Origin: Acetobacteraceae bacterium | GTDB lineage: Bacteria; Pseudomonadota; Alphaproteobacteria; Acetobacterales; Acetobacteraceae | Assembly: GCA_027326105.1 (NCBI GenBank) | Contig: DAHWFB010000121.1 | Coordinates: 1 to 35,055 of the forward strand | DNA: 35,055 nt | Direction: 5' to 3' | Part shown: positions 1 to 35,055 of the stretch, in pieces | Numbering within the stretch: position 1 is the stretch's first letter | Layout: every line of letters starts with the position of its first letter | Position numbers and translations under genes: made by a program | The notes under the pieces: generated by a model | Seen by the model: the letters and a program-made list of their open reading frames with translations, nothing else | Database searches by the model: none | What the model was told of the DNA's origin: nothing

Positions 1-730
1 CGGACGCCGGCGGCGGCGCGATCGGGGCAACCGGGCCCGGCGGTGCCGACGCCTCGCGTGCCGCAAGCGCGGAAGGCGGCGGTGCTGGCGTGACCGCGAC
101 GGCAGGGGCCGGCGGCAGTGCGAGCCGAGGCTCGATCATCGCGGCGGGCGCGATCTGGCGGCCGAGTGTGGCGAAATCCGGTGCCGCCACGCGCCTCGGC
201 TGGGCGGGTGGTACGGAGGATATCGACGGTGCGGGCGGCGCGGACAGTGCTGCCGCGGTGATCGGCGCCATCGCCGCCGCCGGGCCGCGGCCGGCGGTCG
301 ATGGCTGGGGCGCGGCCATGGCGGGGCCCGGCTCGCGTCGAGGCGCGATCACGCCGGGCGGCGCGCCCAGCACCGTCACCGGCGCCGCCGTAGCCGGGAC
401 GGAAGGCGGAATGCGAGGCGCAACCGGCGCGTTGGCGGCGGGCACGGGCGGTGCGATGGCGGGTGCCGTGATCTGCGGCGGGGCGGTGGTGTCGGGGCGG
501 GTCGCCGGGGCGGGCTTCTCCACCGGCCGTTGCGGGGCCGGCAGGCTCGCGCGCACCGGCGCGGGTCCGGCGGGAACCAGGCCGGCCTGGCGGGCGAGTG
601 CGGCGAGCTTGCCCGCGCTCGCCGCGACCGCCGTGTCGAGCGCGGCAAGATCCTTGCGGATCGCTGCGATCCCGCCCGAGACGCCGTTGTCGAGCGCGAG
701 CGTGATGCCGATGGTATAGGCGTCGATCAT
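1..730 (-). CDS. Tape-measure-like tail protein, N-terminal part (runs off left edge)
   Basis: The ATG at 730 overlaps the stop of the upstream gene (ATGA), and the frame stays open to the window edge, giving 243 codons. The first ~50 residues (MIDAYTIGITLALDNGVSGG, then a helical stretch) resemble the start of tail tape-measure/tail-length proteins in alphaproteobacterial prophages. From about residue 55 it is strongly Pro/Ala-rich (runs such as APPVPAANAPVAPRIPPSVP), a probably disordered linker. Position after the tail chaperone and gp10-like gene fits a tape measure, which sets tail length and helps DNA ejection. The diagnostic helical and transmembrane middle part lies outside the window, so the assignment rests on N-terminus and order. 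A Pro-rich minor tail protein is the alternative. Confidence 0.6.
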   Translation of the reverse strand, partial: MIDAYTIGITLALDNGVSGGIAAIRKDLAALDTAVAASAGKLAALARQAGLVPAGPAPVRASLPAPQRPVEKPAPATRPDTTAPPQITAPAIAPPVPAANAPVAPRIPPSVPATAAPVTVLGAPPGVIAPRREPGPAMAAPQPSTAGRGPAAAMAPITAAALSAPPAPSISSVPPAQPRRVAAPDFATLGRQIAPAAMIEPRLALPPAPAVAVTPAPPPSALAAREASAPPGPVAPIAPPPAS

Positions 731-1104
731 CGCGCTTCACCGATCGTCCGCGCGAGGTCCTCGGCGAAGCCCGTGACCAGGTCCGCCGCCTCGCGCATCG
801 CGACGGGGGCGAGAAACGGGCGCGGCGGCACCGTCTTCGTCCCCTGCTCCTGATCGACCGCGACCATGCTGGTCGACCCCACCACCGCACCATCGGGCCC
901 GATCCGTGCCGAGATCGAATCCCGCAGCGCGCCGGTCTCCAGCCATGGCGTCGCGTGCTCCGAACCGGGCGGGTGCGAGAGTACCGAGCGGACACCCTGC
1001 ACGAGCCGCTCCGCCGCCACTTCCAGCGCCGGCGCCACCAGGCGCTCGGAGGCCAGCGCGTCGAGCGCGCGGGCGAACGCGGTGAGCCCTTCCACCGAGA
1101 TCAT
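727..1104 (-). CDS. HK97 gp10-like tail component
   Basis: A 125-aa protein that starts inside the stop of the frameshift extension (ATGA at 1104) and ends inside the start of the tape-measure-like gene (ATGA at 730). The helical N-terminus is followed by ETGALRDSISARIG and by VPPRPFLAP near residue 95. This combination of a tail-component 'TGxLRDSI' motif and 'PPRPFL' is characteristic of HK97 gp10-like/minor tail completion proteins. Such proteins act in tail assembly or the head-tail joint. Placement between tail chaperone and tape measure is unusual for a strict gp10 neck protein, so the exact role is inferred. Confidence 0.6.
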   Translation of the reverse strand: MISVEGLTAFARALDALASERLVAPALEVAAERLVQGVRSVLSHPPGSEHATPWLETGALRDSISARIGPDGAVVGSTSMVAVDQEQGTKTVPPRPFLAPVAMREAADLVTGFAEDLARTIGEAR

Positions 1105-1274
1105 GTCGCATCCTTCCAGCGCATCCGCTGCCAGTCGAACTCGCGCCCGTCGAGGGTGCCGAGTGCGACGATCCAGGCCAGGCGTTCCTCGTCGGCGAGC
1201 GAGAAGGCGACATCGAACGGCACCCCGTTCCGCACGAGGAACAGGCTATCCACGAGATCGGGGTGCCGGCTCAG
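1101..1274 (-). CDS. Tail assembly chaperone, -1 frameshift extension (T-like part)
   Basis: This frame has no separate strong start. It is entered from the upstream chaperone frame by a -1 shift at GGGAAAC (1274-1280), next codon CTG. It adds 57 residues (LSRHPDL, then VDSLFLVRNGVPFDVAFSLA and a Trp-rich tail ending in RWKDAT), giving a 173-aa G-T type fusion. A GTG at 1251-1253 could start a separate 50-aa protein (1101-1253), but it has no clear ribosome binding site. In lambda (G-GT) and P2 (E-E') the fused product helps load tail tube protein on the tape measure. The next gene overlaps its stop by ATGA, which supports this frame being translated. Annotation pipelines often miss it or call it a short hypothetical protein. 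Confidence 0.75.
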   Translation of the reverse strand: MSRHPDLVDSLFLVRNGVPFDVAFSLADEERLAWIVALGTLDGREFDWQRMRWKDAT

Positions 1275-1280
1275 TTTCCC
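1218..1280 (-). promoter_or_regulatory. -1 programmed frameshift site with slippery heptamer and hairpin
   Basis: On the minus strand the chaperone frame ends GCG GGA AAC TGA, so the heptamer G GGA AAC (X XXY YYZ) lies directly before the stop. Five bases after it begins a perfect 9-bp stem, CGGCACCCC (1260-1268) with GGGGTGCCG (1218-1226). The 3' side of its loop holds a second hairpin, GTTCC/GGAAC (1227-1242), directly abutting the first stem. Heptamer, 5-nt spacer and stable structure are the standard layout of a -1 recoding signal; lambda G-GT uses the closely related GGGAAAG. Heptamer and stems are seen directly; the function is inferred. Confidence 0.8.
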
Positions 1281-1621
1281 GCCCTGTCCCTCAGGTTTTC
1301 GTCCTCCGCTCCGGATGGAGCGAGCGCCGCCGCGACGGCCGCGATGCCTTCGTCGCCGAGCCGCGCGACGATGGCCTCGATCTGCGCCTCGTTGGTGGGA
1401 TAGGGAACCGGCACCCCTTCGATCGCGGTGACCGAGGCGGCGAGCATCGCCATCCCGAGATAGGGCGCGTTCTGCGCCAGCGCCGGGCCGGCCGCCTTGA
1501 ACAGGCGGAGCTTGTCGAGCGCGCCGAGCCGGCGCAGCGCGATTTCGCGTCCCGATCCGTCGCGCGCGGCGAGCGCTTCGTTCGCCGCGGCGATCAGCCG
1601 TGCCGAGGGGCTATCGCTCAC
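1271..1621 (-). CDS. Phage tail assembly chaperone (G-like)
   Basis: A 116-aa protein from a GTG start at 1621 with GAGG just upstream (GAGGCGCAG-GTG), 7 bases after the tail tube gene. It is small, helical and Ala/Leu-rich, with the segment LRRLGALDKLRLFKAAGP, as in short tail assembly chaperones that bind the tape-measure protein before tube polymerisation. No catalytic motif is visible. The identity rests mainly on position directly after the tube gene and on the frameshift signal at its 3' end, which is the hallmark of this gene class. Confidence 0.75.
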   Translation of the reverse strand: MSDSPSARLIAAANEALAARDGSGREIALRRLGALDKLRLFKAAGPALAQNAPYLGMAMLAASVTAIEGVPVPYPTNEAQIEAIVARLGDEGIAAVAAALAPSGAEDENLRDRAGN

Positions 1622-1628
1622 CTGCGCC

Positions 1629-2057
1629 TCACATCGCGCTGCGCGTGCTGGCGTAGAATTCGAGCTTCTGCGTCACCGCCGCGTCGCCCTTGTAGAGCCC
1701 GGCGGAGAGCAGCTTGAACACCACGCCCTGGTACTGGAACGTCGAGGTGGAACCATCGACCTCGTTGACATACTGATACATCGTCCCGGCGCTCACGCTG
1801 CCCGAGGCGAAGAACGCCTGCTCGATCTGGGCGATGAAGTCATCGACCGCCTGGCTGCCGCGGTCGATCTGGAAGCTTCCCTGCCAGCCCTTGGGAAGTT
1901 CCGCTCCCAGGAGGGTTCCGTCCATGCGGTCGATGCGCACCGAGGTGGTGAGCTGCTGGGCTTCGAAGGCGGTGACATGGGCGAAATCGACCCGGCCGAA
2001 GGGGCCGATCACGACCACCTGGCAGTCCTTGCCGACCGAGAAATTGTTGTAGGGCAT
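1629..2057 (-). CDS. Tail tube protein
   Basis: A 142-aa protein with a strong Shine-Dalgarno (AAGGAG, about 7 bases before the ATG), 12 bases after the sheath gene. The sequence begins MPYNNFSVGKDCQVVVIGPF and is predicted mostly beta, with a 'QVDRG..DDFIAQIEQAFF'-like centre, as in tail tube subunits of contractile phages that act with GpFI/GpFII-type sheath-tube pairs. It polymerises into the inner tube on the tape measure. The assignment is supported by size and by lying directly after the sheath. A high-expression SD fits a major structural protein. Confidence 0.75.
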   Translation of the reverse strand: MPYNNFSVGKDCQVVVIGPFGRVDFAHVTAFEAQQLTTSVRIDRMDGTLLGAELPKGWQGSFQIDRGSQAVDDFIAQIEQAFFASGSVSAGTMYQYVNEVDGSTSTFQYQGVVFKLLSAGLYKGDAAVTQKLEFYASTRSAM

Positions 2058-2069
2058 CGGATACTCTCC

Positions 2070-3626
2070 TTATGCGCCGACCTGGCCGGCGGGCATCGTC
2101 TGGCGGCTGATCTGCACCGTCTGCCCGCCCTGGACGTTGACGATGAACTTCTCGTTGATCGCCTGGTACTGCACCTGCACATCCGCCTGCGCATAGCCGA
2201 GCGAGGTGCGCGAGAACGGGTTGTTGGAGGGGTCACAGACTACCGCGAACGGCGGCGTGCCGTCGGTCGAGCCGAGCAGTCCCTGCTGTAGCATGTTGCC
2301 GAGGAAGGACAGCAGCGTGGCGCGGATGCGCTGGAACAGGCTGGCGTTGATCACCTGGCCGACATAGAGCCCCATGCCCGCCTGCAAGGTGGCGGCGATA
2401 TAGTTGGTGAGGCGGGTATAGTTGTCCCCGTTGGTCGCGGCGTTGGAGGAGGAGTTGTGACCGAGCCGCACGCCCCAGTAGGCGCCACCCGGCTGGGGGT
2501 TGGCGATCACGTCGATCCCGGCCTGGAACAGTGTCTGCAGGTCCGCTTCCGCATAGGTGGTGGCCTGGCCGGAGTTGGGCGCGCCGGACTTCTGCGAGCC
2601 CACCACGCCGTAGAGCTGCTTGTTCAGGCTCGACTGCTCGGGCGAAAGATTGGCGAGCCGGCCGGCAACGAAGCCCTGCGGCGAGATCAACCGCATGAGC
2701 TGGTTGACCTGGTCGTACCAGTAGATCCAGTCCCCGAACATCAACTTCGCGGCATAGGAGTCGAGCCCGGCGTTCTGCTTGGTGGTGATCGCGTTCTGGA
2801 TGGCATCGCCCGAGGGGCCGGTGAGGATCATGTAGAGACCCTCGGACAGCCCGAACTCGGCCTGGTTGGTCCACTGCGTCCAGTCATCGGCGTCGGCGAG
2901 GACGCCGATGGAGCAGCCCTGCCCGCGCAGCGCATACATGCCCATGCGCGGCAGCGTATCGACACCGACCAGCGTCGCGGCCGCGATGGTGGCGACACCG
3001 TCGCTGCCGCCCGAGAGCGTGTAGCCGGCAGCCGTCGGCGCGGTGGTTCCGGCCCCCGCGGTCGCAGCGATGATCTGCGAAGGCCCGCGCAGCGGACCGT
3101 TGCCGGCATTGATGGCGGCGGCGAGTGCCAGCCAGAAGGCGTTGCCGGTGCCCACGATGTTGTCGAACACTTCCGGGTTCAACCCGGGCAGCGCGACCAC
3201 CGCCCGCCAGCTGTTGGCCTGGCTGCCGGTCGCGATTGTCACCGTGATCTGGTTGCCGAGCGTGCCGGTGTAGAGCGCGGTGAAGCTGATGCAGCCGGTG
3301 GGTCCGGAGCCGGTCGCGGCGACATCGGTGCCGTCGCTTACCCGCACACAGATGAAGTTCTGCGCCCCCTGCTGCACCGCCGCCGAAAGTGCGGTGCCGA
3401 GATCGTACTTGCGGTTCTGCACGGCGCCGAATGCCTGGGCGTAGTCCGCCATGGTGCCGATGATCACCGGCTGGTCGACCGGGCCCCACTGCGCGGTGCC
3501 CACCATGCCGATGACGTTGGTCGGCACGCCGTTGAGCACGAGGTTCTGGGGCGGGACGATCTGCACATAGAGGTCCGGCACCACCAGCGCGGTGGTGTTG
3601 ATCGTGCCTTGCTGGACGATCGGCAT
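2070..3626 (-). CDS. Phage tail sheath protein
   Basis: A 518-aa protein beginning MPIVQQGTINTTALVVPDLY, with the early motif GMVGTAQWGPVDQPVIIGTM (about residues 40-59). This 'G..G.A.wGP.n.pv.i.s' pattern is typical of tail sheath N-termini. Residues ~85-210 form a Gly/Thr/Ala-rich insertion; the C-terminal half (RIRATLLSFLGNMLQQGLLG, then FIVNVQGGQTVQISRQTMPA) matches the sheath C-terminal domain. Sheath subunits surround the tube and contract on infection, so this gene defines a myovirus-like tail. It starts 3 bases after the preceding 52-aa gene. No frameshift or truncation is seen. Confidence 0.9.
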   Translation of the reverse strand: MPIVQQGTINTTALVVPDLYVQIVPPQNLVLNGVPTNVIGMVGTAQWGPVDQPVIIGTMADYAQAFGAVQNRKYDLGTALSAAVQQGAQNFICVRVSDGTDVAATGSGPTGCISFTALYTGTLGNQITVTIATGSQANSWRAVVALPGLNPEVFDNIVGTGNAFWLALAAAINAGNGPLRGPSQIIAATAGAGTTAPTAAGYTLSGGSDGVATIAAATLVGVDTLPRMGMYALRGQGCSIGVLADADDWTQWTNQAEFGLSEGLYMILTGPSGDAIQNAITTKQNAGLDSYAAKLMFGDWIYWYDQVNQLMRLISPQGFVAGRLANLSPEQSSLNKQLYGVVGSQKSGAPNSGQATTYAEADLQTLFQAGIDVIANPQPGGAYWGVRLGHNSSSNAATNGDNYTRLTNYIAATLQAGMGLYVGQVINASLFQRIRATLLSFLGNMLQQGLLGSTDGTPPFAVVCDPSNNPFSRTSLGYAQADVQVQYQAINEKFIVNVQGGQTVQISRQTMPAGQVGA

Positions 3627-3629
3627 GGC

Positions 3630-3788
3630 TCAGCCTCCCTGCTTTGTCGCGGGAGCGGCGGCGAGCACGCGCACCACCGCGCGGGCATTCTCGCTCGCCA
3701 GAATCTCCGCGCACTTCTGCGGATCGGTGATCACCTCTCCGCGCGTGAAGCCCGCGAACGGCCTCACCACCACCAGGCTGGTCTCCAT
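3630..3788 (-). CDS. Small conserved-type phage protein (52 aa)
   Basis: The ATG at 3788 follows a near-perfect Shine-Dalgarno (AAGGAGAATCCG-ATG), so translation is well supported despite the small size. The protein begins METSLVVVRPFAGFTRGEVI and continues with TDPQKCAEILASEN and a C-terminus rich in Ala/Val ending ATKQGG. The 'VVVRPFAGFTRGEVITDP' part resembles small single-domain phage proteins that precede sheath genes, but I know no function. It sits 11 bases after the connector gene and 3 bases before the sheath, so it is part of the tail operon. Confidence 0.7.
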   Translation of the reverse strand: METSLVVVRPFAGFTRGEVITDPQKCAEILASENARAVVRVLAAAPATKQGG

Positions 3789-3799
3789 CGGATTCTCCT

Positions 3800-4645
3800 T
3801 CAAGGGAGCAGGCCGCCGATTACGCCGGCGCCGTTGCTGATCGTGCCGACCCCGAACAGCATCGGGGCCTCGGTTTCCGAGAGGGTCGTCGGATACTCCA
3901 CGCTGTAGAGCAGGTCGCGGCGATACAACGTCGCCTCTTCGTAGCTGTCGGTGACGGCGGCGGATACGTAGAGCAGTCGCCCGCTCGATCCGTCGGCGAG
4001 GGTGAGGAAGTTCTGGGCCGCCAGCGCGGCGTCCACCAGGCTCACCACAGTGTCGCGGCTCGCCGGGTCGGGACACCAGAAGCTGATGCGAAACCCTTGC
4101 ACCTGCCGACGGACTTCGCGCAGCGCGGCGGCTCCCGCGCCGGCACGGGCAGCGAAATAGCCACTTCCCGGGACCGTCACCGTGGCCCCACTCGCGCTCG
4201 CACCGGTCCCCGCCGCCTGTGCGGCGGCGGCGAGCGCGGCCGCGATCGATGCCGGCGTATCGCCGCTCTGGCAGATATGCGGAAACGTCTGCAATCCGAT
4301 GATCAATCCGGCGAACTGCCCGGGACCGGCGGTGCCCGTGAAGGTCGCGCTCCGTCCACTGACGGTCACGGCCAATGTCGGCGCGATCGTGCTAACCACC
4401 TCGAAGCGGTCGGGAAAGCGGGTCGTCACGCGATGGATCTGCGGCTCGGGGTAGACGCTGATGTTGATCACGCCCTGGGCCAGATCCGCATCCAGCGCCG
4501 CAGCGTTCGGCCAGCCGCGATAGACGCGCACCGTCGCCGCCGCCCCGCCCCGGAGGATCGCCGATGGCGCAGCGATGCCCGCGGGATAGGCCGCAGCGAC
4601 GATGGCGCCGACCAGCGCGGTCTCGACATCGGAGAGATCGGCCAT
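3800..4645 (-). CDS. Head-tail joining / tail terminator-like protein
   Basis: The 281-aa frame is chosen from the ATG at 4645, which overlaps the upstream stop by one base (TGATG); the frame is open further upstream but that stretch is antisense-like shadow. It begins MADLSDVETALVGAIVAAAY, a pattern seen in phage tail terminator/neck proteins. A Gly/Thr-rich central region (~residues 85-170) may be an inserted beta domain. The C-terminal part (VQGFRISFWCPDPASRDTVV, then DLLYSVEYPTTLSETEAPML) is like neck proteins that measure current-direction oligomers at the tail top. Its place directly before the sheath cassette fits a terminator or joining role; this is inference from position and general resemblance. 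Confidence 0.55.
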   Translation of the reverse strand: MADLSDVETALVGAIVAAAYPAGIAAPSAILRGGAAATVRVYRGWPNAAALDADLAQGVINISVYPEPQIHRVTTRFPDRFEVVSTIAPTLAVTVSGRSATFTGTAGPGQFAGLIIGLQTFPHICQSGDTPASIAAALAAAAQAAGTGASASGATVTVPGSGYFAARAGAGAAALREVRRQVQGFRISFWCPDPASRDTVVSLVDAALAAQNFLTLADGSSGRLLYVSAAVTDSYEEATLYRRDLLYSVEYPTTLSETEAPMLFGVGTISNGAGVIGGLLP

Positions 4646-5298
4646 CAGCTTACCGCCTGCTTGAGGGAGAGGCGCCAGCCCAGTGCGGAAAGCTCGCTCT
4701 GGGCGATGGTGTAGGTGCGGCCGAGATCGTCGGTGAGCACATCCGCCGGATGCAGCACGAGCGCGCCGACCGATGGTGGCAGCAGGAGCGTGGATCCACC
4801 CAGCCGCGGGTCCGCCGGCAGCGGCGGCTTTTCCCCGCCTGCCATTGCCCCGCCCCCTTCCAGCAGGCTCGCCGGCCAGCCCACCAGCAGCGCAGCCGAG
4901 GTTGCCGCCAGCACGCCGCCGTATCCGTTGGCGCCGGCCAAGCCGGGTGCCGCCGGCCGGGCGATGGCAATGGTCCGGTTGCACAGCACGCAGAGCGGCG
5001 GCAGGATCGGGTCCTGCAGCGCGATGAAATGCGTTCCCGTCGGCCCGATCAGATAGTCGCCGGTCTGGGTGGTCGTGGTGTCGAACACGCCGTAGCGTGT
5101 CGCCGCGCCATAGCCCGGCGCGCGCACGAACTTCGGGTCGAGCACGTTGAACGCCGCTGGCAGCGAGCCGTAGAGCGTGGCGGGCGTGATCGGTCCGTTC
5201 GTGCCGGCCGGCCGATACGCCTGGCAGACCGCGCCGATGCTGCGCGCCGCGGTCGCCAGACCGTGTCCGATCAGCCCGGCGAGCTGCGTCTGGTCCAT
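4645..5298 (-). CDS. Phage head-tail connector-region protein (217 aa)
   Basis: The start at ATG 5298 overlaps the upstream stop (TGATG), and the stop overlaps the next start in the same way, so the three connector genes are translationally coupled. Sequence begins MDQTQLAGLIGHGLATAARS; middle segment YLIGPTGTHFIALQDPILPP; late segment LHPADVLTDDLGRTYTIAQS. The last resembles small beta domains of phage neck or tail-completion proteins. No enzymatic motif seen. Four Cys in the central region (two in CVLCNR) are notable but too few for a clear metal site. Function unknown; position implies assembly of the head-tail interface. Confidence 0.6.
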   Translation of the reverse strand: MDQTQLAGLIGHGLATAARSIGAVCQAYRPAGTNGPITPATLYGSLPAAFNVLDPKFVRAPGYGAATRYGVFDTTTTQTGDYLIGPTGTHFIALQDPILPPLCVLCNRTIAIARPAAPGLAGANGYGGVLAATSAALLVGWPASLLEGGGAMAGGEKPPLPADPRLGGSTLLLPPSVGALVLHPADVLTDDLGRTYTIAQSELSALGWRLSLKQAVS

Positions 5299-5702
5299 CA
5301 CACCACCAGCCGTACGCCGCCCGTGCCCAGTCCCGGACCGGGCGGCAGTCCGAGGAACGCGCACAGGCGCCGACGCCACGCATCGAGCAGTGCGGCACGG
5401 TCACGCACTTCGTTGGCGTTGTGCGTCCACACCGCGGCGACATCGGTATCCAGATTCTGCCCCGCCTGCGGGACCGCGGATTCGAGGGCGTAGAGCGCGG
5501 TCAGATAGTTCACCACCACCGCCCCTTCCGCCGGCGACAGATTGTTCAGGCGAAACTCCATCAGCCCGTAGGCCTGGAAGAAGCGCCAGCCCTGAAACCC
5601 CGAGGCGCCGGCGCCATAGGCCGGATAGCCACAGAAGCGCCGGACATCAGTCTTCTGTGCGTCGGTGAAGACGAAGGGCGCCGTGGTGGTGGTGCCCGAC
5701 AT
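5298..5702 (-). CDS. Phage head-tail connector-region protein (134 aa)
   Basis: ATG at 5702 lies one base after the previous stop; an upstream in-frame ATG (5756) would overlap the previous gene by 53 bases and is less likely. The protein starts MSGTTTTAPFVFTDAQKTDV and is mainly helical, with RRFCGYPAYGAGASGFQGWR, EFRLNNLSPAEGAVVVNYLT and a C-terminal RAALLDAWRRRLCAFLGLPP. The layout (short helical protein after the capsid accessory genes) is that of head completion/adaptor proteins. I do not recognise a named family with certainty. Confidence 0.6.
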   Translation of the reverse strand: MSGTTTTAPFVFTDAQKTDVRRFCGYPAYGAGASGFQGWRFFQAYGLMEFRLNNLSPAEGAVVVNYLTALYALESAVPQAGQNLDTDVAAVWTHNANEVRDRAALLDAWRRRLCAFLGLPPGPGLGTGGVRLVV

Positions 5703-5703
5703 C

Positions 5704-6012
5704 TCAGTACACCGAGCCGTCGCCGCGCGAGAAGTAGACGGTGCCGGTACCGACATGCAGCAGTGCGGAGACGGCGGTGACGAGATGGTTCACCGCGACC
5801 AGCATGCGCCCGTTCGGCGGCACCGGCAGGTCGGTGAGTGTCGCCGCTACGCCGGCGCTGGAGCCGAAGCGCACGAAGGCGACGGAGGAGGTGGCATTGT
5901 AGATCAGCACACTCTCGCCGCCCGCCGGAAGCGCGGTCTCCGCCGCCGCGGTGGTGGCGGAGATGCTCGCCGTGTAGGAAGGCCGGAAGGGTTGGGAAGC
6001 GCCATTGGCCAT
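5704..6012 (-). CDS. Small head protein, putative capsid decoration (102 aa)
   Basis: The ATG at 6012 is one base after the previous gene's stop (TGACATG). The frame is open further upstream to 6069, but that extension would overlap the neighbour and start without context. The protein begins MANGASQPFRPSYTASISAT and is Ala/Thr/Ser/Val-rich with predicted beta strands (VLIYNATSSVAFVRFGSSAG, NGRMLVAVNHLVTAVSALLH) ending YFSRGDGSVY. A compact beta sandwich located two genes after the capsid suggests a decoration or stabilisation protein. This is inference. Confidence 0.6.
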   Translation of the reverse strand: MANGASQPFRPSYTASISATTAAAETALPAGGESVLIYNATSSVAFVRFGSSAGVAATLTDLPVPPNGRMLVAVNHLVTAVSALLHVGTGTVYFSRGDGSVY

Positions 6013-6013
6013 G

Positions 6014-6268
6014 TCACACCGCCTGTATCGGCGCGCCGCCCGCAAGCAGCGACGCCTTGTTGGAAGCATCCAGGATATAGACGGAGCCGGCGCGGAAGTG
6101 ATTCAGAACGCCACCGGCGATATGGCTGAAGGAGGCGAGCGCGAGATAGACCGAGCCCGCCGGCGCCTGCTCTTTCAGAGCCAGTGCCGAGAGCGGCTCC
6201 ATCACACGGTTGGCGACGACGCGCGGGAGATCATTGCTCTCCGTGCTCGTGGGATAGATGACGGGCAT
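6014..6268 (-). CDS. Small head protein (84 aa)
   Basis: Follows the capsid gene by 15 bases with a good Shine-Dalgarno (GGAGAGGACCG-ATG). Starts MPVIYPTSTESNDLPRVVAN; ends LLAGGAPIQAV. Its second half (AGSVYLALASFSHIAGGVLN, FRAGSVYILDASNKASLLAG) is predicted beta and shows an internal 'AGSVY' repeat (about residues 37 and 61) suggestive of a duplicated strand unit. Position right after the major capsid gene fits a head accessory or cement protein. No known family recognised. Confidence 0.6.
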   Translation of the reverse strand: MPVIYPTSTESNDLPRVVANRVMEPLSALALKEQAPAGSVYLALASFSHIAGGVLNHFRAGSVYILDASNKASLLAGGAPIQAV

Positions 6269-6283
6269 CGGTCCTCTCCACTC

Positions 6284-7606
6284 TCAGCCGACGTGCTCGA
6301 CCAGGACCGCGCGCTTGAACGCGGCGCTGGTCGAGGTCGAGATCGTGGTCGGGGTGGTGGTGGTGTCGGACGGCGCGGTGAAGCCGCCGATCCAGTACCA
6401 GCTCTGGGCGATGATCTGCTGTAGCCGGTCGATCGGCTCGCGGGTCACCATCGCGACACCGTCGATCACATCGACGATCGAATCCTTCGGCGCCACATCG
6501 GCCTCCGCCATGCCCGCGAAGTCACCCTCGATCAGGGCGCCCTTGCCGCAGATGATCGGCCGGCGCACATTGACGCCAGACAGCGAAGGATGGGGCTGCA
6601 CGAACGCCTCGGTGGTGGGAATGAAGCGCAGGCCGAGGAATTCGTTGACCATGGCAGTGCGGAACACCTGGTTCGCGCTGGTCGCACCCTGGAACAGCTG
6701 GCGGAAGTCGGGGTCGGCGAAGAGCTGGCGGGCGGAGACCGGATCGAGATAGCAATTGTAGACGCCCTCGATCTCCGGCACCGCGTTGAGCCGCAGCGTC
6801 GCCACCGCGTCGAGCAGGTTGCTCATGGTCAGCGTATCGGTCGCCTGCAGGGCGGAGGTGTTTGTCCGCCCGCCCGGCCGCACGATCACCGAGCCGTTGA
6901 CCGCCTGCACCGAGTTGCCGGCCGTGCCATCGGCCACGGCCACGCTCGCGCCGAAGGTCAGCGTGCCCGAGATGCCGCCCGGTGCGACGGACGCATTGGC
7001 GGCATCCGCCACCGCGCCGATCAGCGTATATTCGTTGCTGCCCACGGCGACGGTGAGCGGGTTGGCGGGGGAGACGGCGGTCTGCACGCCATTGACGAAG
7101 GCGAACAGGAAGCCGCGGATGTCATCGACGTGGATCGCGGGTCCCGCCGCGGCAAGCGTGGTGAGGACCCGCGTGTTGCCGCCGAAATAGGGCGCGAACA
7201 GCGCGTTGCGGGCGAGCTCGTCGAGCGAGCGAGCGGCTTGCTCGCCGTTCGCGTAGGCGTTCTGCAGGAAGAGGTTCGCGATGCCGACGCGGCTGGTGAC
7301 GATGTTCAGGTCCTGCGTCGCGGCGTAGAAGTTGAGCGTGATGGTGTACTGCTCCACGCCCCAGCCCTGCGAGGCGAGCCCGTTGTCGAGGTTGGTGTTG
7401 GTCGCGGCCGCGAGCGGGGTGGTCACCGAAGGCATCAGTCCGGCCCGGGTCTTGGTCAGCGTCTCGCCGATGCCGACCGAGAATTCCTCACGATCGGCGA
7501 CCATGCGGTAGCCGAGCCGCGAGCGCAGCGCCTGTTCGAACTCGCGCTCCAGGAAACCCTGCTGGATGATCGGCTGCAGGGCGGCGGGGAAATTCTGGAT
7601 TCCCAT
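6284..7606 (-). CDS. Major capsid protein
   Basis: A 440-aa protein with SD GAGGACAG before ATG 7606. It begins MGIQNFPAALQPIIQQGFLE; further landmarks are ADREEFSVGIGETLTKTRAG, LDNGLASQGWGVEQYTITLN and, late, FLGLRFIPTTEAFVQPHPSL. The N-terminal helix, E-loop-like charged region and length agree with HK97-fold coats of tailed phages. The position after portal and scaffold-like genes and before small head genes is canonical. A Gly/Val/Thr-rich section at ~190-250 is a probable insertion domain. No protease domain is fused. Confidence 0.8.
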   Translation of the reverse strand: MGIQNFPAALQPIIQQGFLEREFEQALRSRLGYRMVADREEFSVGIGETLTKTRAGLMPSVTTPLAAATNTNLDNGLASQGWGVEQYTITLNFYAATQDLNIVTSRVGIANLFLQNAYANGEQAARSLDELARNALFAPYFGGNTRVLTTLAAAGPAIHVDDIRGFLFAFVNGVQTAVSPANPLTVAVGSNEYTLIGAVADAANASVAPGGISGTLTFGASVAVADGTAGNSVQAVNGSVIVRPGGRTNTSALQATDTLTMSNLLDAVATLRLNAVPEIEGVYNCYLDPVSARQLFADPDFRQLFQGATSANQVFRTAMVNEFLGLRFIPTTEAFVQPHPSLSGVNVRRPIICGKGALIEGDFAGMAEADVAPKDSIVDVIDGVAMVTREPIDRLQQIIAQSWYWIGGFTAPSDTTTTPTTISTSTSAAFKRAVLVEHVG

Positions 7607-7721
7607 ATCTGTCCTCGCATCTGTGGAAGAACGGGGAGGGATGCCGCCCTCCGCGGTTCAGGGAGGCACACGCCTCCCGCCAGCCCCCGCCGCAAGCGGA
7701 GGCGATCGGTCTGCGGCCGGC
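7607..7721 (-). promoter_or_regulatory. Scaffold-capsid intergenic region with two hairpins
   Basis: The longest gap inside the structural operon (115 bases). It contains a perfect 7-bp hairpin, GGGAGGC/GCCTCCC with a 4-nt loop (7661-7678), and a second stem GGAGGG/CCCTCC (7635-7652). Neither is followed by a T-tract, so termination is unlikely. They may mark an RNA processing or stabilisation site that raises capsid output; that is inference. Confidence 0.35.
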
Positions 7722-8138
7722 TCAGCGCCGGCGCAGCAATTCCGCCTTGGCGGCGCGATATTCGGCGTCGGTCATCTCCGCCGCCCGCTTGGCCCGCGGC
7801 GGTGTGGCGGGCGGCGCCGGCGCCGCGGAAGACGTGGAGGCAGCGCCGAACAGCCACGGCTTGGACCGACGCAGCCGGTTCATCAGCGCTCCTGCCCCCT
7901 CGACTTCGCCGGCGGGCGAGAGCCGCACTTCGGCAGGATCGATCAGCTTGAGCCCGTCGAGATCGACCATGCCGGCACGCACCGCCTCGGCCTTCAACTC
8001 GGCGCGGATCACCCGCGCGTCGACGGCCTCTGCCATCTCGGCAAGCCGCCGCTCGAGCAGCGCGTTGCGTTCGCGCAGCAGTTCGAGACTCTCGGCGACC
8101 TGGTCGGTTGCAGACGCGGGGGCGTCGTTCTCGTTCAT
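7722..8138 (-). CDS. Phage scaffolding-like protein
   Basis: A 138-aa protein whose ATG (8138) overlaps the portal stop (ATGA). Residues ~12-45 (VAESLELLRERNALLERRLA and on) are heptad-like and likely coiled coil; the middle has KAEAVRAGMVDLDGLKLIDP, a motif common in small phage scaffold/minor capsid proteins; the C-terminus (EMTDAEYRAAKAELLRRR) is a short basic helix of the kind that contacts coat protein. Location between portal and capsid fits an internal scaffold. An Ala/Pro linker is at ~100-115. No protease motif visible. Confidence 0.6.
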   Translation of the reverse strand: MNENDAPASATDQVAESLELLRERNALLERRLAEMAEAVDARVIRAELKAEAVRAGMVDLDGLKLIDPAEVRLSPAGEVEGAGALMNRLRRSKPWLFGAASTSSAAPAPPATPPRAKRAAEMTDAEYRAAKAELLRRR

Positions 8139-9574
8139 GGGGTCTCCGTGTTCGCAGCAGGCGCCGCCATCGGCGCTTCCTCGGCGATGCGCCGCAATTC
8201 GGCCGGCACGTCGGCGATATCATAGGTGTCGGCGATCGATTTCACCGCCGTCTCCCGGCTGAGCTGGCCCGAACGGGCCAGTGTCGCGAGGGTGAGCGCA
8301 TCCTTCTGCCGGTCATCGGCGCTCAGCGGGTACCAGCGCGGCCATTTCAGCGAGAGCCGCGCGGTGGGGTCGAGCACGGCCACCTCGCGCCCGCCGATGC
8401 GCAGCGCGTAGCGGCCGGAGGCCGCGATCACCATGCGCGCGAGCCCGAGCAGAGCGCCCTGTCCGTAGGAGATCCGCAGATTGTCGGCAAGCCAGATCAA
8501 GCCCTGGTTCATCAGCTCCAGCGCCCGCCCGGACTGGGCCGCGGAAAGCCGGTCGGCGCTGGCCCGGTTGCCGTGCACGCTTTCAAGCGCGAGTTCGCGC
8601 AGCGTGCGCACATATTCGATCACCGCCGCCGAAGCGGTGCCGCCGATCTCGAGCAGCTTGGCGTCCCCCTTTTCGGAGACCACCAGTGCATTGCCCGCAC
8701 CCTTGACGATCTCGCCGTCGCTGCTCGCCGGCTCCTTGATCAGCAGGGTGGGATCGGAAGAGTATTTCAGCCCGCGGCCGGCCTGGGAAAGCTGGTAGTC
8801 GATCTCGATCGAGGTTTCGACCGCGGCGCGGAAGGTCGCGGCGCCGTCGACGGAATCTCCGCTGGCCGAGGGGCCGGGAAGATTCTTCACCCAGACCATC
8901 GGCACGAAGCCGAGCCGATGGCGCACGCTGCGCGCCTCGTCCACCTGTGGTGGCGCATTGGCGGCGCCGACGCGCTGCGGCACGAACCAGGTCTCGGCCT
9001 CGTCGTCCCACGTGCGGCGGAACCAATAGTCGTCCTCCGGGGCCGCGATCTCGTAGCCCTGCGCGGCCAGCACGCTGCCCGGCACCTTGTAGGATTCGAC
9101 CACCCTCTGCAGACGATCCGGGGCCTCGGGGTCGTAGTGCGGCGTGAGGTAGATGGTATCCAGCACCTGGAAGTAGATGCGCCCCTTGAGCACCCGCATC
9201 AGGATCGCGACCGAGCCGATCGAGCCGCGGATGGCGGCGTCGATCATCACTTCGTTCAGCCGGCTCTCGCGCACGAGGTCGGCGAGGACGGCGCGCAAAT
9301 CCTCGTCGGCGCAGTCGATGGTCGGGAAGTGCCCCTCCGAGAACAGGAGTGCTACCGAGTCCTCGACCACGATCCGGCACAGCGCATAGCGCACCGAAGG
9401 GCGGCGCTGGCGCAGCGGCACATACTCGCCGCCGGGGCTGCGCTCGTCATGGAACTGGTAGGGAAGCACGTCGTAGAAGGTGCCGTTGAGGATCCGCGAG
9501 AGGAGGTCGAGCGCGCGCGCCCGCGGCGGATAGGCGCCGTCACGGGGCACGAGGTCGCAGATGGTTTCGAACAT
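8135..9574 (-). CDS. Phage portal protein
   Basis: A 479-aa protein beginning MFETICDLVPRDGAYPPRAR, 33 bases after terminase. It has the size and layout of SPP1 Gp6-like/DUF portals: an N-terminal helical clip-proximal part, a 'SRLNEVMIDAAIRGSIGSVA' segment (typical 'a.....GsvA' portal helix), a beta-rich wing with IYFQVLDTIYLTPHYDPEAP, and the C-terminal crown helices (VHGNRASADRLSAAQSGRAL). It forms the dodecameric DNA entry channel at one capsid vertex and docks the terminase. The stop overlaps the scaffold start, implying coupled translation. Confidence 0.8.
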   Translation of the reverse strand: MFETICDLVPRDGAYPPRARALDLLSRILNGTFYDVLPYQFHDERSPGGEYVPLRQRRPSVRYALCRIVVEDSVALLFSEGHFPTIDCADEDLRAVLADLVRESRLNEVMIDAAIRGSIGSVAILMRVLKGRIYFQVLDTIYLTPHYDPEAPDRLQRVVESYKVPGSVLAAQGYEIAAPEDDYWFRRTWDDEAETWFVPQRVGAANAPPQVDEARSVRHRLGFVPMVWVKNLPGPSASGDSVDGAATFRAAVETSIEIDYQLSQAGRGLKYSSDPTLLIKEPASSDGEIVKGAGNALVVSEKGDAKLLEIGGTASAAVIEYVRTLRELALESVHGNRASADRLSAAQSGRALELMNQGLIWLADNLRISYGQGALLGLARMVIAASGRYALRIGGREVAVLDPTARLSLKWPRWYPLSADDRQKDALTLATLARSGQLSRETAVKSIADTYDIADVPAELRRIAEEAPMAAPAANTETP

Positions 9575-9607
9575 GCGCGGCCTTTCGTGGTCATTGCCTT
9601 TCGCGCT

Positions 9608-11020
9608 TCAGCGCGCGAACAGCGGCACGGAGATCCGACGCGCCGGAGGTGCCTGCGTGGTCAGCATGGCGAACGCGCGGGCGAGGGCGTCGACCTGGTC
9701 GTCCTTGACGCCGTGCGGGAAATCCCGCAGCTCTTCGACAAAAGCCTGGTTCCATGGGGCGCGCAGGAGGGCGACGTTGCCGGCGTCAATCTGCGCCGCC
9801 GCCGGCATCGCCCGCACCAGCTTCGAGCCCGTCTCCGGGGTTGCGCGGACCACGAAGCCGGCGAGCCGCCGGGTGAGGTAGAGAATCTGCGCCCGTCCCG
9901 CCTGGCCGGGATCCTGCGGCAGCCCGATCGCGACCGACCGACCGTCCGCCTCCGCGGTGGCGAGCAGCGCCCGCTCCACCTCTGCGGGGGCACCGCGCAG
10001 GCGCACCACGTCAAGAACGATGTAGCGCCCGGCGTCCTCTTCCATCAGCTTGACGCCGACGGTCCAGTCCGGATCACGGCCCGCGCTCGCCGCGGTGGCG
10101 GCCAGGTCCCAGGCGCGGACGATGCGCCCCCGGGCGGGTGCTGCATCCACCCGTGCCAGCCGGCTGAGCGAGATCAGCCCGCCCGCTTCGGGACGCGGGG
10201 ATTGCTGGTAGAGTGCGGCGAACGCCCGCTCCCCCATCGCCGCCCGCTTGCGGGCCAGCGCGGCAGCGGTTTCCCACTCCGGCCACAAGGGTTCGCCCGG
10301 CGCCCGGCCGAGCGGATCAGCGGCCTCGGCGAGAGCGGGAAAGCGCAGCACCTGCCAGCGATCTCCACCGGTTTCGGCGGCCGCCAGCAGCCGCCCGCCA
10401 AGATCATCCTCGTGCCAGCGGGTCATGATCAGGACCACCCGCCCGCGCGGCTTCAGCCGGGTCATCAGCTCAGCGCGATACCAGTCCCAGACATGCTCGC
10501 GCGCGGTGGCGGAGTCGGCCTCGGCCCAGGATTTCACCGGGTCGTCGATGATGGCGAGATCGGCGCGCCGGCCGGTGATCGGCCCGTGCACGCCGGCGGC
10601 GAAATACTCCGCGGCCTGGTCGGTCTCGAAGCGCCCGGCGGCGCGGCTGTCGGTGGCCAGGGCCACCCCGAGCGCGGCGCCGTGTTCACGCAGAACGCTG
10701 CGCACCCGCCTGCCGAAATGCTCGGCGAGCTGGGCGGTGTGGCTGGCCGCGATCACCGCGCAGCGGGGATGGCGGGCGAGGAACCAGGCGGGGAACAGCA
10801 CGCTCGCGAAGGTCGATTTCGCCGAACCGGGAGGCATCAGCACCATCAGCCGGTCGTGCTCGGCGCGATCGAGTGCGCCGAGCGCGTCGAGCAGGCAGAG
10901 ATGATGGGCCGCCGGAACCTGGCCGAGCGGTTCGAGCACCGCCCGCACCCAGGAGATCAGATCTTCGGCGGATACCGGCGCCGATGCGGCCTCGCGGTCG
11001 CGGGTCAAGCGTCGGGACAT
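9608..11020 (-). CDS. terL: Phage terminase large subunit
   Basis: A 470-aa ATPase-nuclease that packages DNA into the procapsid. Walker A-like PPGSAKST is at residues 63-70, Walker B with catalytic acid LAIIDD at 155-160, a coupling motif in VLIMTRWHEDDLGGRL (~195-210), and the RNase H-like nuclease has AWDLAAT (~300) and KDDQVDAL (~437) carrying metal-binding Asp residues. This is the 'terminase_6/17 gp17-like' arrangement. No frameshift. No recognisable small terminase lies directly upstream; the preceding small gene is a Lys-rich protein. Confidence 0.92.
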   Translation of the reverse strand: MSRRLTRDREAASAPVSAEDLISWVRAVLEPLGQVPAAHHLCLLDALGALDRAEHDRLMVLMPPGSAKSTFASVLFPAWFLARHPRCAVIAASHTAQLAEHFGRRVRSVLREHGAALGVALATDSRAAGRFETDQAAEYFAAGVHGPITGRRADLAIIDDPVKSWAEADSATAREHVWDWYRAELMTRLKPRGRVVLIMTRWHEDDLGGRLLAAAETGGDRWQVLRFPALAEAADPLGRAPGEPLWPEWETAAALARKRAAMGERAFAALYQQSPRPEAGGLISLSRLARVDAAPARGRIVRAWDLAATAASAGRDPDWTVGVKLMEEDAGRYIVLDVVRLRGAPAEVERALLATAEADGRSVAIGLPQDPGQAGRAQILYLTRRLAGFVVRATPETGSKLVRAMPAAAQIDAGNVALLRAPWNQAFVEELRDFPHGVKDDQVDALARAFAMLTTQAPPARRISVPLFAR

Positions 11021-11053
11021 GGCGTTCCGGCTCGTTCGGAGGGGGATGGAAGC

Positions 11054-11200
11054 GGGGAGGGATGGAGCCGCTCAGCGCGCAAAACTCCATCGTGAGGAGG
11101 TTTCTACGGCAAACCGGGGCGAATGGGCAAGGGAAATGTTCCTACCACCCAAAATTTTTTCCTATGCTGGCTTCCGGCCGGCCGCGACGCGCAATCGAGG
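11054..11200 (-). promoter_or_regulatory. Upstream region of terL, weak candidate late promoter
   Basis: Between the terminator at 11206-11242 and the terL start is a non-coding, locally AT-richer stretch with an AAAAAATTTT tract near 11151-11160. A possible promoter on minus is TTGCCC - 18 nt - TAGAAA (near 11108-11137). It is weak. Because a terminator precedes it, a promoter for the late operon should be in this interval. Gene-length reading frames crossing it look like shadows. Confidence 0.3.
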
Positions 11201-11205
11201 GGTGC

Positions 11206-11242
11206 GAAAAGAAAAAGGCAGGAAGCGGAGCTTCCTGCCTTT
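11206..11242 (-). terminator. Rho-independent terminator
   Basis: Perfect 13-bp stem (11214-11226 with 11230-11242) around a 3-nt loop, GGCAGGAAGC/GCTTCCTGCC at its core, followed on the minus strand by TTTTTCTTTT. It lies about 60 bases after the stop of the Lys-rich gene and separates that transcript from terL. Confidence 0.85.
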
Positions 11243-11302
11243 GCGAGGTCGTCCGGTGTTCCGCGTCGGACGGGAAACACCGTGGCCTGGTCTCGGCCCG
11301 GT

Positions 11303-11419
11303 CTATTTCCCCTTCGCGGGCTTGGCCTTCGCGGCGCCGGCCTTGCCGGCCGCCGGCTTTGCTGCTTCCTTTTTTCCGGCCCCGCCTTTCGATCCGCCGG
11401 ATGCACCCTTCGCTGCCAT
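11303..11419 (-). CDS. Lys/Ala/Gly-rich histone H1-like small protein (38 aa)
   Basis: ATG at 11419 with a strong Shine-Dalgarno (AGGGAGGCGAGCC-ATG). The protein is MAAKGASGGSKGGAGKKEAA followed by KPAAGKAGAAKAKPAKGK: only Ala, Gly, Lys, Pro and a few Ser/Met/Glu, with 11 Lys among 38 residues. This composition equals the tails of bacterial histone H1-like proteins (KAAKK/AKPAK repeats), so it probably binds DNA or another polyanion without a folded domain. It has its own promoter-like element (11448-11476) and terminator (11206-11242), making it a single-gene unit between early operon and terminase. Whether it acts on phage or host DNA is unknown. Confidence 0.7.
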   Translation of the reverse strand: MAAKGASGGSKGGAGKKEAAKPAAGKAGAAKAKPAKGK

Positions 11420-11447
11420 GGCTCGCCTCCCTGTGAACGGCGCGACG

Positions 11448-11476
11448 ATGTGACACTGCCGCCGATTCGGGGTCAA
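11448..11476 (-). promoter_or_regulatory. Candidate sigma70 promoter for the Lys-rich gene
   Basis: On minus: TTGACC (11471-11476), 17-nt spacer, TCACAT (11448-11453). The -35 matches 5 of 6 consensus bases, the -10 is weak (3 of 6). The predicted start falls 20-25 bases upstream of the gene's ATG, leaving room for the SD. No other promoter-like element is seen in the 114 bases between the DUF6362 gene and this gene. Confidence 0.4.
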
Positions 11477-11533
11477 GAATTATGAGCGGTTATTTGCCCG
11501 TTCCGATCGCTTTTTCGGCGAGGGATTCGTCGC

Positions 11534-12292
11534 TCACCCGCCGCCGCCGTTTAGCGCCGCCACGATCCGGTCGATCCCTTCCGCGTGCCAGCGCTGCACC
11601 GCCTTGTGGTCGGCGCCGAGCAGGCCGCCGAGGCGGCGCCAAGTGTAGAGGTGGCGCTCGGTCAAGGGCGAGACCAGCGCCCGCGCGCCCACGATCCGGC
11701 GCAGCACGTAGCGCGCCTGGGGAATGAGCCCGATCCAGCCCAGCGCTTCGTCCATGCGCGAGATGCGCTGCGCGGAGGGCACCGGCGGCGCCAGCCGCGC
11801 GGTCTGCCAGCCGTAGCTTTCCAGCGCGCTGCGCACGCAGAGGAGGCTGGTCTGGGCGAGCCGCGTCGAATATCCGCTCTGCGGCAGCGCGAGCAGCGTC
11901 GCCCCGGCTTCTTCGAGCCGGTAGAGCACGAGTTCGGCGTCATACCCCGCGCCAACCTCCGCGCCGTTGCGCGCGCCACGCGCCGCGCCGTTCCCCCGTG
12001 CCGGGAGCCGTGCAAGCGGGCCCGCAGCGACCGCGGCCGTCGCTCCCGCCGCCGCCGTGCCGCCGCCATACCTCCCTGGCTCCGCCAGGGAGTATGGCGC
12101 GGCCGGCGCGCTCCGCCCGGCACCGCGCCGCCGCGCGCCAAACCCTGCGCCGAACCGTGCCTCGTGGCCCGCGCCATTCTCAGCGCCCGCGCTCCTTTGC
12201 GGGTTGCGCTCCGCGCGGCGGTTTTCGAAACCATCCATCGTCCAATTCTCCGTTGGTGCCATGTTCAGCGGTGTTCGGCGGTCCATCGTCAT
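11534..12292 (-). CDS. DUF6362-type phage protein with C-terminal HTH-like domain
   Basis: A 252-aa protein whose ATG at 12292 overlaps the ATPase stop (ATGA). Residues 1-105 are low-complexity Gly/Ala/Arg-rich; the folded part is ~110-252: AELVLYRLEEAGATLLALPQ, then SALESYGW, QRISRMDEALGWIGLIPQAR and YVLRRIVGARALVSPLTERH, ending with an HTH-like KAVQRWHAEGIDRIVAALNG. This order (an 'RLEEA..TL..LP' start, a 'YGW' turn, 'RMDE.L.WI' and a final HTH) is what I associate with DUF6362, found in alphaproteobacterial prophages. The family has no assigned function. Location just upstream of terL and a DNA-binding C-terminus would suit a packaging-recognition or late-regulator role; that is inference. 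Confidence 0.65.
   Translation of the reverse strand: MTMDRRTPLNMAPTENWTMDGFENRRAERNPQRSAGAENGAGHEARFGAGFGARRRGAGRSAPAAPYSLAEPGRYGGGTAAAGATAAVAAGPLARLPARGNGAARGARNGAEVGAGYDAELVLYRLEEAGATLLALPQSGYSTRLAQTSLLCVRSALESYGWQTARLAPPVPSAQRISRMDEALGWIGLIPQARYVLRRIVGARALVSPLTERHLYTWRRLGGLLGADHKAVQRWHAEGIDRIVAALNGGGG
12064..12099. repeat. Long near-perfect inverted repeat inside the DUF6362 gene
   Basis: Arms CGCCATACCTCCCTGGC and GCCAGGGAGTATGGCG flank a 3-base loop TCC: 16 paired bases with one bulged C. It lies in the low-complexity N-terminal linker region and encodes APYSLAEPGRYGG. An RNA hairpin could slow translation; as DNA it could be a protein-binding or replication-related cruciform. Observation is direct, role unknown. 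Confidence 0.6.
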
Positions 12293-13539
12293 CGGCGCGC
12301 CGCGGTCGGCCGGCGCGCCTCCACCACCCGCACGCCGAAGGGCGTCTTGCGCTGCGCTCCGTCGCGGTATTCGTCCTCGGCGAGCACGCCGGATTTCAGC
12401 CAGGCGCCGATCACTTGCGCGGCCTCGGCCTCGCTCAGGCCGAACTCGCGCATCAACACCCGCCCGGCCCAGCGCTCGGTGCCGCGGCCGCGCCGCTGGG
12501 CGGCATAGAGCGTGCCGGGCTCCGGGCCGGCGCTGATGCGGTCGAGCGCGCGGTTGCAATCCTCCGGCCGCAGCCGCGAAAACGCCGAGGGCGGCGCCCA
12601 GGGGGCGAGGGCGGCGACCTGGTCGCCATGGGGATAGGCCGGCGTGCCGTTGCCGAGCGGCACGGTCTCGATGCGGAACCAGCTCGCCCGGGTGGCGCGC
12701 GGGGCCATGTTGGCCTTGGCGTCGTCGAGCCGGACGTGCCGCCAACGTTCGCCCGGCGTCACGCCCAATTCCTCCGCCTCCGCCTCGCTCATCGGCGACA
12801 GCACCAGCCCGACTCGGGCCGCGTCCGTCAGTGCCTTCGCCCCGCGCGCGGCCTCGATGTCGCCCGCTCCCTCGCGCGGGCCCTTGCGCACGTGGTGCAC
12901 GAGCTGCACCGCCGCCCCGCAGGCCTGCGCGACCTCGGCCCAGGCGGTCGCCGCGGCGTCGATCTCGGCGTTGCTGTTCTCGTCGAGCGCGTGCGACTTG
13001 ACGAAGGGATCGACGGTGATCAGCCCGATTTCGGCGTCGCGCGCCGCAGCGATGATCCGCTCGCGGTCGGGATGGACGAGGAAGCCGCCGGCGTCGCGGG
13101 TGCCCATCACCACCCGCCGTGCCCGCCCCGAGTGCAGGAACAACCGCCCCGCTACCGCCTCGTGCGGAATCGCGTGGCGCAGCATCAGGGCCGCCAGGCG
13201 CCGATCGAGCTCCTCGATCGGGTCCTCGAGGTTGAGCACCCAGGCGTTCACCCGATGGTGCACGCACTCGCCGAGGAATCCCCGCCCGGTCGCCAGCGCC
13301 AGCGCCTGGGCGAGCGCGTAGGCCGACTTGCCGACACCGCCGGGCGCCACCAGCACGGTCACGAAACGGCGGATCAGCCGGGTGCCGTAGAGCCATTCGC
13401 GCGGCGGGATGGCGCTGGGTGCGGCCAGCCGCGCCGGCACCGCGACCAAGGGCGGCGGGGGCGCGGCGCGCAACCCCGCCCATTCCACCAGCGCCGTCGT
13501 CTCCGCTTCCATGCTGCCCTTCTCCGTCCCGGGCCGCAT
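12289..13539 (-). CDS. RepA/RecA-like AAA ATPase (phage replicative helicase-type)
   Basis: Start taken at ATG 13539, which overlaps the preceding stop (TGATG), giving 416 aa; a second ATG at 13512 with an AGAAGG-type SD is an alternative (407 aa). Walker A VAPGGVGKSA lies at residues 64-73 and a Walker B-like IGLITVDPFV near 181, then SHALDENSN and VQLVHHVRKG, the pattern of RepA-like hexameric RecA-fold ATPases (AAA_25). The C-terminal ~100 residues hold a winged-helix-like segment (REFGLSEAEAAQVIGAWLKS). It probably unwinds or loads onto DNA in phage replication; no primase domain is seen. Second gene of the early operon. Confidence 0.8.
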   Translation of the reverse strand: MRPGTEKGSMEAETTALVEWAGLRAAPPPPLVAVPARLAAPSAIPPREWLYGTRLIRRFVTVLVAPGGVGKSAYALAQALALATGRGFLGECVHHRVNAWVLNLEDPIEELDRRLAALMLRHAIPHEAVAGRLFLHSGRARRVVMGTRDAGGFLVHPDRERIIAAARDAEIGLITVDPFVKSHALDENSNAEIDAAATAWAEVAQACGAAVQLVHHVRKGPREGAGDIEAARGAKALTDAARVGLVLSPMSEAEAEELGVTPGERWRHVRLDDAKANMAPRATRASWFRIETVPLGNGTPAYPHGDQVAALAPWAPPSAFSRLRPEDCNRALDRISAGPEPGTLYAAQRRGRGTERWAGRVLMREFGLSEAEAAQVIGAWLKSGVLAEDEYRDGAQRKTPFGVRVVEARRPTAARR

Positions 13540-13898
13540 CAGGCGGCTGCCCGCGCCGGGGCGGCGGCCTCGGCGGCGCCGGCGGCGCGGGCGGGCAGCG
13601 GCGGCACGCCGGGGATCGGCCACGGGTAGGGCGTGCCCTCCAGCACGGTGCCCGCGATCAGCGCCCCCCAGCTCGCCGGGTGGCCGGGCGGCAGGGCAGG
13701 GCGGTCGCGCTCGTCGCGCGCGGCGGCGGGCGCCGCCCGTTCGGGCAGCAGCACATGCAGCCGCCGCCCGCGCTCCAGCGCCGCGTTGCGGCTGACCCCG
13801 AGCGCGCCGGCGATGCGGTCCCAGCTCGCGCCCTCCTGGTGGCGCAAGCGGACGAGGAGTGCGTCGGCGGCCTCGGTCCAGCGGATTTTCTGCGGCAT
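13539..13898 (-). CDS. GcrA/SANT-like helix-turn-helix protein
   Basis: A 119-aa protein, first gene of the early operon. Residues 1-48 (MPQKIRWTEAADALLVRLRH, then SWDRIAGALGVSRNAALERG and RRLHV) resemble the GcrA/Myb-SANT fold: an initial Trp-Thr-Glu, helix 1 with 'LL.RLR', and a recognition helix 'VSRNAALERGRRL' comparable to 'VTRNAVIGKVHRL' of GcrA. The C-terminal half is Pro/Ala-rich and ends in an Ala-rich tail. Likely binds DNA as an early regulator or replication-initiation helper. The GcrA relation is an impression from motifs, not a search. Confidence 0.55.
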   Translation of the reverse strand: MPQKIRWTEAADALLVRLRHQEGASWDRIAGALGVSRNAALERGRRLHVLLPERAAPAAARDERDRPALPPGHPASWGALIAGTVLEGTPYPWPIPGVPPLPARAAGAAEAAAPARAAA

Positions 13899-13928
13899 CG
13901 CGGTGCTCCGGGTGGTGGGGTGACCCGG

Positions 13929-13989
13929 ACGTTAGTGAAACTAACATCAACAGTCAATAGGTCTAACTATCTTTGTTAGAGAAACTGAC
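13929..13989. promoter_or_regulatory. Lysogeny control region: three operators over the early promoter
   Basis: Operators: O1 GTTAGTGAAACTAAC (13931-13945, perfect palindrome), O2 GTCAATAGGTCTAAC (13953-13967, weaker), O3 GTTAGAGAAACTGAC (13975-13989). Starts are spaced exactly 22 bp, two helical turns. A promoter on minus, TTGACT (13952-13957) - 17 nt - TAACGT (13929-13934), drives the early operon; O1 overlaps its -10 and O2 its -35. The + promoter for the repressor was not identified with confidence. The layout is analogous to lambda OR with three sites. Confidence 0.75.
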
Positions 13990-14002
13990 CTACCCTGCCC
14001 GC

Positions 14003-14365
14003 ATGCGCACCCCGATCCTCGATCCGGCCCCGCCGCCGCCGAACCCGCTCGCCAGCGCCGGCGCGCGCATCCGCGCCGCGCGGGAGCGGCGTGGCCTCAC
14101 CCAGTCCGGCCTCGCCGAGGCGCTCGGGGTATCGCGTTCGGCGGTCGCGCAGTGGGAGACCGAGCGGGCGGGGCAGATCCGCGCCCATCTTGCGCGGCTG
14201 GCCGAGGTGCTCGGGGTCTCCGTCGCCTGGCTGCTCTCCGGCGCGCCGGAGGGGGAGGCCGCGAGCGGCGACGAGCTCGCCCTGCTCAGGCTCTATCGGG
14301 AATGTTCGGCGGAGGATCGTGCCGAGCTCCTCCGCCTCGCCCGCCGCCTCGCCCGCCGGCGTTGA
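14003..14365 (+). CDS. XRE-family phage repressor (CI-like)
   Basis: A 120-aa protein from ATG 14003; a TTG at 13973 would extend it by 10 residues and is placed at operator O3, so ATG is preferred. Residues ~18-75 are an XRE/Cro HTH (ARIRAARERRGLTQSGLAEA, LGVSRSAVAQWETERAGQIR), with the recognition helix 'SRSAVAQWE'. The tail is a short helical segment (ELALLRLYRECSAEDRAELL) and probably dimerises. There is no S24/LexA-like peptidase domain, so the lambda-type RecA-driven cleavage is not expected. It faces the early operon across three operators, the expected place of a maintenance repressor. Confidence 0.8.
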   Translation: MRTPILDPAPPPPNPLASAGARIRAARERRGLTQSGLAEALGVSRSAVAQWETERAGQIRAHLARLAEVLGVSVAWLLSGAPEGEAASGDELALLRLYRECSAEDRAELLRLARRLARRR

Positions 14366-14393
14366 GCCGCGCGGGGAGCGGGGGTCGCGGGCG

Positions 14394-16895
14394 TCAGGCC
14401 CCGGCGGGTTCCAGGATGGAGCCCTGGCCGAGCTTCGTCCCGGCCGGGTCGACCGCAGCGGCGCCGTGTTGTTCGTGCCAGGCCGCGAACGCCGCCACCG
14501 GCAGGGCCGGAGCCATCAGATATCCCTGGAAGCGGTGGCAGCCGATGGTGGCGAGCAGCGCCATCTGGCCCGCCTGCTCGACTCCCTCGGCGGTGATGAC
14601 GATGCCGAGCCGGCGCGCGATGCCGACGAGGCCGGAGACGATCGCCTGGTGCGCCGCGTTGGTCTCGATATCGCGGATGAAGTCGCGGTCGATCTTGATG
14701 ATGTCGATCTTGATGATGTCGGGGGAGAGCCGGCTGAGATAGGGCAGGGCGGTGTGGCCGGCGCCGAAATCGTCGAACGCCACCCGCACCCCGAGCCGCG
14801 CGCAGGCCGCCAGCACCTCCCGCGCCCGCGCCATCTCGGCGAGCGGGGCGGATTCGGTGATCTCGATCTCGAACCCGGCGCTGCTGGCGGCGGGGTGGGC
14901 GGACAGAGCGGCATCGAGATCGCCGATGAAGCGCGGGTCGAGCAGGTGGGTCGGGCTGATGTTCACCGCCAGCGCGATGTTGAGCCCCGTCCGCCGCCAC
15001 GCTCCCGCCTGGGCCAGCGCCGCTTCCATCACGAAGCAGCCGACGTCGCGGGCGAGTTCGGGGTGGTCGAGCGCGGCGGCGAAGCGCTCCGGCCCGATCA
15101 CCCCCTCCGCGGAGTCGTCCAGGCGCAACAGCGCCTCGGCCCCGATCAGCCGCCCGCAACGCTCCACCACCGGCTGGAAATGCAGCAGCAGGCGGCCCCC
15201 GGCGAGGGCGTGGGCGAGGCGGCGGCGCATCTCCTGCGCGACCCGCGCCGGCGCATCGAGCTCGGCCGAATGCAGCCGCCAGCGCCCCGCCCCTTCGGCC
15301 TTGGCGGCGAGCAGCGCGAGGTCGGCGTGGCGCAACACGGTGCCGGCCTCGCCGCCGTCGAGCGGAGCCAGGGTGAGACCGAGGGACGCGGAAATCTCCA
15401 CCCGCTCGCCGCCGATCGCGAACGGAGCGTCGAGCGCCGCCAGCAGCCCCTCCACCCGCAGTCGGGCCGCCTCCCCGTCGGTGAGGCCGGCCAGCACCAG
15501 CCCGAATTCGTCTCCGCCCAGCCGGGCCAGCATGTCACCGGGGGTGAGCGCCGCGGATAGCCGCTCCCCCACCGCGCGCAACAGCAGATCTCCGGCCTGG
15601 TGGCCGAGCCGGTCGTTCACCGGCTTGAAGCGGTCGAGATCGAGCAGCCCTACGCCACTCAGCCGCCCGGCCCGTGCATCGTTCCCGAGGGTGCGGGCGA
15701 GATGGTCGGCGAAGGCGCGGCGGTTGGGCAGGTCGGTGAGCTCGTCGGCCGCCGCGAGCCGCGCGAGCCGCACCTGCTCGGCGGCCATCCGCGCGCGAAG
15801 GTCGAGGCTGTCGAGCCCATGGCCGAGCAGTTCGGCGAGCCGGGCGAGGAAGCCCAGCGTCTCCTGGTCGAACACGCCGGTCTCCGGTGCGGTGAGCCCG
15901 AGCAGGCCCCACAGCCGCCCGCCCCGGAACACCGGCGCCGCCGCCGCCGCGCGCCAGCGGTAGCGGAGGATGAAGGCGCGGAACGGCGCCAGCAGCGGGT
16001 CGGCGAGATGGTCGTTGTTGAAGCAGATCCGCCGCGCCCGCCAGGCCCGTCCCGCGAGCGCCTGCCCGCCCGGGTGGGCGGGGTCGACCGAAAGCCGCAG
16101 CGCCTGCATCGGCTGCGCCCCGGCGCCGGAGGTGCGCACCAGGCGGACCTCGCCGGCCGCATCCGGCACGCCGATCCAGGCGGCGTGGAAGCGGGTTCCG
16201 CGCACCAGCAGCCGGCACAGCCGCTCGCATAGTTCGTCCTCGGCCCTGGCCCGCACCACCACCTCGCCGGCCCGCAGGAGGGCGCGGTAGAGGCATTGGG
16301 CCGCTGCCTGGCGCGCCTCTGCGCGCAGCCGGGCGACGGTTGCACCGAGCGCGCTCGCGACGTGACGCAGCAGATCGCTGGGCGCCATCCCGGCGGCGTC
16401 CGCGCGGTAGCCCGCCAGCACGGCGGCCATTTCCGGCCCCGCGCGCACCGGCAGCACCGCGAGCCCCCGCCACTGCCGGGTCCAGCCGTGCCGGTGGAAC
16501 CGCGGCGCCAGCGCCGCGAGCGCGGCGCCGGAGAGCACCGCCATCTTCCCCTCGAGCCACGCCCGCGCGGCGGGACCGAGCCCTTCCTCGCCTTCGGCGT
16601 GGAGCGAGAGGCGGGAGATGTCGAAGCCGGGATCGAGCCCGGCCTGGGCGAGTGCCAGGAAGCGGCCGGCGGCGTCGGGCCGGCCGATCCACACCGAATC
16701 GAACAGCCGTTCGCGGACCAGCAGGGTGGTGGCGGCGGCGAGGAAGCCGCCCTCCTCGCGGGCATCGAGCGCCAGCGCGTCGAGCGCGAGCACGGGGGCG
16801 ACCGCGAGGGCGGCCAGCCCGTCCGGCTGGAGCGGGTCGGGCCAGGACGGGCGGCGTTCCCGGTCCTCGTCTGCGGAGGTCGGCGGCAGCGGCAT
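14394..16895 (-). CDS. Dual GAF-GGDEF-EAL cyclic-di-GMP protein
   Basis: An 833-aa protein from ATG 16895 (a GTG at 16934 is an alternative start without clear RBS). Two GAF-like sensory regions precede (~40-200 and ~210-375). The diguanylate cyclase motif GGDEF is intact (460-464), but the upstream product-inhibition RxxD site reads TPGD. EAL is at 587-589 (GAEALLR), with NISPTHLLDP, EITESA and DDFGAGH present. In the 'KID' strand the pentapeptide IIKID is duplicated (727-736) by a 15-bp tandem repeat, so phosphodiesterase activity may be altered. Divergent from the RTX-like surface protein with CtrA-like boxes between. It is the first clearly host gene to the right of the prophage. Confidence 0.9.
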   Translation of the reverse strand: MPLPPTSADEDRERRPSWPDPLQPDGLAALAVAPVLALDALALDAREEGGFLAAATTLLVRERLFDSVWIGRPDAAGRFLALAQAGLDPGFDISRLSLHAEGEEGLGPAARAWLEGKMAVLSGAALAALAPRFHRHGWTRQWRGLAVLPVRAGPEMAAVLAGYRADAAGMAPSDLLRHVASALGATVARLRAEARQAAAQCLYRALLRAGEVVVRARAEDELCERLCRLLVRGTRFHAAWIGVPDAAGEVRLVRTSGAGAQPMQALRLSVDPAHPGGQALAGRAWRARRICFNNDHLADPLLAPFRAFILRYRWRAAAAAPVFRGGRLWGLLGLTAPETGVFDQETLGFLARLAELLGHGLDSLDLRARMAAEQVRLARLAAADELTDLPNRRAFADHLARTLGNDARAGRLSGVGLLDLDRFKPVNDRLGHQAGDLLLRAVGERLSAALTPGDMLARLGGDEFGLVLAGLTDGEAARLRVEGLLAALDAPFAIGGERVEISASLGLTLAPLDGGEAGTVLRHADLALLAAKAEGAGRWRLHSAELDAPARVAQEMRRRLAHALAGGRLLLHFQPVVERCGRLIGAEALLRLDDSAEGVIGPERFAAALDHPELARDVGCFVMEAALAQAGAWRRTGLNIALAVNISPTHLLDPRFIGDLDAALSAHPAASSAGFEIEITESAPLAEMARAREVLAACARLGVRVAFDDFGAGHTALPYLSRLSPDIIKIDIIKIDRDFIRDIETNAAHQAIVSGLVGIARRLGIVITAEGVEQAGQMALLATIGCHRFQGYLMAPALPVAAFAAWHEQHGAAAVDPAGTKLGQGSILEPAGA
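14688..14717. repeat. 15-bp tandem duplication in the EAL domain
   Basis: GTCGATCTTGATGAT occurs twice back-to-back (14688-14702, 14703-14717), followed by GTC. In frame it encodes IIKID twice in the catalytic-lysine strand. Perfect identity over all 15 bases points to recent slippage or duplication, or a maintained insertion. Confidence 0.9.
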
Positions 16896-17162
16896 GGGGC
16901 GTGATCTCGCGCTTCGGTCCCGCGGCGGGAGCACAGGTTCCGGGGAATTCCTTACCAGCAGATGAACAGGCTCAGGCCGCCGGCCCGGCCCGGCCCCCGC
17001 GCCAGGCGCGCGCCCGGTTAACGGGAGGTTACCAGAGGGCCAACAATCGTGGCAAAAATGAGAAACTTCGCACGCAATTCAGTAAATCCTTGCCAAACCG
17101 GAGCCCGACCGTTAGGAAGCGGTTAACGTCCACGGACTGGTCGGAGCGGGGGTGTTGAGGCG
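16896..17162. promoter_or_regulatory. Divergent intergenic region with two CtrA-like boxes
   Basis: This region is clearly more AT-rich than its surroundings. Two sites match TTAA-N7-TTAA: TTAA-CGGGAGG-TTAC (17018-17032) and TTAG-GAAGCGG-TTAA(C) (17112-17127). The 9-mer CGGTTAACG occurs in both (17015-17023 and 17120-17128), exactly 105 bp apart. Site 2 lies about 35 bases before the RTX gene's ATG. CtrA is the alphaproteobacterial response regulator known to use this motif. Binding is inferred. Confidence 0.5.
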
Positions 17163-18473
17163 ATGGCGATTGTTACAGTTTCCGGTGGTATCGGTCTTTC
17201 GGCCTATCAAATCCAGTTCGGTGCAGACGCAAACCCGGTGCTGGCGCAGACCCTGCTGAACGTCGTCACCGGCGCCATCACCGGCGGAACCAGCCATGTC
17301 TATAATTTCGATCCGGCCGGCGGTGGCGTGGTTCCGACCCCCACCGGAACCGGCAATACGCTGGAACTGAACGCTTCCTCGTCCTCCACCGTTCCCTTCA
17401 CCGTGCCCGGCGGCTACACCACGGTGGTGGATGGTGCGCCCACCAACACCGCCCTGCCCGGCAACAACACCACCGGCGTCGGCCAGCCCGAGACCATCAA
17501 CGGCGGCGGCCTCGCCAATCTCCTGCTGGTCGCGTACGGTGACCTCACGTTCTCCGGTGCCGGAACCGCCGATACCATCATGGCCGGCGGCGGGGCCAAC
17601 TCGATCAGCGGCCTCCTCGGCGGCTACGTCCAGACCGGGGACGGCAACGACACCATCTCCGTCCTCACCGGCGCGAACACCGTCATCTCCGGCGGCGGCA
17701 TCGACTTGATCCGGACCTTCTCCGGCACCAACCGCCTCACCATCGGCCCCGGCGGCACCGCGTTCCAGTCCGGAGTCGATACCATCGTCGCCGGTGGTGC
17801 CAATGATACCATCACCGTCCGCAACACCGACGCGGTGGTCTTTGCCGGCTCGGGGACCATCAATTTCGCCGGCGGGAGCGGTTCGGAATCGGTCTACGGC
17901 AGCACCAACTCCACCACCATGAGTGGTGGCACCGGCTCGCTCTTCGCCAACGGCGGGACACAGGGCAACAACCACATCATCGCCGGCGACAAGTTCTCCA
18001 TCATCAACGGCGGCGGCAACGGGGACGTGCTCAGCGCCGCCGGCTCCGCCGGGGACTGGATCGCGGCGGCCGGCGGCAACGAAACGCTCACCGGCGGCAC
18101 CTCCACCGGCAAGAACTATTTGTGGGCCGGCTCCGGCAGCGATTCCATCGGCGGCGGCCTCGGCGAGGACACCATCTACGCCAGCACCGGCAACGCCACC
18201 ATGACCGGCGGCTCCGGCACCGGTTCCAACTACTTCGTCTTCTTCAACGGCCAGGCCGGCGGTTCGGACATCATCGCCAACTTCCGCCCCGGCCTCGACC
18301 AGGTCGATCTCGTCGGCTACGGCGCCTCCCAGATCGCGGTCGCGGTCGGCAACCAGCAGCAGGTCTCCACCCCGCTCGGCGGCGGCACCCAGGTCATCCT
18401 CTCCGACAATACCCACATCACCTTCATCGGCCTCACCAGCGTCAGTTCGAGCAACTTCGTCACCAACGTCTGA
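17163..18473 (+). CDS. RTX-like beta-roll repeat protein, probably type I secreted
   Basis: A 436-aa, strongly acidic and Gly/Asn/Thr/Ser-rich protein with almost no Cys and no N-terminal signal peptide. Degenerate nonapeptide calcium-binding repeats (GGxGxDxux type) are visible as TGDGNDTISVLTGANT (~155), AGSGSDSIGGGLGEDTI (~325) and related copies from ~135 to ~370. The C-terminal part (GGSDIIANFRPGLDQVDLVG, then ITFIGLTSVSSSNFV) is the usual ending of type I secretion (RTX) substrates. No type I secretion genes are adjacent. Likely a surface or biofilm matrix protein; target unknown. Start has GAGG four bases before ATG. Divergent from the c-di-GMP gene, so joint control is plausible. Confidence 0.75.
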   Translation: MAIVTVSGGIGLSAYQIQFGADANPVLAQTLLNVVTGAITGGTSHVYNFDPAGGGVVPTPTGTGNTLELNASSSSTVPFTVPGGYTTVVDGAPTNTALPGNNTTGVGQPETINGGGLANLLLVAYGDLTFSGAGTADTIMAGGGANSISGLLGGYVQTGDGNDTISVLTGANTVISGGGIDLIRTFSGTNRLTIGPGGTAFQSGVDTIVAGGANDTITVRNTDAVVFAGSGTINFAGGSGSESVYGSTNSTTMSGGTGSLFANGGTQGNNHIIAGDKFSIINGGGNGDVLSAAGSAGDWIAAAGGNETLTGGTSTGKNYLWAGSGSDSIGGGLGEDTIYASTGNATMTGGSGTGSNYFVFFNGQAGGSDIIANFRPGLDQVDLVGYGASQIAVAVGNQQQVSTPLGGGTQVILSDNTHITFIGLTSVSSSNFVTNV

Positions 18474-18497
18474 CCGACCCGCTCCGCCGCCGGCACG

Positions 18498-18525
18498 GCG
18501 CCCGCCCCCGTCCGCGGGTGGGCGC
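18498..18525 (+). terminator. Hairpin after the RTX-like gene
   Basis: Ten-bp stem GCGCCCGCCC/GGGTGGGCGC (one G-T wobble) with an 8-base loop, 25 bases after the stop. No T-tract follows, so it may be a processing or weak termination structure. Confidence 0.35.
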
Positions 18526-18588
18526 TTGCCGGCAGCCGCACCGGCACCGCCCCTGGCGCGGGCCAGCGGTTGTGTGCATACTCCCATC

Positions 18589-19995
18589 ATGGAAACGTCC
18601 AACGGGCGGCAGAAAGCCGCTACCCGCCGCGAGCATGACAGCCTCGGCGAAGTCGATGTCCCGGCCAACGCCTACTGGGGCGTGCAGACCGCGCGCGCGA
18701 TCACCAATTTCCCCATCTCGGGCATCCCCATCTCCCACCACCCGCCCTTCATCATGGCGCTCGCCATGGTCAAGAAGGCCGCCGCCCGCGCCAATGTCGG
18801 CGAAGGCAAGCTCGATCTCGACCGCGGCGAAATCATCGGTGCCGTCGCCGAGGAGATCATCGGCGGCCAGTGGCACGACCAGTTCCCCGTCGATGTGATG
18901 CAGGGCGGCGCCGGCACCTCGGCCAACATGAACATGAACGAGGTGATCGCCAACCGCGGCCTCGAGCGCATGGGCCACCCCCGCGGCGCCTACCACCACC
19001 TCCACCCCAACGACCACGTCAACCTCTCCCAGTCCACCAACGACGTCTATCCCACCGCCGTCCGCCTCAGCGTGCTGCTCTCCCAGGTCGCCCTCGGTGA
19101 AGCGCTCGACCGGCTGGCCGCCACTTGCGAGGCCAAGGAGACGGAGTTCGCCGCCGTGGTGAAGCTCGGCCGCACCGAAATGCAGGACGCGGTGCCGATG
19201 ACGCTGGGCCAGGAGTTCGGCGCCTTCGCCGCCACCATCCGCGAGGACATCTCCCGCCTCGCCGAGGCCTCCACCCTGCTGCGCGAGGTCAACCTCGGCG
19301 GCACCGCCATCGGCACCCGCATCAACGCCGAATCCAGCTACGGTCCCCGCGCCATCGCCGAACTGCGTGAAATCTCGGGCTTCCCCCTGGTCCAGTCCGC
19401 CAACCTCATCGAGGCCTCGTGGGACATGGGCGGCTTCGTCATGTTCTCCGCCGTGCTCAAGCGCGTCGCGGTGAAACTCTCCAAGATCGCCAACGACCTC
19501 CGCCTGCTCTCCTCGGGTCCGCGCGGCGGCTTCGGCGAAATCGCCCTGCCCGCCCGCCAGCCCGGCTCCTCCATCATGCCCGGCAAGGTCAATCCGGTGA
19601 TCCCGGAGATGGTGAGCCTGGTCGCCTACCAGGTGGTCGGGCACGACCTCGCCATCACCATGGCGGCCGAGGCCGGACAGCTCCAGCTCAACGCCTTCGA
19701 ACCGCTGATCGCCCACAACACCCTCGATTCGCTCTCGCTGCTGCGCAACGCGGTGGAGGTCTTCGCCGATCTCTGCATCAAGGGCATCGCCGCGCGGCCG
19801 GAGAACTGCCTGCGCCACCTCGAAGCCAGCACCGCGACCGTCACTGCGCTCGCCCCCCACATCGGCTACGAGCGTGCCGCCGCCATCGCCAAGGAGGCGC
19901 TCGCCACCAACCGCCTGGTGCGCGAGGTCGCCGCCCTCCGCCTGCCCGACCTCGACATCGAAACCATCCTCGACCCCGCCCGCCTGACCGGTTGA
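18589..19995 (+). CDS. aspA: Aspartate ammonia-lyase (aspartase)
   Basis: A 468-aa lyase interconverting L-aspartate with fumarate and ammonia, cytosolic homotetramer. ATG 18589 starts METSNGRQKA; 21 extra upstream codons in frame lack RBS and are not used. The SS-loop signature GSSIMPGKVNPVIPEM (326-341) carries the catalytic Ser and the aspartase-type 'NPVIPE', not 'NPTQCE' of fumarase C. HPNDHVNLSQSTND and RTEMQDAVPMTLGQEF agree with aspartase. The length is near the family's ~470-480. It feeds fumarate to the TCA cycle or, when oxygen is low, to fumarate reduction. The FNR-type box after its stop belongs to the next operon. Confidence 0.88.
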   Translation: METSNGRQKAATRREHDSLGEVDVPANAYWGVQTARAITNFPISGIPISHHPPFIMALAMVKKAAARANVGEGKLDLDRGEIIGAVAEEIIGGQWHDQFPVDVMQGGAGTSANMNMNEVIANRGLERMGHPRGAYHHLHPNDHVNLSQSTNDVYPTAVRLSVLLSQVALGEALDRLAATCEAKETEFAAVVKLGRTEMQDAVPMTLGQEFGAFAATIREDISRLAEASTLLREVNLGGTAIGTRINAESSYGPRAIAELREISGFPLVQSANLIEASWDMGGFVMFSAVLKRVAVKLSKIANDLRLLSSGPRGGFGEIALPARQPGSSIMPGKVNPVIPEMVSLVAYQVVGHDLAITMAAEAGQLQLNAFEPLIAHNTLDSLSLLRNAVEVFADLCIKGIAARPENCLRHLEASTATVTALAPHIGYERAAAIAKEALATNRLVREVAALRLPDLDIETILDPARLTG

Positions 19996-20040
19996 TCCCG
20001 ATCAATCGCTTTCGTCGCCGGCTGGGCTAGTCCTGCCCTC
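19992..20040 (+). promoter_or_regulatory. FNR/ANR-type box and class II promoter for the exporter operon
   Basis: TTGAT-CCCG-ATCAA (19992-20005) is a perfect TTGAT-N4-ATCAA palindrome, overlapping the aspA stop codon. If centred at -41.5, transcription starts near 20040 and the -10 would be 20028-20033, which reads TAGTCC. That is where activated FNR-class promoters put it. The operon starts at 20091. In alphaproteobacteria the site could be read by FnrL, ANR or FixK. Confidence 0.6.
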
Positions 20041-20090
20041 CAGACCCGCGCCGGGACGCTCGGCCGAGGGCCCGACAGGACAGCCCAGCC

Positions 20091-21140
20091 ATGGCGAAGC
20101 GGCGATTTCTGCTCCCGATGATCGTGCTACTCGCCGCGCTCGCCGCCGGCGGCGCCTGGCTCTACGCACGCCGCCCCGGCAGCGCGGTGGCGGCGGGCCT
20201 CACCCTCTACGGGAACGTGGACATCCGCGAGCTCCAGCTCGCCTTCGACGACAGCGGCCGCATCACCCGCGTGCTGGTGCCGGAGGGCGCGCGGGTGCGG
20301 CGTGGGCAGCTGCTCGCCACGCTGGACCCGGTCCGCTACGCGGCGGCGCTCGCCCAGGCGCGTGGGCAGATGGAGAACCAGCGCCAGGTGGTGGCCGCGC
20401 TCATCGCCGGCTCCCGACCGGAGCAGATCGCCCAGGCCAGGGCGGCGATGAAAGCGCTCGCCGCAACCTGGCGCAACGATCTCGTCAATTACCGTCGCGC
20501 CGTGGCGCTCGCCGCCACCGGGGCCGGCACCATCCAGCAGCGCGACAACGCGCTCGAAGCCTTCCAGACCGCACTGCAACAATACGAGGCCGCCCGCCAG
20601 GCCTACATCCTGGCGGTGAAGGGCCCGCGTGCCGAGGACATCGCCGCCGCCCGCGGCGCCTACCAGGCCGCGGTCGCCGCGGTCGCCCTCGCCGAAATCG
20701 CCTTCCGTGACACCCGCCTGCGCGCGCCCGCGGCGGGCGTGGTGGAGGGTCGCATCCTCGAGCCGGGCGACATGGCGAGCCCCGCGACGCCGGTCTATAC
20801 GCTCGCGCTGCCCAGCCCGCTCTGGGTCCGCGCCTATGTGCCGGAGGCGGATCTCGGCCGCGTCCGCCCCGGCGAGCCTGCCACCGTCACCACCGATAGT
20901 TTCCCCGGCCGCCGCTACCACGGCTGGATCGGCTACGTTGCACCGACCGCCGAATTCACCCCCAAGACAGTGCAAACCCCGCAACTGCGCACCGCGCTGG
21001 TCTATCAGATGCGCGTCTATGTCTGCGACGCGAAGGGCGAATTGCGGCTCGGCATGCCGGCGACCGTCCATCTCGCCGCCGTGTCCAGGCCGGGCGCGCC
21101 CCCTCCCGGCTGCCTGCCGCGCCATGCCGCCCATCCTTGA
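20091..21140 (+). CDS. HlyD/YbhG-type periplasmic adaptor of an ABC exporter
   Basis: A 349-aa membrane-fusion protein. Residues 1-25 (MAKRRFLLPMIVLLAALAAG) form an N-terminal membrane anchor; a lipoyl/barrel-sandwich half follows (YGNVDIRELQLAFDDSGRIT), then a coiled hairpin (~80-190, LIAGSRPEQIAQARAAMKAL) and a second lipoyl half (DTRLRAPAAGVVEGRILEPG), ending in a beta-barrel. Links the inner-membrane ABC complex to an outer-membrane channel. It overlaps the ATPase gene by 17 bases. Order adaptor-ATPase-two permeases equals E. coli ybhGFSR. Substrate not determinable; drug or toxic-compound efflux is the usual idea for the family. Confidence 0.85.
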   Translation: MAKRRFLLPMIVLLAALAAGGAWLYARRPGSAVAAGLTLYGNVDIRELQLAFDDSGRITRVLVPEGARVRRGQLLATLDPVRYAAALAQARGQMENQRQVVAALIAGSRPEQIAQARAAMKALAATWRNDLVNYRRAVALAATGAGTIQQRDNALEAFQTALQQYEAARQAYILAVKGPRAEDIAAARGAYQAAVAAVALAEIAFRDTRLRAPAAGVVEGRILEPGDMASPATPVYTLALPSPLWVRAYVPEADLGRVRPGEPATVTTDSFPGRRYHGWIGYVAPTAEFTPKTVQTPQLRTALVYQMRVYVCDAKGELRLGMPATVHLAAVSRPGAPPPGCLPRHAAHP

Positions 21141-22908
21141 GCACGCGACCCCGCCCACCGATCCGCCCGCGGTGCGGATCGAGGGGCTCCGGCGCAGCTT
21201 CCGCGCCGGAAAGCGCGAGGTGGTGGCACTCGCCGCCATCACCGCCACCGCCGCGCGCGGCGCGGTGACCGGGCTCATCGGGCCCGACGGCGCCGGCAAG
21301 ACCACCCTGATGCGGCTGATCGCCGGCCTCCTGCGCCCTGACGCGGGGCGGATCGCGGTGCTCGGCGTCGACGTCGCCCGCGACCCGCTCGCGGTGCAGG
21401 GCCGCATCGGCTACATGCCCCAGCGCTTCGGCCTCTACGAGGATCTCACCGTCGCCGAGAACCTCGACCTCTACGCCGACCTCCAGGGCGTGCCGGTGCC
21501 GGCGCGGCCCACCCGCTACGGCGAACTGCTGCACATGACCGGCCTCGCCCCCTTCACCTCCCGCATGGCCGGGCGGCTTTCGGGCGGGATGAAGCAGAAG
21601 CTCGGCCTCGCCTGCACCCTCGTCCAACCCCCCGAACTCCTGCTGCTCGACGAGCCGACGGTGGGCGTCGATCCGCTCTCGCGGCGCGAACTCTGGCAGA
21701 TCATCGACCATCTCACCCGTGACGCGCGCATGAGCGTGCTGTTCAGCACCGCCTATCTCGATGAGGCCGAGCGCTGCTCCGCCGTCCTGCTGCTGCACGA
21801 GGGCCGCCTGCTCGGCGCCGGTCCGCCGGGCGAATTTTCCGCCGCCATGGCCGGACGCTGCTTCCTCGCCACCGCCTCGCTCGGGCGGCGGCCGCTGCAA
21901 GCCCGCCTCGCGGCCGCGCCCGGGGTGATCGACGCGCTGGTCGAGGGCCGCGGTGTGCGCCTGGTGACCGCCGCCGCCCCGCCCGCAGCACTCGGCGCCG
22001 ATCTCCCCGGCTTCCGAATGATCCCGATTCCGCCCCGCTTCGAGGACGGTTTCGTCGCCCGCCTGCGTGCCGAGCGCGCCGAGCGCGCGGCAGTCCCGAC
22101 CGGGCCGCCATCGGGCTCCGGCAAGCCGCCCCGCGCGGGTGGCGCGGCGGAAGAGGTCATCACCGTCTCCCGTCTCACCCGCCGCTTCGGCGCCTTCGTC
22201 GCCGTCGACGAGGTGAGCTTCACCGTCGCGCGGGGGGAGATTTTCGGCCTGCTCGGCGCCAACGGGGCCGGCAAATCGACCACCTTCCGCATGCTGTGCG
22301 GCCTGCTTCCGCCCACCTCCGGCAGCCTGCGCGTCGCCGGCTTCGATCTCCGCCGCGCCGCGGCTCCCGCCCGCGCCCGCATCGGCTACATGGCGCAAAA
22401 ATTCTCCCTCTATGGCGATCTCACGCTGGCGCAGAACCTCCGCTTCTTCGCCAGCGCCTACGGGCTCTCCGGCCCACGCGGGCGCGCGCGCATCCTGTGG
22501 GCGGAGACCGAATTCGCCCTCGGCCCCTACCGGGCAGCGACCGCGCGCGATCTTCCCCTGGGTTTCAAGCAGCGCCTGGCTCTGGCCTGCGCCCTGATGC
22601 ACGAGCCCGAGATCCTGTTCCTCGACGAGCCCACCTCCGGCGTCGATCCCCTGGCGCGTCGGGAGTTCTGGACCCGGATCAACGCGCTCGCCGACGCCGG
22701 CGTGACCGTGCTGGTCACCACGCATTTCATGGAAGAGGCGGAATATTGCGACCGTCTCGTGATCATGGCCCAGGGCCGCGTGCTCGCCGCTGGCGCGCCG
22801 GCGGCCATCAAATCCCTGGCCGTCGGCGCAGCCACCCCCGACCCCACCATGGAGGAGGCCTTCATCGCCGTGATCGCCGCGGCCGAGGCGCGGGCGCGGG
22901 CGGCATGA
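21124..22908 (+). CDS. Double-NBD ABC exporter ATPase (YbhF-type)
   Basis: ATG 21124 (MPPILEH) gives 594 aa; the open frame extends far upstream inside the adaptor but that is shadow. NBD1: Walker A GPDGAGKTT (53-61), signature LSGGM (152-156), Walker B LLLLDE (172-177), but Ala210 where the switch His is expected (FSTAYLDEAE). NBD2: Walker A GANGAGKST (378-386), signature degenerate LPLGF (477-481), Walker B ILFLDE (497-502), His534 present (TTHFMEEAE). A linker of ~70 residues joins them. Thus one composite site keeps consensus and the other is degenerate. The start overlaps hlyD's end and the stop overlaps the permease start (ATGA). Confidence 0.9.
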   Translation: MPPILEHATPPTDPPAVRIEGLRRSFRAGKREVVALAAITATAARGAVTGLIGPDGAGKTTLMRLIAGLLRPDAGRIAVLGVDVARDPLAVQGRIGYMPQRFGLYEDLTVAENLDLYADLQGVPVPARPTRYGELLHMTGLAPFTSRMAGRLSGGMKQKLGLACTLVQPPELLLLDEPTVGVDPLSRRELWQIIDHLTRDARMSVLFSTAYLDEAERCSAVLLLHEGRLLGAGPPGEFSAAMAGRCFLATASLGRRPLQARLAAAPGVIDALVEGRGVRLVTAAAPPAALGADLPGFRMIPIPPRFEDGFVARLRAERAERAAVPTGPPSGSGKPPRAGGAAEEVITVSRLTRRFGAFVAVDEVSFTVARGEIFGLLGANGAGKSTTFRMLCGLLPPTSGSLRVAGFDLRRAAAPARARIGYMAQKFSLYGDLTLAQNLRFFASAYGLSGPRGRARILWAETEFALGPYRAATARDLPLGFKQRLALACALMHEPEILFLDEPTSGVDPLARREFWTRINALADAGVTVLVTTHFMEEAEYCDRLVIMAQGRVLAAGAPAAIKSLAVGAATPDPTMEEAFIAVIAAAEARARAA

Positions 22909-24026
22909 AAGCGGCACTGCGGCGCCTGCGCGGGCTCTTGCGCAAGGAGTTCCTCCAGATCTGGCGCGACCCCTCGGCGCTCGCCATCGCCTTCCTACTG
23001 CCCGCCGCGCTGCTGCTACTGTTCGGCTACGGCGTCAGCCTCGATGCCCGCCGTGTCCCCCTCGCGCTGGTGATCCAGCATCCGGACGGATTTGCCGCCA
23101 GCTTCACCGCCCGCTTCGCCCGCTCGCCCTTCTTCCGCCCGCGCACCGTTCTCTCCATCCAGGCGGCCGAGCGAGCGCTGGCGGCGCGGCAGGTCGGCGG
23201 GATCGTCTGGCTGCCGGGCGATTTCACCCGCCGTGCCATGGCCTCCGGCAATTCCCCGATCGGCGTGATCGTGGACGGGGTGGACGCCAACAATGCCCGC
23301 ATCGTCGAGGGGTATGTCGAGCAGGTCTGGGCGAACTGGCTCGCCTCCCGCGCCCGGGCCGCGGGCTCGACCGCCGCGCTGCCGCTCGATATCGAGCCCC
23401 GCGTGCGCTTCAACCCTGCGGTCAGCAGCCGCGACTATCTGGTGCCCGGCCTCATCGGCGTCATCATGACACTGACCGGCGCGCTGCTCACCGCCCTCGT
23501 CATCGCCCGCGAATGGGAGCGCGGGACGATGGAGGCGCTGATGGTCACCCGCGTGCGGGTGCGCGAGATCCTGCTCGCCAAGCTCCTGCCCTATTTCCTG
23601 CTCGGCCTCGGCGGCATGGCCGCGTCCGTCGCCATCGCCGTCACCCTCTTCGGCGTGCCGCTGCGCGGCTCGCTCCTGGTGCTCGCCGGCGCCTCCAGCC
23701 TCTTCCTGCTCGCCGCCCTCGGCATGGGACTGCTGATCTCGGGCGTGGCGCGCAACCAGTTCGTCGCCGGGCAGATCGCCATCATCACCACGTTCCTGCC
23801 CGCCTTCATCCTGTCGGGCTTCGTGTTCGACATCCGCAGCATGCCGGCGGCGGTGCAACTGCTCACCCGCCTGGTTGCCGCGCGCTATCTGGTCGCGATC
23901 CTGCAATCGCTGTTCCTTGCCGGCAACGTGTGGCCGGTGATCCTGCCCAACGCCGCGGCACTCGCGGTGATGGCGGCGATCTTCCTCGGCCTCGCCCGCA
24001 TCATCGCCCGCAAGCGGCTGGATTGA
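22905..24026 (+). CDS. ABC-2 type permease (YbhS/YhhJ-like), first of pair
   Basis: A 373-aa membrane protein beginning MKAALRRLRGLLRKEFLQIW with ATGA overlap to the ATPase gene. It has an N-terminal transmembrane helix (~28-45), a large periplasmic domain (~50-180), then five further helices: LVPGLIGVIMTLTGALLTAL, FLLGLGGMAASVAIAVTLFG, a pair with 'LFLLAALGMGLLISG', and IAIITTFLPAFILSGFVFDI. The 'RDPSALAIAFLLPAALLLLF' start and 'EWERGTMEALMVTRVR' coupling segment are typical of the ABC2_membrane_3 family. Works with the next gene as a heterodimer. Confidence 0.88.
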   Translation: MKAALRRLRGLLRKEFLQIWRDPSALAIAFLLPAALLLLFGYGVSLDARRVPLALVIQHPDGFAASFTARFARSPFFRPRTVLSIQAAERALAARQVGGIVWLPGDFTRRAMASGNSPIGVIVDGVDANNARIVEGYVEQVWANWLASRARAAGSTAALPLDIEPRVRFNPAVSSRDYLVPGLIGVIMTLTGALLTALVIAREWERGTMEALMVTRVRVREILLAKLLPYFLLGLGGMAASVAIAVTLFGVPLRGSLLVLAGASSLFLLAALGMGLLISGVARNQFVAGQIAIITTFLPAFILSGFVFDIRSMPAAVQLLTRLVAARYLVAILQSLFLAGNVWPVILPNAAALAVMAAIFLGLARIIARKRLD

Positions 24027-24031
24027 CCGCG

Positions 24032-25141
24032 ATGGCGCGCCGGGTGCTCGCGCTCATCCTCAAGGAGCTTCTCGCGGTGCTGCGCGACGCGAAGAGCCGC
24101 ATGGTGCTGATCGGCCCGCCGCTGATCCAGCTCGTGGTGTTCAGCTACGCCGCGACCTTCGATCTCAACCACGTCCCGTTGGCGATCTACGACCAGGACC
24201 CGAGCCAGGCCTCCCGCGCGCTGATCGCCCGCTTCCAGGGCGCGCCCGCGTTCCGCCTCGTCGCCGTGCTGCGCAGCGGCGAACGCATCGACCGGCTGGT
24301 CGATGCGGGCACGGTCGCCATGGTGCTGGTGATCGACCGTCGCTTCACCCGCGATCTCCTCGCCCGCCGCCCGGCTCCGGTGCAGGTGATCGTCGATGGC
24401 CGCAACTCCAACACCGCGCTGGTGATCAGCGGCTACGCCAACACCATCCTCAGCGATTTCGCGCTCTCGTGGGCCGCCACCCACGGTGCGCCGCCACCGC
24501 CCGCGGTGCTCGACGTCCGCGCGCGCTACAATCCCACGTTGCGCTCGCGCTGGTTCATCGTTCCCGGCATCGTGGCCCTGCTGACCCAGGTCGTGGTGCT
24601 GCTCGTCGTCGGGCTCTCGGTCGCGCGCGAGCGGGAGACCGGCACCTTCGACCAGTTGCTCGTCACCCCGCTCCGCCCGCTCGACATCCTCCTCGGCAAG
24701 GGACTGCCCGGCCTGCTCATCGGCCTCCTGGAGGCGAGCGTGATCGTCGCCGCCGCCACCCTCTGGTTCGGCGTGCCGCTGCGCGGCAGTCTCGCCGCAC
24801 TCTATCTCGGGCTCGCGCTCTTCATCGCCGCGGTCGTCGGCATCGGGCTTTCCATCTCCTCGCTCGCGGCCACCCAGCAGCAGGCACTCCTCGGCGCGTT
24901 CCTCTTCATGGTGCCCTCGATCATCCTTTCCGGCTTCGCCACCCCGATCGCCAACATGCCACCCGCGATCCAGGATCTGACGCTGCTCAACCCGCTGCGC
25001 TACTTCCTGGTCATCGTCCGCGCCGTCTTCCTGCAGGGCGCGCAGGTCGCAGCCCTCGGCGGGCAGTTGCTGGCGCTCGCCGGGATCGCCGGACTCACGC
25101 TGCCGCTTGCCGCCTGGCTGTTCCGCAAACGGACAGTGTAG
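24032..25141 (+). CDS. ABC-2 type permease (YbhR-like), second of pair
   Basis: A 369-aa paralogue of the preceding gene, 5 bases after its stop. Same plan: MARRVLALILKELLAVLRDA, one N-terminal membrane helix, periplasmic domain (~45-170), five C-terminal helices (IVPGIVALLTQVVVLLVVGL, ERETGTFDQLLVTPLRPLDI as coupling segment, MVPSIILSGFATPIANMPPA). It completes the YbhGFSR-like exporter with adaptor, double ATPase and sister permease. The operon probably ends at the hairpin 25154-25185. Confidence 0.88.
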   Translation: MARRVLALILKELLAVLRDAKSRMVLIGPPLIQLVVFSYAATFDLNHVPLAIYDQDPSQASRALIARFQGAPAFRLVAVLRSGERIDRLVDAGTVAMVLVIDRRFTRDLLARRPAPVQVIVDGRNSNTALVISGYANTILSDFALSWAATHGAPPPPAVLDVRARYNPTLRSRWFIVPGIVALLTQVVVLLVVGLSVARERETGTFDQLLVTPLRPLDILLGKGLPGLLIGLLEASVIVAAATLWFGVPLRGSLAALYLGLALFIAAVVGIGLSISSLAATQQQALLGAFLFMVPSIILSGFATPIANMPPAIQDLTLLNPLRYFLVIVRAVFLQGAQVAALGGQLLALAGIAGLTLPLAAWLFRKRTV

Positions 25142-25153
25142 GCGGGATCTCGC

Positions 25154-25185
25154 GTCCCTCGCTCGCGCCCGGCGGGCCGAGGGAC
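25154..25185. terminator. Convergent-gene hairpin (possible bidirectional terminator)
   Basis: GTCCCTCG (25154-25161) pairs perfectly with CGAGGGAC (25178-25185), with an additional GCCC/GGGC inside the loop. It fills the 62-base gap between convergent exporter and manC genes. No T-tract on either side, so efficiency is uncertain. Confidence 0.45.
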
Positions 25186-25203
25186 CAGGCCAGCGAGCCC
25201 CGA

Positions 25204-26664
25204 TCAGACCCGCCCGTAGGTGTCCTCGAGGCGGACGATATCGTCCTCTTCGAGATAGCTGCCGGACTGCACCTCGATCAGCGCGATCGGGATCCGCCCG
25301 GGGTTCTCCAGCCGGTGCACCGCGCCGAGCGGCAGATAGATGCTCTCGTTCTCGCGCACCAGGCTCACCTCCTCGTCGCGCGTCACCAGCGCGCTGCCCG
25401 CCACCACCACCCAGTGCTCGGCCCGGTGGTAGTGCTTCTGCAGGCTCAGCTTCTGCCCGGGATCGACGACGATGCGCTTGACCTGGAACCGCTCGCCGCG
25501 GATCAGCGTCTCGTAGAAACCCCACGGGCGATAGACGCGGCTGTGCGCCACCGCCTCTTGCCGTCCGGCCTCCTTCAGCCGGCAGACGATCTTCTTCACG
25601 TCCTGCGCCCGCTCGCGGTGCATCGCCAGCACGGCGTCGCCGGTCACCACCACCACCGTGTCCTTGAGCCCGACGACGGCGGTCAGCACCCCGTCGCTGC
25701 GCACGTAGCAGTCCCGGGCGCCTTCCAGCATCACGTCGCCCAGGGCGACGTTGCCCGCTCCGTCCTTGGCGCCGATCTCCCACAGGGCGCCCCAGCTTCC
25801 CACGTCCGACCAGCCGAAGGCCGCCGGCACCACCACCGCGTTGCGGGTGCGTTCGGCGAGCGCATAGTCGAGGCTGATTTCCGGGCAGCGTGCGAACGCC
25901 TCCGCATCGAGGCGGATGAAATCGAGATCGGTCTGCGCCGCGGCCAGCGCCGCCTGCGCCGGCGCCAGCACAGCGGGCGCATGCTCCGCCAACTCGGCCA
26001 GGAATTGGCCGGTGCGGAACAGGAACATCCCGGAGTTCCATACGTGCCCGCCGGCGGCCAGCATGTGCGCGGCGGTGGCGGCGTCGGGCTTCTCGACGAA
26101 GCGGGCGAGCCGGAAGGCACCCGGCACCGAGCCGATCGCCTCGCCCATGGCGATCCAGCCGTAGCCCGTCTCCGCCCGCGTCGGCTCGATGCCGAAGGTC
26201 ACGATATGCCCCGCCCGCGCCGCCGCCGCGGCGGTGGCGAGCCCGCGCGCCAGCGCCGCTTCGTCCTCGATCGCCGCATCCGCGGCCATCATCCACAGCA
26301 CCGCGTCGGGATCGGTCTCGGCCGCGAGCAGGGCGGCGACTGCCATGGCCGGGGCCGAATTGCGCCCGACCGGCTCGAGCACGATCCGCGCACCCGCGAT
26401 CCCGGCCTCGCGCAACTGCTCGGCGATGAGGAACCGGTGCTCCTGGTTGCACACCACGATGGGCGCGGCGAACCCTTCCCCGGCGGCGCGCAGCGCGGTC
26501 TCCTGCAGCAGCGAACGGTCGGAGATCAGCGGCCAGAGCTGCTTGGGGAAACTCTCGCGCGAGACCGGCCACAGCCGGCTTCCCGAGCCGCCGGAAAGGA
26601 TCACCGGCACGATCGCGGTGGCTGGAACGGGCAGTGGCAGCGGTGCCGGATGCAGCGAGGTCAT
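25204..26664 (-). CDS. manC: Mannose-1-phosphate guanylyltransferase / mannose-6-phosphate isomerase
   Basis: A 486-aa bifunctional enzyme (also called XanB/AlgA/CpsB) making GDP-mannose for exopolysaccharide and glycan synthesis. The nucleotidyltransferase signature VILSGGSGSRLWPVSRESFP is near residues 21-40, FVEKPD ~175, and the type II isomerase cupin is at the C-terminus (~380-486: LSLQKHYHRAEHWVVVAGSA, NESIYLPLGAVHRLENPGRI). Strong SD (GAGGAGGATCG-ATG at 26664). Monocistronic and convergent with the exporter. Nearby c-di-GMP gene suggests polysaccharide control but direct linkage is not shown. Confidence 0.93.
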   Translation of the reverse strand: MTSLHPAPLPLPVPATAIVPVILSGGSGSRLWPVSRESFPKQLWPLISDRSLLQETALRAAGEGFAAPIVVCNQEHRFLIAEQLREAGIAGARIVLEPVGRNSAPAMAVAALLAAETDPDAVLWMMAADAAIEDEAALARGLATAAAAARAGHIVTFGIEPTRAETGYGWIAMGEAIGSVPGAFRLARFVEKPDAATAAHMLAAGGHVWNSGMFLFRTGQFLAELAEHAPAVLAPAQAALAAAQTDLDFIRLDAEAFARCPEISLDYALAERTRNAVVVPAAFGWSDVGSWGALWEIGAKDGAGNVALGDVMLEGARDCYVRSDGVLTAVVGLKDTVVVVTGDAVLAMHRERAQDVKKIVCRLKEAGRQEAVAHSRVYRPWGFYETLIRGERFQVKRIVVDPGQKLSLQKHYHRAEHWVVVAGSALVTRDEEVSLVRENESIYLPLGAVHRLENPGRIPIALIEVQSGSYLEEDDIVRLEDTYGRV

Positions 26665-26843
26665 CGATCCTCCTCAGCGTTCACCGTGGCTCCGCGCCAA
26701 CAGGGGCATGCAGCCGGGGCGCGCATTTCGCACTTGCAACACTCCAATAGATAGCGGGTTCCGCCGCCCCTTGTCCATCGCCTCTTGACGCGGCGGGGGC
26801 TTCCTTCCCTCATACTGTGGCGGAAATGGGGATAGGAGGGACG

Positions 26844-27062
26844 ATGCGGGTCGAAATCGAATACTGCGGCCGTTGAGGCTATGAACCGCGCGCCCGCGAT
26901 GCGCGGGAGATCATCCGGGCCCGCCACCCGGAGGCCGAGGTGAGCCTCGCCAAGGGGCGGACCAGTTCCTTCGAAATCACCGTGGAAGGGACGCTGCGCT
27001 ACTCCAAGCTGGAGCAGGGCCGCTTTCCCACCCCCGAGGAGGTCGAGGCGACGCTCGGCTGA
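26844..27062 (+). CDS. SelW/Rdx-family selenoprotein (in-frame TGA at codon 11)
   Basis: ATG 26844 follows a perfect SD (AGGAGGG, 26834-26840). The frame reads MRVEIEYCGR, then TGA (26874-26876), then GYEPRARDAREIIRARHPEA and a further 41 residues to a TGA at 27060-27062. With Sec at codon 11 the motif is C-G-R-U, the CxxU redox site of SelW/SelT/SelH (Rdx) proteins. Downstream 'GYEPRA', 'TSSFEITVEGTLRYSKLEQG' and 'RFPTPEEVEA' are textbook Rdx features, at 72 aa in total close to bacterial SelW homologues. Codon use after the TGA is the same as before, against a dead gene. Thioredoxin-fold redox role is known for the family; partners unknown. Terminator at 27134. Needs host SelA/B/C, not in this window. 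Confidence 0.88.
26877..26907 (+). promoter_or_regulatory. Candidate bacterial SECIS hairpin after the in-frame TGA
   Basis: Directly after the TGA, CCGCGC (26886-26891) can pair with GCGCGG (26901-26906), giving a 6-bp stem and 9-nt loop GCCCGCGAU whose first base is G. The loop starts 16 bases after the UGA, within the spacing known for bacterial SECIS elements. An alternative fold pairs CCCGCG (26893-26898) with CGCGGG (26902-26907). High GC makes chance pairing possible. Confidence 0.55.
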
Positions 27063-27133
27063 ACCCCGCATCCTCCCGGCGACCGGGAGAGGGCGCGCCG
27101 CCGGCCGCGTGGCGGTGGCGAGCGTTCGGGAAG

Positions 27134-27165
27134 AGCGCCGGGCGGCAACCGTCCGGCGCTTTTTT
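27134..27165 (+). terminator. Rho-independent terminator after the selenoprotein gene
   Basis: Twelve-bp stem AGCGCCGGGCGG (27134-27145) with CCGTCCGGCGCT (27149-27160), loop CAA, one G-T wobble, followed by TTTTT. It ends the short transcript that starts before 26844 and therefore supports this interval being a real gene. Confidence 0.9.
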
Positions 27166-27223
27166 CCCTTGAGGGCGCGATCTTTTCTTGACCCTTGCCG
27201 AAACGCCGCAGCAAGCTTGGCGG

Positions 27224-28429
27224 ATGCCCGACATCGCGATTCCCAACGATCCTGCCCGCGCCATCGCCGAAGGCGCCGCCGCATCCGCCCCTCGCCTGGT
27301 CGCGATCCGGCGCGATCTGCACGCCCACCCCGAACTCGCCTTCACCGAGCAGCGCACGGCCGGCGTCGTCGCCGCCGAACTCTCCCGCCTCGGCATCCCC
27401 CATCGCACCGGCGTCGGGCGAACCGGCGTCGTCGGCCTGATCGAGGGCGGGTTGCCCGGCCCCACGCTCGCGCTGCGGGCGGACATGGACGCGCTGCCGA
27501 TCGCCGAGCAGACCGGGCTCGCCTTCGCCTCCCGAGCGCCCGGGCTGATGCACGCCTGCGGGCATGATGTGCACACCGCGACCCTGCTCGGCGCCGCCGC
27601 GATCCTGCGCGATCTCGCCCCCGCGCTCGCCGGGCGGGTCAAGCTCGTCTTCCAGCCCGCCGAGGAGACGCTGGCCGGCGCCGCCGCGATGATCGCGGAC
27701 GGGGTGATGGAAAACCCGCGCGTCGATATGGCGCTCGGCTTCCACAACTACCCGGAGATTCCGCTGGGCGGCTTCGCCACCACTCCGGGCGCCGCACTCG
27801 CTGCCTCGGACCGGTTCGAGATCACGGTGCGCGGCGTCTCCGGCCATGCCGCTCACCCGGATGTCGCGGTCGATCCCATCCTCGCCGCGGCGACGCTGGT
27901 GGTGCAACTGCAATCGGTGGTGGCGCGCGAGATCGATCCGTTCCGCCCGGCGGTGCTCACCATCGGCGCGATCCAGGGCGGTGTCGCCCACAACATCATC
28001 CCCGACGAGGTGGTGCTGCGCGGCACCGCCCGCTCGCTCGACGAGGAGACACGCACCCGGATCGAAGCGGCGCTGCGTCGGCTGTGCGAGGGCGTGGGCG
28101 CCGGCATGCGCGCCCCCTGCACGCTGGCCTACCATCGCGGCTGCCCGCCCCTGGTCAACGACGAGGGGATGCGCCGGCGCCTGGTCGCCTCCGTCGCCGC
28201 CCAGTTCGCCACCCCCGTCGAGGAGCGCGCCCCGAGCTTGGGGGGCGAGGATTTCGCCTATTTCGCCGAACGCGTCCCCGCCGCCCATCTCGCCATCGGC
28301 TCCGGCCAGAAGGGCAGGGCGGATCGGCTGCACAATTCCGCCTACCAGCCCGACGAGGGCGCGATCCCCCTCGGCGCTGCCGCCCTGGCGCGGGCCGCCT
28401 TCGATCTGCTTCGCCCCGGTGCGGGCTGA
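27224..28429 (+). CDS. M20-family amidohydrolase (N-acyl amino acid / hippurate hydrolase type)
   Basis: A 401-aa zinc amidohydrolase from ATG 27224 (a TTG at 27188 is an alternative but lacks support). It hydrolyses N-acyl amino acids, hippurate-like or indole-acetyl conjugates; the substrate cannot be told. Metal site: MHACGHDVHTATLLG (Cys112, His114), PAEETLAGA (Glu147/148), FHNYPE (His174), and LHNSAY near 380. The dimerisation lid GHAAHPD is ~212-218. This is the M20D subgroup with a two-metal site using a Cys. It is convergent with the metallo-beta-lactamase gene, stops only 6 bases apart. Confidence 0.88.
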   Translation: MPDIAIPNDPARAIAEGAAASAPRLVAIRRDLHAHPELAFTEQRTAGVVAAELSRLGIPHRTGVGRTGVVGLIEGGLPGPTLALRADMDALPIAEQTGLAFASRAPGLMHACGHDVHTATLLGAAAILRDLAPALAGRVKLVFQPAEETLAGAAAMIADGVMENPRVDMALGFHNYPEIPLGGFATTPGAALAASDRFEITVRGVSGHAAHPDVAVDPILAAATLVVQLQSVVAREIDPFRPAVLTIGAIQGGVAHNIIPDEVVLRGTARSLDEETRTRIEAALRRLCEGVGAGMRAPCTLAYHRGCPPLVNDEGMRRRLVASVAAQFATPVEERAPSLGGEDFAYFAERVPAAHLAIGSGQKGRADRLHNSAYQPDEGAIPLGAAALARAAFDLLRPGAG

Positions 28430-28435
28430 GCCGCC

Positions 28436-29293
28436 CTACAGCATATCCACCGGAATCCGCAGATAGCGCCGCCCGCGCGCGTCCGGCCCGGGCAATTCGC
28501 CAGCCTGGAGATTTACCTGGATCGAAGGGATCAGCAGCGTCGGCATGGCGAGGCTCGCGTCGCGCTGCTCGCGCATGGCGACGAATTCCGCCTCCGAAAC
28601 CCCGTCGTGGAGATGGATGTTGCCGGCCCGCTGCGCGGCGACGCTGCTCTCCCACGCCGGCGCCCGCCCGCCCGGCGCATAGTCGTGGGCGGTGAAGATC
28701 CGGGTGGCGTCGGGCAGCGAGAGAATGCGCCGGATGGAGCGGTAGAGGGCGTGCGCGTCGCCGCCGGGGAAGTCGCAGCGCGCCGTTCCGCCGTCGGGCA
28801 TGAAGAGGGTGTCGCCGACGAAGGCCGCATCCTCCACCAGGTAGGTGACGCAGGCCGGGGTATGGCCCGGGGTATGCATCACCCGCACCTCGAGCGCGCC
28901 CACCGCGAACCGTTCGCCGTCGGCGAAGAGATGGTCGAACGGGCTCGTCTGGTCGGCGAAACGGTCGAAGCCGAACACCGCCTCGAAGGCCCGCCGCACC
29001 TCGGGGATCCGGTCCCCGATGCCGATCCGCCCGCCGAGCGCCCGCTTCACATAGGGCGCACCCGAGAGATGGTCGGCGTGGACGTGGGTTTCGAGGACCC
29101 AGGAAACCGTGTAGCCGTGGGCGCGGACGTGGGCGATCACCCGGTCGGCGGATGCGTGTGCCGTCCGCCCCGAGCGGGGGTCGAAATCGAGCACCGAATC
29201 GATCACCGCCGCGGTCCCGCTCGCGGGGTCGGCGAGCAGGTAGCTGATGGTGCCCGTCGCCGGGTCGTGGAAGCCGGCGATCTCGGCGGCCAT
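28436..29293 (-). CDS. Metallo-beta-lactamase fold persulfide dioxygenase/Blh-like protein
   Basis: A 285-aa protein; ATG 29293 with a good SD (GGAGGAGCTGATC-ATG); an upstream frame to 29443 is not used. Metal motif THVHADHLSG (His70, His72, Asp74, His75), HTPGHTPACV, VGDTLFMPDGGTARCDFPGG and FTAHDYAPGG are those of the ETHE1/Blh persulfide dioxygenase-type branch, in which one Fe(II) is held by 2 His and 1 Asp. Family role is oxidation of glutathione persulfide in sulfide detoxification. No BigR or rhodanese neighbour is present. Specificity inferred. Confidence 0.8.
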   Translation of the reverse strand: MAAEIAGFHDPATGTISYLLADPASGTAAVIDSVLDFDPRSGRTAHASADRVIAHVRAHGYTVSWVLETHVHADHLSGAPYVKRALGGRIGIGDRIPEVRRAFEAVFGFDRFADQTSPFDHLFADGERFAVGALEVRVMHTPGHTPACVTYLVEDAAFVGDTLFMPDGGTARCDFPGGDAHALYRSIRRILSLPDATRIFTAHDYAPGGRAPAWESSVAAQRAGNIHLHDGVSEAEFVAMREQRDASLAMPTLLIPSIQVNLQAGELPGPDARGRRYLRIPVDML

Positions 29294-29472
29294 GATCAGC
29301 TCCTCCGTGCACTTTCTCTCTGTCTGGAAAGAATTGGCGAGAATCCTGCTGCGATCAAGGGTGTGCGGAGAATCACTCTCTCCCGACCGGAAGCTTCGCG
29401 CCGCGACCGATTCTCGTTGCGTGGGCCCGGGCGCCGCGCCCATGATCGCAGCGCAACCAGGAGGATTTCGGG
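29294..29472. promoter_or_regulatory. Divergent region with sigma54-like element and GAGAATC repeats
   Basis: On plus, TTGGCGAGAATCCTGCT (29334-29350) has GG and GC separated by 10 bases, as in sigma54 -24/-12 promoters, with 'TTGGC' and 'TGCT' matching. The heptamer GAGAATC occurs at 29339-29345 and 29368-29374 and as inverted GATTCTC at 29409-29415. Predicted start is near 29361, upstream of the DUF3311-symporter pair. Could be coincidence. Confidence 0.35.
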
Positions 29473-29682
29473 ATGCGTACCATTCACTGGCTCGCGCTGC
29501 TGCCCTTCCTGTTCCTGCTCGGCGGGCCGATCCTGCACGATGCGACCCACCCCTTCCTGCTCGGCATGCCCTTCCTGCTCGGCTGGATCGCGCTCGGCCT
29601 GCCCTTCACCGCCCTCGTCATGGCGCTGATCTACCGGCTCGACCCCGCCAACCGGCCCGGCGACCGGGAGGAGGGACGATGA
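29473..29682 (+). CDS. DUF3311 small membrane protein
   Basis: A 69-aa protein starting MRTIHWLALLPFLFLLGGPI after SD AGGAGG (29459-29464). Two predicted transmembrane helices (~6-25 and ~30-54) with PFLLGMPFLLGWIALGLPFT between, then a short basic cytoplasmic tail. This matches the DUF3311 family, which regularly precedes a solute:sodium symporter and likely is its accessory subunit. It overlaps the symporter start by ATGA and so is translationally coupled. Confidence 0.85.
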   Translation: MRTIHWLALLPFLFLLGGPILHDATHPFLLGMPFLLGWIALGLPFTALVMALIYRLDPANRPGDREEGR

Positions 29683-31136
29683 TCCTCCCCCTGGTCCTGA
29701 TCGCGTTCGCCGCGCTGTTCGCCCTTGGCCTCGGCATCCGCGCCCGTGGTGGCCGCGAGATGGGGCTCGAGCAGTGGACGGTCGGCGCCCGCGGCTTCGG
29801 CGCCTTCCTGGTGTTCCTGCTGCTCGCCGGCGAGATCTACACCACCTTCACCTTCCTCGGCGCCTCCGGCTTCGCCTACGGGCAGGGCGCGCCGACCTTC
29901 TACATCCTCGCCTACGGCACGCTCGCCTATGTCATCTCCTATTTCATCCTGCCGCCCATCTGGGCTTATGCGCGGGCCGAAAAACTGGTCTCCCAGCCCG
30001 ATTTCTTTGCCCGCAAGTATGACAGCGCGGCGTTGGGCGTGCTCGTCAGCGTGGTCGATATCCTGGCGCTGGTGCCCTATCTCGTGCTCCAGTTCACCGG
30101 GCTCGGCATCATCGTGCAGACCGCGGGCTATGGCGCCATCTCTTCGGCGGTCGCGATCTGGATCGGGGCGGGCGTCGTCACCGCCTATGTCATCGCCTCC
30201 GGCGTGCATGGCTCGGCCTGGACCTCGGTCGCCAAGGACGGGATGATCCTGCTCGTCGTCGTCTTCATGGGCCTCTATCTGCCGTTCCATTATTTCGGCG
30301 GGCTGGGACCGATGTTCGCCGCGATCGAGAAGACCCATCCGGGCTTCCTCGCGCTCCCCGCCAAGGGGCAGAGCGTGTCCTGGTTCGTCTCCACCGTGCT
30401 GCTCACCGCCCTGGGCTTTTTCATGTGGCCGCACAGTTTCGCCGCCTGCTATACGGCCCGCAGCGCGCGCACGTTCCGCAAGAACGCGATCTTCCTGCCG
30501 CTCTACCAGCTCATTCTGCTGTTCGTCTTCTTCGTGGGCTTCGCCGCCCTGCTCAAGGTGCCCGGGCTCAAGGGCGCGGCGACCAACCTCGCGCTTTTCC
30601 GCATCGCGGTGGCGGCGTTCCCGCCCTGGGTGGTCGGCATCATCGGCGCCACCGGCGTGCTCACCGCGCTGGTGCCCGGCTCGCTCATCCTGATGAATGC
30701 GGCGACGCTGCTGTCCAACAACCTCTACCGCGTCTTCCGCCCCGCCGTGGATGACGATCACGTGGTCGGGCTGGCCAAGATGCTGGTGCCGGTGGTGGCG
30801 CTGGTCGCGGTCTATTTCACCCTGCAAGGGGGTGCGACGATCGTGGCGCTGCTGCTGATGGGCTACAGCTTCGTGACCCAACTCTTCCCCGCCCTGCTCG
30901 CGAGCCTGCTGGCAGTGAACCCGGTGACCCGCGCCGGCGCCTTCGCCGGCATCTTCGCCGGCGTGGCCACGGTGGTCGCACTCACCCTCTCCCACGCCTC
31001 GATCGGCTCGCTGATGCCCTTCCTGCCCCAGCAGGTGCAGGATCTGAACGTCGGCATCATCGCGCTCGGGGTGAATATCATCGTCCTTGCGGTGGTCAGC
31101 CTCGCCACCCGCGCTCCCGCAGTGCAGCGCGCTTGA
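29679..31136 (+). CDS. Sodium:solute symporter (SSS family, MctP-like)
   Basis: A 485-aa, ~13-helix inner-membrane symporter. ATG 29679 with SD GGAGGAGGGACG. Helices visible include MILPLVLIAFAALFALGLGI, YTTFTFLGASGFAYGQGAPT, GFFMWPHSFAACYTARSART and VVGIIGATGVLTALVPGSLI, the SSS core pattern. Paired with DUF3311, which matches the MctP monocarboxylate-permease arrangement of rhizobia. Substrate (monocarboxylate, amino acid or other) is unknown. The stop TGA (31134) overlaps the glycine-operon promoter candidate. Confidence 0.88.
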   Translation: MILPLVLIAFAALFALGLGIRARGGREMGLEQWTVGARGFGAFLVFLLLAGEIYTTFTFLGASGFAYGQGAPTFYILAYGTLAYVISYFILPPIWAYARAEKLVSQPDFFARKYDSAALGVLVSVVDILALVPYLVLQFTGLGIIVQTAGYGAISSAVAIWIGAGVVTAYVIASGVHGSAWTSVAKDGMILLVVVFMGLYLPFHYFGGLGPMFAAIEKTHPGFLALPAKGQSVSWFVSTVLLTALGFFMWPHSFAACYTARSARTFRKNAIFLPLYQLILLFVFFVGFAALLKVPGLKGAATNLALFRIAVAAFPPWVVGIIGATGVLTALVPGSLILMNAATLLSNNLYRVFRPAVDDDHVVGLAKMLVPVVALVAVYFTLQGGATIVALLLMGYSFVTQLFPALLASLLAVNPVTRAGAFAGIFAGVATVVALTLSHASIGSLMPFLPQQVQDLNVGIIALGVNIIVLAVVSLATRAPAVQRA

Positions 31137-31161
31137 ATTGGGCCGCGGGATCGGCGATAGT
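31133..31161 (+). promoter_or_regulatory. Candidate promoter of the glycine cleavage operon
   Basis: TTGAAT (31133-31138), 17-nt spacer, GATAGT (31156-31161), each 4 of 6 consensus bases. The predicted start (about 31168) lies just upstream of the glycine riboswitch, as required for a riboswitch leader. The -35 overlaps the symporter stop. Confidence 0.45.
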
Positions 31162-31180
31162 GTCGTGTTCCCGCACTTCC

Positions 31181-31350
31181 GCGCGGGAGAGAGCGGGTTC
31201 GCCCGCCGCCGAAGGCGCAACCGGCCCCCGGAAACGCTCAGGCAGAAGGACCGCGCGGACGGGGAATCTCTGGAAAGCCGGCGGGTAGCCGCCGCACCGA
31301 AGGAGAAAGGGGAAACCCGAATCTCTCAGGTTCCGCGACAGAGGGGGGCC
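31181..31350 (+). promoter_or_regulatory. Tandem glycine riboswitch
   Basis: Two consecutive glycine aptamers. Aptamer 1: P1 GCGCGG (31181-31186) with CCGCGC (31251-31256); conserved GGGAGAG, CGCCGAAGG and GAAACGCTCAGGCAGAAGGACCG-type core. Aptamer 2 (31257-31350): GGGGAATCTCTGGAAAGC, CACCGAAGGAG and AATCTCTCAGG core. Ends ~45 bases before gcvT's start; such tandem riboswitches turn on glycine cleavage genes when glycine is high. The expression platform (likely SD sequestration) was not resolved. One of the most clear-cut signals in the window. Confidence 0.95.
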
Positions 31351-31396
31351 GAAGGGTGGCATCGGGCCGCCCGCCGACCCGTTGCGCGGAGCCATC

Positions 31397-32509
31397 ATGG
31401 ACCAACCTCTCGCCACCACCCCGCTCGATCGCTGGAGCCGCGCTCTCGGCGCCCGCATGGTGCCCTTCGCCGGCTACGCCATGCCGGTGCAATACCAGGG
31501 CGTGCTCGCCGAACACCGGGCCTGCCGCGAGCGTGCCGCCCTGTTCGACGTTTCCCACATGGGCCAGGCCCGCCTCGCCGGGCCGGGTGGGGCGGCGGCG
31601 CTCGAACACCTGGTCTGCGGCGATATCGCCGGCCTCAAGCCGGGCCGGCAGCGCTATACGCTGCTCACCAACGAGGCGGGCGGCATCCTCGATGACCTGA
31701 TGGTCGCCAACCTCGGCGAGGCGCTGTTCCTCGTCGTCAACGCCGCCAACAAGGTGGCGGACTTCGCCCACATCGCCGCCGCCCTGCCCGCCGGCCTGCG
31801 GCTCGAACCGCTGCCCGGGCGCGCGCTGATCGCCCTGCAGGGTCCGCGCGCGGCGGAGATTCTCGCCCGCTTCGCCGCCGGGGCGGCGACGATGGCGTTC
31901 CTCGGCGTCGCCCGCCTGGAGATCCAGGGTGCCGAGGCGATCGTCTCGCGCTCCGGCTACACCGGGGAGGACGGGTTCGAGATCTCGCTGCCCGCCGAGG
32001 CGGCGGAACCCTTCGCCCGCGCCCTGGCCGAGGACCACGGCGTGACGCCGGCCGGCCTCGGCGCGCGGGATTCGCTGCGCCTGGAAGCCGGCCTCTGCCT
32101 GCATGGCGCGGACATCGACGCCGCCACCGACCCGATCGAGGCCGCGCTCGGCTGGACCATCGGCAAGCGCCGGCGCATGGCGTGGGATTTTCCGGGCGGG
32201 GAGGCGATCCGCGCCACCCAGGACGCGGGTCCGGCCCGCCTGCGCGTCGGCATCGCGCCCGAGGGCCGCGCCCCCGCCCGTGCCGGCACCGAAATCCGGA
32301 CCGCGGCGGGCGAGCCAGTCGGCACCGTCACCTCGGGCGGCTTCTCTCCCACCCTCGATCGGCCCATCGCCATGGGCTACGTCCGGCGCGACCATGCGGC
32401 CGACGGCACCGAACTCGCCCTGCTCGTCCGCGGCCGGCCGCTTTCCGCCCGCATCGTGCCGCTTCCCTTCGTCCCCCACCGCTATCCGTCCCGCTCCGCC
32501 GCTTCGTGA
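31397..32509 (+). CDS. gcvT: Glycine cleavage system T protein (aminomethyltransferase)
   Basis: 370 aa from ATG 31397 with GCGGAG SD 6 bases before (an in-frame TTG at 31382 is not needed). Transfers the methylene unit from aminomethyl-lipoyl GcvH to tetrahydrofolate, releasing ammonia. The N-terminal folate-binding part has FAGYAMPVQYQGVLAEHRAC and FDVSHMGQ; SRSGYTGEDGFEIS and ARDSLRLEAGLCLHG (~185-235) form the active-site/folate core with the conserved Asp in 'ARDSLRLE'. C-terminal barrel follows. First gene after the riboswitch; 11 bases before gcvH. Confidence 0.95.
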   Translation: MDQPLATTPLDRWSRALGARMVPFAGYAMPVQYQGVLAEHRACRERAALFDVSHMGQARLAGPGGAAALEHLVCGDIAGLKPGRQRYTLLTNEAGGILDDLMVANLGEALFLVVNAANKVADFAHIAAALPAGLRLEPLPGRALIALQGPRAAEILARFAAGAATMAFLGVARLEIQGAEAIVSRSGYTGEDGFEISLPAEAAEPFARALAEDHGVTPAGLGARDSLRLEAGLCLHGADIDAATDPIEAALGWTIGKRRRMAWDFPGGEAIRATQDAGPARLRVGIAPEGRAPARAGTEIRTAAGEPVGTVTSGGFSPTLDRPIAMGYVRRDHAADGTELALLVRGRPLSARIVPLPFVPHRYPSRSAAS

Positions 32510-32520
32510 AGGAACCCGCC

Positions 32521-32919
32521 ATGTCCGCCACCTCCGAGTCCGCGACCGCCGAGACCCGCTACAGCCGTGACCACGAATGGATCCGCCGCGAGGGCGGGAC
32601 GATGACCGTCGGCATCACCGACCACGCCCAATCCGCGCTCGGCGATCTCGTCTTCGTCGAACTGCCCGAGGTCGGGCGCGAACTCGAAGCCGGCGAGACC
32701 TGCGCCGTGGTCGAAAGCGTCAAGGCCGCCTCCGACGTCTATGCCCCGCTGTCCGGCACGGTGAGCGCGGCCAACGACGCGGTGGTGCAGGAACCCGCCC
32801 TGGTCAACCGCGCCGCCGAGACGGAGGCCTGGTTCTTCCGCCTCTCCGGCGCCGACCCGGAGGCCTTCGCCGAACTGATGGACCGCGCCGCCTATGACGC
32901 GTTCCTCGCCACCCTCTGA
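32521..32919 (+). CDS. gcvH: Glycine cleavage system H protein
   Basis: 132 aa, ATG 32521 with AAGGA SD. Small lipoyl carrier protein that shuttles the aminomethyl group between P, T and L proteins. The lipoylated Lys is Lys68 in [27 protein letters not shown] and [20 protein letters not shown] are canonical. Slightly long N-terminus. Second gene of the operon. Confidence 0.95.
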
Positions 32920-32932
32920 GCGGAGAGATCCG

Positions 32933-35055
<2,123 letters not shown>

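Follow-up and report, generated by a model that had tools for sequence, protein, structure and literature searches.

Selenoproteins of the SelW kind, which carry a CxxU motif, have long been known (PMC1088965, PMC1794560, PMC2398784, PMC9312934, PMC13188914). For the Alphaproteobacteria, a survey of 2006 reports one selenoprotein family, comprising three proteins, with FdhA as the sole selenoprotein (PMC1794560), and three known selenoprotein genes are listed for one alphaproteobacterium (PMC12013277). A tRNA-Sec gene nested in selB has been described for this class (PMC8124441). Genes as small as selW are easily lost in annotation; the SelW genes of Epsilonproteobacteria are reported to have been completely missed (PMC4607533).

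The gene described here had not been called, and ordinary gene finders would break it at an internal TGA. It lies in a stretch of 35,055 nucleotides from an Acetobacteraceae bacterium (GenBank assembly GCA_027326105.1, contig DAHWFB010000121.1), referred to below as the window. Its product shares the PF10262 domain and the CxxU motif with bacterial SelW-like (SELENOW-like) selenoproteins, and there is no basic difference between them. What is mildly new, then, is not the kind of protein but its spread in a class credited in 2006 with FdhA alone (PMC1794560): a missed gene is added, and TGA-encoded SelW proves to be scattered through the class. A search of the open-access literature (SelW with Alphaproteobacteria, selenocysteine with Acetobacteraceae) found no paper on this gene.

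An initial annotation of the window had proposed a hidden SelW gene in an apparently empty interval between manC and an amidohydrolase gene, with a Shine-Dalgarno sequence, Cys-Gly-Arg-TGA at codons 8 to 11, 61 further sense codons, a stop and a terminator. Reading the sequence bears out each of these elements and the two flanking genes (Table 1). The product of the frame is MRVEIEYCGR-TGA-GYEPRARDAREIIRARHPEAEVSLAKGRTSSFEITVEGTLRYSKLEQGRFPTPEEVEATLG-TGA (translation of 26844-27062, + strand).

Table 1. Features of the selW-like locus and its surroundings (positions within the window)
Feature	Position	Strand	Remarks
mannose-1-phosphate guanylyltransferase/mannose-6-phosphate isomerase (manC type)	25204..26664	-	neighbour
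Shine-Dalgarno AGGAGG	26834..26839	+	4 nt upstream of ATG, read directly
selW-like (Rdx family, CxxU) selenoprotein gene	26844..27062	+	72 residues, predicted Sec at residue 11
in-frame TGA, codon 11, probably read as selenocysteine	26874..26876	+	aligned codon is TGA in 40/40 TGA-bearing copies
candidate bacterial SECIS upper stem-loop CCCGC-GATGC-GCGGG	26893..26907	+	loop 21 nt after TGA
intrinsic terminator	27135..27165	+	11-pair stem (one pair G-T), CAA loop, six T; 72 nt after stop, by reading
M20 family peptidase/amidohydrolase	27188..28429	+	neighbour, start codon uncertain

The openness of the frame is weak evidence by itself, because the sequence is 71% GC and 61 open codons would arise by chance with a probability of about 0.35, judged by base composition. 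The frame is more than chance because the part after the TGA is homologous to Rdx. The second TGA, at 27060, is taken as the true stop because 15 of the 40 copies compared have TAA or TAG there instead and because manC, the amidohydrolase and a symporter frame of the window also terminate in TGA. When the terminator is folded from one base further in, it forms 10 pairs with -19.5 kcal/mol; a simple scanner did not list the site, giving only an overlapping one at 27156-27178, and it found no promoter-like site.

There is little doubt about the family. The whole product matches Pfam Rdx (PF10262) with 66.3 bits and an E-value of 2.8e-18, and the part after the TGA does so on its own, with 40.6 bits and an E-value of 3e-10 (cut-off 22.6 bits in both cases), as the proposed SelW/Rdx identity implied. 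A chance frame was rejected on the strength of this second match. The score with TIGR02174 is 61 bits (cut-off 34.2). Residues 3 to 70 also match NCBIfam NF041051 (SelTWH_Campy) with an E-value of 6.7e-19, but the score of 67.9 bits is below the cut-off of 88, which places the protein outside that narrower family. The predicted structure, made with Cys in place of Sec and seven sequences as input, has a pLDDT of 94.7, and its top structural matches are related to SelW: 2fa8, 3dex, 2p0g, 2obk and mouse SelW, 2npb. Three of these, the Rdx structures from Agrobacterium (2fa8), Vibrio (2p0g) and Pseudomonas (2obk), have the same fold, with TM-scores of 0.84-0.91 by query length and 20-37% sequence identity, and presumably carry Cys where the window protein would have Sec. 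By sequence, the closest solved relatives are 2ljk (MIEN1, 2.7e-10) and 2fa8 (6.6e-7). The predicted thioredoxin-like SelW fold thus fits the SelW-like family.

Then there is the evidence from relatives. SelW matches at 1e-5 were found in 8 of 99 other related genomes, seven with a single in-frame TGA and one without (G075). The seven, six from the same family and G070 besides, have copies 37-62% identical to that of the window. In a sample of the class, which overlaps with the first in that both contain G070 and G075, 31 of 384 other genomes match, 27 with the TGA form and four with a homologue that lacks the TGA. To call such a gene uncommon in high-GC alphaproteobacteria, as had been done, is therefore fair but relative. 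A scan of named genome contigs added six loci, all six of the TGA type, in metagenome-assembled genomes of Gemmatimonadetes, Acidobacteria and Bacillota.

The TGA occupies the position of codon 11 in the CxxU motif, just where it had been said to fall, in every one of the 40 TGA-bearing copies (the window's among them), although some of the 39 other copies are closely related to each other and so not all are independent. Five of the 40 have a codon other than ATG, GTG or TTG opposite the window's ATG, and their own start lies elsewhere or is not fixed. Conservation beyond the TGA is present in each TGA copy read, and there is no form with a clear stop among the close relatives. The initial annotation had also asked whether Cys replaces the TGA in relatives. 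It does in the two that were read (L028 and L136) of the four class copies without TGA: both have CxxC, and they are placed together in the tree, far from the others.

I propose that this locus forms a single-gene unit encoding a SelW-like selenoprotein. Ribosomes would start at 26844, and SelB, acting on the hairpin just downstream, would deliver Sec-tRNA at codon 11, the TGA there being read as selenocysteine. Translation would stop at TGA 27060, giving a thioredoxin-fold protein of 72 residues with the redox site Cys-Gly-Arg-Sec, which probably acts in thiol/selenol redox reactions. That this is a genuine selenoprotein gene decoded by the usual SelB route, with selA and tRNA-Sec lying in sequence that the assembly lacks, I hold to be about 88% probable.

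The genome itself (2.55 Mb in 132 contigs, 82% complete) gives a mixed answer. The absence of selA, selB and selC had been named in advance as counting against a selenoprotein; selB is present, as is selD, which answers the objection without clearing it fully. The selD sequence makes up the C-terminal part of a frame of 715 residues on contig C86 (L018 328-2475, + strand); the N-terminal half resembles an NADH dehydrogenase-type flavoprotein, and fusions of this kind are known. The gene for SelB appears in two pieces. The first begins at 8977 on C15 and runs off the end of that contig (271.9 bits, above the cut-off); the second occupies the start of C6 and covers profile positions 385-581 (65.9 bits). 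C15 ends with the same 15 bases with which C6 begins, the two parts are in the same frame by coordinates, and both are open, so that a single gene split where the assembly broke is the simple reading. A search found no match to selA in the 82% of the genome at hand, nor was a tRNA-Sec found there, with 150 of 605 candidates scored. The best matches to the tRNA-Sec model (50.0, 48.5 and 48.3 bits) are tRNA-Ser according to ARAGORN, as against 66.6-83.2 bits for the true tRNA-Sec of relatives, six of which were checked and are tRNA-SeC with anticodon TCA.

How much weight should these two negative results bear? Of 99 other related genomes, 26 have selA and the same 26 have tRNA-Sec. SelB scores above the cut-off in 24 of them (the exceptions are G035, just under it, and G040) and in none of the remaining 73. 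The window's genome is the only one of the 25 with SelB above the cut-off in which selA and tRNA-Sec were not found, and because it is the sole exception a gap in the assembly is favoured over true absence; missing sequence would be the likelier cause. A single gap could hide both genes, because 26-95 nt separate selC from selA in G002, G037 and G050, though the distance is about 2 kb in G014 and G057, and in G033 the two are on different contigs. SelW and the machinery also go together: six of the seven genomes with TGA-type SelW have selA and tRNA-Sec (Fisher p 0.0012, within the family 0.0017). The seventh, G070 (L026), is 77% complete and gave no selA at 1e-30, no tRNA-Sec at 1e-11 and no selB at 1e-50. 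Conversely, 20 of the 26 selA genomes have no SelW match at 1e-5.

An alternative view is that the lineage recently lost selA and tRNA-Sec, that the TGA is now a stop, and that the gene is decaying while selB and selD have not yet been lost. The failure to find the two genes is what one would see, and the window copy does stand on a long branch of 0.81, the branches of the five relatives nearest to it being 0.14-0.43. In the same tree, a weak one of 72 columns, all six same-family copies except G037 cluster with the window copy (94/99), G037 being placed elsewhere. Mean changes after the TGA, over the five pairs of the window with these relatives (57 codons), are 18.6 at first and 16.0 at second positions, higher than the 15.5 and 11.8 among the relatives themselves, with third positions at 30.2 versus 28.5. 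Yet codon 11 is followed by an intact frame with third-position bias, selB is open in both its parts, which are in frame with each other, and an assembly only 82% complete could lose both genes to one gap. All 24 other genomes with SelB above the cut-off have selA and tRNA-Sec. The unusual residues of the window copy, SSFEI and SKL, need not be signs of decay either, since similar ones occur in other TGA copies, for example L119, L123 and L131. Recent loss is therefore an improbable account.

It is a good deal less probable still that the TGA is read through as some other amino acid, whether by ordinary suppression or by a non-standard tRNA overlooked by the tRNA-Sec model. That no standard tRNA-Sec or SelA was found in the window's genome would suit this idea. 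Against it, SelB, whose established role is the delivery of selenocysteine, is present; TGA does not serve generally as a sense codon here, since it ends the manC, amidohydrolase and symporter frames; and the internal TGA falls at the CxxU position and, among relatives, occurs together with the selenocysteine machinery. As for a chance frame, or a Cys codon (TGC or TGT) misread as TGA in what is a draft assembly, the presence of TGA at the aligned codon of 39 other copies in effect refutes it.

The selenoprotein reading places a SECIS element after the TGA. The published model wants a loop of 3-9 nt, a stem of 4-16 pairs, a spacing of 16-37 nt after the TGA, a minimum free energy of at most -7.5 and a G within the first two loop positions (PMC13188914). 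The window hairpin conforms, with a spacing of 21 nt and -8.2 kcal/mol, but the fit is weak evidence by itself: 94 of the 614 TGAs of the window also conform, although only 6 of the 614 have five pairs at exactly that place. The hairpin region folds no more strongly than its shuffles: pieces of 54 and 42 nt have energies at the mean of the shuffles, and the inner 24 nt give z -0.99. The region has competing folds as well.

Over all 40 copies, a register of five pairs with a 5-nt loop (24/30) has 90.5% of its cells paired and 23 double changes, as against 76.8% and 4.3 in shuffles, none of 2000 being as high, with the qualification that the register was chosen after the data had been viewed and that the shuffle control ignores the relatedness of the sequences. 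It is the best of all five-pair registers tried over the 40 copies; the next reach 76%, and registers slid from it by 1-3 positions fall to 38-57%. A seven-pair form of it over 14 copies shows 12 double changes, as opposed to 4.8 in shuffles, with none of 500 as high. A hairpin register with compensatory changes is thus common to most copies, 29 of the 40 having at least five pairs in it. A version of the SECIS model that demands a contiguous stem passed 7 of 14 copies, not all of them in the common register, and failed the other 7.

The common register yields no hairpin in L021-L025, the five same-family copies nearest to the window's. By eye, pairing is possible in them one codon nearer the TGA (columns 16-32 after it). 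An alternative register at 16-21/27-32 was unsupported over 14 sequences, for which a shift by -2 gave a higher score. For comparison, the SelW gene of Campylobacter fetus is described as having no optimal SECIS (PMC4607533).

Formate dehydrogenase-N alpha, the only selenoprotein family looked for besides SelW, gave no match above the cut-off, and none with an internal TGA, in the 82% complete genome. It is tempting, if rather doubtful, to suppose that it is SelW, and not formate dehydrogenase, for which selenocysteine decoding has been retained in this lineage, and that the SECIS loop of the family may have shifted one codon toward the TGA (columns 22-26 in L021-L025, 25-29 otherwise), the window gene being able to form either stem. 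With the gene in hand, it becomes testable whether some lineages retain the whole selenocysteine system just for SelW.

The surroundings of the gene bear on its history. In G057 manC-like and amidohydrolase-like frames flank selW as they do in the window, in G033 only the manC-like frame is present, and in G014 only the amidohydrolase-like one, downstream. This shared order, complete or partial, points to vertical inheritance of selW at the site. Besides this synteny, no functional partner common to the loci emerged when neighbours were clustered over 1.5 kb (3 kb at the six named loci), and the largest cluster, of 14 loci, looks like reverse-strand frames over selW itself. Plasmid records held no match to the SelW protein; for ManC the best plasmid matches are from Azospirillum, at 61%, which fits an alphaproteobacterial host.

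Two observations may be added. A beta-barrel-like outer membrane protein frame recurs, by eye, near selC in G050, G002, G037 and G033 (L095, L096, L097, L100); tried as a synteny bait for the assembly gap, it found only partial matches of 32-43% identity in the window's genome and so gave no synteny evidence. Within the window, just downstream of the symporter-type frame, lies a tandem glycine riboswitch (31174-31351, + strand), its two aptamers scoring 67.5 and 51.9 bits.
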